Below are positions 1 through 64,000 of a stretch of 64,000 nucleotides of DNA, piece by piece; within the stretch, counting starts at the first letter, position 1; every line of letters begins with the position of its first letter. The notes below the pieces were generated by a model. The model was not told the origin of the DNA. It ran no database searches and saw nothing but the letters and a program-made list of their open reading frames with translations. This DNA is from Thermococcus siculi (GTDB lineage Archaea > Methanobacteriota_B > Thermococci > Thermococcales > Thermococcaceae). Made by a program: the position numbers and the translations under genes. The stretch lies in the NCBI RefSeq assembly GCF_002214505.1, contig NZ_CP015103.1, positions 868,001-932,000 of the forward strand, in the 5' to 3' direction.

Positions 1-3000
1 GTTCCCTCCTCGTCGGTTGCGATCTTCCTTATCATGTCCTCGATTATCTGGATTGCCGCCCTCGCGTCCTCCCTCGTGACGGTTTCGCTGAGCCTCATCC
101 TAGCGTGGGCCTCGCTCAGACGGATAAGCGCCTCCAGCTGTCTGGCAGTGACCGGAATCGGCTGGACTCCTTCCTCCTCGCCGGAGCGCTTGAAGCCCTT
201 CCTCATCTTGACGTAGTAGCGCTTTATCTCGTCCATGGCTTCCCTGCTGAGAACGGGGTGGACGTTCTTCCTCGCGTAGGCTATGTACTTCTTGAGGAGG
301 TCGTAGGGTATCTTCGGTGTTACCGCCTCGGCCTCTCCCCTCCTCACCTTGAGGATGTGCTCCGCTATGCTGGCGTCGATCTTCTCGTCCGGCTCATCTA
401 AGAGGAGGAATATGAGGTCGAAACGGCTGAGCAAAGTAGGTGGAAGGTCGAGCTGCTCCGGAAGGCTCTTATGGCGGTTGAAGCGCCCGTACTTCGGGTT
501 TGCGGCCGCTATGACGGTGGTTCTGGAGTTTAGGGTCGCCGTGATGCCCGCCTTACTGATACTGATGCTTTGCTGCTCCAGTGCTTCATGTATAGCGCTC
601 CTGTCGCGGTCGCTCATTTTGTCGAACTCGTCGATTAGAGCGAACCCGCCGTCTGCGAGAACGAGGACACCCGCTTCGAGAACCCAGGAACCGGTGAACT
701 CGTCGCGGACTGCTGCCGCAGTGTTGTGGACGACGAAACCGTTGGCTATGAAGCTGTGTGAACCTTCGACGGTGAGGTCGTAGACGTACTCATAAGGAGA
801 TTCCATTTCACGTTTGGAAACCTTAACTGGCCCCTTTTCAGTGATAACCTCTCCATTGATGTTTCTGGCCTCTATCCATCCATTGGGAGTTAGGAGCTTG
901 GTCTCGGGAGTTACTACAATGTTCAGCCCATTTCCAGTTATCTTTATCAGTTTCTCCGGAGCCTTAAGCTTCCACAGTCTAAGGACTTTCCTGTTCCCGT
1001 CTTGAGTCTTGACGTAAAGTCCAAGCTTTTCAGCATCAACGCTCTTATAATCCTGAACTTTTTCTGGTATGACTTTCTCAACTAGCTCACCTATTTTGAG
1101 CTGTCCAAAGTTGGTTCTGATTATTGAATCGGGTGCAACGCAGAGACCTGCGGCGCTGGAGCTCTTTCCACTCGTATAGATTGCCCTCGGGGCCAGATTG
1201 GCGACGTAGCGGAGAATTTGGCTGTTGTGGACAAAGATGTCGTTCGCTATGAAGTTGTGATGCTCTGGAACCTGAAGGTCATAGACCCACAGGTGCTCTG
1301 GTGTGTATTCCTCTACCTCTTCCACTCTGTCCCAGAATATATCTGAGTCGGCGAGGAGTTCGAGGAGTTTAACCTCCTCTGAGTTAGGCAAGCGGGTTTT
1401 GAGAGTTTGGGCTATAACCATAAGCTTTTCTCTGCTAGGTAGCCTGTCTCCCCGTTCATAATGAAGGTATGTGGAGCGGTTTATTCCCATCTCTCTTTGG
1501 GTAAGCCCTGCTCTCATCCTAGTTTCCCTTAGGACTTTGCCGACGCCAGGAATGACGTCAACGTTCGTGTTGGGTTTGATGTTCCGAGTCACTTCCCTGA
1601 GAACTTCCATCTTTCTCTGGAGTCCAAATCCGATGACATCTCTGAACTTTACTGCATCCTCCCCGGTTATGAAAAGACGGTAGTAGCTCTTTTTCTTCTT
1701 CATCTTCCCGTTTGTTGCTTTACTCACAGTCTCGTGGAACTGAGACTTGATGTCGAACCGCAATAGCAGGTGTTGTATGCCCTTTAGGAGGTCTCTTGAC
1801 GCGGAAACAACCGTTATCTTTGGCCTTCTTCTATCGACGGTTCCTTCGGCATCAAAGTATCCTCTGAGAAAGGCCTTTATATCGACGTTCCTGGCACTAA
1901 ATAGTTGAGGTGGAACTTTTTTCTTCGCGGAGGTCTCTGATATACCGAGCCATTCAAGGAGGCTGTAAAGCTCAACACTGGATGCATAAACCTCCCCTGC
2001 AGTCTTTCCTTTATGCGACCTTCTCACAGCTGGGCTAAGTCCAATCTTGCTTAGGTATTCGCGAACCTTTTCTATCAGCTCTTCCGCGTTGTTTGTGAAG
2101 TAAAGGGTCGCACTACCACCGCGTTTCTGGGCGTAGCCTTCTCCAGTGATCAGCCCAATAACGTACCAGAACTCTTCATCCGCAAACTCTGGAAGCTTCA
2201 ATCTGCTCTTTGCAGTTTTTGGTTTTTTGATGGGTGCCTCTTTGAGGTTTACTAGTTTTCCAGGTGCGGGGATAACTCTTGGAACTGCAATGAAGTCCCC
2301 AACCCTCAGCTCTTCCGCTTTCCTGATTTTAAAGACTCCCTCCTCAAAGACAAAGAACGGGTGCGTGGGTGTTACCCTTATCTCCCTTCCACTCGCGGTC
2401 TTTATCCTGAACATTCTCTCCGGAGCGGTTCTCTTCCACGCGATGTTGGCTTTGACTTTTCTAACCTTAAGCGTTGAAGCGTCGAGTGCATAGAGTTCAA
2501 GGTCTATGGGTGCGTAATAGCCATCATCAACGATTCCAAGAGTCCCGTTTTTCTTGGCAGTTTCTATAGCTCCATCAACAAGCTCTCCAATTGGTTTAAT
2601 ACTTCCATCCGCCAGCACGACTTTTGTGTCGTAGTCAACGCACTTTGCCACACCCGGATCTCCAACGAGCAAAACATGGCTCTCTCCCCTCAGCTTCGTC
2701 CCGTCCGGCAGCGTTCTCTGGACTCCACCGAAGAGCGCCAGGGCTATGCCCTTCTTCACAGTCTTGTGCCCCCAGATTGCAGGGGCTATGGAATCGACTA
2801 TCGCATCCACTATATCCTTCCTCTTCGCCAGCTCTCGTATCTTCTGCTCGTCCTCCGGCGAAATCTCCAGCTCCTCTATCTCCTTGCTGAGCTGCTCTAT
2901 GTGGTTGACCTCGAGGACCTTCTTGAAGATCGGCCTCTTGTCCTTCTGTTCGAGGATGACGCGGAGAATTCCCGTTACGAGAACCCTATCGCCGGGCAGG

Positions 3001-3647
3001 GCGGTGTCAACCATGTCGTCAAGCAAAATTGCATCTACAAAGCGCGGCATCTGACCGCCTTTCAAACTCTCCGGTCTGTCCTGAAGGCGGAAGCTCTGGA
3101 AGTTTATGAAGCGGCTCTTCTCCACATCGAGATCGATGTTCCTTGAGCCACAGGCATCGCACTTCGCCGGTTTGACGAGGTTCTCGTAGGGCCTCTGGAG
3201 GCGTACCATCTCGTTTCCGCAGTCCTTGCACACGAAGACTGCCTTCTCCACGAAGGGCTTGACCTCACTAACGCGGGTGATTATGCCCTCAACCTGGATG
3301 AGCCTGTTTATGTGCTCGCTTCCGAGTTCCTTGACGAGGAGGGTATGTGGGAGGTTGAAGAAGCGGGCGTGGACCTTGAACTCCTCCTCCTTGAGGAGCG
3401 GCGGCTCGCGGAGGACTATCTGTATCGCATCCTCGGCGGCGAGAATGCTCTCCTCGGGGTTCTCCAGAAGCTCGGCGGCGAGCTCCGGGTCGAAGGAGTT
3501 GAGGTGCGTCCAGTCTATAGAGAGCGAGCGCTTCGGGGTGAGCGTTAAAAGGTCCTTCAGCTTGTTGAGGTAGACCTCTCTCCCCTCGTCGTCGACGTAT
3601 TCTCTCAAAAACCTCGCGTACCTCTCTATCATATCTTCCCTGTCCAT
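1..3647 (-). CDS. mcm: Replicative helicase MCM, with two inteins (3' end outside window)
   Basis: Hexameric ATP-dependent 3'-5' DNA helicase that unwinds the replication fork with Cdc45/RecJ and GINS. About 1215 codons lie in the window; the last few C-terminal codons are outside it. The N-terminal domain has a zinc site (CKDC then CDAC, near residues 115-145). The AAA+ core shows Walker A GDPGVAK-S, Walker B (ALIDEFDKM), sensor 1 (AAANP) and an arginine-finger segment (LLSRFD). Two in-frame inteins occupy residues about 336-808 and 836-975; without them the visible extein is about 602 residues. ATG at 3647 follows GGTGAGG and overlaps the gins23 stop (TGATG). The neighbouring gins23 fits the Pyrococcus arrangement of mcm with gins23. 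The frame stays open throughout. Confidence 0.96.
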   Translation of the reverse strand, partial: MDREDMIERYARFLREYVDDEGREVYLNKLKDLLTLTPKRSLSIDWTHLNSFDPELAAELLENPEESILAAEDAIQIVLREPPLLKEEEFKVHARFFNLPHTLLVKELGSEHINRLIQVEGIITRVSEVKPFVEKAVFVCKDCGNEMVRLQRPYENLVKPAKCDACGSRNIDLDVEKSRFINFQSFRLQDRPESLKGGQMPRFVDAILLDDMVDTALPGDRVLVTGILRVILEQKDKRPIFKKVLEVNHIEQLSKEIEELEISPEDEQKIRELAKRKDIVDAIVDSIAPAIWGHKTVKKGIALALFGGVQRTLPDGTKLRGESHVLLVGDPGVAKCVDYDTKVVLADGSIKPIGELVDGAIETAKKNGTLGIVDDGYYAPIDLELYALDASTLKVRKVKANIAWKRTAPERMFRIKTASGREIRVTPTHPFFVFEEGVFKIRKAEELRVGDFIAVPRVIPAPGKLVNLKEAPIKKPKTAKSRLKLPEFADEEFWYVIGLITGEGYAQKRGGSATLYFTNNAEELIEKVREYLSKIGLSPAVRRSHKGKTAGEVYASSVELYSLLEWLGISETSAKKKVPPQLFSARNVDIKAFLRGYFDAEGTVDRRRPKITVVSASRDLLKGIQHLLLRFDIKSQFHETVSKATNGKMKKKKSYYRLFITGEDAVKFRDVIGFGLQRKMEVLREVTRNIKPNTNVDVIPGVGKVLRETRMRAGLTQREMGINRSTYLHYERGDRLPSREKLMVIAQTLKTRLPNSEEVKLLELLADSDIFWDRVEEVEEYTPEHLWVYDLQVPEHHNFIANDIFVHNSQILRYVANLAPRAIYTSGKSSSAAGLCVAPDSIIRTNFGQLKIGELVEKVIPEKVQDYKSVDAEKLGLYVKTQDGNRKVLRLWKLKAPEKLIKITGNGLNIVVTPETKLLTPNGWIEARNINGEVITEKGPVKVSKREMESPYEYVYDLTVEGSHSFIANGFVVHNTAAAVRDEFTGSWVLEAGVLVLADGGFALIDEFDKMSDRDRSAIHEALEQQSISISKAGITATLNSRTTVIAAANPKYGRFNRHKSLPEQLDLPPTLLSRFDLIFLLLDEPDEKIDASIAEHILKVRRGEAEAVTPKIPYDLLKKYIAYARKNVHPVLSREAMDEIKRYYVKMRKGFKRSGEEEGVQPIPVTARQLEALIRLSEAHARMRLSETVTREDARAAIQIIEDMIRKIATDEEG
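723..1142 (-). other. Intein 2 in MCM: mini-intein lacking the block B histidine
   Basis: A 140-residue in-frame mini-intein without an endonuclease domain. It starts with Cys after extein residues SSAAGL and ends VVHN before Thr (TAAAVRDEFTG), 27 extein residues after intein 1. Block A (CVAPDSIIRTNFGQLKIGEL), block F (DLTVEGSHSFIANG) and block G (VVHN) are clear. The usual block B TxxH motif reads TPETK here, so the conserved His is missing. A Thermococcus kodakarensis CDC21 intein is known to splice without this His, so activity is still plausible. Boundaries come from matching the joined extein to the MCM family. Confidence 0.92.
1224..2642 (-). other. Intein 1 in MCM: LAGLIDADG endonuclease plus helix-turn-helix, inserted in Walker A
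   Basis: A 473-residue in-frame protein intron. It begins with Cys directly after GDPGVAK of the Walker A loop and ends VHN before Ser, so excision restores GDPGVAKS. Splicing blocks are visible: N-terminal CVDYDTKVVLADG, block B with TPTH, C-terminal block F (HHNFIAND) and G (FVHN). Two LAGLIDADG-type motifs are seen, IGLITGEGY near 2135-2168 and LRGYFDAEG near 1846-1880, so it probably encoded or still encodes a homing endonuclease. Residues encoded around 1395-1550 look like an XRE-type helix-turn-helix (GLTQREMGINRSTYLHYERG), which may help DNA recognition. The site corresponds to a known CDC21/MCM intein position in Thermococcales. Confidence 0.93.
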
Positions 3648-4141
3648 CAGTCCTCACCGAGCCATTCGTTCCTTATTTTAGAGAGCTGCAGGTATACCCT
3701 CCTCTCCTCCGGGGAAAGACGGGAGAGCAGTTCGAGGCTGTTGGGGCGGAGCATTACGGCCTTCAGAATCTTGTTGAAGCGGATGGTCTTGAGGTGCTCG
3801 GTCTTCTTCTTCAGGTTGGCGAGCTTGGTCAGCTTGACGTTTATGGTCTCGATGCTCTCCCCGGCGTTCAGCCTCACGTAGTTCTCAAGGTAGTACATGT
3901 AGAAAGCCGCCCTCTCGTAGAGACCCGCCGGGAGGGGCATCAGCGGCTCGTTGGAGCGCTCCTCGGCTATGGCCCTGTCTATCTCGCCTATGACCTTGTC
4001 GGTTTCATCTATGACGTCAACCACCCTCGCTTCCCACAGTTCCTTGGCCTTCCAGTCCTCTATGAGCACTATATCTCCAGCCTTCCAGTCTCCAAAGGGC
4101 TGGAGGATTTTAACCGGCACGACGGCCCTCCCTGTGAACAT
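3647..4141 (-). CDS. gins23: GINS complex subunit Gins23
   Basis: A 164-residue subunit of the archaeal GINS heterotetramer, which bridges MCM and the Cdc45/RecJ-like protein in the replicative helicase. A small beta-rich B-type domain is at the N-terminus (about 1-50) and a helical A domain follows; this B-A order marks the Gins23 type, whereas Gins51 is A-B. ATG 4141 follows GAGGGTGATGTC. The stop codon overlaps the mcm start by one base, so the two are translationally coupled. A TATA-like AGTTTAAG (minus strand) lies about 45 nt upstream. In Pyrococcus gins23 also sits next to mcm. Confidence 0.85.
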   Translation of the reverse strand: MFTGRAVVPVKILQPFGDWKAGDIVLIEDWKAKELWEARVVDVIDETDKVIGEIDRAIAEERSNEPLMPLPAGLYERAAFYMYYLENYVRLNAGESIETINVKLTKLANLKKKTEHLKTIRFNKILKAVMLRPNSLELLSRLSPEERRVYLQLSKIRNEWLGED

Positions 4142-4248
4142 GACATCACCCTCTCGAATATACCCCTACATTACCATGCTCTTAAACTTATCCGATGGGG
4201 ACGGATAAGCCTATAAGTCCAGCCGTCGTATTAATCGCAGGTGAGAGC

Positions 4249-4761
4249 ATGCTGATAGGGATAATGAGCGACACCCATGACAACCTTCCGGCAATAAGGA
4301 AAGCCGTCGATCTCTTCAATCGTGAAAACGTCGAGCTGGTCATCCACGCCGGCGATTACGTCGCTCCATTCGTTGCGTGGGAGCTTAAAAAACTCAGGGC
4401 CCCGCTCAAGGGCGTCTTCGGCAACAACGACGGCGAGAGAAAGGGCCTCTACGAGGCGCTGGGAATATACGATGAGATACTTGAGCTGGAGGCGGACGGC
4501 ATGAAGATAGCCGTCACCCACGGCACTGACGAGAGGATAGTCAGGGCACTGGCAAGGAGCAAGCTCTACGACGTCGTTGTCGTCGGCCACACCCACCGCT
4601 ACGAGATAAGGGAGGAGGGCAGGACCATACTAGTAAATCCGGGCGAGGTCTGCGGCTACGTTACCGGAGTGAAGAGCGTCGCTCTGCTCGACACCCGGAA
4701 GAGGGAAGTCCGGATAGTGAACATCGAAACTGGGGAGTTGCTCGGGGCAATGAGCCTCTGA
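4249..4761 (+). CDS. YfcE/MJ0936-type metallophosphoesterase (phosphodiesterase)
   Basis: A 170-residue calcineurin-like phosphoesterase of the YfcE/MJ0936 type. Metal ligands of a two-metal site are visible: SDTHDN, HAGDYV, GNNDGE, THG and GHTHRYE. Family members hydrolyse phosphodiester substrates in vitro; the physiological substrate is unknown. ATG 4249 is chosen because GGTGAGAGC precedes it; an in-frame ATG at 4195 would place the TATA-like CCTATAAG inside the coding region. It is divergent from gins23. The stop overlaps the next gene's start (TGATG), suggesting a two-gene operon. Confidence 0.88.
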   Translation: MLIGIMSDTHDNLPAIRKAVDLFNRENVELVIHAGDYVAPFVAWELKKLRAPLKGVFGNNDGERKGLYEALGIYDEILELEADGMKIAVTHGTDERIVRALARSKLYDVVVVGHTHRYEIREEGRTILVNPGEVCGYVTGVKSVALLDTRKREVRIVNIETGELLGAMSL

Positions 4762-5657
4762 TGGCATTTCGCTCCTTTTACTTCTGCGCTCAAATCAACG
4801 CGCTTCCGGCGGTGGATATGGGGGACATACTCGTTCCGAAGGAGAGGCGCGACGCGGTCGTCCTCATAGGCGTCGACGGCTCGGAGAACGTCGAGTTCAT
4901 AAAGGTCTACGCGGTCAGCGAGGAGGTTGCCAAGCAGACCCTTGAGGAGTTCTTCAGCGCGAAGGGCCTCTTCCCCTCTGACTACAGGCTCGTCAGCAGG
5001 GGCAGCGAGGAAGTTGGGGAGAGAAGCGCCATAACGACGAGGAGCGAGTCCTCCCTCGGTGCTGCCCTGGCCAGGCTGGGTCTCAAACTGCTCTCAAACG
5101 GCGTCCTCTACCTCGACGGCGTCGAGAGGCTCTACCAGTTCACCCTCGTGAGCGAGACCCTCTACGAGAGGATAACTGCCGAGAAAAAAGCCCCTGAATC
5201 CTACGACGGCGAATCTCTAACCGCGGAGGAGATCCTCTCCCTCGGCGTTGATGTCCTCGTGGAGAACCTCAGCGGGATGGATCTCTCCAAACTCCTGCCT
5301 GAAAAAGCCCTCCTGCTCAGGGAGCCGACCATTGAGAGGGTCGCCGAGCTTCTGGCGGAGGAGAGGGATTACCCTGTGGTTGTGGAGACCAGGGATGCGG
5401 GGAAATACGAATTCCTCGACTTCCCCATTATCCTGAGGCTCCCTCCCCTTTCTCCGGAGGAGTTCGCCCAGAAACTCTCCGAAAGACTCGGCTTCGAGGT
5501 TTCCCCCGGCCACTTCCTCGACTATCCGGCGGAAAAGCTCAACATGCGGAACGTCGAGGCACTGGCCAGGCTCGTTGGGGCGCTCATTGAAAAGAGGGGC
5601 CTGTCGGCTGGGGAGGCCCTCTCCATCGCGGTGAGGCTCAACCTCGGAGAGCTTTGA
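4761..5657 (+). CDS. Uncharacterised protein, coupled to the phosphodiesterase
   Basis: A 298-residue protein that I do not recognise. No signal peptide, membrane segment or cysteine cluster is visible. It is acidic and rich in Leu and Glu. The C-terminal 60 residues (LDYPAEKLNMRNVEALARLV and on) resemble a helical lid-like domain, but no P-loop is present. ATG 4761 overlaps the preceding stop by one base, so it is co-translated with the YfcE-type gene. Its 3' end overlaps the convergent gene by 20 nt. Codon use matches the neighbours. Probably a Thermococcales-restricted protein. Confidence 0.8.
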   Translation: MAFRSFYFCAQINALPAVDMGDILVPKERRDAVVLIGVDGSENVEFIKVYAVSEEVAKQTLEEFFSAKGLFPSDYRLVSRGSEEVGERSAITTRSESSLGAALARLGLKLLSNGVLYLDGVERLYQFTLVSETLYERITAEKKAPESYDGESLTAEEILSLGVDVLVENLSGMDLSKLLPEKALLLREPTIERVAELLAEERDYPVVVETRDAGKYEFLDFPIILRLPPLSPEEFAQKLSERLGFEVSPGHFLDYPAEKLNMRNVEALARLVGALIEKRGLSAGEALSIAVRLNLGEL

Positions 5658-6228
5658 AATATTTGACCACCATGGCTTTGAAGTCAGGGTTGTGCTTTCC
5701 GAGAGCGGCGTTTATCAGCTCCCTCAGCTTCCCGTCCTCGGTCAGATAGCCGAGGAGCAGGCCCTCGTCCACGGTGAGTTCCCCCAGAAAACCCGCCTTC
5801 TCAAGGAAATCTGCCCTGCTGGTGGCGCTTGTATGGAGTTCCAATACCCTCTCCAGGTACGGCCTGACTTTTTCTGCCCTCCTCTCGAACTCCAGCCAGT
5901 CTACGGCGAGCCTATCACCCGGCGAGACGTGCCTCCCGGGGCTTTCCAGGTAGGGTCTCAGGGCTTCTCCGAGCTTCGAGTTCAGGAGCTTCCCCCTGAA
6001 CGTCTCGAGAGAATCATAATCGTTGCCCAGCCTCTTCTTGTCAACGAGGTCAAGGGAGTCGAAGAGCGCTATCCCGGTCAGGTAGCAGAGGGCCGCAAAT
6101 GGAATCCTTGGGAGGGTGATAGCATCACGGGTTATCCTAACGGTGTTTCCGGCCCTTCTCTCCTTCCCTTCCAGGAGCATTCCGAGTGGATAGGTCAGGC
6201 TTTTAACGCAGAACTCCAGCTCGTCCAT
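5638..6228 (-). CDS. Uncharacterised 196-residue protein
   Basis: I do not recognise this family. The protein is soluble by inspection, rich in Leu, Arg and Glu, with a long charged helical middle (about 95-135) and no cysteine motif, P-loop or signal sequence. ATG 6228 lies downstream of a GGTGAGGGT ribosome site. The gene converges on its neighbour and the two reading frames overlap by 20 nt at their 3' ends. It starts back-to-back with rtcA about 90 nt away, leaving room for divergent promoters (AT-rich stretch near 6260-6295). Confidence 0.78.
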   Translation of the reverse strand: MDELEFCVKSLTYPLGMLLEGKERRAGNTVRITRDAITLPRIPFAALCYLTGIALFDSLDLVDKKRLGNDYDSLETFRGKLLNSKLGEALRPYLESPGRHVSPGDRLAVDWLEFERRAEKVRPYLERVLELHTSATSRADFLEKAGFLGELTVDEGLLLGYLTEDGKLRELINAALGKHNPDFKAMVVKYFKALRG

Positions 6229-6263
6229 ACCCTCACCGTTAAGCCCTACGGCCGCGAAAGTAA

Positions 6264-7352
<1,089 letters not shown>

Positions 7353-7399
7353 CGAAGGGGTTAAATATCGGAAGGTCCAACCTCAAAGTGGGTGCGAAG

Positions 7400-7588
7400 A
7401 TGGAGGGTATTGAGTACATCTACGACAAGCACGGCAGGATAAAAGGGGTTATAGTGCCTCCGGAGCTGTGGGAGAAGGTGAGGGAGAAAATCTTCGAGCC
7501 CTCAAAGTACAGAGGGATTTACAAGGGGAGAAAAGACCTCAAAAAGAGCCTCCGGGAGCTGAGGGACGAATGGGAGAGGGATTTCTGA
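7400..7588 (+). CDS. vapB: VapB-type antitoxin
   Basis: A 62-residue protein directly upstream of, and overlapping, a PIN-domain toxin gene. The N-terminus (MEGIEYIYDKHGRIKGVIVP) is predicted beta-rich, and the C-terminal half is a charged helical tail (about 35-62) that could wrap the toxin. This layout is typical of archaeal VapB antitoxins of the AF1095/DUF217-like group, although the DNA-binding fold is not certain. ATG 7400 follows GGTGCGAAG; a GTG at 7388 is an alternative. A TATA-like TTAAATAT lies near 7361. VapB proteins usually repress their own operon. Confidence 0.78.
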   Translation: MEGIEYIYDKHGRIKGVIVPPELWEKVREKIFEPSKYRGIYKGRKDLKKSLRELRDEWERDF

Positions 7589-7974
7589 TAGACACGAACG
7601 TTCTCATCTACTACCTCGCCGATGCCATTCCTGGGGAAGAGCTTCCCAGAGTGGAGGAAATTTTGAAGGAGAGCTTCAACGTCTCGATAATCACGAAAAT
7701 AGAGTTTCTGGGTTGGAAAGGGCACACTCCGGAGGGATTTGAAAAGTCAAAGGAGTTCATAAGCTTTGCCCATGTAATTCCCCTTACCGAAGATATTGCT
7801 GAACTCGCAATCGAGCTTAGGAGAATGAAGAGCATAAAGCTTCCGGATGCAGTAATAGCTGCCACTGCCCTGAGATACGGCTACACCCTCGTGACGAGAA
7901 ACGTTGGGGACTTCAAGGGCATTGAAGGGCTTAGAATTTACAACCCGTTTGAAAAGATTGACGGGAAGGGTTAG
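7570..7974 (+). CDS. vapC: VapC-type PIN-domain ribonuclease toxin
   Basis: A 134-residue PIN-domain endoribonuclease, the toxin of a type II pair. The four acidic metal ligands are visible: LIDTNVLIYYL (Asp), ITKIEFLGW (Glu), LPDAVIAATAL (Asp) and TRNVGDF (Asp). ATG 7570 gives MGEGFLIDTN and overlaps vapB by 19 nt, so the pair is translationally coupled. Members of this family cleave tRNA or rRNA; the target here cannot be told from sequence. Confidence 0.9.
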   Translation: MGEGFLIDTNVLIYYLADAIPGEELPRVEEILKESFNVSIITKIEFLGWKGHTPEGFEKSKEFISFAHVIPLTEDIAELAIELRRMKSIKLPDAVIAATALRYGYTLVTRNVGDFKGIEGLRIYNPFEKIDGKG

Positions 7975-8007
7975 TCCGTTTTTGCCTCTTCATGTCGATT
8001 TTGGCGT

Positions 8008-8853
8008 CTACTCCCCTACCTCGACCCCGTAGACCTTCTCCGGGTTCTCCATGTGGATTTTGTAAACGTCCTCCTCCGTGAAGAGTCCATTCTGGAGGAA
8101 GGCCTTCGTTCTCTTTGGGACAGTCTTCGGTCCGAGAACCGCCCCGGGCCTTCTCTTGTCGTCTATGTAGTCGGTCTCCATCATGAAGCGGTTTCCCTGT
8201 TCTATTGCAGCTTTGATGTTCTTCCTGCTTGCTATTATGCTCGGGAAGACGCCGACCTCTTCCGCCACCTTAACCAGCGGCGGCGAGAAGTGTTTCACAA
8301 CCTTGTATGGCTTTATCCCGACCTCCCTAACGTACTTCCCCAGCTCCCTGAACTTCTCCTCGTCGAAGCTCTCGGTGTGGAGCTGAACGGCGCAGTCGGC
8401 TTCCTTAGCCAGGCTCATACCATACTTCATCAGCTCGATGCTGGCGTTCCATATCTCCTCGGGGACTGGATAGTGGGGCCTGCCGATTTCACCGATACCT
8501 ATAGCTTTCCCCTCGAGGCAGAGCTTCTGTGCATATTCCAAAGCCCTCATGACCTCGTTTTTGGCGTACTCTAGGCCTTTCTCCCTCGCCAGGTAGTCGA
8601 ACTCAGCCGGGTGAACTCCAACCACCGCGTAGGCCTTCACTGGGGTTTCTTTGTTTATCCTCCCGACCAGCTCGATGTGGAAGTCCATCGCCTTCATGAA
8701 GTCCTCCGCCTTGAGTCCGGGGAAGCCGTAGTCGTGGGCGGTCTTGTAAACGACAACGAGGTGAGTTCCGCCCGCTCTGTGGAACTCCTTCACAGCCTCC
8801 AAAAACAGCCCGTGGTATGGGTCAACGTGGAAGTGGTCGTCCCAGATTATCAT
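8008..8853 (-). CDS. TatD-family metal-dependent hydrolase (COG1099-like)
   Basis: A 281-residue TIM-barrel amidohydrolase of the TatD superfamily. Expected metal ligands are present in order: DDHFHVD (HxH), IGIGEIGRPH (Glu), AVQLHTE (His), VVKHFSP (His) and METDYID (Asp). TatD proteins are metal-dependent nucleases or hydrolases; this archaeal branch has no assigned substrate. ATG 8853 follows GAGGTGAGAG. It is the last gene of a minus-strand run, starting 9 nt after the barrel-domain gene stop. Confidence 0.86.
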   Translation of the reverse strand: MIIWDDHFHVDPYHGLFLEAVKEFHRAGGTHLVVVYKTAHDYGFPGLKAEDFMKAMDFHIELVGRINKETPVKAYAVVGVHPAEFDYLAREKGLEYAKNEVMRALEYAQKLCLEGKAIGIGEIGRPHYPVPEEIWNASIELMKYGMSLAKEADCAVQLHTESFDEEKFRELGKYVREVGIKPYKVVKHFSPPLVKVAEEVGVFPSIIASRKNIKAAIEQGNRFMMETDYIDDKRRPGAVLGPKTVPKRTKAFLQNGLFTEEDVYKIHMENPEKVYGVEVGE

Positions 8854-8862
8854 TCTCTCACC

Positions 8863-9183
8863 TCACGACTGGTAGACCTCGATGACCTCGTCGCCTTTAA
8901 GCTTTAGCGTCCCCTCGAGAACTAGAGCCACCTGGTCGCCCTCCACCGCGAAGTCCACTTCCCTGTTCTGGATGTATATCCCCCTGATGACAGCCACTCC
9001 ACCGCCTTTAAGCTTGTATCCCGGGTAGATCGTCCCTTCCAGCACGACACCGCCGAGAACCTGTTTGCCGAGGACGTGGGTTATTCCGACAACGTGGAAC
9101 TTCCCCGCTGGCTTTCTTGAGACTATCTCCACTCCCGCTTCGGGTTTGTTCTTTCCCCTGAAGAACCTCCTGAAGAGACTCAC
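8863..9183 (-). CDS. Stand-alone EF-Tu domain-2-like beta-barrel protein
   Basis: A 106-residue protein with the pattern of a translation-factor domain 2 barrel (VVGITHVLGKQVLGGVVLEG, then GYKLKG and VDFAVEGDQVALVLEG). There is no GTPase domain. The N-terminus is a basic stretch (SLFRRFFRGKNK). GTG 9183 is preferred because GGTGG precedes it and its GTGA overlaps the upstream TGA by 4 nt; GTG 9192 is possible. Function unknown. It sits between two DUF257 genes and a TatD-like gene, all in one direction. Confidence 0.8.
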   Translation of the reverse strand: MSLFRRFFRGKNKPEAGVEIVSRKPAGKFHVVGITHVLGKQVLGGVVLEGTIYPGYKLKGGGVAVIRGIYIQNREVDFAVEGDQVALVLEGTLKLKGDEVIEVYQS

Positions 9184-9881
9184 TCCCACCACCGGAGTAT
9201 CTCTCTGGGGGACACCAGGATGTAGGCCTTCTGCATTGTGAGTGTGAAGACCGACTTCCTGAGTTTGATCCGTATGAGTTCCCCGTCGTCCAGCAGCTCC
9301 GCTACGGAGGTTGCTATGTCCTCCAGCATGGGGAGTGGATTGAACCTGAGGCCCTCCACGATGGAGGTCTCGATCAGGTAAACGTTTACCGCCCTTTTGT
9401 CGCCGAGCTTCCGTCTGATAAGGTTCAGGAGGGTGTACGTACTGTACGCGCTGTCCTGAAGGGCCAGGAGCCTCTCCAGGCCAAGCACGAGATGGATGTA
9501 AGGACCTTTCGTCTCCACCTTTCTGAGTTCATCCTCCAGCTTCTGCTGGTAGACGTGGGGGTCGTTTTCGAACTGTATTCTGCCTATAACGTCTCCGACC
9601 TCCTCGACGCCTCCTACCTTGATGACTTTCATGTCCTCGTTTTTCAGGGAGACCCCCATCAGTTCCAGGTGGGTGGCGTAAATCTGGAGCGTGTCGAAGA
9701 TGTCCTCCACCACGAGGGGCATTCCCTTTCTCTTTGAGTAGTGGATGAACGAGTGCAGTATGAACTCCCCTCCAAATGAGGCGGAGTTTTCAATTATGGT
9801 CATGCCGCCGGGCCATATCTGCCCGAGCAGGCTATCCATGTCGTTTTTGGTCGTTAGCACGGGCTTCTTGAAAGCCTCCAT
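9180..9881 (-). CDS. DUF257 family protein (KaiC/RadA-like fold, no Walker A)
   Basis: A 233-residue member of what I recognise as DUF257, a family concentrated in Thermococcales and distantly related to RecA/KaiC folds. The position of the P-loop reads PGGMTIIENSASFGGEFIL, without GKT/S, so nucleotide hydrolysis is unlikely. ATG 9881 overlaps the upstream paralog stop by one base (TGATG), and its own stop overlaps the next gene by 4 nt. Function unknown. It shares the order of motifs with the neighbouring paralog (hydrophobic VLGLERLLAL and a long basic C-terminal strand region). Confidence 0.82.
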   Translation of the reverse strand: MEAFKKPVLTTKNDMDSLLGQIWPGGMTIIENSASFGGEFILHSFIHYSKRKGMPLVVEDIFDTLQIYATHLELMGVSLKNEDMKVIKVGGVEEVGDVIGRIQFENDPHVYQQKLEDELRKVETKGPYIHLVLGLERLLALQDSAYSTYTLLNLIRRKLGDKRAVNVYLIETSIVEGLRFNPLPMLEDIATSVAELLDDGELIRIKLRKSVFTLTMQKAYILVSPREILRWWE

Positions 9882-10546
9882 CACTCCCACCCCCGTGCGT
9901 CTATGTTGACCTCTTTTCCTGCCAGCGAGAGATTGACGCTCTTCTTCACCCTGAGGTTGGCCCCGGTGTGGTAAGGTGACAGCTCGATGAGGGTCGTTGA
10001 TATCCTCTCAAGCTCGGGTAGCACGTTGACGGGCAGGCTTTCCATGACCTTCCTGTTGACTATGTAGAACGCCTTTCTCCTCTTATTCCCAGTGAACCTC
10101 TGGATGGCAAGGAGAATGCGGTACACGTCGAAGGGATTCCTCACTATCAGAAATATGTTCTCAAGGCCAAGGACGAGGTTTATCGTGGGAGATGGGACCT
10201 CTTTGAACACCCTCTGGCTCGTCTCCTCGTAGTTTTTGAGGTAAATCCTCGGGTCCGAATGGAACGGAACCTTCGCCACGACCTTTCCCAGCTCGATCCG
10301 CCCCCCAGTCTTCTGGACGTACACGTCTCTGAGGTCTATGGTCAGGTTCATGAATTCCGCGTGGGTGATTATGGTGTGGAGTGTGTCAAAGTTATCATCT
10401 ATGAGCAGAGCGGTTCCGGTTCTTTTTGAATAGTCCACGAAGAACCTCAGAAGAAACTCCGGTATGTACGAGGTGGTGTACTCGACCAGAACCGTTTCTC
10501 CCGGGAGAATGCGGTTCATAACTTCAGCAGCCTTTTCCCATTCCAT
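9881..10546 (-). CDS. DUF257 family protein, first gene of the four-gene run
   Basis: A 221-residue paralog of the next gene, with PGETVLVEYTTSYIPEFLL in the degenerate P-loop position and NLVLGLENIFLIV in the core. ATG 10546 (MEWEKAAEVM) follows GGGTGGGA; longer in-frame starts upstream run into promoter sequence and are not preferred. A TATA-like element (TGTTTATATTC, minus strand) lies about 35 nt upstream, so this gene begins a separate transcript after hydA. Role unknown; the tandem pair may form a heteromer (inference). Confidence 0.82.
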   Translation of the reverse strand: MEWEKAAEVMNRILPGETVLVEYTTSYIPEFLLRFFVDYSKRTGTALLIDDNFDTLHTIITHAEFMNLTIDLRDVYVQKTGGRIELGKVVAKVPFHSDPRIYLKNYEETSQRVFKEVPSPTINLVLGLENIFLIVRNPFDVYRILLAIQRFTGNKRRKAFYIVNRKVMESLPVNVLPELERISTTLIELSPYHTGANLRVKKSVNLSLAGKEVNIDARGWE

Positions 10547-10576
10547 GACTCCCACCCTTTTAGAGTTATTTTGGGA

Positions 10577-10587
10577 GAATATAAACA
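10577..10587 (-). promoter_or_regulatory. TATA box for the DUF257 run
   Basis: TGTTTATATTC on the minus strand, about 31-41 nt upstream of ATG 10546, in the 122-nt AT-rich gap after hydA. Confidence 0.5.
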
Positions 10588-10668
10588 TTTTGTGAGAACT
10601 CTGCGGTTTTTGTCCGAATATTCCAGAAATTTTGATGCCAAAATGTGGACAAAGGATAAGGAAAAGAA

Positions 10669-11916
10669 TCACAGCTTCACGAGGTGCACCGAGCAGGATA
10701 TGCACGGATCGAAGGCCCTTACAGTCTCCTCAAGCCTCTGTATCATGTCCCCCTCGTCTGCTTCACCGTAGAGGGCTTTGGCTTCCCTCAGCAGGCTGGC
10801 CTCTATCATGGCGTGGTTTAGTGCCGTTGGTGTTATTATATTGGAGTATGTGATTCTGCCCTCTGAATCGGTGCGGTAGTGGTGTATGAGGACTCCCCTC
10901 GGCGCCTCGACGTAGCCTATCCCTTCCCCTTCCCTTGGCTCGACCGGGACGTTCTCCCCGTTAATTCCGCGGTCTAGGAGGGTCTTCGCTATCTCTCCAG
11001 CCCTCTCAAGGGAATAGACAAGTTCTATCGCCTGTGCCAGGTTGTTATAGCTCACATAACCGGTCTCAAGCCTCTCCCGGTGCTCCTCGAAGAGCCTCTT
11101 GGCCTCGGGAGTCAGCATTTCGTTCTTCAGCAGGAGTCTCGACAGGGCACCCACGAAGAAGTCCTCCCCGTTGTAGCGGCTCTGCTTGGCGAAGCTGTAA
11201 ACGAGGGAGCGTTCCTCTATTCTCTCGGTGTAGTGGAACGGTTCCTTGTCCTCGGCGATCAGCCTCTTCCCCCACAGGTAGCCGTCCGTAACGACGAAGT
11301 GCTTTACCCTTTCGCCGTATGGGTCAAGCTGGGCGAAGAGCCTCACGGCCCTCTTGGCGAGCCTCAGGAGAGCCTCGCTCTGCCTCTCAACCTCCTCCAG
11401 TCCCTCCTGCGTGGGATACCTCCCAAAGCCGCCGGGTTTAACGTTTATGCCGTGTATCTCCCTTCCGCCTATAAGTTCTCTCAGCCTGTTCCCGAAGGCC
11501 TTCAGAGCCAGCCCCTCCTTCACAAGCTCGCCGTGTTTCGTGGCCATCCTTATTGCGTCCGGATATCCAAAGACGTCGGGGGCGACGAGCAGATACAGGT
11601 GCAGCGCGTGGCTCTCAAGGAACTCCCCGATGAGGCCCAGCTCCCTCAACAGCTGAATCTCCTCTGGAACCTCAACTCCGAAGGCCCTCTCTATCCCCAT
11701 GACCGATGCGACGCTGTGGGCTAAATAGCAGATGGCGCATATCCTGGCCTCTAAATCCGGAACGTCGTAGTAGTGCCTCCCGAGGGTCAGCAGCTCAAAG
11801 AAACGCGGCCCTTCGACTATCTTGAGCCTCACGTCCTTAACATCACCGTCCTCTATCACTATCTCCGCCTTACCGTTCCCCTCCACTCTGGCGAACTCCC
11901 TCAGCTCGATTATCAT
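10669..11916 (-). CDS. hydA: NiFe hydrogenase (sulfhydrogenase) alpha subunit, catalytic large subunit
   Basis: A 415-residue catalytic subunit of the soluble heterotetrameric NiFe hydrogenase. The nickel ligands are visible as RICAICYLAHS near the N-terminus and DPCISCSVHLVKL at the C-terminus. The protein ends five residues after the last CxxCxxH element, so little or no C-terminal peptide remains for a maturation protease. ATG 11916 shares ATGA with the hydD stop and follows GAGGTGGGA. It is the last gene of hydBGDA. The enzyme exchanges electrons between H2/H+ and NAD(P) in the cytosol, and purified homologs also reduce sulfur. It resembles sulfhydrogenase II (shyA) or Thermococcus hyhL. 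Confidence 0.93.
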   Translation of the reverse strand: MIIELREFARVEGNGKAEIVIEDGDVKDVRLKIVEGPRFFELLTLGRHYYDVPDLEARICAICYLAHSVASVMGIERAFGVEVPEEIQLLRELGLIGEFLESHALHLYLLVAPDVFGYPDAIRMATKHGELVKEGLALKAFGNRLRELIGGREIHGINVKPGGFGRYPTQEGLEEVERQSEALLRLAKRAVRLFAQLDPYGERVKHFVVTDGYLWGKRLIAEDKEPFHYTERIEERSLVYSFAKQSRYNGEDFFVGALSRLLLKNEMLTPEAKRLFEEHRERLETGYVSYNNLAQAIELVYSLERAGEIAKTLLDRGINGENVPVEPREGEGIGYVEAPRGVLIHHYRTDSEGRITYSNIITPTALNHAMIEASLLREAKALYGEADEGDMIQRLEETVRAFDPCISCSVHLVKL

Positions 11917-12653
11917 GGCTCCCACCTCGCGAAGGTCTTGAACTTCCTAACGATGTAGTCGTCATCGTAGCCCTTGCCCTTGAGTATCTCGTACTCGCTC
12001 GCTGGATTCACCTCGCCCGGTAGCGGGCCCCTGCAACCGATGCACCCGAGGCCGGACTTTATGCAGACCGCGTTGCAGCCTCCAAGGGTTATCGGCCCGA
12101 GGCAGGGGAGGTCTTTCTTTACCAAAACGCACTCGTACTCGTTGAGCTTGCACTCAACACAGACCGGGTAATCAGGCCTGACCGGATCGATTCCCTTCGC
12201 TATGTCCATGAGGGCCTGGTAGAGTTCGTTCTTGTCGTAGGGACAGCCTGGGATTGCCAGATCTACGGCAACGTACTCAACGACCGGCTTCGAGTCAAGG
12301 GCCTTCATCGGGTTGCCCTCGTCCCCGTAAACAGCCTTCAGCTTCTCCCTTATGGGCAGCTCGACACTCGCCTGGACGTCGCCGTGGGTGGCACACGTCC
12401 CCAGGGCTATAAGATAGTTGGAGTGGTTTCTGGCGTGTTTGAGAAGCTCCAGGTCGCGGTGGCTCGAAACCGTTCCGGTTACTACTGCGACATCGTAGTG
12501 GTTTTCCGTCTTCAAACTGCTGGCCATGTGGAACTCACCTATCTCGTAGAACTCCAGGAGGTCGAAGAGCCTCTCGTAGAGGAAGAGCATGTTGAGCGCA
12601 CAGCCTCCGCAGTCAGTCAGCTCAAAAACGCCAAGCTTTAGCTTCCCCATCAT
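11913..12653 (-). CDS. hydD: Sulfhydrogenase delta subunit (NiFe hydrogenase small subunit)
   Basis: About 246 residues; the electron-transfer small subunit that carries the proximal and other [4Fe-4S] clusters. Cysteine motifs seen: ELTDCGGCALN near the start, ALGTCATHG, AIPGCPYDK, CVECKLNEYEC, CLGPITLGGCNAVC and GLGCIGCRGP. The N-terminal LKLGVFELTDCGGC form resembles, from memory, the delta subunit of P. furiosus sulfhydrogenase II more than that of sulfhydrogenase I. ATG 12653 shares ATGA with the hydG stop; ATG 12650 (MGKLKLG) is equally possible. An upstream in-frame extension lies inside hydG and is rejected. Confidence 0.92.
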   Translation of the reverse strand: MMGKLKLGVFELTDCGGCALNMLFLYERLFDLLEFYEIGEFHMASSLKTENHYDVAVVTGTVSSHRDLELLKHARNHSNYLIALGTCATHGDVQASVELPIREKLKAVYGDEGNPMKALDSKPVVEYVAVDLAIPGCPYDKNELYQALMDIAKGIDPVRPDYPVCVECKLNEYECVLVKKDLPCLGPITLGGCNAVCIKSGLGCIGCRGPLPGEVNPASEYEILKGKGYDDDYIVRKFKTFARWEP

Positions 12654-13525
12654 ATCAACCCCCTTGTCGAGAGGGCGTCCCAGTAGGTGAAGACCGGCCC
12701 GTCCCTGCAGACGTACTTGATTGATGTGCTCGTCCCGACGATGCAGTGGCCGCACTTGCCGATTCCGCAGCGCATCCTCCTTTCGAGCGTCATGTAGATT
12801 CTCCCGGGGGAGAGCTTCCTGTCGGAAAGCTCCCTGATGACGAACTTGTACATAACCGGCGGGCCGCAGATGAGGGCGTAGGTGTTGTTCACGTCGAACT
12901 CCTCCCCCCTAAACAGGTCTGTAACAACCCCCTTGCACACCCTGTCGGAGAAGCCCTTCTCCAGGTAGATGCACGAGGGACTCTCGACCTCGTAGGCGAG
13001 CTTAACCGAGCAGTTCATCGCCTCCCCGTGCTTGAGGAGGTGGACTACCTCGTCTCTGAAGAGGATGTCCTCGTAGGCCTTCGTTCCGTAGAAGAGCCAT
13101 ATGTGCTCGTATTTCCCGGAGTCGATGGCGTACCACAGGACAGACCTCAAGGGCGCCATTCCAAGGCCGCCCGCCACGAGAATCAGGTTCGACCCTTCCA
13201 TCTTTTCCATCGGAAAGCCGTTGCCGTAGGGTCCCCTGATGCCAACTACCTCGCCCTCCTTCATTCTGTGGATGAACTTGGTCATCCTGCCGACTTTCCT
13301 TATGCAGAGCTGGAAGTATCCCCTCCTCGTCGGTGAGGAGCAGATGCTTATCGGAAACTCGCCGAAGCCTCTGAGGTCAACTATCACAAACTGGCCCGGC
13401 CTGAAGTCGAACCTTTCTCCAACCTCGGGGTCAACGAAGCGGAGCGTGAAGAGCTTCTCCCTGGGGGTTAAGTCCTTGACCTCCAGGATTCTGGCATCGT
13501 ATGAGACGTACGGGTTCTCACTCAT
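12650..13525 (-). CDS. hydG: Sulfhydrogenase gamma subunit, FAD/NAD(P)-binding
   Basis: A 291-residue diaphorase subunit that links the hydrogenase iron-sulfur chain to NAD(P)(H). It has a ferredoxin-reductase layout: FAD-binding barrel (FRPGQFVIVDL and PISICSSPT), nucleotide-binding Rossmann part (LVAGGLGMAPLRSVLWYA) and a C-terminal cysteine cluster for [2Fe-2S] (MRCGIGKCGHCIVG then YVCRDG). It belongs to the same family as dihydroorotate dehydrogenase electron-transfer subunits. ATG 13525 overlaps the hydB stop by 4 nt. Confidence 0.92.
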   Translation of the reverse strand: MSENPYVSYDARILEVKDLTPREKLFTLRFVDPEVGERFDFRPGQFVIVDLRGFGEFPISICSSPTRRGYFQLCIRKVGRMTKFIHRMKEGEVVGIRGPYGNGFPMEKMEGSNLILVAGGLGMAPLRSVLWYAIDSGKYEHIWLFYGTKAYEDILFRDEVVHLLKHGEAMNCSVKLAYEVESPSCIYLEKGFSDRVCKGVVTDLFRGEEFDVNNTYALICGPPVMYKFVIRELSDRKLSPGRIYMTLERRMRCGIGKCGHCIVGTSTSIKYVCRDGPVFTYWDALSTRGLI

Positions 13526-14526
13526 TGCAGAGACCCCCTTACCTCGTCGAGAACCTTAACGTGCTCTATCCCAGCCGGACAGAACTCGTCACATCTCCCA
13601 CAGCCGACGCAGTTGAATCCCGCAGAGGGGTCGAAGTAGCTCTTGCAGTAGTAGCGGTGCCTGAAGCGGTCTAAGCGCGTGGGCCTGAAGTTGTGCCCAC
13701 CAGCTACCAGCCCGTGGCTCTCCATGAAGCAGGAATCGTAGCGCCTTTCCCTCACCGCTTCGTAGGCGTTGAGCCACTTATCGCACACCTCGTAACAGCG
13801 GCATGTCGGACACACCATGTTGCAGTTGCCGCAGGCGAGGCAGATGTCCGCGTACTTCTTCCATACGGGACTGTTGTAGGCCAGATCGAGCATGTCCGCT
13901 AGGCCCTCTTTGCTGAGTTTCCGCTTGAAAGACTTGGCCCTCTTCTCCTCAAAGGCCCGGAAGTTTGCCAGGTCCTCCTCGGTGACCTCCTCAAACAGCT
14001 CCTCGTTCTCCCAGGCTATCTCGTGCCCCCTCACGCTCCCGACCCTCACGAGCCAGCCGTCTGGAAGCTCGTGGAGGAAGAGGTCGAAGCCGTCCATGGC
14101 AAAGTCCGTTCCCAGGCTCTTGCAGAAGCAGTACTCGTCCGGGGTACAGCTGATGCCGATGATGAGGGCACTCTCACGCCTGGCCTTGTAGTATGGGTCG
14201 GCTGGTTCGTCGAGGTACACCTTGTCGAGTATCTTCAGTCCGTGGATGTCGCAGGAGTGAACTCCAAAGATTACGAAAGGCTCGTTTTTGACGCCGTTCT
14301 CCCACTTTCCGTTTTTTAGACGGAGGATAACATCCCTGGGCCTCACGAAGAACTTCTTAGGGGGCAGCATTGTCCTGTTGTAGTAGAGGTCCATCTCTTT
14401 AACCCGCTGAACCTCCTGAAAAGAATGGATGTTTCCTCTTTTCACCGGCCCGTACACCTTTCCCCATGCCTTTAGTGAGTTGAAGAACTCCTCAAAATTT
14501 TCGGCAGGCAATTTTATGTATCTCAA
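13522..14526 (-). CDS. hydB: Sulfhydrogenase beta subunit, iron-sulfur electron-transfer protein
   Basis: About 334 residues; an electron-transfer subunit with two C-terminal ferredoxin-type motifs, CLACGNCNMVCPTCRCYEVC and FNCVGCGRCDEFCPAGI, preceded by a Cys-containing domain (CDIHGLKIL, GISCTPDEYCFCKSLG). TTG 14526 (MRYIKLPAEN) is preferred because GGTGATG lies at suitable distance and the product then starts like Pyrococcus HydB; ATG 14532 is an alternative. It is the first gene of hydBGDA, and its promoter is shared back-to-back with the NuoE-like gene. Confidence 0.92.
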   Translation of the reverse strand: MRYIKLPAENFEEFFNSLKAWGKVYGPVKRGNIHSFQEVQRVKEMDLYYNRTMLPPKKFFVRPRDVILRLKNGKWENGVKNEPFVIFGVHSCDIHGLKILDKVYLDEPADPYYKARRESALIIGISCTPDEYCFCKSLGTDFAMDGFDLFLHELPDGWLVRVGSVRGHEIAWENEELFEEVTEEDLANFRAFEEKRAKSFKRKLSKEGLADMLDLAYNSPVWKKYADICLACGNCNMVCPTCRCYEVCDKWLNAYEAVRERRYDSCFMESHGLVAGGHNFRPTRLDRFRHRYYCKSYFDPSAGFNCVGCGRCDEFCPAGIEHVKVLDEVRGSLQ

Positions 14527-14556
14527 GGGCATCACCGCCTTGCAGAGGCTTACGGT

Positions 14557-14566
14557 TTTATATTTG
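14557..14566 (-). promoter_or_regulatory. TATA box for hydBGDA
   Basis: AAATATAAAA on the minus strand, about 30-40 nt upstream of the hydB start, which predicts a very short 5' leader. Confidence 0.6.
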
Positions 14567-14600
14567 TAAAGGAACGATTTAAGAATTTTTCAAACAAATG

Positions 14601-14623
14601 GTTCCCAACCAGATGTTGCAAAC
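14601..14623. promoter_or_regulatory. Double SurR-type operator between hyd and the NuoE-like gene
   Basis: Two exact GTTnnnAAC motifs, GTTCCCAAC at 14601-14609 and GTTGCAAAC at 14615-14623, separated by five bases (CAGAT). This is the spacing known for SurR, the sulfur-responsive redox regulator of Thermococcales, which activates hydrogenase genes without sulfur and releases DNA when oxidised. The site lies upstream of both divergent TATA boxes (35 bp from the hyd box and 17 bp from the other), the position of an activator for both. SurR itself is not in the window. Confidence 0.82.
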
Positions 14624-14640
14624 TTGTACTTTAGTGCACG

Positions 14641-14648
14641 CTTATAAA
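14641..14648 (+). promoter_or_regulatory. TATA box for the NuoE/F/G-like operon
   Basis: CTTATAAA, 46-53 nt upstream of ATG 14694 and 18 nt downstream of the SurR-type pair. Confidence 0.6.
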
Positions 14649-14693
14649 CATTAAGGTCGAAGTTTTTCCGAAAAGTCCTTGCGGTGGTGCAAG

Positions 14694-15158
14694 ATGGAGT
14701 CCTCTCCTGATTACATACGCTCTTACCCGCCGGAACCGAGTTCCCTGATACCCCTCCTCCAGCGAACACAGGAGCGCTTTGGATATCTGCCCAGGGATGT
14801 TCTGGAGGAGATTGCAAACTACCTCGGGATTCCGCTGAGCAGGGTCTACGGCGTTGCTACCTTCTACGCACAATTTCGCTTTGAACCCCTCGGGAAGTAC
14901 GTCGTCAAGATATGTCACGGCACTGCCTGCCACGTCAACGGAGCCGTCAACATCTCCCAGGCGATAACCGAAGAGCTTGGGATCGAGGAGGGCCAGACTA
15001 CGGAGGACGGCCTTGTAACCCTCGAGCGCGTCGCCTGCTTAGGCTGTTGCAGTCTGGCGCCGGTTATCATGGTCAACGAGAAGGTCTTCGGCAAGCTGAC
15101 GCCTGAGAAGGTGAGGAAGCTGATGAAGCAGCTCAGGGAGGGGAAGCTCGATGTCTGA
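14694..15158 (+). CDS. nuoE: NuoE-like [2Fe-2S] subunit (24 kDa NADH dehydrogenase family)
   Basis: A 154-residue thioredoxin-fold iron-sulfur protein. A helical N-terminus (LIPLLQRTQERFGYLPRDVL) precedes the cluster ligands CHGTACHVNGA and CLGCCSLAP (C-x4-C and C-x3-C). NuoE-type subunits pair with NuoF in NAD(P)-linked complexes, including bifurcating hydrogenases and formate dehydrogenases. ATG 14694 follows GCGGTGGTGC. Its stop overlaps the NuoF-like start by 8 nt. Divergent from hydBGDA and probably SurR-controlled. Confidence 0.93.
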   Translation: MESSPDYIRSYPPEPSSLIPLLQRTQERFGYLPRDVLEEIANYLGIPLSRVYGVATFYAQFRFEPLGKYVVKICHGTACHVNGAVNISQAITEELGIEEGQTTEDGLVTLERVACLGCCSLAPVIMVNEKVFGKLTPEKVRKLMKQLREGKLDV

Positions 15159-16953
15159 AATCAAAGCCATAGCTGTGGGCATGAACTCCTGCGGTATTGC
15201 CGCCGGCGCCAAGGAGACCTACGAGGCGATAAAGCGAGAACTTGAGGAGAGAGGATTGAAAGTTCCCCTCAAGATAGTCGGCTGCGTCGGCATGTGCTAC
15301 CGAGAGCCGCTCGTTGACATAATAACCGAAGGAGAAATCATCACCTACGGCCACGTTGACCCGAAGAAAGTCCCGAGGATCATAGAGGAGCACGTCATCA
15401 ACGGGAAGCCGGTAGAGGAGTGGATAGTCAAGCGCGACTGGTGGGAGAACGGCGAGAGGAAGACGTGGGACATAGACGGCTACTTCGCCAAGCAGAGGAA
15501 GATAGTCCTCGAAAACTCTGGCTACATCGATCCCGAGAACATAGACGAGTACATAGCCGTTGGTGGCTACGAGGCCCTCAAAAAGGCCCTTAAGATGGAG
15601 CCAGAGGAGATAATAGAGATCATCACCAAATCCGGCCTTAGGGGTAGAGGCGGTGCGGGATTCCCGACAGGTCTGAAGTGGAAGTTCACCCGCCAAGCAA
15701 AGGGAGACGAGAAGTACATAGTGTGCAACGCCGACGAGGGCGACCCAGGAGCCTTCATGGACAGGAACGTCCTTGAGGGCGACCCTCACAGAGTTATCGA
15801 GGGGATGATAATAGGTGCCTACGCGATCGGGGCTACCAAGGGCTTCATCTACGTACGTGCCGAGTACCCGCTCGCCATAAAGCGCCTCAGGATAGCCCTG
15901 GAACAGGCCCGCGAGAGGGGCTTCCTCGGCGAGAACATCCTCGGGAGCGGCTTCTCCTTCGACATCGTCATCAAAGAGGGTGCCGGGGCCTTCGTCTGCG
16001 GTGAGGAGACCGCTTTGATTGCTTCCATCGAGGGCAAGCGCGGCATGCCGAGGCCAAGGCCGCCCTATCCCGCCCAGAAGGGGCTCTTCGGAAAGCCGAC
16101 CAACATAAACAACGTGGAAACATGGGCGAACGTGCCCTGGATAATAAGGCACGGGTGGGAGGCCTACGCCTCGCTCGGGACGGAGAAGAGCAAAGGTACC
16201 AAGATCTTCGCGCTATCAGGCAAGATAAAGCACGGTGGCAACGTGGAGGTGCCAATGGGAATAACGCTCCGCGAGATACTCTACGAGATCGGCGGGGGAA
16301 CGAAGACGGGCAAGGGGATTAAGGCTGTCCAGCTTGGCGGCCCTTCGGGCGGCTGCATTCCGGAAGAGCTCTTCGACACTCCCGTTGACTACGAGAGCGT
16401 GAATGCGACCGGCGCGATAATGGGCAGCGGCGGAATGGTCGTTATGGACGAGGACACCTGTATGGTCGACGTCGCCAAGTTCTTCCTTGACTTCACGGTC
16501 AAGGAGTCCTGCGGCAAGTGCACCTTCTGTCGTCTCGGCACCAAGAGGATGTGGGAGATTCTGGACAGGTTCACCCGCGGGGAGGCAACGGAGGAAGACC
16601 TTGAAAAGCTTGAGAGGCTCGCCTACCAGGTTAAGGCCGGCTCGCTCTGCGGGCTCGGTCAAACCGCTCCGAACCCGGTTCTGACGACGCTCCGCTACTT
16701 CAGAGACGAGTACATCGAGCACATAAACGGCCGCTGTCCGGCAAAGGTCTGCAAGCCTCTCATCAGGTACGTCATAATCACCGACCGTTGCACCGGCTGT
16801 ACCGCCTGCGCCATCTTCTGTCCGGCCAATGCCATCAGCGGCGAGAGGCTCAACCCACATTTCATCGACCAAGAGGCGTGCATCAAGTGCGGCACCTGCT
16901 ACGAGGTGTGCCGGTTCAACGCCATAGAGATCCTCACCGGGAGGGATGAGTGA
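15151..16953 (+). CDS. nuoF: NuoF-like FMN/NAD(P)-binding subunit with C-terminal ferredoxin domain
   Basis: A 600-residue flavoprotein. Order of domains: N-terminal thioredoxin-like [2Fe-2S]-type domain (about 1-100; SCGIAAGA and GCVGMCYREP), NuoF core with NAD- and FMN-binding glycine loop (GRGGAGFPTGLKW near 165), a soluble-ligand-binding beta-grasp segment, a [4Fe-4S] motif (CGKCTFCRLG near 453), and two C-terminal [4Fe-4S] ferredoxin motifs (CTGCTACAIFCP near 547, CIKCGTCYEVC near 577). This extended form is the one found in bifurcating hydrogenases and related enzymes. It overlaps nuoE by 8 nt and the next gene begins at its stop codon. Confidence 0.93.
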   Translation: MSEIKAIAVGMNSCGIAAGAKETYEAIKRELEERGLKVPLKIVGCVGMCYREPLVDIITEGEIITYGHVDPKKVPRIIEEHVINGKPVEEWIVKRDWWENGERKTWDIDGYFAKQRKIVLENSGYIDPENIDEYIAVGGYEALKKALKMEPEEIIEIITKSGLRGRGGAGFPTGLKWKFTRQAKGDEKYIVCNADEGDPGAFMDRNVLEGDPHRVIEGMIIGAYAIGATKGFIYVRAEYPLAIKRLRIALEQARERGFLGENILGSGFSFDIVIKEGAGAFVCGEETALIASIEGKRGMPRPRPPYPAQKGLFGKPTNINNVETWANVPWIIRHGWEAYASLGTEKSKGTKIFALSGKIKHGGNVEVPMGITLREILYEIGGGTKTGKGIKAVQLGGPSGGCIPEELFDTPVDYESVNATGAIMGSGGMVVMDEDTCMVDVAKFFLDFTVKESCGKCTFCRLGTKRMWEILDRFTRGEATEEDLEKLERLAYQVKAGSLCGLGQTAPNPVLTTLRYFRDEYIEHINGRCPAKVCKPLIRYVIITDRCTGCTACAIFCPANAISGERLNPHFIDQEACIKCGTCYEVCRFNAIEILTGRDE

Positions 16954-19811
16954 TGGTCAGGATCATCCTCAACGGTAAGGAAACGGAGGTTCCGGAGGGG
17001 AAGCCCCTCATAGAGTTCCTGCGCGAGATAGGCCACGTTCCGGGCTTCTGCTATACCAATGAGCTCGACCCCTATGGCTCCTGCAGGCTCTGCCTCGTTA
17101 GCACGCCGAGGGGAGTAACGACATCCTGTACCCTCAAACCGATGGAAGGCCTCTCAGTCGAAACCCTGAGCGAAGAAGTTATCTCAATGAGGAAGACCGC
17201 TCTCGAATTAATCCTCTCAGACCACTACGGCGACTGCATAGGGCCGTGCCAGGAGGGCTGTCCCGCCCACAGCGACGTCCAGGGATATTTAGCCCTCATA
17301 GCTATGGGCAAGTACCACGAGGCTGTGAAGCTGATGAAGGAGAAGTACATTCTCCCGGCGGTTCTCGGAAGGGTCTGTCCGGCCTTCTGTGAAGAGGCCT
17401 GCAGGAGGAACCTAGTTGACGAGCCTTTAGCGATAAGACAGCTCAAACGCTTCGCGGCCGACTACGACCTCGAGCATGGCCCGTGGATGCCAGAGATTCC
17501 GCCCTCAACCGGAAAGAGGGTAGCAGTGGTTGGCGGTGGGCCAGCTGGCCTTGCATGTGCCTACTACCTGAGGACTATGGGCCACGAGGTGACGATAATC
17601 GAGGCCATGCCTGAGCTGGGCGGCATGATGCGCTACGGAATCCCGCCCTACAGGCTTCCCAGGGACGTCCTCGACAGGGACATAGCGACCGTCATCGATA
17701 CTGGGGTCGAGGTCAGGACCAACACCGCCCTCGGGAGGGACGTCACCCTTGAGGAGCTCCGCGAGGAGTACGATGCGGTCTTCCTCGGCGTCGGCGCTTG
17801 GAGGAGCAGGAGGATGGGCATCCCGGGAGAGGAGCTTGAGGGAGTCATGCACGGCATAGAGTTCCTCAGGAGGGTCAACACCGGTGAGAAGGTTGAGCTT
17901 GGAGAGCGCGTTATAGTAGTCGGCGGCGGGAACACTGCCATGGACGTCGCGAGGACGGCTTTGAGGCTCGGGGCCAAAGTTACGGTCGTCTACCGCCGCT
18001 CCAGGGCGGAGATGCCGGCCAACCCGAGGGAAGTGGAAGAGGCAATCGAGGAGGGCGTCAAGTTCCTCTTCCTCACGAATCCTGTTAGGATACTCGGAGA
18101 CGGCAAAGTTGAGGAAGTCGAGTTAATAAAGATGCGCCTCGGGGAGCCGGACGCGAGCGGCAGGAGGAGGCCGATACCGATAGAGGGTTCAGAGTTCCGC
18201 GTTAAGGCCGACAACGTCATCCTTGCGATAGGCCAGTACTGCGACGAGGACTTCCTCAGGGGTCTCGGCATAGAGGCGAAGCGCGGGAAGGCCGTTGTGG
18301 ACGATGTAACACTTCAGACGAGCGTTCCCGGTGTCTTCGCCGGTGGAGACCTCGTCCTCGGGCCTTCAACGGTCATAGAGAGCATCGCCACCGGCAGAAG
18401 AGCGGCGATAATGATAGACCTCTACCTTAAAGGCAAGCTTGAAAAGGCCCGGGCTGTCCTCACTGAGCCCGAGAAGCACATCGAGAAAGTTCAGGCCGAC
18501 GATGACCTTTACCGCGTGCTCTTCGACCTCAGACCCTACAACCACTGGAAGAAGGTCACCGAGAAGGACTACGAGGACGTTGAGAGAAAGCCGAGGGCAA
18601 GGGTGGAACTCCTCAATCCAGAGGCCAGGAAGGGGAACTTCGAGGAGGTCGAGCCTTCCCTGACGGAAGAGCAGGTTCTTGAGGAGGCAAAGCGCTGTAT
18701 GAGCTGCGGCTGTATGGAGGTATTCAGGTGCAAGCTGAGGGAGTACGCCACACTCTACAACGCGGAGCAGGATACTTTCGATGGTGAGCAGAACAAGTTT
18801 GAGATCGACGAGAGCCACCCGTTCGTTGTCCTCGACAACAACAAGTGCGTCCTCTGCGGCCAGTGCGTAAGGTTTACCCACGACGTTGCCGGTGAGGGAG
18901 TGCTGGACTACCTCTTCCGCGGATTCAAGACGAGGATTTTGCCGCCCCTTGGAGAGACGCTGGGGGACGTTGAAGGGCTCTTTATCGGTGAGACCATAGA
19001 CCTCTGTCCGGTTGGAGCGATAACCGAGAAGCTCCCCTTCGTCAAGCCCGGCCCTTGGAAGACCACTTCAGTCAAAACAGTCTGCAACGGGTGTAGCTTT
19101 GCGTGCGAGATGAACATAGAGGTCTACGACGGAATGCTCGTGAGGGCTTCGAGGGCAGAGGATGGCTGGAACGAACACCTCTGTGACATCTGCCGCTTCG
19201 CCAGACCCTGGGCAGAGGATTTAATCCAGCCGCTCCTCAACGGAGACCCAGTGAGCTGGGAGGAAGCCAAGAGGTTCATGGAGGAGAACGACTACGCACT
19301 CATCCTTACACCGGAACTGACCAACGAGGAGATAGCCTTCTTCAAGGGGTTTGCGGAGAAGGAGGGCATCCAGATAGGCTCAACGGTTGAGGGCGGGCTT
19401 TCAACGGCCACCCTTGAGGAGGTCAGAAAGGCAAAGCGCGTCCTCTTGAAGGCCGACCCCGAGAAGTACCCGCTCCTCAAACTCCTGCTGAGGGACAAGG
19501 AGGTAGTCGAGGAGAACTATGATATAGCGGTACTCGAGGGGCCGGCTGAGCCGCTCGACGTCCCGACGCTCATCCTCCACGAGGGAGTGAACGCCGCCGG
19601 ACTCATCAATGCAGGCGTAACAGGAATTCCGGAGAGTAAAGCCTACGTCGTGGTCGGGAGGACGGAGAAGGAGCTGAGGGGAGACGTCCTGATCCTTCCC
19701 GCAGGCCTCTGGGCGGCCAAGGAAGGCATCGTTACGAACGCCTTCGGAATGGAGCTGGAGGTAGGGAAGGCGGTTGAAGGAGGAAAAGGGGCTGCTGAGC
19801 TGTTCTCCTGA
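16953..19811 (+). CDS. GltD/NuoG-like iron-sulfur flavoprotein (fusion of 2Fe-2S, glutamate synthase-beta-like and NuoG N-terminal domains)
   Basis: A 952-residue electron-transfer hub. Domains in order: [2Fe-2S] ferredoxin (about 1-75), a cysteine-rich GltD-type helical domain (CIGPCQEGCPAH, CPAFCEEACRR), an FAD Rossmann fold (VAVVGGGPAGLACAYYL near 190), an NAD(P) Rossmann fold (VIVVGGGNTAMDVARTA near 320), and [4Fe-4S] motifs CMSCGC (580), CVLCGQC (631) and CPVGAI (684). A NuoG/FdhA-type motif, CNGCSFACEMNIEV, is near 710. The remaining 200 residues look like a shortened molybdopterin-oxidoreductase domain. No catalytic formate dehydrogenase is seen in the window. ATG 16953 follows GGGAGGGATGAG. 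Probably complexes with the NuoE and NuoF-like subunits. Confidence 0.9.
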   Translation: MVRIILNGKETEVPEGKPLIEFLREIGHVPGFCYTNELDPYGSCRLCLVSTPRGVTTSCTLKPMEGLSVETLSEEVISMRKTALELILSDHYGDCIGPCQEGCPAHSDVQGYLALIAMGKYHEAVKLMKEKYILPAVLGRVCPAFCEEACRRNLVDEPLAIRQLKRFAADYDLEHGPWMPEIPPSTGKRVAVVGGGPAGLACAYYLRTMGHEVTIIEAMPELGGMMRYGIPPYRLPRDVLDRDIATVIDTGVEVRTNTALGRDVTLEELREEYDAVFLGVGAWRSRRMGIPGEELEGVMHGIEFLRRVNTGEKVELGERVIVVGGGNTAMDVARTALRLGAKVTVVYRRSRAEMPANPREVEEAIEEGVKFLFLTNPVRILGDGKVEEVELIKMRLGEPDASGRRRPIPIEGSEFRVKADNVILAIGQYCDEDFLRGLGIEAKRGKAVVDDVTLQTSVPGVFAGGDLVLGPSTVIESIATGRRAAIMIDLYLKGKLEKARAVLTEPEKHIEKVQADDDLYRVLFDLRPYNHWKKVTEKDYEDVERKPRARVELLNPEARKGNFEEVEPSLTEEQVLEEAKRCMSCGCMEVFRCKLREYATLYNAEQDTFDGEQNKFEIDESHPFVVLDNNKCVLCGQCVRFTHDVAGEGVLDYLFRGFKTRILPPLGETLGDVEGLFIGETIDLCPVGAITEKLPFVKPGPWKTTSVKTVCNGCSFACEMNIEVYDGMLVRASRAEDGWNEHLCDICRFARPWAEDLIQPLLNGDPVSWEEAKRFMEENDYALILTPELTNEEIAFFKGFAEKEGIQIGSTVEGGLSTATLEEVRKAKRVLLKADPEKYPLLKLLLRDKEVVEENYDIAVLEGPAEPLDVPTLILHEGVNAAGLINAGVTGIPESKAYVVVGRTEKELRGDVLILPAGLWAAKEGIVTNAFGMELEVGKAVEGGKGAAELFS

Positions 19812-19934
19812 TTTTTCTCTTTTCCCCGTATGTCCTTTTTGTGTTGGTTCTTCAGCCACTCTTTCTTAGGAATATACATTTAAATATCGAAAATTTTAAA
19901 AATAATTACTTTTAATAGTATATGGTGAAACACA
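19812..19934. other. AT-rich intergenic promoter region
   Basis: 123 nt, strongly AT-rich, with a pyrimidine-rich tail after the preceding operon (TTTTTCTCTTTTCC, a possible oligo-T terminator). TATA-like ACATTTAAATATC follows near 19877-19889, and a second TTTTAAAAATAA near 19895. Confidence 0.45.
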
Positions 19935-21374
19935 ATGAAGATTAAAAAACTCCTCGGTATTGTGTTGGTGATATTGCTGTTTGGGAGTTTCGTGGGAGCC
20001 TATCAACTCCTGAAAAAACCTGAGCATGGCCTTGTCATCGACCTCCCAAACCCGGATAGGGTTCTTGGCAGAAACAGGCTGGTGAGCTGGCTGGCCCCAA
20101 AATACCAGTACTACATCCAGGTGCAAGTTCTAACACCAGATGGGTTTAAAACGGTGTACGAGGGAACCTCTCGGGGGAGAGTCCTAGTCCCCTCTTCCGA
20201 GATCTCCAGGCTCAGATCAATGTGGAAGGACGTGAACCCAGGGGTTCTTGTGGATGTCTGGGTCGTGAATTCAAAGACAGGGGAATCCCATGAAGTGGGC
20301 ACCTTCAGCACAACGATTGCTGAGGATGCTATTAATGGTCTGAAGAGGCTTAAGCTTCAAATCTCAAAGAAAAACCTTACCACTGTTTCCGAGATGAGTA
20401 AGGAGGTTCCGATAACACCTGCTAGGGGATTCTTTGCAGGCTACCGCTGGAGGACGAAGAGGGAGTACCTGAGGGAGGATGATTATCCCAATGGAATGTA
20501 CCTGCCGGTTCTCATCCTGGACAACCGGAGGGGGAAAGCCACAGTTGCGGGGGCATACAAGGTTGAAGTTCTAAGGAGTTCATCATCCTCCTCGGGAATA
20601 GCTTTGGGTTTCTCAACCACAATAATTAGGGGCTCAAGGCTAAGCAGCAGAAGTGAGGCCAGTATTGAGAGGGGCATTGGTTCTGGGGAGATAAGGATAG
20701 AACTGAAGAAAGGGAACGAGTTTATCAGGACGATAATTGATGATGAAGTAAAGAATGTTAAGCCCGGCCAGATAGGGATTATAACGATTAAGGGCACCCC
20801 GTACATAGCCCTACAGGTCCTTCAGAGGTGCTACGTTGACGAGTTCAGGCACTGGTACTGTTTTGACACGGACAAGGAACGGATTTTTATAACCGTTATG
20901 GACGTTGAGAGGAGGTACGATCCCCAAGAAAACGCGTACTTCGTTGAGACGGCCTCCTTCGTGAATCCGCCGCGGGGTATCTACCCTGCGGGCAACATGG
21001 ACAGGCTCATCAATGACAACGCTGGCGATCTGAAAAAGCTTACGACGCTCTATGGTGAGCAGCAACAGGGTAGGTCTTTCTACATGGAGAACTTCCTTTA
21101 TGATCACACGACGTACTCCAACACGTACATTCCAGTGCTTGCAATTGCCATTGCCTTCCAGCCAGAGGCGTGGCCGGAGTTTCTGCTGGGTCTGAGCGCC
21201 GTGGGTGGAGTTTACATAACAAACGAGGAGCACGAGATTGTCAGGGGTTCGTTTGCCATAAAGGATGAATCACAAAAACAGAAGACATCCGTTGAATATC
21301 TTGTACTCAGGTACTCCGTCAGGGGCACTAATCACTTCACGAAGTTTCCCTTTGCGTATTTGAGGTTTGAGTGA
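19935..21374 (+). CDS. Secreted or membrane-anchored protein of unknown function
   Basis: A 479-residue protein with an N-terminal signal or anchor (MKIKKLLGIVLVILLFGSFV, about 1-22) and mostly beta-rich, Ser/Arg/Tyr-containing extracellular sequence. A Ser-rich stretch is near residue 215. A second hydrophobic segment lies near residues 395-415 (YIPVLAIAIAF, LLGLSAVGGVYI). I recognise no catalytic motif. Codon use is less GC-rich than the neighbouring operon, consistent with a lineage-specific gene. It is monocistronic by spacing and converges on the aminotransferase gene 6 nt away. Confidence 0.75.
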   Translation: MKIKKLLGIVLVILLFGSFVGAYQLLKKPEHGLVIDLPNPDRVLGRNRLVSWLAPKYQYYIQVQVLTPDGFKTVYEGTSRGRVLVPSSEISRLRSMWKDVNPGVLVDVWVVNSKTGESHEVGTFSTTIAEDAINGLKRLKLQISKKNLTTVSEMSKEVPITPARGFFAGYRWRTKREYLREDDYPNGMYLPVLILDNRRGKATVAGAYKVEVLRSSSSSSGIALGFSTTIIRGSRLSSRSEASIERGIGSGEIRIELKKGNEFIRTIIDDEVKNVKPGQIGIITIKGTPYIALQVLQRCYVDEFRHWYCFDTDKERIFITVMDVERRYDPQENAYFVETASFVNPPRGIYPAGNMDRLINDNAGDLKKLTTLYGEQQQGRSFYMENFLYDHTTYSNTYIPVLAIAIAFQPEAWPEFLLGLSAVGGVYITNEEHEIVRGSFAIKDESQKQKTSVEYLVLRYSVRGTNHFTKFPFAYLRFE

Positions 21375-21380
21375 TTTCTT

Positions 21381-22559
21381 CTATTTTCCCAACTCCTCAA
21401 ACAGAGCCTCAAGGAAGGACTCAACGTCATCCATGGTGTTGTAGAGGTGCGGCGAGACCCTTATCCCGTAGTGGCCCAAAACGCCACGGTGGCTGACGGC
21501 TATCCCTCTATCCGCGAGCTTCCTGTGGATCTCTTCCTCCTTCTTGTACTCCAGTCCAGTTTTTATCGTCACTATCGCTGAGCCCTCGGCGAATACCTCA
21601 AGGCCCGCGCTCATTACCTCGTCCCTTGTCCTCTCCGCGAGCTTCAGGTTGTGCCGCTCTATATCCTCTATCCCGATCTCGTTTATCAGCTTCAGCGAAG
21701 CTCTGAAGGCGGCAGCTACCAGGTAGGGGGGCCCGCCACCGAAGTCGAGCTTTTTAACGCCCTTGACGGGTTTCAGCTCCCCCCAGGGGTCTTTCTCGGG
21801 CAGTCCCCACCAGGTGCCCCACTCCCCCGTGGGAGGCTCATTGTTGAGGAGTCCGGTCAGGGGCATCATCTCCTCCAGGAGTTCGTCGGAGACGTAGATT
21901 ATTCCCGCCCCTGTGTCCGGATTCAGGAGCCACTTCTCACCGCCGGCCGCTAGGGCATCAACCCCCTCCTTCTCCGGGTAGAGGCGGAGTGAGCCGAGGT
22001 GCTGGACGGCATCGACTATCAGATAGGCACCGTGCTCGTGGGCGGCTCTTGAAATCTCTTTGAGGTTCATCCTCTCGCCCGTGACCCAGTTCACACTGCT
22101 CAGGACTACTGCGAACGTGTCATCGTCTATGGCCTTTTCTACGTCCTCCAGCGGGTGTACGCCATCCCTGTTCTCCACGACCCTCAGCTCAAGTCCGAAC
22201 CGTTTGGAGTGGCTCTTCAGGAGCGCGGGCAGGGTTGGAAACTCCGTGTCCAGTGAAACTACGTTCTGGCCCCTCCTGGGTTCCAGGGAGATGAGGATCC
22301 TCCTCAGCCCCTCGGTCGTCTGAACGGAAAGGCCGACGTTCTCCCTCCGGACCCTCATCAGCTCCGCCGCCTCTCTGAGGGCCGGTTCGAGGAAGGTTGG
22401 ATCCATGTAATCGACGGAACTTACGTCCCCCTCGAAGTCGAGAACGTCCGTTATGAGTCTGTTTACCTCGTGGAGAACCGTTGAGGGCATTAGTCCCATG
22501 CTTGCGGTGTTGAGGTAGGCTCTAAATTTCCTCAGTGCCGGAAACAGGCTTCTCCTCAT
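21381..22559 (-). CDS. Class V aminotransferase / cysteine desulfurase-like PLP enzyme
   Basis: A 392-residue fold-type I PLP enzyme of the class V family (NifS/SufS and isopenicillin epimerase-like). The Schiff-base lysine is expected in AAGGEKWLLNPDTGAG, with the PLP-binding Asp in AYLIVDAVQHLGSL. The catalytic loop Cys of desulfurases is not evident near the C-terminus, so another aminotransferase or lyase reaction is possible. ATG 22559 is preceded by ATACTGGGGATTC; a short leader is likely. It is not obviously in an operon. Confidence 0.85.
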   Translation of the reverse strand: MRRSLFPALRKFRAYLNTASMGLMPSTVLHEVNRLITDVLDFEGDVSSVDYMDPTFLEPALREAAELMRVRRENVGLSVQTTEGLRRILISLEPRRGQNVVSLDTEFPTLPALLKSHSKRFGLELRVVENRDGVHPLEDVEKAIDDDTFAVVLSSVNWVTGERMNLKEISRAAHEHGAYLIVDAVQHLGSLRLYPEKEGVDALAAGGEKWLLNPDTGAGIIYVSDELLEEMMPLTGLLNNEPPTGEWGTWWGLPEKDPWGELKPVKGVKKLDFGGGPPYLVAAAFRASLKLINEIGIEDIERHNLKLAERTRDEVMSAGLEVFAEGSAIVTIKTGLEYKKEEEIHRKLADRGIAVSHRGVLGHYGIRVSPHLYNTMDDVESFLEALFEELGK

Positions 22560-22626
22560 AAGAATCCCCAGTATATCTGGGTCTCTTTCCTCTTAAAGGA
22601 TTCGGGAAAGAAAGGGTGGAGTGTGG

Positions 22627-23529
22627 TCAGATAACCGCCGGAACTCCGGGAATTCTTGGGAACGGCTGCACCTCGGCTATGTGTCTTGCCCCCACCATGT
22701 AGCGGATCAGCCTCTCGACGCCAATTCCCGCCCCGGCGCTGGGTCTGAGCAGTCCGGCCTTCGCGACCTCAAGGTAGGGCCTGAAGGCTTCGAGGCTTAT
22801 TCCGGCCCTCTTCATCTTGCGCACTATCACCTCGTACTCCCACTCCCTCTCGCCACCGCTCGAGACCTCGCCATAGCCTTCCGGCAGGTAGAGGTCGTAG
22901 TTCCTGAAGTGGCCAGGCCTATCTGGATCTTCCCTGTCGTAGAACTCCCTCTCGATGTCCGTTACCCAGAATGGCTCCTCCATCAGCCTGCTCGCCTCGT
23001 CCTCGCTTCCAAACTCCTCGACTATCTCCTCCAGCGTGAAGCGCTTGAATGGCGCCCTCACCCTGGGAACCTCGCGCTCAAGCCCCCAGCTTCTCGCCTC
23101 CCTGAAGAGGCCGCTGATGAGTCCCTCGATGAGGATCATAACGTCGTCCATGCTCGCACCGGCTATCTCGAAGTCGAGCTGGGTGAACTCGTAGGCGTGC
23201 CTGCCGTCGTCGGCTTCTCTACCTTCGAGCCTGATGTTTGGGGAGAGGATGAAGAGCCTGTCTATCCCCATCGCCACCGCCATCTGCTTGTGGAGTATCA
23301 TGCTGTGGGTCAGTCTCAGCCTTGAGCCGTAGACCTCTACCTCCGGCGGTCTCAGCGCCTCCTCCGCCGCCGGATCCGGCCACAGGGGATCGGTTATCGA
23401 GCTGAGCATCACGGGGAGCATCCACTTGAATCCCTTGCCCACCATGTATCTTGTCATATAGTCAATGACTTTCGTCTGAACTTCCATTATCGGTTCAATT
23501 TTTCTGGTAACAATTTGGAGAGCGTTCAT
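22627..23529 (-). CDS. asnA: Archaeal-type asparagine synthetase (AspRS/AsnRS-derived)
   Basis: A 300-residue class II aminoacyl-tRNA synthetase-like catalytic core without the anticodon-binding domain. Motif 2-like sequence (DPLWPD..., then YGSRLRLTHSMILHKQMAVA) and motif 3 (GAGIGVERLIRYMVG) match AsnRS/AspRS cores. In Pyrococcus abyssi a protein of this kind makes asparagine from aspartate. The length and lack of the N-terminal domain fit that enzyme rather than AsnRS. ATG 23529 follows CAGGTGGTAAAT; a GTG nine bases upstream is less likely. Confidence 0.88.
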   Translation of the reverse strand: MNALQIVTRKIEPIMEVQTKVIDYMTRYMVGKGFKWMLPVMLSSITDPLWPDPAAEEALRPPEVEVYGSRLRLTHSMILHKQMAVAMGIDRLFILSPNIRLEGREADDGRHAYEFTQLDFEIAGASMDDVMILIEGLISGLFREARSWGLEREVPRVRAPFKRFTLEEIVEEFGSEDEASRLMEEPFWVTDIEREFYDREDPDRPGHFRNYDLYLPEGYGEVSSGGEREWEYEVIVRKMKRAGISLEAFRPYLEVAKAGLLRPSAGAGIGVERLIRYMVGARHIAEVQPFPRIPGVPAVI

Positions 23530-23728
23530 ATTTACCACCTGGTTATTGTCACAGGGCTTTTCCTTTATGACTTTTATGCAAAACTATTTGGACTTTGGGC
23601 AAGATATGACATTTGATTGACAAAATTCTTGAATATATGGCAAAAATCTATGCCCTAACTGGCATCTATTGGGCGATGGTATCGATAGCGTTATAACGTT
23701 CGCCGAGAACCTTATACGGTGGTAAAAC

Positions 23729-24310
23729 GTGGGAGTCTACATATTCACCCCGGAGGATCTGGTTCGCTACGGGGCAGCAACCGAGGAGCAGCTTGGGGTT
23801 CTTAAAGGGGCCATTTTGGAGAAGAAAGACATCCTCATCGTCGGTTCGAGCCGTTCCGGAAAGACGAAGCTCGTGGAGGCTCTGATGCACTTCATTCCGG
23901 ACGACTGGAAGGTCGCCGTTATCACGGCCTACGGAGAGTTCAAGCCCTTCAGGCCGAACATTGTCGTCATCGACACCCAGTTCGACAGCAGGTCCCTTGA
24001 GATGAGGACCTCCGAGGTGATCGAGAAGATAAGGGCCATAAACCCCGATTACGTCGTCATCGACACTGTCCACACGATAGATGTCGCCAGGGTCTTCCAG
24101 GAGTTGATAGACGACTACGCCTTCATAGTCACCTCACTCGCGCTCACCGACGACATAAAGGGCGAAGTTAAGCACTGGCTCCGCCTGGACGACGAGACCT
24201 TCAACAAGTTCGACGTCGTGGTAGAACTGTCGAGGGACTGGAGAACGGGAAGAAAGAAGGTGAACAGAATCTACAGGGTGAAGGAAGGGGCTCTGGAACT
24301 CATCGTTTGA
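23729..24310 (+). CDS. PilT/VirB11-like P-loop ATPase, short
   Basis: A 193-residue P-loop protein like the C-terminal half of type II/IV secretion ATPases. Walker A is GSSRSGKTKLVEAL (about 38-51), followed by VITAYGEFKPFRPNIVVID and an Asp-box-like NPDYVVIDTVHT. The N-terminal helical domain of full-length PilT/VirB11 proteins is missing, so it may act as a stand-alone NTPase. GTG 23729 follows GGTGGTAAAAC. A palindromic TATA-like GTTATAACG sits near 23690. The role is not known; the two flanking genes give no clear link. Confidence 0.8.
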   Translation: MGVYIFTPEDLVRYGAATEEQLGVLKGAILEKKDILIVGSSRSGKTKLVEALMHFIPDDWKVAVITAYGEFKPFRPNIVVIDTQFDSRSLEMRTSEVIEKIRAINPDYVVIDTVHTIDVARVFQELIDDYAFIVTSLALTDDIKGEVKHWLRLDDETFNKFDVVVELSRDWRTGRKKVNRIYRVKEGALELIV

Positions 24311-25121
24311 GTTTTCTCATCAGGGAGTCCCAGGAATCGCTCAGCGTCCTTTTGGTCTCTTTTCTGGCCCTTCTTTGGCTTTCCTTTGTTAGGTAACCCC
24401 TTCTCCACGCCCAGTAAAAGAAGCCGTTGAATACCAGCGTCGCAATCACGGCCAGGAAGAGAGAGCTTATCGCGACTCCACCTATGGTCTTCTGGGTTCT
24501 TCTGAACATCCCAAGAGCCACGTAGTCGGCGGGAGTCATGTGCCTCATTGGCAGTACGGCCATTTCAGTACCACTTTCGGGGATCAGGGACAGCATGTGG
24601 TTCCACGTGACGACGTACACCTTTATGTGGGTCTCATTTACCGTGCAGTCGGGTATGACCTTGTCTTCCTCGATCCAGAGACAGGTTCCATCCTCAAGGA
24701 GCTTCCCGTGAACGTCCGTGTGTTCGTAGGTCTGGAAGTAGAAGGTGCCGTTGTCCGGGTTCACGCTGACGACCTCTATGTCCTGGGTCGCCCCACCGTA
24801 GATCAGCCCGCGTAGGAAGCGGTAGAGCTTGTCTATGAGAGAGTTCGAGAAGTACTCGTCCTCCCAGACTATGTAGTAGTAGAGGGTGCCGTCGTAGTCC
24901 ACCATGTAGAGGATTCCAACCGGCTTATCATCGGGGCTAGTGTATACCAGCGGGGTGTAATGCTCTATCCTTTCGCTCTCCCCCGGAAGGTAGCCCTCCA
25001 TGGAATAACCGCTCGATGCCAGGCCCACGAACCAGAAGATCAGGAAGTTAAGGATCAGCCATATCGCAACCCACTTTTTTGATACCATACCTTTCACTAA
25101 AAATGAAAACGGAGAGATCAT
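24300..25121 (-). CDS. Membrane protein of unknown function, two transmembrane segments
   Basis: A 273-residue protein with an N-terminal membrane helix (WVAIWLILNFLIFWFVGLAS, about 17-37), a mostly extracellular domain with Cys residues (CLWIEEDKVIPDC), a second helix near residues 215-240 (ISSLFLAVIATLVF) and a basic cytoplasmic tail (RRGYLTKESQRRARKETK). ATG 25121 shares ATGA with the upstream aminotransferase stop; ATG 25088 is an alternative. The 3' end overlaps the convergent ATPase gene by 11 nt. Not a family I recognise. Confidence 0.75.
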   Translation of the reverse strand: MISPFSFLVKGMVSKKWVAIWLILNFLIFWFVGLASSGYSMEGYLPGESERIEHYTPLVYTSPDDKPVGILYMVDYDGTLYYYIVWEDEYFSNSLIDKLYRFLRGLIYGGATQDIEVVSVNPDNGTFYFQTYEHTDVHGKLLEDGTCLWIEEDKVIPDCTVNETHIKVYVVTWNHMLSLIPESGTEMAVLPMRHMTPADYVALGMFRRTQKTIGGVAISSLFLAVIATLVFNGFFYWAWRRGYLTKESQRRARKETKRTLSDSWDSLMRKLKR

Positions 25122-26272
25122 CCTTTAAGCTTTTCTATGACCTCCCTGAGGTTGGCCAGCATCTCCTCAATGTCCTCAAAGGTCATGTAGCCCATGTTTC
25201 CAATCCTGAAGGTCTTCTCCGCTACGCTTCCGTAGCCCTTGGCCAGCTCGAAGCCCCTCTCGCGCATCGCGTTGTAGACGTCCACTCCCCTCATGCCTTC
25301 GGGAACAACGACGGCGGTAATCGTCGGGCTCTCGTAGCCGGGTTCGGCGAGGATTCCAAGGTCCATCTCCTTTACTCCTTCCCTTATGGTCTCGCTCCTC
25401 TTCCTGTACATGCCGAGCCACTCCTTCTTGCCGCCCATCTTCTCAACTATCCTGAGCACGACGTTGAGGCCGAAGATCTGCGGGAGCGGTGGGGTTGAGG
25501 GCGTTCCCTTCTTCTTCTCGTTGAACTTCCTGTAGAGGGGTAAATCGAAGTACCAGCCGCGCTCGGGCATCTTCTCGGCTATCTCAAAGACGCGCTCGCT
25601 CACAGCTGCAACTGCCAGCCCCGGTGGAACGCCGAAGGCTTTCTGGCTGCTCGCGAAGACGAGGTCGATGCCCCACTCGTCGAACCTTATGTCGGCTCCG
25701 CCCATGGCAGAGACTGCATCAACGAAGAGGAGCTTGTCGTGCTCATGGACGACCTTAGCCAGCTCCGGAAGCGGGTTGAGAACACCTGTTGAGGTCTCGT
25801 TGTAGGTTATGGTAACCGCATGAACATCTGGGTTCTTTCTGAGTGCTTCATCAAGTTCCTCCGGCTTGATAGCGTAGCCCGGCTCCTTCTCAAGGATGAC
25901 CGCTTCCCTTCCGTTGGCGTTGACGACGTCAGCGAAGCGCTTTCCGAAGGCTCCGATAACGGTAACGAGGACCTTTCCGCCGCGCGGGACGGTGTTCCTT
26001 ACGGCAGCTTCCATGAAGCCGGTTCCCGAGCTGGGGAAGAGGATTATCTCACCATTGTCGGCCTCAAGGAATGCCCTGAGCCTGTTGAGGGTATCGACGT
26101 GAACCTCCTTTGCCTCGGCCGAACGGTGGCTGAACATCTGGACGCTCATTATCGCGAGAACCTCGGGGAAGCAGGCGACCGGACCGGCCGTGAAGAGCTT
26201 GTACTTCGGCTTGACGAGCTCGTACAGCTCCCTGTAAGCGTCCTCGTACTGCATGTCAAACCTCAGCTCCAT
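25118..26272 (-). CDS. Alanine-glyoxylate / serine-pyruvate aminotransferase family protein
   Basis: A 384-residue class V PLP aminotransferase of the AGXT/SPT branch. The N-terminal FTAGPVACFPEVL is typical; PLP contacts are SSGTGFMEA and LFVDAVSAMGG, and the Schiff-base lysine is in FASSQKAFGVPPGL. A phosphoserine or alanine-glyoxylate type reaction is likely, but the substrate cannot be fixed. ATG 26272 follows CGAGGTGATTTCG. A minus-strand TATA box lies 33-42 nt upstream. The membrane-protein gene is coupled downstream by an ATGA overlap. Confidence 0.88.
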   Translation of the reverse strand: MELRFDMQYEDAYRELYELVKPKYKLFTAGPVACFPEVLAIMSVQMFSHRSAEAKEVHVDTLNRLRAFLEADNGEIILFPSSGTGFMEAAVRNTVPRGGKVLVTVIGAFGKRFADVVNANGREAVILEKEPGYAIKPEELDEALRKNPDVHAVTITYNETSTGVLNPLPELAKVVHEHDKLLFVDAVSAMGGADIRFDEWGIDLVFASSQKAFGVPPGLAVAAVSERVFEIAEKMPERGWYFDLPLYRKFNEKKKGTPSTPPLPQIFGLNVVLRIVEKMGGKKEWLGMYRKRSETIREGVKEMDLGILAEPGYESPTITAVVVPEGMRGVDVYNAMRERGFELAKGYGSVAEKTFRIGNMGYMTFEDIEEMLANLREVIEKLKG

Positions 26273-26304
26273 CGAAATCACCTCGGCGGGAGTTGAGGGA
26301 GAAT

Positions 26305-26314
26305 CTATAAAAGG
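26305..26314 (-). promoter_or_regulatory. TATA box for the aminotransferase gene
   Basis: CCTTTTATAG on the minus strand, 33-42 nt upstream of ATG 26272. Confidence 0.55.
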
Positions 26315-26396
26315 GTTCTCTTTGGTTGGGGCGGCCGTTCCTGAAGCTTTTTTCGTCGTTGCCCTCTGTTTGTGAAAAGTTTACGGAGGGGTCAAG

Positions 26397-26407
26397 ACTT
26401 TTAAAAG
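26397..26407 (+). promoter_or_regulatory. TATA box for the MFS transporter gene
   Basis: ACTTTTAAAAG, 30-40 nt upstream of ATG 26437. Confidence 0.55.
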
Positions 26408-26436
26408 CCTCGCCCTAGCGTTCAGAAGGTGGTCTC

Positions 26437-27603
26437 ATGGAATCAAAAAGGCTGGCCGGTATACTCCTGTTAATCATCTCGGCCTTCACCGGTACGATAG
26501 CCTTCCGCCTCGCCACTCCCGCGATAGCCTTCTACACGCGCGATATTCTCAAGGCCTCGATGCTTTCAGTCTCGATAGTTTCTATGTCGTTCGTGCTTGC
26601 CAGGGCGTTCTCGTCCGTTTTTGGGGGCCTGATGCTCGAGCGCGGGAAGGGGCTGGTTTACATTGGTGCCATAGCGATGATGGGCAACGCCCTGGCCGTT
26701 CAGCTCTATCCCATCACCTCGACATGGGTTCAGGTGGCCGGAATAAAGCTCCTCAACGGCTTCCTGAACGGCCTGAGCTGGCCAATGGCCCAGTTCGTTA
26801 TAGCGGTGACAACCCCGAGGGAGATAAGGGCGCGAGTTACGGCGATATACTTCTTCTTCGGTAGCATCGCCTCCCTCCTCGGCAACTATGTCTACGCCTA
26901 CACCATAAACCTCGGTCTTTCGGGGCAGATGTGGATCTCATCGGCTTTCTTTGTCCTCACGGGACTGATAATGGTGGCCAGCTACGTCCTCCTCTATGAG
27001 AGGATAACCCCCAAACGGAAGAGAACTCCCGACGGCGAGAGGCCCGCCCTCGACCCCAAGGGGATCCTCATCATAGCCTCGCTGATGGCGGTCATAGTGG
27101 CCTTCACTTCCGGCGAGATAACCTACGTTTACGTCTCGGAGGCACTTGGGCTGGACAAGGCCACCACGGCTACCCTGATAGGTTGGGCGGGCTTTCTCGC
27201 GGCGATGCTGAGCTACGGCGTTTCGTGGCTCGCTGATGTGAGGAGCGAGAGGAGAACCGTGGTGCTTACCTCACTCTTGGCCGCGGTCTCTCCAATACTG
27301 GCTGCCGTAAAGACCGCCCCGACGGTTTTCCTCGGAATCTTCCTGGCGCTCTTCGCCTTCCAGAGCTTCCGCCCGGTTTCGCGGAAGGTGTTGGCTTCCT
27401 ACCATCGCTCCTCCCTCGCAATAGGAGGCGTAAATGGGGTTCAAAACCTCTCAACTTTCTTTGGAGGGATTCTCTTCGGCTTTGCATACTCTCTTGGGGA
27501 GCTTCACGGGATCGTGACCCTGAACCTTGCGCTGCTTAGCTTCCTGCCCTTCTCGCTGGTCCTCGCCTGGGAGGCCGTTAAGCTTAAAGGGAGGGGAAAG
27601 TAA
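26437..27603 (+). CDS. Major facilitator superfamily transporter
   Basis: A 388-residue integral membrane protein with about 12 hydrophobic segments and a basic central loop (residues about 188-205, ERITPKRKRTPDGERP) between the two six-helix halves. The loop LERGKG after the second helix resembles the MFS loop 2-3 signature (G-x-x-x-D/E-R-x-G). Substrate unknown; the neighbours give no hint. ATG 26437 follows AAGGTGGTCTC. Divergent from the aminotransferase. Confidence 0.85.
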   Translation: MESKRLAGILLLIISAFTGTIAFRLATPAIAFYTRDILKASMLSVSIVSMSFVLARAFSSVFGGLMLERGKGLVYIGAIAMMGNALAVQLYPITSTWVQVAGIKLLNGFLNGLSWPMAQFVIAVTTPREIRARVTAIYFFFGSIASLLGNYVYAYTINLGLSGQMWISSAFFVLTGLIMVASYVLLYERITPKRKRTPDGERPALDPKGILIIASLMAVIVAFTSGEITYVYVSEALGLDKATTATLIGWAGFLAAMLSYGVSWLADVRSERRTVVLTSLLAAVSPILAAVKTAPTVFLGIFLALFAFQSFRPVSRKVLASYHRSSLAIGGVNGVQNLSTFFGGILFGFAYSLGELHGIVTLNLALLSFLPFSLVLAWEAVKLKGRGK

Positions 27604-27630
27604 AGACACCCGTTGGTGAACGCTCCAAAA

Positions 27631-27641
27631 CTTTTATAAAA
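27631..27641 (+). promoter_or_regulatory. TATA box for rpl10e
   Basis: CTTTTATAAAA, 54-64 nt upstream of ATG 27695, giving a leader of roughly 30 nt that contains GGAGGTGAGAGA. Confidence 0.6.
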
Positions 27642-27694
27642 GAGAGCACTCGCCTAAGTTTAGGCTTAGCTTACGCTCATTTGGAGGTGAGAGA

Positions 27695-28243
27695 ATGGGA
27701 CTGAGACCAGCCAAGATTGATAGGGATGTTGACAAGCCCGCTTACACGAGAAGGGAGTACATACGCGGTGCCCCGGGTCCGAAGATAACGATCTTCGACA
27801 TGGGGAACCTCTCGGCCGAGTTCGAGTACGAGGTCAGCCTTCACGCGGAGCAGGCCATGCAGATAAGGCAGAACGCCCTCGAGGCCATCCGTATCCAGGT
27901 GAACAGGTACCTCCAGAAGAACGTCGGAAGGAGCAACTACCACTTCAAGATAAGGGTCTTCCCGTTCCAGGTTCTCCGTGAGAACCCGATGGCCACCGGA
28001 AGAAAGGCCGACCGTTACGGAAACGGTATGAGGAGGCCCTTCGGAAAGCCGATAGGCCTTGCCGCCCGTGTTAAGAAGGACCAGAAGATCCTCACCGTCT
28101 GGGTTAACGAGAACCACCTCAAGTTCGCCCTCGGTGCCATGCACAGGGCCAAGATGAAGCTCCCCTACAGCGCCTACTACAGGATATACGACAGGGAAGG
28201 CAACGACATCACCAGCAGGGTTCTCTCGACCATGAAGCGCTGA
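27695..28243 (+). CDS. rpl10e: Large-subunit ribosomal protein L10e (uL16)
   Basis: A 182-residue protein, the normal length for archaeal L10e/uL16, which lines the peptidyl-transferase and tRNA corridor and is needed for late 50S assembly. Typical sequence includes [20 protein letters not shown] and [20 protein letters not shown] 27695 follows GGAGGTGAGAGA. It forms its own transcript with a strong TATA box and a following hairpin, away from the main ribosomal cluster. Confidence 0.97.
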
Positions 28244-28254
28244 CGCGCAGCGCT

Positions 28255-28271
28255 GAAGCCCTCTGGGCTTC
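28255..28271 (+). terminator. Hairpin and T-rich tail after rpl10e
   Basis: GAAGCCC-TCT-GGGCTTC, a perfect 7-bp stem 12 nt after the rpl10e stop, followed by T-rich sequence (CTTTACTAACTTTTGTC). Archaeal termination depends mainly on oligo-T, so the hairpin is only supporting evidence. Confidence 0.5.
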
Positions 28272-28374
28272 CTTTACTAACTTTTGTCGCGTTTCTTGTG
28301 GTGGGGTTTCTGGCAGTTTCCCATATATTCATAATGATTATTAACGATGCCACCTTATCTCAAGTGGTGGGAGG

Positions 28375-29517
28375 ATGGTAAGCTCGCACTTCATGAGCAT
28401 GCTCCTTAAGATTGGCGTTCCAGAGGACAGGCTTCTTGTTCTCGAGGGCAAGGGCGGAATAGTCGAGGACGAGTTCGAGGGAATAAGGTACGTCCGCTTC
28501 CGCGATTCCGCGAAGGGCTTCCGGAGAGGTACTGTTGTTTTCGAAAACGGGGAGGCAGTTCTTGGTTTTCCTCACATAAAGCGCGTCGTCCAGCTTGAGA
28601 ACGGGATAAGGAGGGTCTTCAGGAACAAACCCTTCTACGTCGAGGAGAAGGTGGACGGCTACAACGTCCGCGTCGTGAAAATCGGGGATAGGGTTCTTGC
28701 CCTAACGAGGGGAGGCTTCGTCTGCCCCTTCACTACCGAGAGGATTGGGGACTTCATCAACTTCGAGTTCTTCAAGGACTACCCCAACCTCGTCCTCGCC
28801 GGCGAGATGGCCGGGCCGGAGAGTCCCTACATCGTCGAGGGGCCGCCCTACGTTAAGGAGGACATTCAGTTCTTCCTCTTCGACATCCAGGAGAAGGGGA
28901 CGGGGAAGAGCCTGCCGGTGGAGGAGCGGTACAGACTGGCAGAAGAGTACGGAATCCCGCAGGTGGAGCGCTTCGGACTCTTCGACCGCTCGAGGATCGA
29001 TGACCTCTACGACCTCATCGAGAGGCTCAGCAGGGAGAAGAGGGAAGGCATCGTCATGAAGACCCCCGACATGAAGAGGATAGCCAAGTACGTGACTCCC
29101 TACGCCAACATCAACGACATAAAGATCGGCTCCCACATCTTCTTCGACCTTCCTCACGGCTACTTCATGGGGAGGATAAAGAGGCTCGCCTTCTACCTCA
29201 CCGAAAAGCACGTCAAGGGGGAGGAGTTCGATGAGTACGCTAAAGCTCTCGGAAAGGCCATCCTGCGGCCCTTCGTCGAGAGCATCCACGAGGTCGCCCA
29301 CGGAGGGAATGTGGAGGAAGTTTTCACCGTCCGCGTCAAGAACATAACAACCGCCCACCGGATGGTCACCCACTTCGAGAGACTCGGCGTTAAGATTCAC
29401 ATCGAGGATATTGAGGACCTGAAGAACGGCTACTGGAGGATAACCTTCAAGCGAGTCTATCCAGATGCGACGAGGGAAATCAGGGAGCTGTGGAACGGGC
29501 TGGCGTTCGTTGACTAA
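28375..29517 (+). CDS. ATP-dependent RNA ligase, Rnl3 / Pab1020 family
   Basis: A 380-residue nucleotidyltransferase-type RNA ligase. The adenylated lysine is in EEKVDGYNVR (motif I, near residue 89). Motifs further on include LAGEMAGPESPY (IIIa-like), KREGIVMKTPD (IV) and RIAKYVTPYA (V, Lys). N- and C-terminal domains beyond the catalytic core match the homodimeric Pyrococcus Pab1020 ligase, which circularises single-stranded RNA. ATG 28375 follows GGTGGGAGG. Monocistronic by spacing. Confidence 0.9.
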   Translation: MVSSHFMSMLLKIGVPEDRLLVLEGKGGIVEDEFEGIRYVRFRDSAKGFRRGTVVFENGEAVLGFPHIKRVVQLENGIRRVFRNKPFYVEEKVDGYNVRVVKIGDRVLALTRGGFVCPFTTERIGDFINFEFFKDYPNLVLAGEMAGPESPYIVEGPPYVKEDIQFFLFDIQEKGTGKSLPVEERYRLAEEYGIPQVERFGLFDRSRIDDLYDLIERLSREKREGIVMKTPDMKRIAKYVTPYANINDIKIGSHIFFDLPHGYFMGRIKRLAFYLTEKHVKGEEFDEYAKALGKAILRPFVESIHEVAHGGNVEEVFTVRVKNITTAHRMVTHFERLGVKIHIEDIEDLKNGYWRITFKRVYPDATREIRELWNGLAFVD

Positions 29518-29560
29518 GGTTTTCCATTTTATTTCCAAACGGGGAAAGTTTTAAATATTC

Positions 29561-29587
29561 GGATCACGATTATTATAATCATGATCC
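29561..29587. promoter_or_regulatory. 27-bp palindrome covering the start codon of the ATPase-nuclease gene
   Basis: Inverted repeat with 13-bp arms, GGATCACGATTAT and ATAATCATGATCC, around one central T; 12 of 13 pairs match. The ATG at 29581 lies inside the right arm. A TATA-like TTTAAATATTC ends at 29560, so the transcript is probably leaderless and a protein bound here would block initiation. Candidate autoregulatory operator. Confidence 0.6.
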
Positions 29588-30939
29588 GTAAATTTGTGGA
29601 CAGAAAACGGGAGCTTGAGATCCTGGAGGAGCTCTACAACAGAGGGGCAAATTTGATCGTAGTGTACGGGCGGAGGAGAGTTGGAAAAACGACACTTCTG
29701 AGAAAGTTTCTTAAGGACAAGAGGGGGATTTACTTTCTCTGCTCCCAGAGGGGGTATGAAAAAGACCTCGAACGGTTCTCTGAGGCGGTAAGCGAGTTCC
29801 TTGGCATGCCGGTGAAGTTCGATAGCTTTGAAGATGCGTTTAGGTTCCTTGCAAAGCATGGAAAGCTCGTGGTGGTAATCGATGAGTTTCCCTACCTCAT
29901 AGAGGCCTACAGGCCCATAGTTTCGGTGTTCCAAGAGATAGTCGATCTCATAATCAAGGACTCCCAGGTCACTCTAATCCTCTCGGGCTCAAGTGTGGGG
30001 ATGATGGAGCGGAAGGTTCTAAGCTATAAGGCTCCTCTCTACGGCAGGGCCAGGGGTATAATGAAGCTGAAGCCCTTCCGGTTCTTCGACATGATGGAGT
30101 GGTACGGAAGGGATTTTGAGAAGCTCGTCCGCCTCTACGGCGTTACCTGGGGGGTTCCGAGGTACATGGAACTCTTAAATGACGGAAGCGACAAAGAGAT
30201 AATCGCAAACTTCTTTGAGCCAACGGCATTCCTCTTTAACGAGGCGAGGCTTCTGCTGATGGAAGAGCTTAGAAACCCGACGACCTACGCCCAGATCATT
30301 GAGGCCATAGCCCTGGGGAAGACGAGGCTCACCGAGATCGCCCAGTATGCCATGATGGAGGCGAAGGATCTTCCAGCTTACCTCAGGGTTCTCCAGGAGC
30401 TTGGAATAGTCAAGCGCGAGGTTCCAGTCACCAAAAAGGTCTCAAAGAGGGGGATATACACAATCGAGGACGAGTACTTCCGCTTCTACTACCGCTTTGT
30501 CAGCCCGCACTACGAGGACATAGAGGGCCTCAACCCCGAGCCTGCCATAGAGGACTTCAGGAAGAACTTCAACACATATCTGGGGACTACATTCGAAAAG
30601 GTCGCGAAGGAGTTCCTGATAATGCTCTCTGGCAAAGGGTATCTTCCCAGCAGGTATCATCGCTTCGGCCGCTGGTGGCACAAGGGCGAGGAAATTGATC
30701 TTATTGCTCTCAACGAGCGGGAGAGGAAGGCGTTGTTCGTCGAGGTGAAGTGGAAGGAACTGAGCGAGAGGGAGGCGAGGGGGATTTTGAGGGACTTGAA
30801 GAGGAAGGCGGAGCTTGTTGGGCTGGATAGTTGGGAGCACTACTATGGAATCGTGGCAAAAGATGTGGGGGGAAAGGAAGGACTGAGAGAGGAGGGCTTT
30901 TTGGTTTTTGACCTAGGGGACTTCCCCCACTACCGTTAA
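29581..30939 (+). CDS. Archaeal ATPase with C-terminal DUF234 (PD-(D/E)XK nuclease-like) domain
   Basis: A 452-residue STAND/AAA-like protein of the archaeal ATPase family. Walker A is VYGRRRVGKTTLL (about 28-40) and Walker B is LVVVIDEFPYL (about 95-105). A winged-helix segment follows near residues 255-280. The C-terminal DUF234 region contains EEIDLIALN and ALFVEVKWKE, the D and ExK pattern of PD-(D/E)XK nucleases. Such genes occur in many copies in Thermococcales; their function is unknown, and roles in defence, mobile elements or signalling are all guesses. There is no ribosome site, in keeping with a leaderless mRNA. Confidence 0.87.
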   Translation: MIRKFVDRKRELEILEELYNRGANLIVVYGRRRVGKTTLLRKFLKDKRGIYFLCSQRGYEKDLERFSEAVSEFLGMPVKFDSFEDAFRFLAKHGKLVVVIDEFPYLIEAYRPIVSVFQEIVDLIIKDSQVTLILSGSSVGMMERKVLSYKAPLYGRARGIMKLKPFRFFDMMEWYGRDFEKLVRLYGVTWGVPRYMELLNDGSDKEIIANFFEPTAFLFNEARLLLMEELRNPTTYAQIIEAIALGKTRLTEIAQYAMMEAKDLPAYLRVLQELGIVKREVPVTKKVSKRGIYTIEDEYFRFYYRFVSPHYEDIEGLNPEPAIEDFRKNFNTYLGTTFEKVAKEFLIMLSGKGYLPSRYHRFGRWWHKGEEIDLIALNERERKALFVEVKWKELSEREARGILRDLKRKAELVGLDSWEHYYGIVAKDVGGKEGLREEGFLVFDLGDFPHYR

Positions 30940-31139
30940 CCGCGTAAACCCCACGAAACTTTACGCTATTGTTAACCTTTTTTGGTTTTGCAGTCTTAAC
31001 AGTGAGCCATTTCCGGGGGGTTAATGGTTGTTGCTGGCAGGGGGAAGGCAAGCCCCAAAAGATGAGGCCCTTTGGAAACCTGCGGGGGGAGAGGGGAAAA
31101 GCTTATTTCTCCCGGTGTCGAGGAATGGGAGGTGATGTG

Positions 31140-31562
31140 ATGCTCTTGGTGACGGATTCTCTCTTCCTCCACATACCACATATTCTGCAAGTGATTTTCC
31201 TTTCGATAATGCCGGCCCTGTGGATTGCGCACGAGAGCAAGACAAAAGAAGATCCTAAGCTCATACACACGAGGCTGGCCAGTGCATTAATGATACACCT
31301 CATGAAAAGGAAGAATATCCCCCTAGAGACGCAAGGAATTATAAGCGACCGTTCGGGAGGAGAACCAATATACGTCGTTGCTAAGGACGACATAGAGTTG
31401 GCGAAAATCCTCATGTTTCTGGACGTAATCACATCAGTAGCCAAGAAAAAGTTCGGCAGCCGTGCAAGAGTAGAAGATGTAGTTCCTGCAAAAATACGCA
31501 TATTCACTACCAGAGAGGACGTCTTTCTGAAGCGCGACAGGAAATACAGGGAAAAAAACTAA
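31140..31562 (+). CDS. Uncharacterised protein, N-terminal part of a probably split gene
   Basis: A 140-residue reading frame starting at ATG 31140 after GGAGGTGATGTG. The first 30 residues are hydrophobic (LFLHIPHILQVIFLSIMPALW), a possible membrane anchor, followed by a soluble part. It ends in an A7 run (GGGAAAAAAACTAA). The +1 frame is open from 31531 onward and continues into the next feature without a start codon, so the two are probably one gene of about 340 residues. Codon use is AT-richer than the surroundings. Family not recognised. Confidence 0.6.
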   Translation: MLLVTDSLFLHIPHILQVIFLSIMPALWIAHESKTKEDPKLIHTRLASALMIHLMKRKNIPLETQGIISDRSGGEPIYVVAKDDIELAKILMFLDVITSVAKKKFGSRARVEDVVPAKIRIFTTREDVFLKRDRKYREKN

Positions 31563-31563
31563 A

Positions 31564-32157
31564 GAAGCTAAAAAAAGACCAATCACCCTCGAGGACATAA
31601 TAAACTCAGAGGACGTGCTCACTACCATTGCAACAAAAATTGCTAGTAGCGCAGAGCAAAAAGTAAGCGTAAAAGAAATAAAGCGGATGATAAAAGAATA
31701 TATTCCGTACATTAAGAAAATTGCAGATGCTTATCCCGAAGACCCATCATTCTACGACAAGATAATGCGAATTCCAGGCATACCAGATGTAGAACGAGAT
31801 ATCAAACCACTTAACCCAAAGCTATACATGGCAATAGAAGAACTTGCAGAAAAATTGAAGGATGATCTGAGAGAAGAAGAAAAGGTAGCAGAACACAACG
31901 ATGAAAGAAAAACCTCACCGCCCCTCGACCCCAACGTAAAAGTCGAAGTCCTCTCCATCCTCAACGGCCTCGGATTTGCGGGCTTTTCTGAGGAGGCAAA
32001 AAGAAAGGCCATCGAGAGGCTCTCCGCAAGGATAAGAGAAGTCTCCGTCGAGAAGCCAACGCCTGAAAATCTCTTAAAACTCGGCCTCTACGCCTTCTCA
32101 ATCGAAATAATCAAGAGGGGAGAGCTGGAGAGGATGAAAGAAATCGAGGGGCTTTAG
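31564..32157 (+). pseudogene. Uncharacterised protein, C-terminal part in the +1 frame (frameshifted continuation)
   Basis: This frame is open from 31531 to the stop at 32157 and encodes KEAKKRPITLEDIINSEDV and about 180 further residues. The sequence is charged and helical (EELAEKLKDDLREEEKVAEH; KRKAIERLSARIREV). No ATG is available before residue 20, and the only near-start is GTG 31615 without a ribosome site. Removing one A from the A7 run at 31552-31558 joins it smoothly to the preceding frame. It may be a natural frameshift, slippage-based expression or a sequence error. Family not recognised. Confidence 0.5.
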
Positions 32158-32239
32158 GTCCGCTTTTTAACCCTTTTCATCATGAGGCACTCCTCTTTGC
32201 TGAGCGGTAAGTCCTTGGCCGATTGAAGGTTCTTGTCTC

Positions 32240-32280
32240 AACTTGCATCCCACAAGTAGCTTGCAGGGGTGCAAGTTAAA
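32240..32280. repeat. Left copy of the 41-42 bp repeat bounding the second ATPase
   Basis: Built of ACTTGCA/TGCAAGT elements: AACTTGCATCC, CACAAGTA, then GCTTGCAGGGGTGCAAGTT. It contains the ATPase stop codon. About 35 of 42 aligned positions match the copy at 33360-33401 in the same orientation; the mismatches are mostly the four bases in the centre of the palindrome. Confidence 0.75.
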
Positions 32281-33358
32281 GCTCCCTGAAGACTCTCGCG
32301 AGCACCGGGTCAGATATCGAGTACCTCCCCTCCTTCTTTTCCACGTAGCCCGACTTGACGAGGTTCTCAAGGAGCGAGGAGAAGTTGGAGTCGTTGATGT
32401 AGCCCGTCTTGAGGACGAGGTAATCCCTGATGTCCTTCCACCTCGAATGGCCGAGGGCTATTCCCTTAAGTATCAGCCTGTAGCGCGGGCTATAGGAGAA
32501 CAACTTTGAGAGCTCGCTCCCTACCACAGACTTGGCTTCCCTCATCACCTCATCAATGGCCTCCCTGTGCCCCAGCTTTCTCGTGGTTCTTATGTAACCA
32601 TACAAGGCCAGCCAGCCGACTATTCCGTCAAGCTCGCCAACGGCCTCCTCTATCTCCCGCTCCCTAGCCTTCACCCCAGCCTCCTCAAAACCTCTCCTCA
32701 GAAACTCCTCGCTCAGCTCCGGGCTAAAGCGTTCAAGAATTATGTCGTGGTGGTAGCGGCCGAAGAGTGGAGCCTCTGGATCATTAAACTTCAGGAAGTC
32801 GAAGAGCAGGCCAACCTCTGAGCCGGTTAGGACGAAGGTCAGGTTTTCGAGGTTGTCAACAGCGTAAGCCAAAATCCCGTCGTACCTCGTTGCCCCACCA
32901 AAGCGGAGGTACTGAGCCTCGTCGAAGGCTATAACAACTCTCCCAGCCTTCTCGCCGTACTCGTTCAGAGCCTCAAGGAGTTCCGTTATCGAGAATTCCC
33001 TCGAGCTTATCTCAACCTTAAGCCCGGAAACGCTTATTCCCCTCACCCGTTCGAGGAAGGCTTTAGCTTCCTCCATTATTTTCCGCCTTCCGCTCATGGC
33101 CGAGAGGAGCTTTTTACCAATCACGTACCTGCTGGCCGAGGAGAACTCCGAGTACGTCTGCCTCACGTCTATCTTTATCGAGGGGTTGGGGAGGTCGTTG
33201 AGGGCGACGTTCAGGAGGGAGCTTTTGCCGAGCCTTCTGAGGCCGAGGAGGAGAATCAACCTCTCTCCCCTTCCTATCGCCTCCTCAAACTCCTTAAGCT
33301 CTCTATCCCTGTCAAAAAGCTCTTCTCTCTTCGTCTTCGGGTAAGGTGAGAACAGCAT
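32276..33358 (-). CDS. Archaeal ATPase with winged-helix C-terminus, bounded by repeats
   Basis: A 360-residue archaeal ATPase. An N-terminal ELFDRDRELKEFEEAIGRGE leads to Walker A LLLGLRRLGKSSLLNVAL (about 40-57) and Walker B VVIAFDEAQYL (about 135-145), with a sensor-like TFVLTGSEVGLL. The C-terminal 90 residues form a winged-helix-like domain (GHSRWKDIRDYLVLKTGY). Unlike the ATPase at 29.6 kb it has no nuclease domain. ATG 33358 (MLFSPYPKTKREEL) is chosen; the longer frame upstream reads through the repeat and promoter. The gene fits exactly between two copies of a direct repeat. Confidence 0.85.
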   Translation of the reverse strand: MLFSPYPKTKREELFDRDRELKEFEEAIGRGERLILLLGLRRLGKSSLLNVALNDLPNPSIKIDVRQTYSEFSSASRYVIGKKLLSAMSGRRKIMEEAKAFLERVRGISVSGLKVEISSREFSITELLEALNEYGEKAGRVVIAFDEAQYLRFGGATRYDGILAYAVDNLENLTFVLTGSEVGLLFDFLKFNDPEAPLFGRYHHDIILERFSPELSEEFLRRGFEEAGVKAREREIEEAVGELDGIVGWLALYGYIRTTRKLGHREAIDEVMREAKSVVGSELSKLFSYSPRYRLILKGIALGHSRWKDIRDYLVLKTGYINDSNFSSLLENLVKSGYVEKKEGRYSISDPVLARVFREL

Positions 33359-33359
33359 T

Positions 33360-33401
33360 AACTTGCACCCCCACAAGTAACTTGCATCCCTGCAAGTTAA
33401 A
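33360..33401. repeat. Right copy of the repeat, directly upstream of the second ATPase
   Basis: AACTTGCACCCCCACAAGTA followed by ACTTGCATCCCTGCAAGTTA; starts one base from the ATPase ATG and covers the region where TATA box and start site would lie (CTTTTAACTTG on the minus strand). Contains a perfect 8-4-8 palindrome, AACTTGCA-TCCC-TGCAAGTT. Candidate operator or integration repeat. Confidence 0.75.
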
Positions 33402-33473
33402 AGGGTTTCCCTTGCGTGCGCTATACTCTGGGGGTTTGGGCTTGAGTGGGATTTTGAAAGGTTTATCACTCTA

Positions 33474-33493
33474 AACTTCGCGCAGGCGAAGTT
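33474..33493. repeat. 8-4-8 palindrome AACTTCGC-GCAG-GCGAAGTT
   Basis: Perfect inverted repeat in the gap between the second ATPase and the ribosomal cluster. On the minus strand it is followed by GTGATAAACC, a possible TATA box directed toward the ATPase. A similar hairpin, CTTTGC-GCAA-GCAAAG followed by GATAAACC, lies at 51637-51652. Confidence 0.55.
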
Positions 33494-33552
33494 CATTTTG
33501 CAAAAATTTTTCACACCTCTCAACCCAAAAAAGGGTGGAAGGGTTCGAAAGC

Positions 33553-33562
33553 CTTTTAAATA
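33553..33562 (+). promoter_or_regulatory. TATA box of the ribosomal-protein superoperon
   Basis: CTTTTAAATA, upstream of the SPOUT methyltransferase, the first gene of the run leading to rpl3. A start site near 33585 is expected. Confidence 0.5.
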
Positions 33563-33618
33563 GTCTCCATAGACCCCAGTTCAGCGTTGAAGTGACCATA
33601 GCGAAGGATGACGGAAAA

Positions 33619-34389
33619 ATGGCCTGGCACGTCTTCATTCCAGATTCGCTCCTCGAAGAGACCGACGACCCGAAGATCAGGACGCACAAAGTCGGACAGA
33701 TAGCCAGGGCCTGCGCAATCTTCGGCGTCGAGCACGTCTGGATCTACAAAGCTGGCGGCAGGGACGGAAGGTTCATCAAAACGATCCTCGAGTACGCGGA
33801 AACGCCCCAGTACCTCAGGAAGAGGCTGTTTCCGCTCATGCCCGAACTCAAGTACGTCGGCGTCATCCCGCCGCTGAGAACCCCCCACCACAAGCTCAAA
33901 GGAAAGCCGAAAGTTGGAGAAATCCGCGAGGGCTTCGCCTTCAGGAAGGGACGCAGGGTTTACGCGGACATCGGCCTCGACGACCTCGCTATGGTGGAGG
34001 GGGACATCGAAGGGCGTGCAACGTTCAGGATCGTCTCGGTAAGGCCGCTCAGAGTGATACCAGCGAAGCCAGAGGAATACTGGGGATACAGGGTTCACCT
34101 CACGAGGAAGTCACTGGCGAAAACACTTAAAAAGGCCAGGCTGGATTTGAGCATCGCGACCTCTAGGAAGGGTCGCGACATAAGAGATGTGAAGCTTCCC
34201 CCGCTGGAGGGGGAGGTCGGATTGGTCTTCGGCTCACCGAGGAAGGGCGTGATCGAGCTCCTCGGCGAGGAGGATTATAACTTTGATCTAATCCTCAACA
34301 CCATTCCAAATCAGCGGACTGCCACAGTCCGCACCGAGGAGGCTTTGCTAGCCACACTCGCGGTGTTTAATCTCATAAGGAGGGATTGA
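33619..34389 (+). CDS. SPOUT-family RNA methyltransferase (COG2106-like)
   Basis: A 256-residue SPOUT methyltransferase of the group related to human C9orf114 and to archaeal 23S rRNA-modifying enzymes. N-terminal [20 protein letters not shown] and the C-terminal knot region ([38 protein letters not shown]) are characteristic; a central beta-barrel insert interrupts the fold. ATG 33619 has weak AAGGATGA; GTG 33592 would give a nearly leaderless start. It lies 2 nt before rpl3 and heads the operon, as in other Thermococcales. Confidence 0.85.
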
Positions 34390-34390
34390 G

Positions 34391-35434
34391 ATGGGAAAAA
34401 TACACAGGCCAAGGAGAGGTTCACTGGCTTACTCCCCGAGAAAGAGGGCTAAGAGCGTAGTCCCGAGAATCAGGAAGTGGCCGCAGGACAGCGAGGTCAG
34501 GATGCTGGGCTTCGCCGGCTACAAGGCCGGTATGACCCACGTCCTCATGATCGACGACAGGCCAGGGCTGACCAAGGGTAAGGAGATCTTCATGCCGGTC
34601 ACCGTTGTCGAGGTTCCACCGCTCTTCGTCTACGGCATAAGGGCCTACAGGCAGGGCTACCTCGGCCTCGAGACCGCCACCGAGGTCTGGTTCCACGACC
34701 TCAACGAGCACGTTAAGAGGCGCATAAAGACCCTGCCGAAGGACTACAACGAAGAGGCATTCCAGGCCAAGCTCGGCCAGCTCGAGGACCTCGTCAACGA
34801 CGGTGAGATAGTCGACGTTCGCCTTCTCGTCCACACCCAGCCGTGGCTCATCAAGCTCAAGAAGAAGCCGGAAGTCATGGAGTACGCCATAGGCGGCGAC
34901 GACGTCAAGGCCAAGTTCGCCTACGCCAAGGAGAAGATCGGCAAGGAGCTCCGCGCGGGCGAGGTTCTCCACGAGGGAGAGCTTCTCGATGTCATAGCCG
35001 TCACCAAGGGTAAGGGAACCCAGGGTCCGGTCAAGCGCTGGGGCGTCAAGATACAGTTCCACAAGGCCCAGCGTGCCGGAAAGGCCAGGCACATCGGTAA
35101 CCTCGGTCCGTGGCACCCGACCAGGGTCATGTGGACGGTTCCGCAGGCAGGTCAGATGGGCTTCCACCACAGGACCGAGTTCAACAAGAGGCTCATTGCC
35201 ATAGGCGAGAACGGCAAGCTCAAGCTCGACGAGAAGCACGAGGTTGAGATCACCCCGAAGGGTGGCTTCCCGCACTACGGAATCATAAGGAGCGACTTCC
35301 TCCTCATACAGGGAACTGTTCCGGGTTCCTTCAAGAGGATAATCAGGGTCAGGCCGGCCATAAGGGCACCGAAGAAGAGGCCGCCGGTTGAGAGGCCGCA
35401 GATAACCTACGTCAGTAGGGAGTCCAAGCAGTGA
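34391..35434 (+). CDS. rpl3: Ribosomal protein L3 (uL3)
   Basis: 347 residues, the archaeal length. Binds 23S rRNA near the peptidyl-transferase centre and starts 50S assembly. Recognised by [20 protein letters not shown] and the central [21 protein letters not shown] segment with its long extension. Starts directly after the methyltransferase stop. Confidence 0.97.
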
Positions 35435-35444
35435 GGTGAGATAG

Positions 35445-36212
35445 ATGAAGGTTAAGGTTTTCAATCTCGAAGGCGAGCCCGTTGAGGAGATCGAGCTTCC
35501 CAAGGTGTTCAGCACCCCTTACAGGCCCGACCTCATCAGGAGGGCTGTCATCGCTTCATGGACCCACAGGATACAGCCGCAGGGCAGGGACCCGCAGGCG
35601 GGTAAGAGAAGGGTCACGGAGAACATCGGAAAGGGCCACGGGATGGCCAGGGTTGAGAGGATAAAGACCTCCCCGAGGTTCGCTGCCTTCGTTCCCTTCG
35701 CCGTCGGTGGAAGGAGAACCCACCCGCCCAAGGTCGAGAAGGTCATCTGGGAGGACATCAACAAGAAGGAGCGCAGGCTCGCCATCATGAGCGCCATAGC
35801 TGCCACCGCCAACTACGACCTCGTGAGGGCCAGGGGACACGTCGTTGACAACGTCCCGCAGGTTCCGATAATAGTCACCGACGACCTCGAGAAGGTCTTC
35901 AAGACCGCCCAGACCAGGGAGATATTCAAGAAGCTCGGCGTCTGGGAGGACATCGAGAGGGCGAAGAAGAACACCAAGATTCGCGCTGGAAAGGGCAAGA
36001 TGCGCGGAAGGCGCTACAAGAAGGCCAAGGGCCCGCTCGTCGTCGTTGCGAAGAACGAGGGCATCGTCCAGGGAGCCAGGAACCACCCGGGTGTTGACGT
36101 CGTTACCGTTGAGAACCTCGGCGTTGAGCTGCTCGCTCCGGGTACCCACCCAGGCAGGCTCACCATCTGGACGAAGGGTGCCATAGAGAGGCTTAGGGAG
36201 ATTTACGGGTGA
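35445..36212 (+). CDS. rpl4: Ribosomal protein L4 (uL4)
   Basis: 255 residues. Lines the nascent-peptide exit tunnel through its extended loop ([20 protein letters not shown]). Start ATG follows GTGAGGTGAGATAG, 10 nt after rpl3. The archaeal/eukaryal L4e-type C-terminus ([19 protein letters not shown]) is present. Confidence 0.97.
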
Positions 36213-36218
36213 TGAGAG

Positions 36219-36479
36219 ATGGATCCCTACAAGGTTATCGTCAAGCCGGTCGTCACGGAGAAGGCCGTGGCGATGATTGAGAACGAGAACAAGCTCACCT
36301 TCATAGTGGACAAGAGGGCCACCAAGCAGGACATCAAGAGGGCCGTGGAAGAGATGTTCCAGGTCAAGGTCGAGAAGGTCAACACCCTCGTCACCATGAG
36401 GGGAGAGAAGAAGGCCTACGTGAAGCTCAAGCCTGAGTACAGCGCAAGTGAGGTTGCTGCCAGGATAGGATTGTTCTGA
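36219..36479 (+). CDS. rpl23: Ribosomal protein L23 (uL23)
   Basis: 86 residues; located at the tunnel exit, docking site for SRP and other nascent-chain factors. [20 protein letters not shown] is the typical N-terminal motif. Six bases separate it from rpl4. Confidence 0.97.
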
Positions 36480-36492
36480 CGGGGTGAGTGAG

Positions 36493-37212
36493 ATGGGAAA
36501 GAGTTTGATTCAGCAGAGGAGAGGTAAGGGAACCACGACCTTTAGGGCCCCCTCTCATAGGTACAGGGGCGCCGTCAAGTACGTTCCGCTCAACGTTACC
36601 AAGGAGAAGACCCTCGTCGGCAAGGTCGTCGAGATACTCCACGACCCGGGAAGGACCGCCCCAGTTGCCAGGGTCAAGTTCGAGGACGGCACGGAGAAGC
36701 TCATTATAGCTCCCGAGGGAATACTCGTCGGTGAGGAGATCGCCATCGGGCCGAACGCCCCGGTAAAGATAGGCAACACCCTCCCGCTTGCAATGATACC
36801 GGAGGGAAGCTACGTCTACGACATCGAGGGCGTTCCTGGAGATGGAGGAAAGTACGTCAGGGCGGGCGGTGCCTACGCGCTCGTCGTCAGCAGGGAGAAG
36901 GACAAGGTCATCGTCCAGCTCCCCAGCGGTGAGCTCAAGCAGTTCAAGCCGACCTGCAGGGCTACCATTGGTGTCGTCGCCGGCGGCGGCAGGCTCGAGA
37001 AGCCGATCGTCAAGGCAGGAAAGGCCTACTACATCGCCAAGGCCAGGAACAGGTTCTGGCCGAAGCCGAGGGGTGTCAAGATGAACGCCGTCAACCACCC
37101 GCACGGTGGTAAGGAGCACCACATCGGTAGGCCGAGCACCGTTTCGAGGCGCGCCCCGCCCGGAAGGAAGGTCGGCCACATAGCCGCGAGAAGAGTTGGT
37201 AGGAGGAAGTGA
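36493..37212 (+). CDS. rpl2: Ribosomal protein L2 (uL2)
   Basis: 239 residues; central 50S protein needed for subunit association and peptidyl transfer. The conserved C-terminal [20 protein letters not shown], including the functional His, is present. ATG 36493 follows GGGGTGAGTGAG; the upstream GTG is part of that site. Its stop overlaps rps19 by one base. Confidence 0.97.
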
Positions 37213-37619
37213 TGAAGATGGCGAGAAGGAAGGAGTTTAAGTACAGGGGTTACACCTTCGAGGAACTGCTCAACATGTCACTGGAGGACTTCGCCAAGCT
37301 CCTCCCGAGCAGGCAGAGGAGGAGCCTTAAGAGGGGCCTTTCCCCGGAGCAGAAGAAGCTTCTCAGGAAGATAAGGCTCGCCAAGAAGGGCAAGTACAGC
37401 AAGCCGATAAGGACCCACAGCAGGGACATGGTCATCCTTCCCGAGATGGTCGGCATGACCATCCACGTCTACAACGGCAAGGAGTTCGTCCCGATCGAGA
37501 TCAAGGAAGAGATGATCGGCCACTACCTCGGCGAGTTCGCACTCACGAGGAAGATAGTCCAGCACGGATCACCTGGTGTCGGTGCTACCAGGTCATCGAT
37601 GTTCGTGGCGGTCAAGTGA
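37212..37619 (+). CDS. rps19: Ribosomal protein S19 (uS19)
   Basis: 135 residues; binds the 16S rRNA head near S13. The conserved [20 protein letters not shown] and [13 protein letters not shown] segments are visible. ATG 37212 overlaps the rpl2 stop and has AGGAGG five bases upstream; ATG 37218 (MARRKEF) is possible. Confidence 0.96.
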
Positions 37620-37629
37620 GGGGGGATAG

Positions 37630-38100
37630 ATGAGCAGGGGCAGGTTTTCCTACTCATTCCAAAATTTTGACCCGGAGAAGATGGCCAGGGCGAGCGGAAG
37701 GGACCTCCGCATCTCGCCCAAGCACAGCGTCGAGCTCCTCAGGGAGATCAGGGGCATGATGGTCAACGACGCTCTCCGCTACCTCGACGACGTCATAGCC
37801 CTCAAGAGGCCGGTTCCGATGAAGAGGCACAACGACAGCCAGGGCCACAAGCCGGGCAGGGGCTTCGGTCCGGGAAGGTACCCGGTTAAGGTCGCCAAGG
37901 CCGTCAAGAAGGTTCTCCTCAACGCCAAGAACAACGCCGAGCAGAAGGGCCTCGACCCGGACAGGCTCAAGATAATCCACGCGGCGGCACACAGGGGGCC
38001 CGTCCTCAGGGGTTACATCCCGAGGGCCTTCGGAAGGGCCACACCGTTCAACGAGCAGACCACCCACATCGAGATAGTCGTCGAGGAGATTAGGAGGTGA
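37630..38100 (+). CDS. rpl22: Ribosomal protein L22 (uL22)
   Basis: 156 residues; its long beta-hairpin lines the exit tunnel. The archaeal form with an N-terminal extension ([19 protein letters not shown]) and [19 protein letters not shown] at the end is seen. Its 3' end runs into the ribosome site of rps3. Confidence 0.97.
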
Positions 38101-38105
38101 GACTT

Positions 38106-38735
38106 TTGGCGATCGAGAGATACTTCATCAAGGAGAACGTTAAGGAGATGCTCATCGACGAGTACCTTGAGAAGGAGCTTAGAAGGGCCGGCTACGGCGG
38201 GATAGACATCAAGAAGACCCCGCTTGGAACCAAGGTCGTCATCTTCGCTGCCAGCCCCGGCTACGTCATCGGAAGGGGCGGCAGGAGGATAAGGGAACTC
38301 ACCAGGATTCTCGAGAGGCAGTTCGGCCTCGAGAACCCGCAGATAGAGGTCGAGGAGATCAAGAACCCCTACCTCAACGCCAAGGTCCAGGCCGTCAGGC
38401 TTGCCCAGGCCCTTGAGAGGGGCATCCACTTCAGGAGGGCGGCTTACTCGGCCATAAGGGCCATCATGAGGAACGGCGCCAGGGGCGTTGAGATAAGGCT
38501 CAGCGGAAAGCTCACCGGTGAGAGGGCGAAAAGCGTCAGGTTCTACCAGGGCTACCTCGCCAAGGTCGGAAACCCGGCCGAGACCCTCGTCAGCAAGGGC
38601 TACGCCCAAGCCAAGCTCAAGCTCGGTGTCATAGGTGTCAAGGTCTCGATCATGCCGCCCGACGCCAAGCTCCCGGACGAGATAGAGATCGTCGAGAAGG
38701 TTCAGGAAGAGGTGAGCACCAATGAAGCCGAGTGA
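38106..38735 (+). CDS. rps3: Ribosomal protein S3 (uS3)
   Basis: 209 residues with a KH domain ([16 protein letters not shown]). Sits at the mRNA entry channel. TTG 38106 ([11 protein letters not shown]) is chosen: AGGAGGTGA lies five bases upstream and homologs start at this residue; GTG 38097 would use the ribosome site itself as codons. Overlaps rpl29 by 14 nt. Confidence 0.95.
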
Positions 38736-38922
38736 GATTAGGGAGATGAGCATTGACGAGATCGAGAAGAAGCTCAGGGAGCTCCGCCTCGAGCTCGCCA
38801 AGGAGAGGGGTGTGCTCACCATGGGGGCCTCCATCGAGAACCCCATGGTCATTAGAAACCTCAGGCGCGACATCGCGCGCCTCGAGACCATAAAGAGGGA
38901 GAAGCTTAGGGAGAAAAGGTGA
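38722..38922 (+). CDS. rpl29: Ribosomal protein L29 (uL29)
   Basis: 66 residues; two-helix protein at the tunnel exit beside L23. [20 protein letters not shown] is typical. Starts inside the end of rps3. Confidence 0.96.
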
Positions 38923-38928
38923 GGTTCG

Positions 38929-39225
38929 GTGCCAAGGATTGTTAACCCTCTGGATGAGATGCTCTTTAAGGAGGTCCTGAAGGAGCAGCAGAGGATCAGG
39001 GTCTACATAGAGAAGGCCCGTTACGGAAAGCTTAAAACCATAATCGAGGGCATAGACGAGAAGGAGTTCGACCTCGAGGATATAGCAAAGAAGCTGAAGG
39101 CGAAGCTGGCATGTGGCGGAACGGTGAAAAAAGGAAGGATCGAGCTCCAGGGAGACCACAGAGACAGGGTCAAGAAGCTGCTCGCAGACCTTGGATTTTC
39201 CGAGGATCTGATAGAGATCGAGTGA
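38929..39225 (+). CDS. Translation initiation factor aSUI1 (aIF1)
   Basis: 98 residues of the SUI1/eIF1 family, which acts in start-codon selection on the 30S subunit. The core [20 protein letters not shown] and [17 protein letters not shown] is clear. GTG 38929 follows GGTGAGGTTCG. The end overlaps the Rpp29 gene. Confidence 0.93.
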
Positions 39226-39488
39226 CGGCGAAAAACATCGTGTGGCACGAGCTCATAGGCCTGAAAGCAAAAATTATAAGGGCATCTCATCCAGAGCTGG
39301 TTGGCATCGAGGGCTACGTCCTTGACGAGACGAGGAACACCCTCACCATCGGCGGTGAGAGGGTCTGGGTTATCCCTAAGGACGTGGCGGAGCTCGAGTT
39401 TGAAGTTGGCGATAAAAGGATCCGAATCAACGGAAAAGAGCTGATTGGAAGACCCGAGATGAGATTGAAGAAGAGGTGGCGAAAATGA
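39222..39488 (+). CDS. rnp1: Ribonuclease P protein component 1 (Rpp29/Pop4)
   Basis: 88 residues; the Sm-like Rpp29 subunit of archaeal RNase P, which pairs with Rpp21 to help process tRNA 5' ends. The core [20 protein letters not shown] and C-terminal [13 protein letters not shown] are conserved. GTG 39222 shares GTGA with the aSUI1 stop. An in-frame ATG at 39111 would add 37 residues ([13 protein letters not shown]...) inside aSUI1; Pyrococcus entries of about 127 residues have such an extension, so that start cannot be excluded. Confidence 0.9.
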
Positions 39489-39820
39489 GAGAGATCGGAT
39501 TGAAGGTTCAGCCTCCCGCTGAGAAGTGTGACGATCCCAACTGCCCCTGGCACGGGAACCTCAAGATACACGGCAGATACTTCGAGGGAGTCGTCGTCAG
39601 CGACAAGGGCAAGAAGACCGTCGTCGTCGAGAGGCAGCACTACCACTACCTCAAGAAGTACGAGAGGTATGAGCTCAGGAGGAGCAAGGTTCACGCTCAC
39701 AACCCGGAGTGCATAGACGCGAAGGTCGGCGACCGCGTTCTCATCGCCGAGACCAGGCCGATAAGCAAGACCAAGAGCTGGGTCGTCGTTGCCGTCACCA
39801 AGAGGGCCGGTGAGAGGTGA
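39485..39820 (+). CDS. rps17: Ribosomal protein S17 (uS17)
   Basis: 111 residues; OB-fold protein binding 16S rRNA helices 7 and 11. A cysteine pair in the archaeal N-terminal extension ([10 protein letters not shown]) precedes the core. ATG 39485 follows AGGTGG and shares ATGA with the rnp1 stop. Confidence 0.96.
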
Positions 39821-39825
39821 TAACG

Positions 39826-40251
39826 ATGGCGAAGAAGGGTGCAGGTGCAACCAGGGGAATTAGCCCGGTCAGGCCTACCAGGGCGCTCCCGATAGGCGCT
39901 TACCTCAAGGTAGCGGACAACAGCGGCGCCAAGGTCATCCAGATCATAGGTGTCGTCGGCTACAAGGGCACCAGGAGAAGACTCGCGAGCGCTGGCGTTG
40001 GCGACATGGTCATAGCCACGGTCAAGAAGGGAAGGCCCGACATCAGGCACCAGGTCGTCAGGGCAGTGGTCGTCAGGCAGAGGAAGGAGTACAGAAGGCT
40101 TGACGGCATGCGCGTCAAGTTCGAGGACAACGCAGCTGCAATAGTCACCCCAGAGGGTGTCCCGAGGGGTACCGAGATCAGGGGTGCCATAGCGAGGGAG
40201 GCCGCCGAGCGCTGGGTCAGGCTCGGCAGCATAGCGAGCATCGTGTTGTGA
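39826..40251 (+). CDS. rpl14: Ribosomal protein L14 (uL14)
   Basis: 141 residues; five-stranded barrel at the subunit interface and site of anti-association factor binding. [20 protein letters not shown] is the family signature. ATG 39826 follows GAGGTGATAACG. Confidence 0.97.
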
Positions 40252-40261
40252 GGTGAGAAAG

Positions 40262-40627
40262 ATGAAGTTAGGTACTAAGCAGCCGAGGAAGCAGAGGAAG
40301 TTCCTCTACAACGCTCCCCTTCATCTTAGGAGCAAGATAATGGCCGCCACCCTGAGCCCGGAGCTCAGGAACAAGTACGGCATAAGGAGCATGCCCATCA
40401 GGGAGGGCGACAAGGTCCGCGTCATGAGGGGCGACTACAAGGGTCACGAGGGCAAGGTCGTTGAGATCGACCTCAAGAGGTACAGGATACACGTCGAGGG
40501 CGTTACCCACAAGAAGACCGACGGAACCGAGGTTTACTACCCGCTCCACCCGTCGAACGTTATGATAATCGACCTCAACCTCGACGACGAGAAGAGGGAG
40601 AAGATAATTAGTAGGAGGGCTGGCTGA
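40262..40627 (+). CDS. rpl24: Ribosomal protein L24 (uL24)
   Basis: 121 residues with a KOW motif ([20 protein letters not shown]). An assembly initiator near the tunnel exit. ATG 40262 follows GAGGTGAGAAAG; the stop overlaps the rps4e start (TGATGG). Confidence 0.97.
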
Positions 40628-41358
40628 TGGCGAGAAAAGGAGCTAAGAGGCACCTTAAGAGGCTTGCCGCTCCCACTCAGTGGTACATCCACAGGAAGAC
40701 CTACAAGTGGGCGGTCAGGCCGAGGCCCGGTCCGCACAGCATGAAGACTTCAATTCCGCTGCTCTACATAGTCAGGGATTACCTCGGCTACGCCAAGACC
40801 GCCCGCGAGGCGAGGAAGATCCTCAACGAAGGCAAGATCCTCGTTGACGGCAGGGTTAGGAAGGACTACAAGTTCCCGGTCGGAATCATGGATGTTATCT
40901 CGATTCCTGAGACCGGTGAGCATTACAGAGTCCTTCCGAACAGGATTGGAAAGCTCATACTCCACCCGATAAGCGAGAAGGAAGCCAACATAAAGCCGCT
41001 CAGGATAAGCAACAAGCGCATGGTCAAGGGCGCGAAGGTCCAGCTCAACCTCCACGACGGAAGCAACCACCTCGTCACCATGGACGAGAAGGACAGGTAC
41101 ATGACGGCCTACACCGTCCTCATGAAGGTTCCGGAGAGGGAGGTCATAGAGGTCATCCCCTTCGAGGTCGGTGCCTACGTCTTCGTTACCCAGGGTAAGA
41201 ACGTTGCGAGGAAGGGTAGGGTCGTCGAGGTCAGGCAGTTCCCTATGGGATGGCCGGACATCGTCACCATCGAGGACGAGAACGGCGAGCTCTTCGACAC
41301 CCTGAAGGAGTACGCCTTCGTCGTTGGAAAGGACAAGCCGGAGATTTCCCTTCCGTGA
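40627..41358 (+). CDS. rps4e: Ribosomal protein S4e (eS4)
   Basis: 243 residues; archaeal/eukaryal small-subunit protein with an S4-like RNA-binding domain ([20 protein letters not shown]) and a C-terminal KOW segment ([16 protein letters not shown]). It occupies its usual place between L24 and L5. Confidence 0.97.
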
Positions 41359-41369
41359 GGTGAGATGAG

Positions 41370-41921
41370 ATGCAGATCAACAGAGAGGCTATCCTTGCAG
41401 ACTGGGAAGCTCACCCGATGAGAAAGCCCAGGATCGCCAAGGTCACCATAAACATCGGCGTTGGCGAGAGCGGTGAGAGGCTCACCAAGGCCGAGACAAT
41501 GCTCGAGCAGCTCGCCGGTCAGAAGCCGATCAGGAGGAGGGCCAAGCAGACCAACAGGGACTTTGGAATCAGGCGCGGCGAGCCGATAGCCGTCAAGGTC
41601 ACCCTCCGCGGCGAGAAGGCCGAGGAGATGCTCAACAGGCTCCTCGAGGCCGTTGACAGGAAGCTCAAGGCGAGCAACTTCGACGAGCACGGAAACTTCT
41701 GCTTTGGAATACAGGAGCACATCAACATACCTGGCGTCGAGTACGACCCGGAGATCGGTATCTTCGGTATGGACGTCTGCGTTACCCTCGAAAGACCCGG
41801 CTACCGCGTCGCCAAGAGGAAGAGGCAGAGGAAGAAGCTCCCGACCAAGCACAAGCTGACCAAGGAAGAGGGTATCGTCTTCGCTATGGAAGAGTTTAAG
41901 GTAACCGTGGAGGGATTGTGA
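41370..41921 (+). CDS. rpl5: Ribosomal protein L5 (uL5)
   Basis: 183 residues; binds 5S rRNA and contacts P-site t[23 protein letters not shown] is the signature. Followed with a one-base gap by rps14. Confidence 0.97.
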
Positions 41922-41922
41922 G

Positions 41923-42093
41923 ATGGCGAAGGCTGACTACAACAAGAGGAAGCCCAGGAAGTTTGGGAAGGGCGCGAGAAGGTGCATGCGTTGCGGCCAG
42001 TACGGGCCGATAATCAGGGTCCACGGCCTGATGCTCTGCAGGCACTGCTTTAGAGAGATAGCCCCCAAGCTGGGCTTTAAGAAGTACGAGTGA
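41923..42093 (+). CDS. rps14: Ribosomal protein S14, zinc-binding form (uS14)
   Basis: 56 residues: starts [20 protein letters not shown] and has CMRC and CRHC pairs that bind zinc. Binds the 16S rRNA head near S3 and S10. ATG 41923 comes one base after the rpl5 stop, with GGGATTGTGAG upstream; the stop is TGA at 42091. Position between L5 and S8 is universal. Confidence 0.96.
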
Positions 42094-42104
42094 GGTGAGA
42101 GGAG

Positions 42105-42497
42105 ATGACTTTGCTTGATCCGCTGGCGAACGCTCTCTCCCACATAACCAACAGCGAGAGGGTTGGCAAGAACGAGGTCTACCTCAAGCCGGCCTCCAAG
42201 CTCATGGGAGAGGTTCTCAGGGTTATGCAGGAGAACGGCTACATAGGCGAGTTCGAGTTCATTGACGACGGAAGGGCCGGCATCTACAGGGTGCAGCTCA
42301 TAGGCAAGATCAACAAGGCTGGTGCGATAAAGCCGCGCTTCCCGGTCAAGGCTAGGGAGTACGAGGCCTGGGAGAAGAGGTTCCTTCCGGCCTTCGAGTT
42401 CGGTATCCTCATAGTCTCGACCTCCCAGGGTGTTATGACCCACAAGGAAGCCATCGAGAAGGGAATCGGCGGCAGACTGATAGCCTACGTCTACTGA
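42105..42497 (+). CDS. rps8: Ribosomal protein S8 (uS8)
   Basis: 130 residues; binds the central domain of 16S rRNA. The C-terminal [20 protein letters not shown] matches the STS-x-G-x-M signature. Confidence 0.97.
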
Positions 42498-42507
42498 GGT
42501 GAGAGAG

Positions 42508-43062
42508 ATGCCGATAGACGCGTGGGTAAGGGAAGAGGTTGAGATTCCAGAGGGCGTTGAAGTCACCGTTGAGGGGAACACCGTCAAGGTCAAGGGCCCG
42601 AAGGGCGAGCTCGAGAGGGAGTTCAGCTATCCGGGCGTCAGGATATTCACCGAGGACGGCAAGGTCGTTGTCTTCAAGGAGTTCCCGAGGAAGAGGGACG
42701 TAGCCATAGCGAGAACCTTCAAGGCCCACATAGCCAACATGCTCAGGGGCGTCACAGAGGGCTTCACCTACAGGCTTAAGATCGTCTACAGCCACTTCCC
42801 CATGACCGTCAAGGTTCAGGGGAACGAGGTCGTTGTGGAGAACTTCCTCGGTGAGAAGAACCCGAGGAGGGCCAGGATACTTCCGGGCGTTACGGTAAAG
42901 GTCATGGGACAGGAAGTTCTCGTCGAGGGCATTGACAGGGAGGCCGTTGGTCAGACCGCTGCCAACATCGAGCAGGCCACCAGGATAACCAAGTGGGACA
43001 GGCGTGTCTTCCAGGATGGAATTTACATCGTTGAGAAGGCTGGTAAGCCGATAAAGTTCTGA
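42508..43062 (+). CDS. rpl6: Ribosomal protein L6 (uL6)
   Basis: 184 residues with two related domains; lies near the sarcin-ricin loop and factor-binding site. Archaeal features include [23 protein letters not shown] 42508 follows GAGGTGAGAG. Confidence 0.97.
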
Positions 43063-43072
43063 GGTGTGAGAA

Positions 43073-43453
43073 ATGAACGAGAAGGCGAGACTCCTTAGGA
43101 TAAGGGCCAGGATCAAGAGGAAGAAGCCCCGCTTCCTCCGCCAGGAGTGGTGGAGGTTCCCGAAGTTCAAGAACAACCCGAAGTGGCGCAAGCCCAGGGG
43201 AATCGACAGCAAGATGAGGCTCAAGAAGAAGGGCAAGGCCCGCTCACCGAGCATAGGCTGGAGCTCCCCCAGGGCCGTTAGGGGGCTCCACCCGAGCGGA
43301 TACGAGGAGGTCCTTGTCCACAACGTCAGGGAAATAGAGGCCATCGACCCGACCAGGCAGGCCGCCAGGATAGCGAGAACCGTTGGTGCGAGGAAGAGGG
43401 AGGCCATACTCGCCAGGGCCAGGGAGCTCGGCGTGAAAGTACTCAACCCGTGA
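43073..43453 (+). CDS. rpl32e: Ribosomal protein L32e (eL32)
   Basis: 126 residues, basic; archaeal/eukaryal 50S protein. The stretch [14 protein letters not shown] and [18 protein letters not shown] identify it. Confidence 0.96.
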
Positions 43454-43463
43454 GGTGAGGCTC

Positions 43464-43910
43464 ATGCTCAAGATGCAGAGAAGGATTGCCGCTGATTTGT
43501 TGAAGTGCGGTGAGAACAGGGTCTGGATTGACCCTGAGAGGATTGATGACGTCGCCGCTGCGATAACCAGGGAGGACGTCAGGAGGCTCATCAACGACGG
43601 CGTCATAAAGAAGAAGCCCGTCAAGGGCCAGAGCAGGGCCAGGGCGAGGGCCTACCAGGAGGCCAGGAAGAAGGGCCGCCACAGGGGCCCGGGAAGCAGG
43701 AAGGGCAAGAAGACCGCCAGGATGGGCAAGAAGGAGCGCTGGATGATGACCATAAGGGCCCTCAGGAAGGAGCTCAGGAAGCTCAAGGCGGAAGGTAAAC
43801 TCGACGAGCACGTCTACAGGAGGCTCTACATCAGGGCCAAGGGCGGCCAGTTCAAGAATAAGAGGCAGCTCTACATGTTCATGCAGGAGCACGACATTTT
43901 GAAGGAGTGA
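43464..43910 (+). CDS. rpl19e: Ribosomal protein L19e (eL19)
   Basis: 148 residues, helical and very basic; takes part in an intersubunit bridge. Start [23 protein letters not shown] 43464 follows GAGGTGAGGCTC. Confidence 0.96.
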
Positions 43911-43920
43911 GGTGAGAGAG

Positions 43921-44526
43921 ATGGCACACGGACCGAGGTATAGGGTTCCGTTCAGAAGGAGGAGAGAGGGTAAGACTAACTATCACAAGAGGCTCGCTCT
44001 CCTCAAGTCTGGCAAGCCCAGGCTTGTTGTGAGGAAGACCCTCAACCACCACGTTGCTCAGATAGTCGTCTACGACCCGAAGGGCGATAAAACGATAGTC
44101 TCGGCCCACACTAGGGAGCTTATGAGGGACTTCGGCTGGAAGGGCCACGGCGGAAACACTCCGAGTGCCTACCTGCTCGGTCTCCTCATCGGCTACAAGG
44201 CCAAGAAGGCCGGCATCGAGGAGGCTATCCTCGACATAGGCCTCCACCCGCCCACCAGGGGTTCGAGCATATTCGCCGTCCTCAAGGGTGCCGTTGACGC
44301 TGGACTCAACGTCCCGCACAGCGAGGAGATCTATCCAGAGGACTACAGGATAACCGGCGAGCACGTGGCGAACTACGCCAAGGCCCTCAAGGAAGAAGAT
44401 GAGGCCCTCTACAGGAAGCAGTTCGGTGGGTATCTCGTCAGGGGCCTCGAGCCGGAGAAGCTCCCGGAGCACTTTGAAGAGGTTAAGGCCAAGATAATCG
44501 AGAAGTTTGAGGGGGCGAGAGAATGA
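43921..44526 (+). CDS. rpl18: Ribosomal protein L18 (uL18)
   Basis: 201 residues; 5S rRNA-binding protein in the longer archaeal/eukaryal form. [20 protein letters not shown] is characteristic. Overlaps rps5 by 4 nt (ATGA). Confidence 0.97.
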
Positions 44527-45230
44527 GCGACCCGAGAGAGATGGCCCAGCGCGTTCTTGAGGAGTGGGAGCCGAGGACCAAGCTCGGCATGCTCGTCAAG
44601 GAGGGGCAGATAACTGACATTCACGAGATATTCCGCAAGGGTTACCAGATCAAGGAGCCGGAGATCGTCGACGTCCTCCTTCCGGAGGTCAACCTCAGGG
44701 AGAACCAGGAGGTACTGGACATAGCCCTCACCGTCAGGATGACCGACAGCGGCAGGAGGATCCGTTTCAGGGTTCTCGCGGCCGTGGGCAACAGGGACGG
44801 CTACGTCGGCCTCGGAATCGGCCACGGCAAGGAAGTTGGAATAGCCATCAGGAAGGCCATCAACTACGCCAAGATGAACATCATCGAGATCAAGCGCGGC
44901 TGTGGAAGCTGGGAGTGCAGGTGCAGGAGGCCGCACTCAATCCCCTTCGCCGTCGAGGGCAAGGAGGGAAGCGTCAGGGTCAAGCTCATGCCGGGACCGC
45001 GTGGCCTTGGGCTGGTCATCGGTGACGTCGGCAAGAAGATACTCAGCCTCGCCGGCGTTCAGGACGTCTGGTCCCAGACCCTCGGTGAGACGAGGACCAC
45101 CGTCAACTTCGCCAAGGCGGTCTTCAACGCACTCTACAACACCAACAGCGTTGCCGTCAAGCCCGAGGACATCGAGCGCTACGGCATAGTCGTTGGAAGG
45201 GAGATGTCAGCGAACTTCCAGGTTGAGTGA
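44523..45230 (+). CDS. rps5: Ribosomal protein S5 (uS5)
   Basis: 235 residues; double-stranded RNA-binding domain at mRNA entry, important for decoding accuracy. [20 protein letters not shown] is the S5 signature. A Cys-rich insert (CGSWECRC) is typical of archaeal forms. Confidence 0.97.
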
Positions 45231-45241
45231 GGTGAGAGAAG

Positions 45242-45709
45242 ATGGCAAAGCTCGCACTCATCAGGCTTAGGAGCGGGATAAGGGCGAAGGGAGATGTGAG
45301 GGACACCCTCGCCATGCTCCGCCTCCACAGGATAAACCACCTCGTCCTCGTCGACGACACCCCGAGCTACAAGGGTATGGTTCAGAAGGTCAAGGACTAC
45401 ATAACCTGGGGCGAGATAGACAAGGAGACCCTCGCGGCTCTCATAAGGAAGCGCGGCAGGCTCATAGGCAACAAGCCTATAACCGACGAGTACGTCAAGG
45501 AGAAGCTCGGCATGACCATCGAGGAGTTCGCGGAGAAGGTCGTCAACGGCGAGATGAAGCTCACCGACCTGCCGAACATCAAGCCCGTCTTCAGGCTCCA
45601 CCCGCCGAGGGGAGGCCTCAAGGGCGGCAAGAAGCGCAGCTTCAAGGAAGGCGGAGCGCTCGGCTACCGCGGCGAGAAGATAAACGAGCTAATTGAGAGA
45701 ATGCTCTGA
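45242..45709 (+). CDS. rpl30: Ribosomal protein L30 (uL30)
   Basis: 155 residues, the long archaeal L7e-like form. [20 protein letters not shown] and [20 protein letters not shown] are diagnostic. Confidence 0.97.
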
Positions 45710-45720
45710 GGTGGCGAGAG

Positions 45721-46167
45721 ATGATAAGGAGAAAGAGGAAGGTTAGGAAGCTCCGCGGAAGTCACACTCACGGATGGGGCTGCAAGAAGAAGCACCGCGG
45801 CGGTGGAAGCAAGGGCGGTAAGGGAATGGCCGGAACCGGAAAGAGGAAGAACACCAAGTGGACCTGGACCATCAAGTACGCCCCCGACCACCTTGGCAAG
45901 AGGGGCTTCCACAGGCCGAAGGCAGTCCAGTACACTCCCCAGACCATAAACCTCAGCGACATTGACGAGAACATCCAGCTCTTCCTCGACATGGGCGTCG
46001 CCTATGAGGAGGAGGGGAAGGTCGTCGTCGACACCACCCAGCTCGGCGTCGACAAGGTTCTCGGAACCGGCAGGCTCACCAGGCCTCTCGTTATCAAGGC
46101 CTACTACGTCACCCCGAAGGCAGAGGAGAAGATTAAGGCTGCTGGCGGCGAGGTTCTCCTCGCCTGA
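45721..46167 (+). CDS. rpl15: Ribosomal protein L15 (uL15)
   Basis: 148 residues; late-assembly 50S protein. [21 protein letters not shown] is the glycine-rich N-terminal extension. Last ribosomal gene before secY. Confidence 0.96.
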
Positions 46168-46200
46168 TCCCTTTAATTTAACTTTTGGCGGGTGTTAATC

Positions 46201-47646
46201 ATGGGGTTCCGGAACGTAGTGTTCGCTATAGAAAGGTACTTCCCCGAAGTTGAACGGCCCAAGAGGCACGTCCCGCTCAAGGAAAAGTTCCTATGGACTG
46301 CCGTTGTTCTGCTGCTGTACTTCGTACTCGCGGAGATTCCCCTCTATGGAATTCCCTCCCAGATCCAGGACTACTTCGCCACCCTCAGGTTCGTCCTCGC
46401 CGGAAGGAGCGGCTCCCTGCTCACCCTTGGTATCGGTCCTATCGTCACCGCGAGCATCATCATGCAGCTTCTCGTCGGTTCTGAAATAGTTCACCTCGAT
46501 CTCTCAGATCACGAGGATAGGAGGTTTTATCAGGCCGCCCAGAAGCTATTTGCGGTCTTCATGAGCTTCTTTGAGGCGGCCATCTACGTCTTTGCGGGTG
46601 CCTTTGGTAGGGTTGACACGAGTCTCGCCCCGTTCCAGACGATCACGACCCCTGCGGGGGACATTTACATCGGACTGGGCCTTGGAATACTCATCATACT
46701 CCAGCTCGGCTTTGCATCAACCATGCTTATACTGCTCGATGAGCTCGTCAGCAAGTGGGGCATCGGAAGCGGTATCAGTCTCTTCATCGCTGCGGGAGTT
46801 TCGCAGACCGTTATCGTCAAGTCCCTCAACCCGTTCACCACCCCTGAGTACATAGACCCGGTCACCGGTGGCCCCGCGATAATCGGTGCCATCCCTGCGT
46901 TCATTCAGCATCTCATCCACGGCGACCTCACGGGGGCCCTCTACAGGGGATCGCTCCCGGACATGATGGACGTCATGGCCACGATAGTCGTCTTCCTCGT
47001 CGTCGTCTACATCGAGGGCATGCGCGTTGAGATACCGCTTAGCTACGGCCGCGTTACCGTCCGTGGAAGGTACCCGATAAGGTTCATGTACGTGAGCAAC
47101 ATCCCGATAATCCTCACCTTCGCGCTCTACGCCAACATCCAGCTCTGGGCCAGGCTCCTCAACAACTTCGGCATAACATGGCTAGGAACCTTCGACGAGA
47201 ATGGCAACCCGCTGACGGGTCTGGTTACTTACCTCTATCCGCCGAGGGACATCTACCACGTCATAGCGGATCCAGGAAGGGCGCTGGTCTACGCGCTGAT
47301 GACGATCTTCTGGTCCATCATCTTCGGTTTCCTATGGGTTGAGCTGACGGGCCTCGATGCCAAGAGCATAGCCAGGCAGCTCCAGAGCGCGGGACTTCAG
47401 ATACCAGGATTCAGGCGCGATCCCAGGATACTCGAGAGGGTGCTCAACAGGTACATACCCTACGTCACCTTCTGGGGATCGTTTACCCTAGCCCTCGTTG
47501 CAGTGCTTGCGGACTTCCTTGGTGCCCTGGGTACGGGAACGGGAATACTGCTTACGGTCGGTATCCTCTACAGGTTCTACGAGGAGATCGCCAGGGAGCA
47601 GGCCACCGAGATGTTCCCAGCGCTGAGGAAGTTCTTCACCAAGTGA
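46201..47646 (+). CDS. secY: Protein translocase subunit SecY (Sec61 alpha)
   Basis: 481 residues with about ten membrane helices; forms the protein-conducting channel with SecE and Sec61beta. The N-terminal amphipathic part ([16 protein letters not shown]), the plug-containing [20 protein letters not shown] region and the cytosolic [17 protein letters not shown] loop are seen. ATG 46201 is used; an in-frame GTG nine bases upstream is within the GGCGGGTG ribosome site. Located after rpl15 as in other archaea. Confidence 0.97.
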
Positions 47647-47670
47647 GGTCTTTCTTTTCTTTCACAAAAC

Positions 47671-47680
47671 CTTTTAAACC
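47671..47680 (+). promoter_or_regulatory. TATA-like element before adkA
   Basis: CTTTTAAACC, 43-52 nt upstream of ATG 47723 and after a T/C-rich stretch that may end the secY transcript. Confidence 0.45.
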
Positions 47681-47722
47681 CGGTTCGATTACTTCTTCCA
47701 GAAACCTTCCTGGGTGAGCGTG

Positions 47723-48313
47723 ATGCCGTTTGTGGTCATGATAACAGGGATTCCAGGGGTGGGAAAGAGCACTATTACCCGGCTGGCACTGAGGAAGTCC
47801 CGCGCCAAGTTCAGGCTGGTCAACTTCGGCGACCTGATGTTCGAGGAGGCTGTTAAGGCTGGACTTGTCAAGCATAGGGACGAGATGAGGAAACTTGACC
47901 CCAACGTTCAAAAGGAGCTTCAGATGAAAGCCGCGAGAAGGATAGTGGAGATGTCCCAGAGCGAGCCGATATTGATAGACACCCACGCGACCATCAGAAC
48001 ACCCGTGGGTTACTTGCTCGGCTTTCCCAGGGAGGTTATAGAGGTCATCAACCCCAACTTCATAGTCATCATCGAGGCGACCCCAAGCGAGATACTGGGA
48101 AGGCGCCTCCGTGACCTCAAGCGCGACAGGGACGTTGAAACCGAGGAGCAGATACAGAGGCACCAGGATCTCAACAGGGCCGCTGCCGTAAGCTACGCCA
48201 TGCATTCCCGTGCCCTCGTTAAGATAATTGAGAACCACGAAGATAAGGGTCTGGAGGAGGCCGTTCACGAACTTGTTGAAGTACTAGACCTGGCGGTGGG
48301 AGAATATGATTGA
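47723..48313 (+). CDS. adkA: Adenylate kinase, archaeal AdkA type
   Basis: 196 residues; ATP + AMP to 2 ADP. P-loop [15 protein letters not shown] begins near residue 9, followed by the AMP-binding region ([20 protein letters not shown]) and a lid-like Arg-rich stretch ([14 protein letters not shown]). This trimeric archaeal type differs from bacterial Adk. ATG 47723 follows GGGTGAGCG. Overlaps the next gene by 8 nt. Confidence 0.94.
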
Positions 48314-48833
48314 GGCGATAAATTCCTTCCTTGATGGTATATTCGGACCGCTCATACAGGCCTATCACCCGATAGTGGTGGTAACGATAGCCGGAGCCAT
48401 ACTCGGTGCGTTCTTCACCCTGCTGAACTACGCCCTTGTTGACCAGAGCAAGGTGAAGATGCTCCAGAAGAAGAGCAAGGAGTTCCAGAAGAAGTACAAA
48501 GAGGCCCAGGCATCCAAAGACGAGAAGAAGCTTAAAAAGCTCCAGCAGGAGCAGATGGAACTCATGAAGCTCCAGAGCGAGGTCATGAAGGACACCATGT
48601 TCAAGGTTACCCTCCTCACGCTGCCTATATTCTGGATATTCTTCGGCTGGCTGAGGAGGTGGTACGTCGAGGTCGGAATCGTTAAGTCCCCGTTCGACTT
48701 CTTCGTCTTCGACTGGTTCCACAGGATGTATCACTCCGGATTGCCGCCCAGCGAGCTCGGCTACATCGGCTGGGACATGATGACGTCGATGATAGTCGGC
48801 TACATCCTGAGAAAGCTCCTCGACATGAGTTAA
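48306..48833 (+). CDS. EMC3/TMCO1/YidC-like membrane insertase (DUF106)
   Basis: 175 residues with three to four membrane helices ([38 protein letters not shown]-terminal helix) and a long positively charged coiled-coil loop (about 50-95, [20 protein letters not shown]). This is the archaeal Oxa1-superfamily protein DUF106, which contacts ribosomes and helps membrane insertion. Its place next to secY and adkA fits that role. It overlaps adkA by 8 nt. Confidence 0.9.
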
Positions 48834-48842
48834 ATTTAAAAA
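48833..48842 (+). promoter_or_regulatory. TATA-like element before rpl34e
   Basis: AATTTAAAAA beginning at the stop codon of the preceding gene, 34-43 nt upstream of ATG 48876. Confidence 0.45.
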
Positions 48843-48875
48843 CGATTCCCGAAAAGGAAAGCCGAGGTGAGAGAG

Positions 48876-49148
48876 ATGAAGCCGATGTACAGGTCAAGGT
48901 CATGGAGAAGGAAGTACGTCCGCACCCCGGGCGGAAGGACGGTCATACACTTTGAAAGAAAGAAGCCCAAGGTCGCCCACTGCGCCATGTGCGGTAGGCC
49001 GCTCAACGGCGTCCCGCGCGGCAGACCGAGCGAGCTCAGGAAGCTCCCGAAGACGGCCAAGAGGCCGGAGAGGCCCTACCCGAACCTCTGCCCGAGCTGC
49101 ATGAGGAAGGTCATGAAGGCCCAGGTCAGGGCCGGCATCGCCCTCTAA
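48876..49148 (+). CDS. rpl34e: Ribosomal protein L34e (eL34)
   Basis: 90 residues with a zinc ribbon (CAMC ... CPSC). [20 protein letters not shown] identifies it. ATG 48876 follows GAGGTGAGAG. Confidence 0.96.
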
Positions 49149-49163
49149 CAACGAGGTGCTAAC

Positions 49164-49745
49164 ATGCCAAAGGGCTGCCTCGTGATAACCGTCAGCGGTC
49201 TAGCAGGTTCCGGAACCACGACGCTATGCCGGAACCTCGCCAGGCACTATGGATTCAAGCACATATATGCCGGCTTGATATTCCGCCAGATGGCGAAGGA
49301 GATGGGTATGACCCTTCAGGAGTTCCAGGAGTACGCCGAGCTTCACCCCGAGATAGACCGCGAGGTTGACAGGAGGCAGGTCGAGGCAGCCAATGAGTGC
49401 AACGTCGTTATTGAGGGCCGCCTCGCTGGATGGATGGTGAAGGAGGCGGACCTTAAGATATGGCTTGACGCGCCCATTATGGAGCGCGCGAGGAGGGTTG
49501 CCCGCAGGGAGGGCATCTCCGTTGAGGAGGCCTTCGTGCAGATTGCCGAGCGCGAGAAGGGCAACAGGAAAAGGTATTTAAACCTCTACGGGATTGACAT
49601 CGACGACAAGTCGATTTACGATTTAATCATTAACACCGCCCACTGGAACCCCGATGGCGTCTTCGCTATCGTGAAGGCCGCCATCGACCACCTATACCCC
49701 GACGGTGACGCGGGGTCGGGTTCAAACCCGGGCAACAAAAATTAG
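49164..49745 (+). CDS. cmk: Cytidylate kinase
   Basis: 193 residues; phosphorylates CMP and dCMP with ATP. P-loop SGLAGSGTTTLCRNLARHYG begins near residue 11; ADRREV-type dimer and lid region includes VIEGRLAGWM and WLDAPIMERARRVARREG. ATG 49164 follows CGAGGTGCTAAC. The L34e-cmk-L14e-cbf5 order is typical of archaea. Confidence 0.95.
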   Translation: MPKGCLVITVSGLAGSGTTTLCRNLARHYGFKHIYAGLIFRQMAKEMGMTLQEFQEYAELHPEIDREVDRRQVEAANECNVVIEGRLAGWMVKEADLKIWLDAPIMERARRVARREGISVEEAFVQIAEREKGNRKRYLNLYGIDIDDKSIYDLIINTAHWNPDGVFAIVKAAIDHLYPDGDAGSGSNPGNKN

Positions 49746-49757
49746 GAGGTGGGATGA

Positions 49758-50009
49758 ATGCCAGCTATGGAAGTCGGAAGGATTGCCGTCGTTATCGCCG
49801 GAAGGAGGGCCGGACAGAAGGTCGTCGTCGTTGACGTCATCGACAGGAACTTCGTCCTCGTTACCGGCGCTGGACTGAACAAGGTCAAGCGCAGGAGGAT
49901 GAACGTCAAGCACCTCGAGCCCCTTCCGGAGAAGGTCAACATCGAGCGCGGCGCCGACGACGAGGCCGTCAAGGCAGCCCTTGAGCAGGCTGGAATCAGC
50001 CTTGAGTGA
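49758..50009 (+). CDS. rpl14e: Ribosomal protein L14e (eL14)
   Basis: 83 residues with a KOW/SH3-like barrel ([20 protein letters not shown]). Start MPAMEVGR after TAGGAGGTGGGATGA; ATG 49767 is an alternative start. Confidence 0.95.
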
Positions 50010-50025
50010 GGGGGTTCTCCCCTCA

Positions 50026-50454
50026 TCACTTCTCTGATAACTGGATCGTTTTTGATATTCCCGTTGCCACTTTTGCTTGGGGATCTATGAGTATTGAGAG
50101 CTGGGCTTCGGCCAGCCCGGTGACGTTCAAAGTGTATGTTCTGAAAAACTTCCTTTTGGGATCGACGGGTTCAGTCACGTTCAGGAGGATCTTCCCAGTG
50201 GGTGATTCCAGTTTCACCATTCCAATGTGCGTTTCAGCGCTGTCATTGTTTATCATACTAACTTTGAGGATGAGAAGCTCGTTGTTTAACGTAATCCCAA
50301 CGCTTACGTTCAGATGGTTGCTTATGTAGCCCATCCTCTCGTTTTTGGGCATGTTGCTCAGTACAGGAGTGTTTCTCTGCTCGTACCATTGGTCAAGGAG
50401 TATACCCGTTATCAGGGCTATAATAATCAAACCCGCAGTTATTTCCTTTCTCAT
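50026..50454 (-). CDS. Signal-anchored protein of unknown function, antisense within the translation cluster
   Basis: 142 residues: N-terminal hydrophobic anchor (EITAGLIIIALITGILLDQW, about 3-22) followed by a small beta-rich extracellular domain with several N-x-S/T sites (NVSVGITLNN, LLNVTEPVD, TLNVTGLAE). It resembles the soluble domain of small archaeal surface or pilin-like proteins but no family is recognised. ATG 50454 follows GAGGTGAAGACC. It is AT-richer than the flanking ribosomal genes and is the only minus-strand gene between 33.6 and 58.5 kb, so it looks like a lineage-specific insertion. Confidence 0.75.
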   Translation of the reverse strand: MRKEITAGLIIIALITGILLDQWYEQRNTPVLSNMPKNERMGYISNHLNVSVGITLNNELLILKVSMINNDSAETHIGMVKLESPTGKILLNVTEPVDPKRKFFRTYTLNVTGLAEAQLSILIDPQAKVATGISKTIQLSEK

Positions 50455-50534
50455 GGTCTTCACCTCAGAGAGTACTATTGAACATGATTTAATATTTTCG
50501 ATTTTTCATGATTAAAGTGGCTGGTCATTAGTCG

Positions 50535-50545
50535 ACTTTATAAAG
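50535..50545 (+). promoter_or_regulatory. TATA box for cbf5
   Basis: ACTTTATAAAG, 44-54 nt upstream of ATG 50589; separates cbf5 transcription from rpl14e. Confidence 0.5.
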
Positions 50546-50588
50546 CAAATATCCAACTTAAACCGATAACGCTCACCGGGTGATGCTC

Positions 50589-51599
50589 ATGGCGAGGAAC
50601 GAAGTCAGGAAGATTTTGCCGGCTGATATAAAGCGAGAGGTTCTCGTTAGGGATGACAAGGCTGAGACCAACCCCAAGTGGGGCTTTCCGCCGGAAAAGA
50701 GGCCAATTGAGATGCATATGCAGTTCGGTATAATAAACCTCGACAAACCCCCAGGCCCGACGAGCCACGAGGTCGTTGCTTGGATTAAGAGGCTCCTGAA
50801 CCTTAACAAGGCTGGCCACGGTGGAACCCTCGACCCGAAGGTAAGTGGCGTTCTGCCGGTTGCCCTCGAGAGGGCAACGAGGGTTGTGCAGGCCCTCCTA
50901 CCTGCGGGAAAGGAATACGTTGCGTTGATGCACCTTCACGGCGACGTTCCTGAAGAGAAGATAAGGGCAGTCATGAGGGAGTTCGAGGGAGAGATAATTC
51001 AGAGGCCTCCGCTCAGGAGCGCGGTAAAGAGAAGGCTTAGAACTAGGAAGGTCTACTACATAGAGGTGCTCGAGATAGACGGTAGGGACGTCCTCTTCAG
51101 GGTGGGTGTTGAGGCAGGAACCTATATCCGTTCGCTCATTCACCACCTTGGCCTTGCCCTCGGTGTCGGTGCCCACATGGCCGAGCTGAGGAGAACGAGG
51201 AGTGGCCCCTTCAAGGAGGATGAAACACTAGTGACACTCCACGACCTCATCGACTACTACCACTTCTGGAAGGAGGACGGCATTGAAGAATACTTCAGGA
51301 AGGCCATCCAACCGATGGAGAAGGCCGTGGAACATCTGCCCAAGGTATGGATTAGGGACTCTGCCGTTGCGGCCGTAACGTATGGTGCCGACTTGGCCGT
51401 CCCTGGCGTTGTCAAGCTGAACAAGGGAATAAAGCCCGGTGATCTGGTTGCAGTGATGACCCTCAAGGACGAGCTGGTGGCCCTCGGAAAGGCCAAAATG
51501 AACAGCCAGGAGATGCTCACCAAGAGCAAGGGCATAGCCGTCGACGTCGACAAGGTCTTCATGCCGAGGGAGTGGTACCCCAAACTTTGGGCCAAGTGA
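50589..51599 (+). CDS. cbf5: tRNA/rRNA pseudouridine synthase Cbf5 (dyskerin homolog)
   Basis: 336 residues; catalytic subunit of H/ACA ribonucleoproteins, also able to make pseudouridine 55 in tRNA. The catalytic Asp lies in KAGHGGTLDPKVSGVLPVAL; other TruB motifs include LDKPPGPTSHEVVAWIKR and GTYIRSLIHHLG. The C-terminal PUA domain runs from about 250 (LPKVWIRDSAVAAVTYGADL). ATG 50589 (MARNEVRK) follows GGGTGATGCTC; ATG 50583 is possible. Confidence 0.96.
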   Translation: MARNEVRKILPADIKREVLVRDDKAETNPKWGFPPEKRPIEMHMQFGIINLDKPPGPTSHEVVAWIKRLLNLNKAGHGGTLDPKVSGVLPVALERATRVVQALLPAGKEYVALMHLHGDVPEEKIRAVMREFEGEIIQRPPLRSAVKRRLRTRKVYYIEVLEIDGRDVLFRVGVEAGTYIRSLIHHLGLALGVGAHMAELRRTRSGPFKEDETLVTLHDLIDYYHFWKEDGIEEYFRKAIQPMEKAVEHLPKVWIRDSAVAAVTYGADLAVPGVVKLNKGIKPGDLVAVMTLKDELVALGKAKMNSQEMLTKSKGIAVDVDKVFMPREWYPKLWAK

Positions 51600-51636
51600 G
51601 TGAGGTTTTTGTTATTCTACTTCTTTTCTGTCCAAG

Positions 51637-51652
51637 CTTTGCGCAAGCAAAG
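51637..51652. repeat. Hairpin CTTTGC-GCAA-GCAAAG before the methyltransferase gene
   Basis: Perfect 6-bp stem extendable to nine pairs with one mismatch (AAG at 51634, GTT at 51653). Followed by GTTGATAAACCCC, a possible TATA box 20-30 nt upstream of ATG 51683. Similar in form to the palindrome at 33474-33493. Confidence 0.5.
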
Positions 51653-51682
51653 GTTGATAAACCCCTCATCCAATCCCCGACC

Positions 51683-52270
51683 ATGAGCCACTACTACTCG
51701 GAAGAGCCAGGCACACCGCTGAAGACGAAGACGATCGAGGTCTGCATTAGAGGCCACTGTTTCAAGTTCATCACAGCGAGCGGGGTCTTTTCCTTTGGGA
51801 AGCTCGATAGGGGAACGGAACTGCTCATCGAGAGCATGGTTCTCGATGAGGGCTGGCGCGTCCTGGACCTGGGCTGCGGCTACGGTGCGATAGGCATCGT
51901 TGCATCCCGCTTCGTGGACTACGTAGTCATGACCGATGTGAACAGAAGGGCAGTGAACATAGCGAGGAAAAATTTAAAAATCAACGGCGTTAGAAACGCC
52001 GAGGTGAGATGGGGGAGCCTCTACGAGCCAGTTAAGGGGGAAAAGTTCGATACAATCATCACTAACCCCCCGGTGCACGCGGGAAAGGAAGTCCTGAGGG
52101 AAATAGTTATAAACGCTCCCCGGCATCTCAACGATGGAGGCCTCCTGCAGCTCGTTATTAAAACCAAGCAGGGGGCAAAGTATATTAAGGCTCTAATGGA
52201 TGACCACTTCACCGAAGTGAGAGAGCTGGCGAAGGGGAGCGGCTACCGCGTGTATGCCGGGATCGCCTAG
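51683..52270 (+). CDS. Class I SAM-dependent methyltransferase (RsmC/COG2813-like)
   Basis: 195 residues with a Rossmann methyltransferase core: VLDLGCGYGAIGIVA (motif I), MTDVNRRAVNIARKNLK (motif II) and TIITNPPVHAG (NPP motif IV, typical of N-methylation of nucleic-acid bases). Related to RsmC-like rRNA guanine methyltransferases and archaeal tRNA enzymes; the substrate is not fixed. ATG 51683 (MSHYYSEEPG) is used with a TATA-like GTTGATAAACC upstream. The last five codons lie inside the tRNA-Ser gene. Confidence 0.87.
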   Translation: MSHYYSEEPGTPLKTKTIEVCIRGHCFKFITASGVFSFGKLDRGTELLIESMVLDEGWRVLDLGCGYGAIGIVASRFVDYVVMTDVNRRAVNIARKNLKINGVRNAEVRWGSLYEPVKGEKFDTIITNPPVHAGKEVLREIVINAPRHLNDGGLLQLVIKTKQGAKYIKALMDDHFTEVRELAKGSGYRVYAGIA

Positions 52271-52342
52271 CCTGGGATGGCGCGGGCCTTGAGAGCCCGT
52301 GTCCGTATGGACACCGGGGTTCAAATCCCCGTCCCGGCGCCA
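52256..52342 (+). tRNA. tRNA-Ser (anticodon TGA), CCA encoded
   Basis: Acceptor stem GCCGGGA / TCCCGGC, anticodon stem CGGGC-CTTGAGA-GCCCG with TGA at the decoding position, a long variable arm (TGTCCGTATGGACAC) as expected for Ser, T arm CGGGG-TTCAAAT-CCCCG and encoded CCA at 52340-52342. Its first 15 bases are also the last codons of the upstream methyltransferase. No intron. Confidence 0.95.
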
Positions 52343-52381
52343 AAATCCTCTATGAAGGATTGAGATGGAGGTGTATTCGTA

Positions 52382-52831
52382 ATGACGGACAATTTCAGAC
52401 ACATCGTCCGTGTAGCGGGAGTTGATTTGGACGGAAATAAGCAGCTGAGACTGGCCCTCACGGGCATAAGGGGAGTTGGCATAAACTTCGCGACCATGGT
52501 GCTCAGGGTTGCAGGGATCGACCCGTACATGAAGACCGGTTACCTCACCGACGAGCAGGTCAAGACCATAGAGAAGATCCTCGAAGACCCGGTCGCCCAC
52601 GGAATCCCGGCCTGGGCAGTCAACAGGCCGAAGGACTACGAGACCGGTAAGGACATGCACCTCATAACCGCCAAGCTCGTCATGGCCTGGCGTGAGGACG
52701 TCAACAGGCTCAGGCGCATAAGGGCCTACCGCGGCATAAGGCACGAGCTTGGACTGCCGCTCCGCGGTCAGAGGACCAGGTCGAACTTCAGGCACGGAAG
52801 CACCCTCGGTGTCAGCAGAAGGAAGAAGTGA
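52382..52831 (+). CDS. rps13: Ribosomal protein S13 (uS13)
   Basis: 149 residues; head protein contacting P-site tRNA and L5. [20 protein letters not shown] and the basic tail [20 protein letters not shown] are typical. ATG 52382 follows GGAGGTGTATTCGTA. Confidence 0.97.
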
Positions 52832-52841
52832 GGTGGTGTAA

Positions 52842-53384
52842 ATGGGAGACCCAAAGAGGCAGAGAAAGAGGTATGAGACTCCCTCTCACCCGTGGATTAA
52901 GGAGAGGCTCGACCGCGAGAGAGTCCTCATGAGGAAGTACGCCCTCAAGAACAAGAAGGAACTCTGGAGGCACGAGACCCAGCTTAAGGAGTTCAGGCGT
53001 AGGGCAAGGCGGCTCCTTGCAGCCCGTGGAAAGCAGGCTGAGATCGAGAAGGTCCAGCTCCTCCAGAGGCTCAACAGGCTCGGCCTCCTTCCGGCCGACG
53101 CTGTGCTTGATGACGTTCTCTCCCTTACCGTTGAGGACGTCCTCGACAGGCGCCTTCAGACCCTCGTCTTCAAGAAGGGCCTCGCCAGGACCATCAGGCA
53201 GGCCAGGCAGCTCATAGTCCACGGCCACATCGAGGTCAACGGGCAGGTCATCCGCTCTCCGGGATACCTCGTCCTCAAGGAGGAGGAAGACACCATAACC
53301 TACTCGAAGACCTCTCCTTTCGCCAAGGAGAGCCACCCCGAGAGGATGGTTATTGAACAGGCCAAGCAGGGTGGTGAGGCATGA
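52842..53384 (+). CDS. rps4: Ribosomal protein S4 (uS4)
   Basis: 180 residues; 16S rRNA assembly initiator with an S4 RNA-binding domain ([20 protein letters not shown]). Start [18 protein letters not shown]. Overlaps rps11 by 4 nt. Confidence 0.97.
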
Positions 53385-53803
53385 GCGAGGAACAGACCCA
53401 GCAGGTTAACATAAAGAAGAAGGAGAAGTGGGGCGTTGCCCACATCTACTCCTCATACAACAACACGATAATCCACATCACCGACCTCACCGGGGCCGAG
53501 ACGGTCAGCAGGTGGAGCGGTGGTATGGTCGTCAAGGCCGACAGGGACGAGCCCTCGCCCTACGCGGCTATGATAGCCGCCAGGAGGGCCGCCGAGGAGG
53601 CCATGGAGAAGGGCTTCACCGGCGTCCACATCAAGGTCCGCGCCCCCGGTGGGAGCAAGAGCAAGAGTCCCGGTCCGGGTGCCCAGGCTGCCATCCGTGC
53701 CCTCGCCAGGGCCGGTTTGAGGATAGGAAGGGTTGAGGACGTCACCCCGATTCCGCACGACGGCACCAGGCCGAAGGGCGGAAGAAGGGGCAGGCGCGTC
53801 TGA
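53381..53803 (+). CDS. rps11: Ribosomal protein S11 (uS11)
   Basis: 140 residues; platform protein near the mRNA exit. [21 protein letters not shown] and the C-terminal [18 protein letters not shown] are diagnostic. Shares ATGA with the rps4 stop. Confidence 0.97.
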
Positions 53804-53832
53804 CCCCCACAACTTCTTTTTTGGTGATGCCG

Positions 53833-54615
53833 ATGGAGCCAAAATTCCAGATTCTTGAGAAAAGGGAGGACTCGATTAAGTTTATCGTCGAGGGAATCGA
53901 CGTCCCCTTCGCGAACGCCCTCAGGAGGACGATCCTCGCCGACGTTCCTACATTTGCCGTTGATGAGGTCGAGTTCTTCGAGAACGATTCGGCCCTCTTC
54001 GACGAGATAATCGCCCACAGGATCGGTATGATTCCGCTCACTACCCCGGTTGAGAGGTTTTCGCTCGATGCACTCGAGCTTGACGACTACACCGTTACCC
54101 TCTCCCTCGAGGCTGAGGGACCGGGTATGGTGTACTCTGGCGACATGAAGAGCGACGACGAGGGCGTTAAGCCCGCCAATCCGAACATCCCGATAGTTAA
54201 ACTCGCCGAGGGGCAGAGGCTTACCCTCAACGCCTACGCCAAGCTTGGACGCGGCAAGGATCACGCCAAGTGGCAGCCGGGCTTCGTCTACTACAAGTAT
54301 CTCACGAAGATACATGTTAGCAAGGAAGTCCCTGACTGGAAGGAGCTGAAGGAGCTTGCCGAGAGGCGCGGTCTTCCGGTTGAAGAAACCGAAGGCGAGC
54401 TGATCATAACTACCATCAAGGCCTTCTACCTGCCTAGGAAGTTCGAGGCCTACGAGGGTGATAAGATACGGGAAGAGGTAGTGCCCAACGCGTTCGTCTT
54501 CACCGTGGAGACCAACGGAGAACTCCCCGTTGAGGAAATTGTGAGCATAGCCCTCAAAATCCTCATGAGGAAGAGCGATAGATTTATAAACGAGCTTCAT
54601 AAATTAGCCGACTGA
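53833..54615 (+). CDS. rpoD: DNA-directed RNA polymerase subunit D (Rpo3)
   Basis: 260 residues; pairs with subunit L to nucleate RNA polymerase assembly, like the bacterial alpha dimer and eukaryal Rpb3. [23 protein letters not shown] is the conserved N-terminal segment. The sequence contains no Cys, so this form lacks the iron-sulfur domain found in some archaeal D subunits. ATG 53833 ([10 protein letters not shown]) has GGTG six bases upstream; ATG 53827 is possible. Forms S13-S4-S11-RpoD as in other archaea. Confidence 0.95.
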
Positions 54616-54616
54616 C

Positions 54617-54704
54617 GCGGGGGTAGCCGAGCCTGGCCAAAGGCGCGGGATTCAGGGTCCCGTCCCGTAGGGGTTCCGGGGTTCAAATCCCCGCCCCCGC
54701 ACCA
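54617..54704 (+). tRNA. tRNA-Leu (anticodon CAG), CCA encoded
   Basis: Acceptor GCGGGGG / CCCCCGC, anticodon stem CGGGA-TTCAGGG-TCCCG (CAG), long variable arm typical of Leu, T arm CGGGG-TTCAAAT-CCCCG, CCA at 54702-54704. Starts one base after the rpoD stop codon. No intron. Confidence 0.95.
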
Positions 54705-54772
54705 GTATTTACGCTCACCCCGTTGGACCTGTCGGTTTCCCACCTGCGAGAGAGCGTTAGGGAGGTATGTTC

Positions 54773-55138
54773 ATGGTTAAGAGAACAGGACCCACTGACA
54801 TCAACCTGAGGAGGCTCATCCGCTACCTCAGAAAGAAGTCGAACGAGGAAGGGGTTAAGATATGGAAGGACATCGCCTGGCGCCTTGAGAGGCCCAGGAG
54901 GCAGAGGGCTGAAGTGAACGTCAGCAGGATCAACCGCTACACCAAGGAGGGCGACGTTGTCGTCGTCCCGGGAAGCGTCCTTGGAGCAGGAAAGCTCGAG
55001 CACAAGGTCACCGTTGCCGCCTGGAAGGTCAGCGAGACGGCCAAGAAGAAGATAGTTGAGGCCGGTGGAGAGGTCCTCACCATTGAGGAGCTCATCGAGA
55101 GAAACCCGAAGGGTAGTGGAGTAACCATAATGGAGTGA
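54773..55138 (+). CDS. rpl18e: Ribosomal protein L18e (eL18)
   Basis: 121 residues; archaeal/eukaryal L15-like protein. [20 protein letters not shown] identifies it. ATG 54773 (MVKRTGP) follows GGAGGTATGTTC; ATG 54767 abuts the ribosome site and is less likely. Confidence 0.95.
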
Positions 55139-55144
55139 TGGGCC

Positions 55145-55573
55145 ATGAGGATAATTAACGCTGAAGGACTCATACTCGGAAGGCTCGCCTCGAAGGTCGC
55201 CAAGATGCTCCTTGAGGGCGAGGAGGTCATCATAGTCAACGCCGAGAAGGCCGTCATCACCGGAAACCGCGAGGACATCTTCGCCAAGTACAAGCAGAGG
55301 ACCGAGCTGAGAACCAGGACCAACCCGAGAAGGGGCCCGTTCTATCCGAAGAGGAGCGACGAGCTCGTCAGGAGGACCGTCAGGGGAATGCTCCCCTGGA
55401 AGACCGACCGCGGAAGGAAGGCCTTCAAGAGGCTCAAGGTCTACGTCGGCGTTCCGAAGGAGTTCGAGGGCAAGCAGCTCGAGACCATAAGCGAGGCCCA
55501 CATGTCGAGGCTCGCCACTCCCAAGTACGTTACCGTTGGCGAGGTTGCCAAGTTCCTCGGTGGAAAGTTCTGA
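55145..55573 (+). CDS. rpl13: Ribosomal protein L13 (uL13)
   Basis: 142 residues; early 50S assembly protein. [20 protein letters not shown] and [20 protein letters not shown] are the conserved segments. Confidence 0.97.
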
Positions 55574-55584
55574 GGTGAGAGAAG

Positions 55585-55992
55585 ATGAAGGTCATTCAGA
55601 CTGCTGGTAAGAGGAAGACGGCCATCGCGAGGGCCACCATCAGGGAAGGAAAGGGCCGCGTCAGGATCAATCGCAAGCCCGTCGAGATAATCGAGCCGGA
55701 GATAGCACGCTTCACCATCATGGAGCCGCTCGTCCTTGCCGGCGAGGAGATAGTTGGCAAGGTCGACATCGACGTCAAGGTCGAGGGCGGCGGCTTCATG
55801 GGACAGGCCGAGGCTGCGAGGGTTGCCATAGCCAGGGCCCTCGTCGAGTGGACCAACGACATGAACCTCAAGGAAAAGTTTATGAAGTACGACAGGACCA
55901 TGCTCGTCGGGGACAGCAGGAGGACCGAGCCGCACAAGCCCAACCGCTCGACCAAGGGTCCGAGGGCCAAGAGGCAGAAGTCCTACCGCTGA
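55585..55992 (+). CDS. rps9: Ribosomal protein S9 (uS9)
   Basis: 135 residues; its C-terminal tail ([13 protein letters not shown]-like) reaches the P site. Starts [20 protein letters not shown] after GAGGTGAGAGAAG. Confidence 0.97.
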
Positions 55993-56033
55993 TGGCTTTC
56001 CTTTAATATTCATTTGGAAAGAAGGTGATACGG

Positions 56034-56231
56034 GTGATAGTCCCCGTCAGGTGCTTCACGTGTGGAAAGGTCATAGGAGACAAATACTACGAGTTTAAGG
56101 CCCGCGTCGAGAAGGGCGAGGATCCCGAGAAGGTGCTCGACGACCTCGGGGTTGAGAGGTACTGCTGCAGGAGGACGCTCCTCAGCCACGTCGAGCTGAT
56201 CGACCAGGTAATGGTCTACAAGGTGTATTGA
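56034..56231 (+). CDS. rpoN: DNA-directed RNA polymerase subunit N (Rpo10)
   Basis: 65 residues; Rpb10 homolog with a CX2C...CC zinc-binding bundle (CFTCGKV and YCCRRTLL). GTG 56034 ([12 protein letters not shown]) follows AAGGTGATACGG and gives the usual archaeal length. Located after S9 as in other archaea. Confidence 0.96.
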
Positions 56232-56248
56232 AAAACCACATTTCTTGG

Positions 56249-56326
56249 GGGGCCGTGGGGTAGCTTGGTCTATCCTCCCGGCTTGGGGTGCCGGAGACCC
56301 GGGTTCAAATCCCGGCGGCCCCACCA
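56249..56326 (+). tRNA. tRNA-Pro (anticodon GGG), CCA encoded
   Basis: Acceptor GGGGCCG / CGGCCCC, anticodon stem CCGGC-TTGGGGT-GCCGG (GGG), T arm CCGGG-TTCAAAT-CCCGG, CCA at 56324-56326. No intron. Confidence 0.95.
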
Positions 56327-56376
56327 AAAGTTTGCAATGGATTTGAGCTGGAACCTGGAAGGCAGGGGTGGTAGTC

Positions 56377-56550
56377 GTGTTTAAGTATACCCGCTTTGAG
56401 AAGGCCCGTATCATAGGGGCGAGGGCCCTTCAGATAGCGATGGGAGCGCCCATCCTCATAGACGTCCCGGAAGGAATCACGCCGCTCGACGCAGCTCTGC
56501 TCGAGTTCGAGAAGGGCATAATACCGCTCACCGTAATAAGGCCGAGCTGA
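56377..56550 (+). CDS. rpoK: DNA-directed RNA polymerase subunit K (Rpo6)
   Basis: 57 residues; Rpb6/omega homolog. [20 protein letters not shown] and the C-terminal [13 protein letters not shown] are conserved. GTG 56377 (MFKYTRFEK) follows GGGGTGGTAGTC; a longer GTG start at 56368 is less likely. Followed after 17 bases by the enolase-like gene. Confidence 0.95.
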
Positions 56551-56567
56551 TGAAAGATGACCGTGAT

Positions 56568-57582
56568 AGAGAACGTCATAGGCAGGGTTGCAGTGCTCAG
56601 GGGTGGCAGATACTCCGTTGAGGTAGACGTCCTCACTAGCTCGGGCTTTGGCCGCTTCGCCGCCCCGATAGATGAGAACCCGGCCCTCTACATAGCCGAG
56701 GCCCACAGGGCGGTCAGTGAGGTCGACGAGATAATAGGGCCAGAACTCATAGGCTTCGACGCCAGCGAGCAGGAACTTATAGACAGCTACCTCTGGGAGA
56801 TCGACGGCACCGAGAACTTCAGCCACATCGGTGCGAACACAGCCCTGGCGGTCTCAGTGGCCGTCGCCAAGGCAGCCGCCAGCGTCAAAAAAATGCCCCT
56901 CTACAGCTACCTCGGGGGCACCTTCACAACGGAACTGCCGGTGCCGATCCTTGAGGTGGCCGGCGGAGACGCCTTCGAGTACTACGTCATGGTCAGGGAT
57001 CTCATGGAGATAACCGACGTCATTGATGCCCTCAACAAAGTGCTTGAGCACGCGGAAGGAAACACTGTCGAGGCCTTCTCCAACGCGACCGAGAAGGCTA
57101 CCGATGAGCTTGGCCTCGACATCGCACTCGGACTCGTCCAGAAGCAGCCCCTGGAAACAGAGGAGGTCCTCTCGATAGTGGAGGACAACAACGTCGCCTA
57201 CATAAAGCCCATGGGCGATGAAGAGTTATTCCTTGAGCTAATCGCCGGAACCCACGAGGTGTTCGTTGACGGCGAATACCTCTTCCGCGAGAAGGACATA
57301 CTGGACAGGCGCTACTACAACGCGCTCTCCATAAAACCCATCAACCTTGGCACGCTCACCGACTTATACAACCTCGTGAACGACGCCAAGTCGGAGAGGA
57401 TAACCCCGATCCTCTCGGAGGCTCGCTACGAGTCCTCCGATGAGGCACTGGCCCACATTGCAGTGGGCCTGCGCTGCCCGGCGATGGTGTTCCGCAGGGA
57501 TTCCATCGCCAAGCTGAACGAACTGATAAGGATAGCCGAAGATTTGGGTGAAAGGGGTAGGATAATAACCTTTGAAGGATGA
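56568..57582 (+). CDS. Enolase-like protein, catalytic residues apparently lost
   Basis: About 337 residues against 425-430 for true enolase. The N-terminal domain is enolase-like (RVAVLRGGRYSVEVDVLTSSGFGRFAAP; IGANTALAVSVAVAKAAA). In the barrel, metal-binding and active-site motifs are changed: the region of VDDLF reads FVDGEYLF, that of IEDPF reads IKPMGDEEL, and the SHRSGET loop becomes SEARYESSDEALAH. NALSIKPINLGTLTDLYNLV still matches the Lys-containing strand. It is therefore probably a non-catalytic paralog. It lies between rpoK and rps2 in the information-processing cluster. The frame opens at ATG 56557 (MTVIENVIG), which is the usual annotated start; the body begins near 56568. Confidence 0.8.
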
Positions 57583-57595
57583 GGAGGTGTGAAGA

Positions 57596-58201
57596 ATGGA
57601 GGAATACCTTGTTCCGCTCGACCAGTACCTTGCCGCCGGTGTCCACATCGGCACCCAGCAGAAGACCCAGGACATGAAGAAGTTCATCTACAGGGTCAGG
57701 CAGGACGGCCTCTACGTCCTCGACGTCAGGAAGACCGATGAGAGGCTCCGCGCCGCCGGTAAGTTCCTCGCCAGGTTCGACCCGGAGAGCATACTTGCGG
57801 TAAGCGTTAGGCTCTACGGCCAGAAGCCGGTCAAGAAGTTCGGCGACGTCACCGGCGCCCGCGCGATACCCGGCCGTTTCCTCCCTGGAACCATGACCAA
57901 CCCCAAGGTCAAGAAGTTCGTGGAGCCGGACGTTCTCATCGTCACCGACCCGAGGGCCGATCACCAGGCCATGAAGGAGGCCATCGAGATCGGTATTCCG
58001 ATCGTCGCCCTCGTTGACACCGAGAACTTCCTCAGCTACGTCGACGTTGCCATACCGACCAACAACAAGGGTAGGAAGGCCCTTGCGCTCATCTACTGGA
58101 TCCTCGCGAGGGAGATCCTCTACAACAGGAAGGAGATCGAGAGCAGGGAGGACTTCAAGGTCCCGGTCGAGGACTTTGAGATGAGGATCATCAGAACCTG
58201 A
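57596..58201 (+). CDS. rps2: Ribosomal protein S2 (uS2)
   Basis: 201 residues; archaeal S2/SA protein at the mRNA exit side. [20 protein letters not shown] and [20 protein letters not shown] are conserved. ATG 57596 follows GGAGGTGTGAAGA. Confidence 0.97.
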
Positions 58202-58241
58202 GGGGAAGGTTTTTAATCCCTCCCCGTTTACACTCCCTCGC

Positions 58242-58329
58242 GCGGGGGTGCCCGAGCCTGGCCAAAGGGGGCGGACTTAAGATCCGCTGCCGCAGGGCTA
58301 CGCGGGTTCGAATCCCGTCCCCCGCACCA
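58242..58329 (+). tRNA. tRNA-Leu (anticodon TAA), CCA encoded
   Basis: Acceptor GCGGGGG / CCCCCGC, anticodon stem GCGGA-CTTAAGA-TCCGC (TAA), long variable arm, T arm GCGGG-TTCGAAT-CCCGT, CCA at 58327-58329. No intron. Confidence 0.95.
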
Positions 58330-58331
58330 AA

Positions 58332-58341
58332 GCTTTAAAAG
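58332..58341 (+). promoter_or_regulatory. TATA box for rpl40e
   Basis: GCTTTAAAAG, 47-56 nt upstream of ATG 58388, directly after tRNA-Leu. Confidence 0.5.
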
Positions 58342-58387
58342 TCGAGTCGTGTAGGTGAAGACGGTTTAAGATCATGAGGTGATCACG

Positions 58388-58546
58388 ATGGCGAGATTCC
58401 CCGAGGCTGAGGCCAGAATCTTTAGGAAGTACATCTGCATGCGCTGCGGTGCCACTAACCCGTGGAAGGCCAAGAAGTGCAGGAAGTGCGGCTACAAGGG
58501 TCTCAGGCCCAAGGCCAAGGAGCCGCGCGGTGGAATGGGACGCTGA
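58388..58546 (+). CDS. rpl40e: Ribosomal protein L40e (eL40)
   Basis: 52 residues: starts [20 protein letters not shown] and has a zinc ribbon (CMRC, CRKC). Eukaryotes make this protein as a ubiquitin fusion; archaea make it alone. ATG 58388 follows GAGGTGATCACG. Stop TGA at 58544-58546. Confidence 0.95.
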
Positions 58547-58653
58547 AGTCCCTATCTTCTACATTTCTGCCCTTTCAATTCTGCAGTTTTCTCGCATTTT
58601 AATCCCAATGAGCGAGAAGAGTGTAAAATTTTCTGGCCAGCCGCTGCCGGCCT

Positions 58654-58983
58654 TTACTCTCCCTTCAGCTTGGAGACCATGTCCTCGAGAAAAGCTATGC
58701 CGTCCTCGAGGAGCTTCTCCCCCTCGGGCGTGAGCTTGTAGTACTTCCTCGATGGCTTCCCCGTCTGGCTCTCCTGCCATTCCGCGGTCACGTAGCCCTC
58801 CTTCTCCAGCTTGTAGAGGACGACGTACGAGCTGACCGTTGCCGGCTCGAAGTTGAACGCCTCCTTTATTCTCTCCTTCAGCTCGTAGGCGTACATCGGT
58901 CTCTCTTTCAGGAGTCGAAGGATATAGAGCCACAGAACTTCCTTGGTAATCTTGTTCCTCAGCCTCTCCATCGGGGTCGTCAT
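58654..58983 (-). CDS. PadR-family transcriptional regulator
   Basis: 109 residues with a winged-helix domain (LWLYILRLLKERPMYAYELK; ATVSSYVVLYKLEKEGYVTA) and a short C-terminal helix for dimer formation (GEKLLEDGIAFLEDMVSKL). PadR proteins are usually repressors responding to small molecules or stress. ATG 58983 follows GGGTGAGAAC. It is divergent from a FUN14 gene, and the 110-nt gap contains a perfect 7-1-7 palindrome. Confidence 0.9.
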   Translation of the reverse strand: MTTPMERLRNKITKEVLWLYILRLLKERPMYAYELKERIKEAFNFEPATVSSYVVLYKLEKEGYVTAEWQESQTGKPSRKYYKLTPEGEKLLEDGIAFLEDMVSKLKGE

Positions 58984-59023
58984 GTTCTCACCCTACTTTT
59001 ATGATTGCTAAATATTTCGTCTC

Positions 59024-59038
59024 CGTTTAATTTAAACG
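59024..59038. promoter_or_regulatory. Palindrome CGTTTAA-T-TTAAACG between padR and FUN14 genes
   Basis: Perfect 15-bp inverted repeat in the divergent promoter, overlapping TATA-like TTTAA sequence. Candidate binding site for the PadR-type regulator encoded next to it. Confidence 0.5.
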
Positions 59039-59093
59039 TTTTGGCGGTAACGTTTTTATTCATAGATGCCCCTAATCCAACGTGGGTGGTAGA

Positions 59094-59393
59094 ATGGAGT
59101 TCGACGTTAACGCGATGATGGGGGACATGGGGGTCGGTGCTATAGTCGGCTTCGTGACCGGCTACGCCGTCAAGAAGGTCATGAAAATAGCACTCGCACT
59201 CATAGGGGCCTACGTCGTCAGCCTCCTCTGGCTGGAGCAGAAGGGGGTCCTTATAATCGACAAGGACAGGCTGTTCAACCTGGTCGGTGAGTGGAGCCAT
59301 GAGATACTGACCGCCGGGGAAAAGGTGATGGCACTCCTGCCTGGGACGGCGGCGTTCCTTGGCGGCTTTGCCCTAGGGTTCCACAAAGGATGA
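59094..59393 (+). CDS. FUN14-family membrane protein
   Basis: 99 residues with a glycine-rich first membrane segment (VGAIVGFVTGYAVKKVMKIA) and a following hydrophobic helix (LIGAYVVSLLWL), plus a C-terminal glycine-rich segment (TAAFLGGFALGFHKG). This is the FUN14 pattern known from mitochondrial FUNDC1 and small prokaryotic proteins of unknown role. ATG 59094 follows GGGTGGTAGA. Confidence 0.85.
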   Translation: MEFDVNAMMGDMGVGAIVGFVTGYAVKKVMKIALALIGAYVVSLLWLEQKGVLIIDKDRLFNLVGEWSHEILTAGEKVMALLPGTAAFLGGFALGFHKG

Positions 59394-59404
59394 AGAAAGA
59401 GGGT

Positions 59405-60166
59405 TTAGACCTTTCCACGGTACAGTATCTTGATGAGTTCCTCCGGGAGATTCTCTTTCCTTATCCTTTCCTCTATTAGCCTCTTCTCCTCCTCGTAATC
59501 CACCTCTATGAACTTCGTGTGGAGCGTGTCAACGTCCACCAGCGCGAACGTTGCCCTGTGTCCCTTTCCGGGCGGATAGCCAACGCTGCCCGGGCACACT
59601 ACCCTTCCGTAGCGGGTCATGGCGTTAACTGGATACCTTGGTGATGCCACGAAGAGTATCTCGTAGTCCTTAACAGGGCGCATTATTGCCTCGTAATAGC
59701 TCGTTGGCTGCTCGGGAAGCACCTGTCCGTGGAACGGGTTGAGCGGGCTTCCGTATACGCCAAAGATGTCGTTCTTCCCTATCCTGTCGACGAGGTATAT
59801 CGGGAGATCCCTTATGAACTCCCTTCCCTCGTGCCCGAGGGCCTCCCAGGTGTGTTTTAGGGCCATCTTCACGTATTCTGGATAGTTCACCCTGTCGATG
59901 TAGTCCGACCCTTCTGCGTGGGGATCGCTCTCCGCGATAACCTGGTCGAACTCACCCCTGATGATCCTGACCCTGTTGCTCTTAATGAGGTCGTCGAGGG
60001 TGTCTATGATCTCTCTCGGATACGGGAAGAGGCCGATGATGTTTCCAATGATGTAGTACTTCTCTATCTCATAGCCCTCCTCTTTGAGTTCCTCTATCCT
60101 CTCAAGGGCCTTCATGAGGGCCGGAAAGTTTCCGTTGATGTTGGCCAGAACCGCAACGTACGTCAT
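59405..60166 (-). CDS. Metallophosphoesterase-like protein with altered metal-binding motifs
   Basis: 253 residues of calcineurin-like fold. Where active enzymes have SDIHGN, this reads LANINGN; GD-x-x-G reads GNIIG; GNHD/E reads GEFDQV. Only the C-terminal half keeps recognisable elements (GVYGSPLNPFHG, ILFVASPRYP, VVCPGSVGYPPG). The loss of the D-x-H and GD ligands suggests a non-catalytic or differently acting protein, in contrast to the canonical enzyme at 4.2 kb. ATG 60166 follows GGGGGTGAGGGCG. Overall pattern matches the YfcE/MJ0936 branch. Confidence 0.8.
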   Translation of the reverse strand: MTYVAVLANINGNFPALMKALERIEELKEEGYEIEKYYIIGNIIGLFPYPREIIDTLDDLIKSNRVRIIRGEFDQVIAESDPHAEGSDYIDRVNYPEYVKMALKHTWEALGHEGREFIRDLPIYLVDRIGKNDIFGVYGSPLNPFHGQVLPEQPTSYYEAIMRPVKDYEILFVASPRYPVNAMTRYGRVVCPGSVGYPPGKGHRATFALVDVDTLHTKFIEVDYEEEKRLIEERIRKENLPEELIKILYRGKV

Positions 60167-60527
60167 CGCCCTCACCCCCAGTTTTTCTTACCATAATTAA
60201 CTAAAAGTTTGGAGGTATTTAAGGGTTTCGGAGGTTGGGGGTTCACCGCTTTTTCTTTTTCCTTTCTTCTCTCCTCATCGCCGCCAGGTATAGCAGAATC
60301 GCGTCCTCGAGCACGTTATCACCCCCCGGGTCTTTTTGAATCGATGTCATCTGCTGATCCGGAGGTGTTTCCGGGATGTTGGGGAGTATGGTGGAAGACC
60401 TCGTTTTTTGAATTGGTCTCCGGGCAGGGCTATCCTAAGGTCTGAAAATTGCAACCGATGAATTTGGGGAGTGAGGGGAGATCAGAAGAATTTCTTCTCT
60501 CAGAGTTTTTGGCTGTTAGAAAGTTTA
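60167..60527. other. 361-nt gap with only a possible micro-ORF
   Basis: Contains the minus-strand promoter of the preceding gene (AACTTTTAGTTAATTATGG near 60190-60208) and a 23-codon minus-strand frame at 60243-60314. The part from 60320 to 60527 shows no coding potential, hairpin array or RNA gene that I can support; frames read through tRNA-Arg are artefacts. Confidence 0.5.
60243..60314 (-). CDS. Possible 23-residue basic peptide
   Basis: GTG at 60314 follows GGGGGGTGATAAC, a good ribosome site, and encodes MLEDAILLYLAAMRRE followed by a strongly basic tail (ERKKKKR), then TGA. An amphipathic helix with a Lys/Arg tail. Length makes chance occurrence possible; conservation would be needed to accept it. 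Confidence 0.3.
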   Translation of the reverse strand: MLEDAILLYLAAMRREERKKKKR

Positions 60528-60605
60528 TGGCGGACCGGCGGGGATTTGAACCCCGGACCTGCGGCTTAGGAGGCCGCCGCCCTATCCTAGCTAGGCTACC
60601 GGTCC
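60528..60605 (-). tRNA. tRNA-Arg (anticodon CCT), CCA encoded
   Basis: Minus strand: acceptor GGACCGG / CCGGTCC, anticodon stem GCGGC-CTCCTAA-GCCGC (CCT), T arm CGGGG-TTCAAAT-CCCCG, discriminator G and CCA at 60530-60528. No intron. Confidence 0.95.
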
Positions 60606-60674
60606 TCTGCCCGCTATCTCCTCCAAGGGAAGGGTATTTAAAGTTTACGGTCTATCGGGTGTGGGGGTGAGGAA

Positions 60675-61124
60675 GTGGACGAGCTTGACCTCAGGATTCT
60701 CTCCCTGCTCCAGGAGAACGCCCGTCTGTCCTACCGCGAGATAGCCAGGGAGCTGAAGGTGGCCGTGGGGACGGTCTACAACAGGGTCAAGAAGATGGAA
60801 GAGGAGGGGATAATCCGGGGCTTCGCTCCCGTTCTGGATTACGAGAAGCTCGGCTTTGGCCTCACGGCAGTTATAGGAGTGAAGGCCCGGGGCAGAAGGA
60901 TCATAGAGATAGAGCGCGAGATCGCGAAGAACGACAGGGTGATGATCGTTTACGACATAACAGGGGAGTTCGACATCGTTGTGGTCGCAAAGTTCAAGGA
61001 CAGGGCCGATATGAACCGCTTCGTCAAATGGCTGCTTTCCCTGGAAGGTGTGGAAAAAACCAACACGAGCGTAGCGATGCAGGTGGTAAAGGAGGACATG
61101 AGGCTAAAACTAACGGAGGACTAA
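60675..61124 (+). CDS. Lrp/AsnC-family transcriptional regulator
   Basis: 149 residues: N-terminal helix-turn-helix (LDLRILSLLQENARLSYREI, then VAVGTVYNRVKKMEEEGII) and a C-terminal RAM ligand-binding domain (TAVIGVKARG; YDITGEFDIVVVAKFKD). Such regulators form octamers and respond to amino acids. GTG 60675 follows GGGGTGAGGAA. Its 3' end overlaps the convergent gene by 15 nt. Confidence 0.92.
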   Translation: MDELDLRILSLLQENARLSYREIARELKVAVGTVYNRVKKMEEEGIIRGFAPVLDYEKLGFGLTAVIGVKARGRRIIEIEREIAKNDRVMIVYDITGEFDIVVVAKFKDRADMNRFVKWLLSLEGVEKTNTSVAMQVVKEDMRLKLTED

Positions 61125-61436
61125 GACCTCATCCAGGAAGCGCTTCGCAAAGTCATCGAAGCTCTCGACCGGGAGGATTACCTCCTTTCCGTTAACCTTT
61201 CCCTCAAAAATCAGATTTCTGGCCGTTATCTCCCGTATCTTCTTAAAGTCCGGGTTCTCCTCGACCGTATCCTCGAGGATCTCAGTGAACTCCTTCTCGT
61301 CGGCGTGCCTCACAACGCCCTCGATCACAACCTCCTTCCCGCACTCCTCCTCTGTGCAGTGGAATTTAAACGGGCGGCCGGGCTCGACCTCCACGGGGAT
61401 GGTCAGCCCGTCCGCGTTGTATATGAAGACCTTCAT
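61110..61436 (-). CDS. Uncharacterised 108-residue protein
   Basis: Small acidic protein (MKVFIYNADGLTIPVEVEPG) with one Cys pair (FHCTEEECGKEVVIEG) that could form a disulfide or bind metal. No known family recognised; it may be conserved within Thermococcales. ATG 61436 follows GGAGTGATGGGA. ATG 61442 would overlap the upstream GfcR-like stop (TGATG). Probably co-transcribed with that regulator. Confidence 0.78.
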   Translation of the reverse strand: MKVFIYNADGLTIPVEVEPGRPFKFHCTEEECGKEVVIEGVVRHADEKEFTEILEDTVEENPDFKKIREITARNLIFEGKVNGKEVILPVESFDDFAKRFLDEVLVLR

Positions 61437-61441
61437 TCCCA

Positions 61442-62158
61442 TCACTCCAGCCTTATGAGGCTCTCCACCGGGATGCTGTACTCCTCCTTCAGCCTGTCGA
61501 CGACGTCCCCGACGCTTATGAGGAAGAACATCCCGACCGGCTTTGCCCCCGCCTGCCTGCACATCTCGAGGAGCGCCCTCTGGGTTTCGCCGCTCCTTAT
61601 GACATCGTCGACTATGAGAACGTTTTCCCCCTTCTTCAGTGCCCACTGGGGCAGGTAGAGCGTGGTGACGCTTCCGGACGCGCTCGGCACGTAGCTGACC
61701 TCGTAGAACTTCTCAACGCCCACTTCCTTCTTCTTCTTGGCGTAGACGACGTCGACGTTGAGTTCCCTGGCAACGTGGACGCCGAGGGCTATGCCGTCCG
61801 TCGCAGCTGTCAGTACCTTGTCAACGTTCATGTCCATATACCTGCCCGCGATGTCCTCGGCAATGAGGCTCATCAAAGCCGTGTCGCTGAGGACGGGCAT
61901 GTTGTCAAAGAAGCCGTACTCGTCGAATTTTATCCTCTTCCTGACCTCCTCCTCGATGTTTATGTACGGGAGGAGCAGTTTGAGGAGCTCCCTCGTCCTC
62001 TCGGCGCTCGGAAGGACCTTCCCCCTCACGTATCTGTTGAGAACGGTTATTGGAAGGCCGGTTATCTTGGAGAGCTCCTCGTAGGTGTAGGTCTTCTTGA
62101 GCAGCCTGAGCACCCTGACAAGTCTCAGCTTTTCCTGCACGGACTTCAGCTGACTCAT
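61442..62158 (-). CDS. GfcR-like regulator: helix-turn-helix plus phosphoribosyltransferase domain
   Basis: 238 residues. The N-terminus has a helix-turn-helix (YTYEELSKITGLPITVLNRY) and the rest is a type I phosphoribosyltransferase fold with the PRPP loop VLIVDDVIRSGETQRALLEM. This matches the archaeal OPRT-like regulator family (GfcR in haloarchaea) rather than a biosynthetic PyrE. It may sense PRPP or nucleotides. ATG 62158 follows GGAGGTGAGAGC. TATA-like CTTATTTATACATT is present about 40 nt upstream. Confidence 0.87.
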   Translation of the reverse strand: MSQLKSVQEKLRLVRVLRLLKKTYTYEELSKITGLPITVLNRYVRGKVLPSAERTRELLKLLLPYINIEEEVRKRIKFDEYGFFDNMPVLSDTALMSLIAEDIAGRYMDMNVDKVLTAATDGIALGVHVARELNVDVVYAKKKKEVGVEKFYEVSYVPSASGSVTTLYLPQWALKKGENVLIVDDVIRSGETQRALLEMCRQAGAKPVGMFFLISVGDVVDRLKEEYSIPVESLIRLE

Positions 62159-62212
62159 GCTCTCACCTCCGGTGCCCATTGATTAACAAGAAAATGTATA
62201 AATAAGTTTCGG

Positions 62213-62713
62213 TCACTCGGATCTCTTTACAATCTTCCTGCGGTATTCCTCTATAACGTCGCCGTATTCACGCAGCAAAAACTCCCTTGTGACGGGTTCC
62301 CCCTCGGGATGATTCAGGCCCGGGCAAAAGGAATCCATCTTGACGTATACCTCCATCTTCTTCCCGTTCTTTACAAAAACGAAGGGATAGAGCCTGCAGG
62401 CGAGGGGCCTGTGGTGGTAGATTCTACACCTCTTGGTTTCGGGATCCAGGAAAACGCAGCCCCCGTCGAAGGGGCGTTTCTTGAGGGCGTAGCTGAGGAA
62501 CTTATCCCCGCGGTAGAACATCTTATCGTAGTCTACGAACTCCCAGGCGTTATAGCCCAGTTCTTCGATTCTAACTATGTCCTCATCCCTTATCGGGATT
62601 TCCAGCTCGTAGCAGCATCTCCCGCAGTTTTCGATGCACTTAAATTTAAAGGTGGGGTCGTGCTCCACCTCGAGGGTCTCGAGGTCGATCGTGGCGACCC
62701 ACCTCTTTTCCAA
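62213..62713 (-). CDS. YkgJ-family cysteine cluster protein
   Basis: 166 residues with the CX7-8CX2C pattern of UPF0153/YkgJ proteins: KCIENCGRCCYELEI near residue 25, then CVFLDPETKRCRIYHHRPLACRLYPF, and a late Cys (DSFCPGL). The cysteines likely bind zinc or an iron-sulfur cluster. Function unknown. TTG 62713 follows GGTGAGCGG; no ATG is available near. Lies 4 nt after the RAM-domain gene. Confidence 0.85.
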   Translation of the reverse strand: MEKRWVATIDLETLEVEHDPTFKFKCIENCGRCCYELEIPIRDEDIVRIEELGYNAWEFVDYDKMFYRGDKFLSYALKKRPFDGGCVFLDPETKRCRIYHHRPLACRLYPFVFVKNGKKMEVYVKMDSFCPGLNHPEGEPVTREFLLREYGDVIEEYRRKIVKRSE

Positions 62714-62717
62714 CCGC

Positions 62718-62957
62718 TCACCCCCTGTAGGAGCTGGCTATCAGCGTCTCCGTCATCTCGATGTGCCTGACCTTTCTCAGAACCCCGTCGTGAAAACTGT
62801 CAAGCTCCTCTATGCTTCCCACTTCAACACGGAGGATGAGGTCGTACTCCCCGTACACCCGGTATATCTCCTTGATGTTCTCGTGTCCGGCCAGGGCAGT
62901 GTGGACTTCATCCTCGTAGCCGGGCTTAACCACCACCAGAACGAACGCCTCTATCAT
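62718..62957 (-). CDS. Stand-alone RAM domain protein (Lrp/AsnC ligand-binding domain)
   Basis: 79 residues equal to the C-terminal RAM domain of Lrp/AsnC regulators ([40 protein letters not shown]) without a DNA-binding domain. Such proteins bind amino acids or interact with full-length Lrp proteins. ATG 62957 shares ATGA with the srp54 stop. Confidence 0.9.
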
Positions 62958-64000
62958 ATCCCCATCCCCCCGAAGTTGAACTTCTTGGCCATCTTGGCCA
63001 GCTTCCTCTTGTCCATGCTCTTGAACATCTTCTTCATCTGGTTGTACTGATTCAGGAGTTCCCTGACCTCTGCCGTGCTCGTTCCGGAACCCCTGGCTAT
63101 GCGCTTTATCCTGGAGTAGTTGATTATCTCCGGGTTCTCGAGTTCCTCCTCCGTCATGGAGTCCATTATTATCCTGTACCTTCTGAGCTTCTCCTCGCCG
63201 ACCTTGACCGCTTCCTCTGGGAGCGAGTAGCCGAGTCCGGGTATCATCTGGAGGACCTGCTTGAGCGGCCCCATCTTCTGCATGGCCTCCAGCTGGGCGT
63301 ACATGTCCTTGAGGTTGAACTTGCCCTTGAGGAACTTGTCCAGGTCTTCCTCCTTGAACTCCTGCTGCTTCTGAAGCTCCTCGAGCTTCTCAAGGAGGCC
63401 CTCAATGTCCCCCATTCCGAGGAGCCTGGAAACGAAGCGCTTGGGGTCGAAGGCCTCGAGGTCGTCTATCCTCTCGCCGACACCTATGAATTTTATGGGT
63501 GCACCAGTGGCGGCAACGGCGGAGAGCGCTCCACCACCCTTGGCGGAACCGTCGAGCTTGGTCACGATTATGGAACCTATCGGGGTTGCCTCCTTGAAGG
63601 CCAGAGCCTGGTTGTAGGCCTGCTGGCCGATGGTTCCGTCTATGACCAGTATGACCTCGTGGGGTTTTATGGCCTCGCTTATCTGCTTCATCTCCTCGAT
63701 GAGGCCCGACTCCTCCTTGTGCCTTCCGGCGGAGTCCACTATGATGACGTCGACCCCTTTCTCCTTGAAGTACTCCACTCCCTCTCGGGCGAGCTTCACC
63801 GCGTCCTTCTCGTTGGGATCGCCGAAGACCTCTATTCCCAGAGGCTCGACCAGCTGCTTGAGCTGGAAGTACGCTCCCGGACGCCAGGTATCGGAGCAGA
63901 CGAGGCCGACCTTGTAGCCCCTCTTCTGGAGGTGTCTCGCCAGTTTCGCCACGCTGGTGGTCTTACCGGAACCCTGAATACCAACCGTGAGCAGGATAGT
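62954..64000 (-). CDS. srp54: Signal recognition particle 54 kDa protein (5' end outside window)
   Basis: The C-terminal 348 codons of SRP54, the GTPase that targets ribosome-nascent chain complexes to the membrane with 7S RNA and SRP19. Visible are the P-loop [19 protein letters not shown]2 [12 protein letters not shown]3 VDSAGRH, G4 [10 protein letters not shown] and the Met-rich M domain from about 62960 to 63330 ([31 protein letters not shown]). The N domain lies outside the window. The frame is open to the window edge. Confidence 0.96.

Follow-up and report, generated by a model that had tools for sequence, protein, structure and literature searches.

The window analysed here, a stretch of 64,000 nucleotides from Thermococcus siculi, carries an ATPase gene that is bounded at both ends by an imperfect direct repeat, which raises the question of what such repeats are for. 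A preliminary description offered two answers, an integration duplication with the gene as its cargo or a pair of operators. We favour the second: judging from the sequence, and with a probability of roughly three in four, the repeats are operators through which a winged-helix AAA+ ATPase regulates its own gene, and the 3′ duplicate that some subfamilies possess would serve as a substrate for precise deletion.

The repeats and the gene between them

The two copies lie in the same orientation and register at positions 32240-32280 and 33360-33401, as described. The stop codon of the gene (32276-32278) overlaps the downstream copy and its ATG (33356-33358, reversed) sits just inside the upstream one (Table 1). 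Each copy is indeed built of ACTTGCA and TGCAAGT half-sites, arranged as two tandem inverted repeats of 17-18 bp that follow the unit ACTTGCA N3-4 TGCAAGT with small departures and a period of about 19; the palindromic arms make the two copies match in inverted orientation too. The upstream pair of palindromes occupies the whole interval from the TATA-like box to the ATG, and a TATA/BRE-like element of similar kind precedes both clade A and clade B orthologs of the ATPase. The bases that differ between the copies were said to be mainly those of the loops, and this is true because loops outside the ribosome-binding site are free to vary; the start-proximal loop of the upstream copy, being the ribosome-binding site, is constrained and has to be excepted.

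Table 1 Features of the ATPase locus (positions in the window)
Feature	Position	Strand	Basis or remark
ATPase gene, 360 aa	32276..33358	-	AAA+/ATPase_2 domain and C-terminal winged helix; Pfam, AlphaFold, Foldseek
Putative upstream operator, start-proximal palindrome with Shine-Dalgarno GGGGGTG in spacer	33361..33378	-	Sequence
Putative upstream operator, start-distal palindrome, perfect ACTTGCA N4 TGCAAGT	33380..33397	-	Sequence
First palindrome of downstream copy, overlapping stop codon	32259..32276	-	Sequence
Second palindrome of downstream copy, spacer one base shorter	32241..32257	-	Sequence
Shine-Dalgarno-like GGGGGTG, 7 nt from ATG	33366..33372	-	Sequence
TATA/BRE-like promoter GAAACCCTTTTAA, abutting putative operator	33397..33409	-	Sequence
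Variable hairpin upstream of promoter, 10-bp arms, 4-nt loop	33472..33495		By eye
Convergent neighbour, family unassigned (cluster C7)	31615..32157	+	3′ end at or near repeat in several genomes
Putative RNA methyltransferase, conserved flank ahead of rpL3 operon	33535..34389	+	Defines shared locus

When the repeat was searched in the whole 2.03-Mb genome at up to two mismatches, three of four palindrome sites fell at the ATPase locus, and no further close palindrome that would mark a regulon was found. The hairpin upstream of the promoter varies in a manner of its own: across the upstream flanks of orthologs its arms differ between genomes while their complementarity is kept, and its loop is hypervariable.

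The ATPase is the sole gene encoded between the repeats, no transposase gene having been found there, and searches of the locus with Pfam, PADLOC, NCBIfam and PHROGs detected no recombinase, nuclease or integrase domain. In Pfam the protein matches ATPase_2 (PF01637) at 2.4e-18, with 67.2 bits against a curated cut-off of 33.2, and the MCM_C winged helix at 1.1e-9. Its AlphaFold model (pLDDT 91.9) includes a confidently modelled winged helix, and model and fold search place it with the AAA+ core and winged-helix fold of 2FNA and 2QEN; Foldseek ranks 2qen (PABY2304) and 2fna (SSO1545) best, then Cdc6/Orc1 2qby, with CED-4 also among the matches after the first two. Judged by its predicted structure, the protein belongs with the AAA+ ATPases that resemble Orc1/Cdc6 and STAND proteins and carries its winged helix at the C-terminus, and SSO1545 itself is included in the Cdc6/Orc1 structural family (PMC4599002). 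Known anti-phage defence models gave no strong match to the ATPase; the candidate model PDC-S27 matched it weakly (5.5e-9, PADLOC). A neighbouring DUF234 ATPase (29581-30939) matches the same candidate model at 1e-44, and PADLOC, NCBIfam and PHROGs searches of the convergent neighbour returned no match.

Paired palindromes ahead of the start codon

Orthologs of the ATPase, 67-84% identical, are present in about 25 of the 94 family genomes and are set apart from paralogs by a break in identity at about 57%; the Thermococcus and Pyrococcus labels of these genomes are assigned from named records and genus grouping. Zero-mismatch palindromes are largely confined to the gene: 16 of the 21 tallied adjoin an ortholog or its remnant, and the other five are solo sites lacking an ortholog. 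The T. siculi genome also encodes a clade B paralog (51% identical, G000:C1:147920-149002), and the clade B palindrome, ACTTACC N4 GGTAAGT, found in 31 of the 94 genomes with no control matches, almost always adjoins clade B ATPases, where it follows the TATA box and precedes the TTG start codon; in Thermococcus clade B it recurs at the ATPase stop codons. At the equivalent position, another three paralogs of this genome each have a palindrome of their own. The arms thus differ between ATPase subfamilies, as the clade A and clade B patterns illustrate, and the site is specific to the subfamily of its presumed regulator.

This layout extends well beyond close relatives. Our family set comprises 106 related AAA+ ATPase loci, almost all archaeal, which fall into 35 clusters. 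A palindrome with at least six of seven arm bases paired directly precedes the start codon in 97 of them, compared with control rates of 13% in shuffles and 25% in nearby sequence at -145 to -97. The start-proximal spacer carries a coding-strand G-run in 104 of the 106 loci and a C-run in none, mostly 4-9 nt from the start as befits a Shine-Dalgarno element, whereas a run in the distal spacer can be of either kind (71 G, 25 C). Palindromes at the start codon combined with a coding-strand G-run therefore point to a promoter-proximal operator and a ribosome-binding site in one. Eighty loci beyond the orthologs and paralogs described above were also inspected, and most have this layout; they come mostly from Thermococcales, Desulfurococcales, Thermoprotei, Hadarchaea, Thermoplasmata, Bathyarchaeota and Micrarchaeota but include a few bacterial ones, e.g. 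from Thermotogae.

The tandem palindromes of one locus share their arms (at least six of seven bases) in 55 of the 106 loci, compared with 3.8% between clusters, which is expected for one protein binding twice and not for RNA hairpins. That the palindromes are leader RNA hairpins, controlling translation or termination with no DNA-binding protein involved, is in our judgement highly improbable: the predicted folds of the leaders are somewhat more stable than those of shuffled sequences (z about -2) and the Shine-Dalgarno sequence lies inside the proximal spacer, but RNA pairing requires neither arms shared within a locus nor arms specific to a subfamily, the site abuts a TATA box, and of three leaders folded, one pairs across the two palindromes and does not form a separate hairpin from each. 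A palindromic site that overlaps promoter and start region, near-universal in its paired form and with subfamily-specific arms, lends the idea of a pair of operators good support, and the encoded protein most likely binds the repeats at both ends of its gene.

Co-variation between operator arms and the recognition helix was sought and rejected as a separate line of evidence: a first arm metric gave nothing, and the k-mer metric gave a weak partial correlation (r = 0.11, p = 0.018) that other protein windows equalled or surpassed. One association remains: all six clusters with a GTATC operator (those of L170, L190, L193, L202, L204 and L218, possibly related phylogenetically) begin the recognition helix with Asn-Ala, compared with none of 26 others, a suggestive if anecdotal hint of a specificity code.

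The second copy, solo sites and movement of the gene

Genomes in which the ATPase is present and the repeats are not conserved had been named as evidence against a special role for the repeats. Such genomes exist for the downstream copy only; almost every ortholog retains the upstream one. Most of the 106 loci have no downstream copy, and it is missing or decayed in Pyrococcus and in G020, G066, G039, G013, G025, G022 and G043. It is nonetheless not confined to one lineage: the upstream-downstream similarity of a locus exceeds 99% of the null in 28 of the 106 loci, where about one is expected, loci with a second copy just past the stop codon fall in several of the 35 clusters, and the two copies differ little or not at all in G021 and G035. 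Arm conservation in downstream and solo copies is 97-99%, compared with 72-75% for the loops.

Conserved arms with free loops would also suit a downstream pair that acts mainly as a 3′-end boundary, separating convergent genes as a hairpin or as a roadblock of bound protein and keeping its likeness to the operator because the ATPase binds it. The clade A and clade B pairs do often lie between the stop codons of convergent genes, and a boundary would give solo copies a reason to stay intact where a neighbouring gene ends; however, a convergent neighbour accompanies 20 of 28 loci with the downstream copy and 38 of 70 without it, a difference short of significance (p = 0.17). Neighbour orientation was accordingly rejected as the reason for the downstream copy, and we regard the boundary reading as quite unlikely.

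The idea of an integration duplication predicts empty sites with a single repeat copy, and these do exist. At the shared locus, the interval from the methyltransferase ahead of the rpL3 operon to an RNA-ligase-like gene, 13 Thermococcus genomes carry the ATPase, seven (G014, G023, G033, G038, G061, G063 and G071) have one repeat copy and no ATPase, and many have neither. The solo copies comprise two palindromes, of which only one is recognised in G063. Deleted or decayed remnants of the ATPase, some with internal deletions, are found in G047, G066 (second contig), G027, G067 and G029, and further solo sites lie at other loci in G001 and G068; one of the two G001 sites is a remnant, since ATGCTGTTCTC, the first codons of the gene, is still present.

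Three of the seven solo sites retain the orphaned promoter or its flank, which fits gene loss and not a pristine target. G071 is the sister of the filled genome G036 on the methyltransferase tree and keeps the promoter and one palindrome pair, after which its sequence matches the G036 right flank with 94% identity; G014 retains a promoter-like flank, and the left flank in G038 is common to the remnant-bearing G047. Recombination between the copies would explain these sites. It would explain only incompletely the solo sites of G033, G061, G063 and G023, for which a simple crossover is insufficient because no promoter lies left of the repeat; the one clear clade B solo site, in G041, is likewise promoterless. 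Left of the repeat at the four sites of G033, G061, G063 and G023 (L099, L101, L103 and L104) stands a block of 44-49 bp, AATGTTCTAAAACTGACATCATAGAACAAAAACGTGTAAAATCA, that was not found elsewhere in the 94 family genomes and beyond which the flank sequence differs. In different genomes (L071-L106) the outer edge of the repeat adjoins several right flanks that have no relation to one another, which suggests frequent rearrangement there. Near-perfect palindromes persist at solo sites L098, L099, L101, L102, L103, L106 and clade B L127, where the cognate ATPase is absent, and the G061 site shows a compensating arm change; intact palindromes at orphan sites are at odds with the neutral decay of a scar.

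The gene itself travels. Its orthologs are found at several chromosomal places, and the ATPase tree conflicts with that of the flanks. In G025, G022 and G043 an ortholog is inserted at another locus, and the sister genome G062, with flanks about 95% identical, has a site with neither the ATPase nor any repeat; comparison of G025 with this empty site reveals no obvious target-site duplication, although the junctions are inexact. Since the G062 site is repeat-free, the insert consists of promoter, operator and gene only, and on this sequence comparison the downstream repeat appears to have been neither required for the move nor left by it. Breakpoints exactly at the repeats were looked for in horizontal exchange and not seen in the best-resolved case, between G021 and G031, where a shared tract of 91-100% identity runs from about -400 to +750 within surroundings of roughly 80%. 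Between G036 and G054 homology begins near the promoter and stops at the stop codon, fast-evolving flanks blurring the ends.

These observations bear on a one-gene mobile element with attachment-like repeats, which the ATPase and a host recombinase would excise and insert at solo repeats. The syntenic single-copy sites and those at further loci, the architecture at both ends that recurs in several subfamilies with a sequence of its own in each, the scattered orthologs with their conflicting trees and the matching copies in G021 and G035 all speak for it. Against it stand the want of any encoded recombinase or nuclease domain, the absence of the downstream copy from most members, the repeat-free empty site in G062, an exchange that the repeats do not delimit, and promoters kept at some empty sites, which mark these as scars rather than targets; nor were relatives found among viral contigs (IMG/VR) or plasmids (PLSDB). 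We consider such an element unlikely, and of the integration duplication only the single-copy sites survive. A selfish unit whose Orc-like ATPase recognises the paired palindromes at both ends and promotes excision or replication of the unit as a 1.1-kb circle of gene and one operator, with reinsertion beside solo palindromes, which would then be kept as targets in gene-less genomes, seems to us very unlikely. The repeat-free site and the lack of a recombinase lead us back to probable duplicated operators that would permit precise loss and are unlikely to be the ends of a transposing element.

A proposed regulatory cycle and its parallels

We infer binding, repression and its trigger, the recombination route and the cellular role of the ATPase as follows. 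A dimer of the ATPase would bind each palindrome. The transcription start and the ribosome-binding site would then be covered by two adjacent dimers, and the gene would stay silent until the ATPase senses a signal that makes them let go of the DNA. Where a lineage has the second operator pair past the stop codon, this pair may aid regulation, by looping or as a roadblock to convergent transcription. It would also turn the gene into a 1.1-kb stretch between direct repeats, which ordinary recombination could delete precisely, leaving one operator pair as a scar.

Operators, mobility, target DNA or a biological role for this family, including SSO1545 and PABY2304, were not found in the open-access literature searched. 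A large archaeal AAA+ ATPase family with solved structures thus gains a probable DNA target ahead of nearly every gene, and, with arms specific to each subfamily, both the DNA specificity and the switching of Orc/STAND-like proteins become open to direct test. The 3′-end copy and the single-copy scars in turn illustrate how a gene may become precisely excisable once its operator has been duplicated.

The closest known relatives are SSO1545 (PDB 2FNA) and PABY2304 (PDB 2QEN), with which the ATPase has both family (PF01637) and full-length fold in common (E 2e-47 and 5e-76, respectively; TM-scores about 0.9). Orc1/Cdc6 initiators on origin repeats (PDB 2QBY) likewise combine AAA+ and winged helix, at 15% identity and a TM-score of about 0.5. 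These initiators recognise inverted repeats that have a G-rich element close by; unlike origin repeats, the ATPase sites lie at the ends of their own gene, within promoter and ribosome-binding site. Integron cassettes and site-specific integrative elements pair a single gene with a repeat and have an empty site with one repeat. Direct repeats similarly flank the ATPase and its empty site can hold one copy, but the locus is without an integrase, a repeat-free empty site exists, and the repeats are probably promoter operators. Autorepressors such as those of toxin-antitoxin systems and plasmids place tandem palindromic operators over their own promoter, just as the upstream palindromes overlie that of the ATPase. 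In contrast to such autorepressors, the ATPase is a single-gene AAA+ protein, the spacer of its putative operator doubles as the Shine-Dalgarno sequence, and some subfamilies possess a further copy at the 3′ end of the gene.

Follow-up and report, generated by a model that had tools for sequence, protein, structure and literature searches.

An enolase-like pseudoenzyme between rpoK and the S2 gene of Thermococcus siculi: a putative relic of the archaeal operon-type enolase

The locus and its neighbourhood

The window, that is, the whole stretch of DNA analysed here, comprises 64,000 nucleotides of Thermococcus siculi (NCBI RefSeq assembly GCF_002214505.1, contig NZ_CP015103.1, positions 868,001 to 932,000 of the forward strand). 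Within it a row of genes runs in the order L13 - S9 - rpoN - tRNA-Pro(GGG) - rpoK - pseudoenzyme - S2, where the identities of L13 and S9 are presumed from sequence recognition and cross-matches with other loci, without a family search. The features are the following:

56025..56231, + strand: rpoN (Rpo10), by profile match
56249..56326, + strand: tRNA-Pro(GGG)
56368..56550, + strand: rpoK (Rpo6), directly upstream of the pseudoenzyme (RNA_pol_Rpb6 match)
56557..57582, + strand: enolase-like pseudoenzyme of 341 aa, NF006223/PRK08350 family (ORF list, profile matches, model and residue map)
56557..56931, + strand: N-terminal capping domain, residues 1-125, the most conserved part (Pfam, dN/dS, invariance)
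56584..56586, + strand: codon of R10, the Arg of the dimer contact, which aligns with R8/R11 in other enolases (42/42 alignment rows)
56620..56622, + strand: codon of E22, invariant (42/42 rows)
56932..57492, + strand: predicted loop-trimmed eight-stranded barrel, residues 126-312, lacking two Mg ligands and the SHRSGE residues
57274..57276, + strand: codon of E240, which replaces the third Mg-ligand Asp (Glu in 21/21 Thermococcales rows)
57505..57555, + strand: predicted last helix, residues 317-333, which holds N321, E322, R325 and E328
57529..57531, + strand: codon of R325, invariant (42/42 rows)
57538..57540, + strand: codon of E328, which probably pairs with R10; invariant (42/42 rows)
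57596..58201, + strand: ribosomal protein S2 (uS2) (Ribosomal_S2 match)

The original prediction had placed an enolase homologue between rpoK and S2, and the open reading frame does lie at exactly 56557-57582, starting six bases past rpoK and ending thirteen short of S2. The Shine-Dalgarno-like GGAGGTG of S2 (57583-57589) abuts the stop codon of the pseudoenzyme, so that the two genes may be translationally coupled.

This place among RNA polymerase and ribosomal genes is as stable as had been supposed. The order rpoK - pseudoenzyme - S2 is found in 38/38 of the Thermococcales loci checked (the 30 best-scoring of the 81, seven chosen for divergence and the window's own), and also in 21/21 of the Thermococcales loci of a named scan (among the best 80 of 274), the two sets overlapping. 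The rpoK side of the neighbourhood is not kept, since none of the 17 Methanofastidiosum-group loci in which rpoN is visible leaves space for it next to the gene; the lasting neighbours of the gene are thus rpoN, tRNA-Pro and S2. The tRNA-Pro(GGG) stands beside the gene in 3/3 Methanofastidiosum-group loci and in the 1/1 Hydrothermarchaeota locus tested.

Membership in the enolase fold family follows from two Pfam profiles, both above their curated cut-offs: Enolase_N covers residues 17-119 (E 3e-25, 89.3 bits, cut-off 35), and Enolase_C matches at profile positions 193-285 of 296 only (E 1e-9, 38.3 bits, cut-off 21.5). With TIGR01060, the eno equivalog, the protein reaches 143.6 bits, below the cut-off of 300, while with NCBIfam NF006223 (PRK08350, "hypothetical protein") it scores 674 bits over its full length against a cut-off of 624; it belongs, then, to an already catalogued family that lacks a named function. 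This profile finds the gene in 81/81 Thermococcales genomes (above the cut-off in 78 of them), and its cut-off is passed by none of the 14 control genomes. Chance similarity to enolase is ruled out by the profile scores together with the structure superposition given below, and a pseudogene or annotation artefact by the open frame in 81/81 genomes and a low dN/dS.

The shortfall of about 90 residues that had been noted is also real, the protein having 341 aa and the complete enolase of the same genome 430 aa. The latter is encoded outside the window (C1:423463-424725) and is, in a genome of 2.03 Mb, the sole Enolase_C match besides the pseudoenzyme, which rules out the pseudoenzyme as the only enolase of its own genome. 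The search for a second, complete eno gene, proposed with the original prediction, was thus answered both here and in the order at large, where a complete enolase is found in 79/81 genomes, with none in G075 and a partial one only in G080.

Probable counterparts of the pseudoenzyme in T. kodakarensis and P. furiosus are TK1497 and PF1641, which Table 3 of PMC3561251 places in its "eno" column beside TK2106 and PF0215. TK1497 and PF1641 would be the operon copies; as regards the numbering around them, a figure legend of PMC4247193 names TK1499 as rpoN, and the text gives TK1501. The "enolase" listing of PF1641 and TK1497 in that table of PMC3561251 is probably a propagated annotation error, and its correction is one practical outcome of the present analysis.

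Catalytic site, fold and subunit contacts

The catalytic site was followed in an alignment of 42 rows (the window, 20 other Thermococcales, 11 intact operon-type enolases and ten short forms, described below), in which 12 positions were mapped by motif starting from row L176, with residue names that follow PMC4667285, PMC6863902 and general enolase numbering, matched by motif. All 12 are intact in 11/11 operon-type enolases; seven of them are lost in 21/21 Thermococcales rows. The first Asp of the GDD motif is taken here to be the third Mg ligand, after the yeast numbering.

Throughout the 21 Thermococcales rows the His of GGxH and the Ser of SHRSGE are lost, Lys394 and the Mg ligand D244 fall in gaps, and the His of SHRSGE has become E; the Mg ligand E291 is replaced by K in 20 rows and by R in one, and the Arg of SHRSGE by A in 20 and by T in one. 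The loop serine is N in 18 rows, D in two and S in one (lost in 20/21), and Glu166 is D in 13, E in seven and T in one. In place of the third Mg ligand, D318, all 21 rows have Glu (E240), and the equivalent of Lys343, K260, is kept in all of them. Glu207 (Glu207/208) falls in a gap in 21/21 rows of the map alignment, although a second alignment puts E184 there in 30/31 rows; in the AlphaFold2 model E184 lies at the end of helix 171-185, ahead of a strand.

Measured against phosphopyruvate hydratase (EC 4.2.1.11), the protein does not have the three Mg ligands Asp, Glu, Asp, and the His-Arg-Ser of SHRSGE with Lys394 is replaced or gapped in 21/21 rows. The earlier reading, which recognised neither Mg ligands nor an SHRSGET loop, thus stands for two of the three ligands and for His-Arg-Ser; the site has not been emptied altogether, since K260 is kept and the third ligand has changed from Asp to Glu. 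Since most of the catalytic residues are gone and a complete second enolase is present in the same genome, as in 79/81 of the order, the status of pseudoenzyme proposed from the beginning is well supported by sequence-based inference, and the protein would presumably be without enolase activity.

A side observation concerns one operon enolase of the Hydrothermarchaeota group (L190/L228, genome G115), which is fast-evolving (end branch 0.8-0.9) and carries AHRSGE in place of SHRSGE, with the 12 mapped catalytic positions present.

The predicted fold is that of a whole, loop-trimmed enolase, from which loops and ligands are missing. The AlphaFold2 model (mean pLDDT 93.2, pTM 0.91) shows the capping domain and the eight-stranded barrel of the enolase fold family, although the alignments behind the prediction contained intact enolases, which biases it toward an enolase-like model. 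All 50 of the Foldseek matches listed are enolases, and by VIA-align 337-341 of the 341 residues superpose on solved enolases (Z 39-42, rmsd 2.1-2.4 A, among the 50 matches listed). The original prediction had allowed the protein the N-terminal domain and "some barrel segments", and had proposed an overlay on enolase: the N-terminal domain is indeed kept and the whole enolase fold superposes, but the partial barrel is not borne out, the barrel being predicted complete with eight strands, so that the expression would have reflected an impression at the level of sequence.

While most of the catalytic site was lost, other residues stayed. Eighteen columns do not vary among the Thermococcales relics, the short forms and the intact operon enolases, and R10, E22, R325 and E328 are among the residues identical in 42/42 rows, the ten short forms included. 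These are putative subunit-contact residues of the homodimeric enolase-type assembly: by motif spacing we take E22 to be yeast E20 and R325 to be yeast R414, the E20-R414 contact of yeast and mammalian numbering, and match Plasmodium E425 to E328. In PMC5494301, modelling and mutants point to a dimer salt bridge R11:E425 in Plasmodium enolase that is lost on dissociation, and Y59 contacts R11 and R188; a figure legend of PMC4667285 gives beta1-beta3, alpha5 and alpha12 as the dimerization elements of enolase. R-I-x-E is found in 58/65 of the SHRSGE-bearing enolases fetched, and the strand Glu in 64/65. The dimer-contact residues may be kept for the stability of the fold alone; their retention suggests nonetheless that the pseudoenzyme could form dimers.

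The gene is under strong constraint. Over 24 genome pairs (drawn from 19 genomes, each pair with dS 0.05-1 in all three genes; the pairs are not independent of each other) the relic has a median dN/dS of 0.048, compared with 0.034 in S2 and 0.060 in the complete enolase; when each of its regions is pooled, the value for the relic is 0.021 in the N-domain, 0.062 in the mid barrel and 0.059 in the C part. Over all pairs of the 19 genomes its mean pN is 0.126, against 0.066 for the complete enolase and 0.046 for S2, therefore on longer time scales the relic evolves faster than either. In 55 distinct Thermococcales sequences 127 of the 341 positions are invariant (62/125 in the N-domain, 28/125 in the mid barrel, 32/83 in the C part and five in the last eight residues), and these include E240, K260 and E288, near the old site, in 55/55. 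Because dN/dS is low and the gene is present in 81/81 genomes of the order, it is supported, indirectly, that selection keeps a function here.

Short forms, an empty slot and the origin of the relic

In three sister families of the same class (f2-f4, Methanofastidiosum and its allies) a weak Enolase_N match occurs in 18 of 19 genomes, no short form having been found in the remaining one (G083). All 18 of these short genes lie directly upstream of S2, with rpoN upstream in 17 of the loci, the contig of the other one starting too late. After trimming to the likely start they encode 191-200 aa, made up of the N-domain and about the last 75 residues of the barrel. The named scan contains at least 15 short-form loci (among the best 80 of 274) from Methanofastidiosum and related assemblies, some of them labelled Thermococci or Methanomicrobia archaeon, and this set overlaps with the 18. 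The short form is also predicted to fold (AlphaFold2 pLDDT 91); enolases match it over about 197 of its 199 residues (Z about 17.5, rmsd 2.4 A), with other members of the enolase superfamily among the matches. Its barrel remnant, as read from the strand list of the model, would consist of strand 1, perhaps strand 2, and strands 7-8, which adjoin one another around the barrel.

In a further family (f5, genomes G100 and G101) S9, rpoN and S2 are consecutive, the gene is absent, and there is one complete enolase elsewhere. The interval between rpoN and S2, of some 150 bases, contains neither an rpoK nor an enolase-like match, nor a tRNA according to ARAGORN. The operon slot looks empty in these two genomes, and the absence of the gene shows that its job is not indispensable everywhere.

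Of the 19 genomes in families f2-f4, 13 have complete enolases, one an N-terminal fragment and five none; the six assemblies without an intact one are 69-94% complete, and the absence is therefore not firm. Two full-length enolases occur in some assemblies (G083:C135, at 7290-8546 + and 10072-11316 -; G090:C126 and C6; G097:C10 and C18), and in G083 and G090 one of the two is interrupted by in-frame stop codons. This doubling may reflect contamination, an error of assembly or a second paralog. Of the 23 genomes of the Hydrothermarchaeota group, 21 have a single Enolase_N match, one has two pieces and one has none, and the enolase is flanked by rpoK and S2 in 20/23 loci. Over the whole phylum search, no Enolase_N match was found in two of 115 genomes (G111 and G112, 77% and 61% complete).

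The short forms bear on a first alternative, namely that the protein would be a new enzyme or a ligand-binding protein, its trimmed barrel pocket refitted for some other small molecule. The invariance of E240, K260 and E288 in 55/55 sequences, with E240 at the site of the third Mg ligand, and the replacement of the ligand E291 by K in 20 of 21 rows and by R in the other one, are what such a refitting might leave behind. However, the short forms are without most of the barrel, and a pocket is therefore not the job common to both forms; furthermore the mid barrel is the least conserved part, with 28/125 invariant positions against 62/125 in the N-domain. On balance this seems unlikely.

As to origin, a tree of 60 rows places the Thermococcales relics as one clade within a set that includes 12 operon-type enolases (support 97/97), while the complete Thermococcal enolases group with bacterial and Thermoproteales enolases (100/99), their own clade having mixed support (95/60, 89/56 and 95/84 in three trees). 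The relics stay with the operon-type enolases when the short forms are left out (99/95), and the short forms join the operon type when the relics are left out (97/96), although in the 60-row tree they are placed outside the set of relics and Hydrothermarchaeota. The relic stem is long (2.1 changes per column), with long-branch warnings on the 60-row tree and on the one free of short forms, so that the exact place of the relic could be distorted by long branches. The trees are without Methanococci, none of which appeared by title among the best 80 of 274 in the named scan.

An AU test, run after the tree had been seen and on a clade that corresponds to a published hypothesis, rejects the grouping of the relic with the complete Thermococcal enolases (p=0.002). 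A clade of short forms and relics is not rejected (p 0.38), nor is one of short forms and complete enolases (p 0.25), and for this reason it is mainly their position and the relic-free tree that speak for the origin of the short forms. In 17 columns that discriminate the types of enolase, the relic has eight operon-type states, two bacterial-type and seven that are neither, three of the eight being a single deletion; when only the complete enolases of Thermococcales serve as the contrast, the figures are 7, 2 and 11, and the short forms have five operon-type states, one bacterial-type and 11 others.

These separate histories (tree and AU test) weigh against a second alternative, that of a regulatory pseudo-subunit which would form heterodimers with the complete enolase and tune its activity or stability. 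Mixed dimers would be chemically possible, the dimer-contact residues of the relic being common to intact enolases; but the neighbours of the relic are translation and transcription genes, and in 6/19 of the genomes of families f2-f4 (assemblies 69-94% complete) a short form is present where no intact complete enolase was found. We regard such a regulatory subunit as distinctly unlikely.

The same results speak against a lineage-specific duplication followed by subfunctionalization, in which the operon copy would have changed fast and the other copy moved and kept glycolysis. This is the scenario preferred in the relevant part of PMC4390880, where the basal place of the relic in the tree is taken as an artefact of fast evolution. 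Here the relic lies with the operon-type enolases and not with the complete copy, the joint clade is rejected (p 0.002), and the discriminating columns stand at 8 versus 2 for the operon type. Duplication from the complete Thermococcal enolase is thus disfavoured by trees and AU test and appears improbable to us. Because the relic groups with the operon-type enolases and the clade with the complete enolase is rejected, we conclude from these comparisons that the resident operon enolase would have been functionally displaced rather than duplicated.

That the gene might be a decaying leftover, retained only because its removal would disturb the expression of S2 downstream, is scarcely credible: the ribosome-binding site of S2 does touch its stop codon, and one lineage has a shortened gene and another none at all, but its dN/dS (0.05) is like that of S2 and of the complete enolase, 127/341 positions are invariant over 55 distinct sequences with an open frame in 81/81 genomes, a fold is confidently predicted for the long and the short form alike, and coupling by itself would not preserve a protein sequence.

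A possible non-catalytic role and its known parallels

The best explanation, which we hold with moderate confidence, is that of a displaced operon-type enolase kept as a non-catalytic dimeric adaptor or scaffold, and it is favoured because most of the catalytic site was lost while the dimer-contact elements stayed. According to this explanation, the protein would be a remnant of the operon-type enolase of archaea. A second enolase of different derivation, the complete one of the present genomes, would have taken over the glycolytic reaction in an ancestor, perhaps that of the whole class, and the resident copy would then have lost its Mg ligands, catalytic loops and substrate contacts, while strong purifying selection would have preserved it for some role other than catalysis. 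The N-terminal domain and the last helix of the barrel, which have persisted longest, would include the subunit contact of enolases, and the resulting adaptor may bind a partner in the translation or transcription machinery.

The first candidate for this partner could be S2 or the 30S subunit, because S2 is the most lasting neighbour; it is a better guess than rpoK, since the latter is not in the slot of the short forms while S2 stays. The choice is a guess from gene neighbourhood, which is also the one pointer to the role in RNA or ribosome biology at which the original prediction hinted.

A bolder extension, put forward tentatively and to our mind doubtful, is that the ancestral operon enolase already had a second, purely structural job tied to S2 and the small subunit, and that, after the chemistry had passed to another enolase, selection on that job alone would have shaped both the loop-trimmed relic of 341 aa and the form of 191-200 aa. 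If this were true, the minimal form (N-domain, adjacent sector of the barrel and dimer helix) would mark the surface responsible for it, and the same activity would be expected of intact operon enolases in other archaea.

Enolase lies within the ribosomal superoperon of many archaea, for reasons left unexplained in the parts of the literature consulted. In a lineage with a redundant and whittled-down enolase catalysis is set apart from the other job, and the part of the protein that carries the latter becomes visible, in such a way that a vague question of moonlighting becomes a small and testable one, a protein of 190 residues against a presumably dead one of 341, the longer form being found in the genetically tractable Thermococcus.

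In the literature searched (few subscription journals, without supplements) neither interaction nor knock-out data on the pseudoenzyme were found, searches by gene and family name returned neither co-purification nor deletion data on it or its counterparts, and no paper on the enolase of Methanofastidiosum was met with. Term searches in the available text of PMC2718504, PMC13324472, PMC4247193, PMC8576121, PMC5627344 and PMC2890523 did not find the pseudoenzyme, and in that of PMC12016516 found only the complete enolase TK2106.

The Thermococcal in-situ case itself is already in print. The portion of PMC4390880 consulted (Makarova, Wolf, Koonin 2015) describes fast-evolving in-situ enolase paralogs in Thermococci and, as a parallel case, in Methanococci (branches 3 and 4), and proposes that the in-situ copy lost its glycolytic role and keeps an ancillary function linked to the ribosome. 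The T. siculi gene fits that description, since rpo6 and S2 flank it and the genome has another enolase at a distant site, and the likeness extends to the presumed loss of glycolysis and the presumed ancillary role; we agree that the in-situ copy would retain only the latter, and differ on its origin. There duplication is favoured, and the portion consulted does not include residue losses, fold, selection or short forms, whereas here we map the losses, favour displacement and describe a series of shrinking forms. The short forms, the empty slot, the test of displacement and the pattern of catalysis lost and contacts kept were not found in the literature searched, and are new here.

Among the other known systems, NF006223/PRK08350 is the family of which the window protein scores as a full-length member, although its entry names no function. 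The operon-type archaeal enolases (Hydrothermarchaeota, DHVE2, Methanomicrobiales) share with the relic the rpoK-S2 slot, H300 and the loop deletion, but they keep all the mapped catalytic residues (11/11), and in 21/23 genomes of the Hydrothermarchaeota group they are the single match. The enolase of the bacterial degradosome, to which the original prediction drew an analogy, stays active. In E. coli, where it is joined to RNase E (PDB 2fym, 5ohg), an enolase of the same fold serves as a structural partner in RNA biology, and it is in this that it would resemble the role proposed for the relic.
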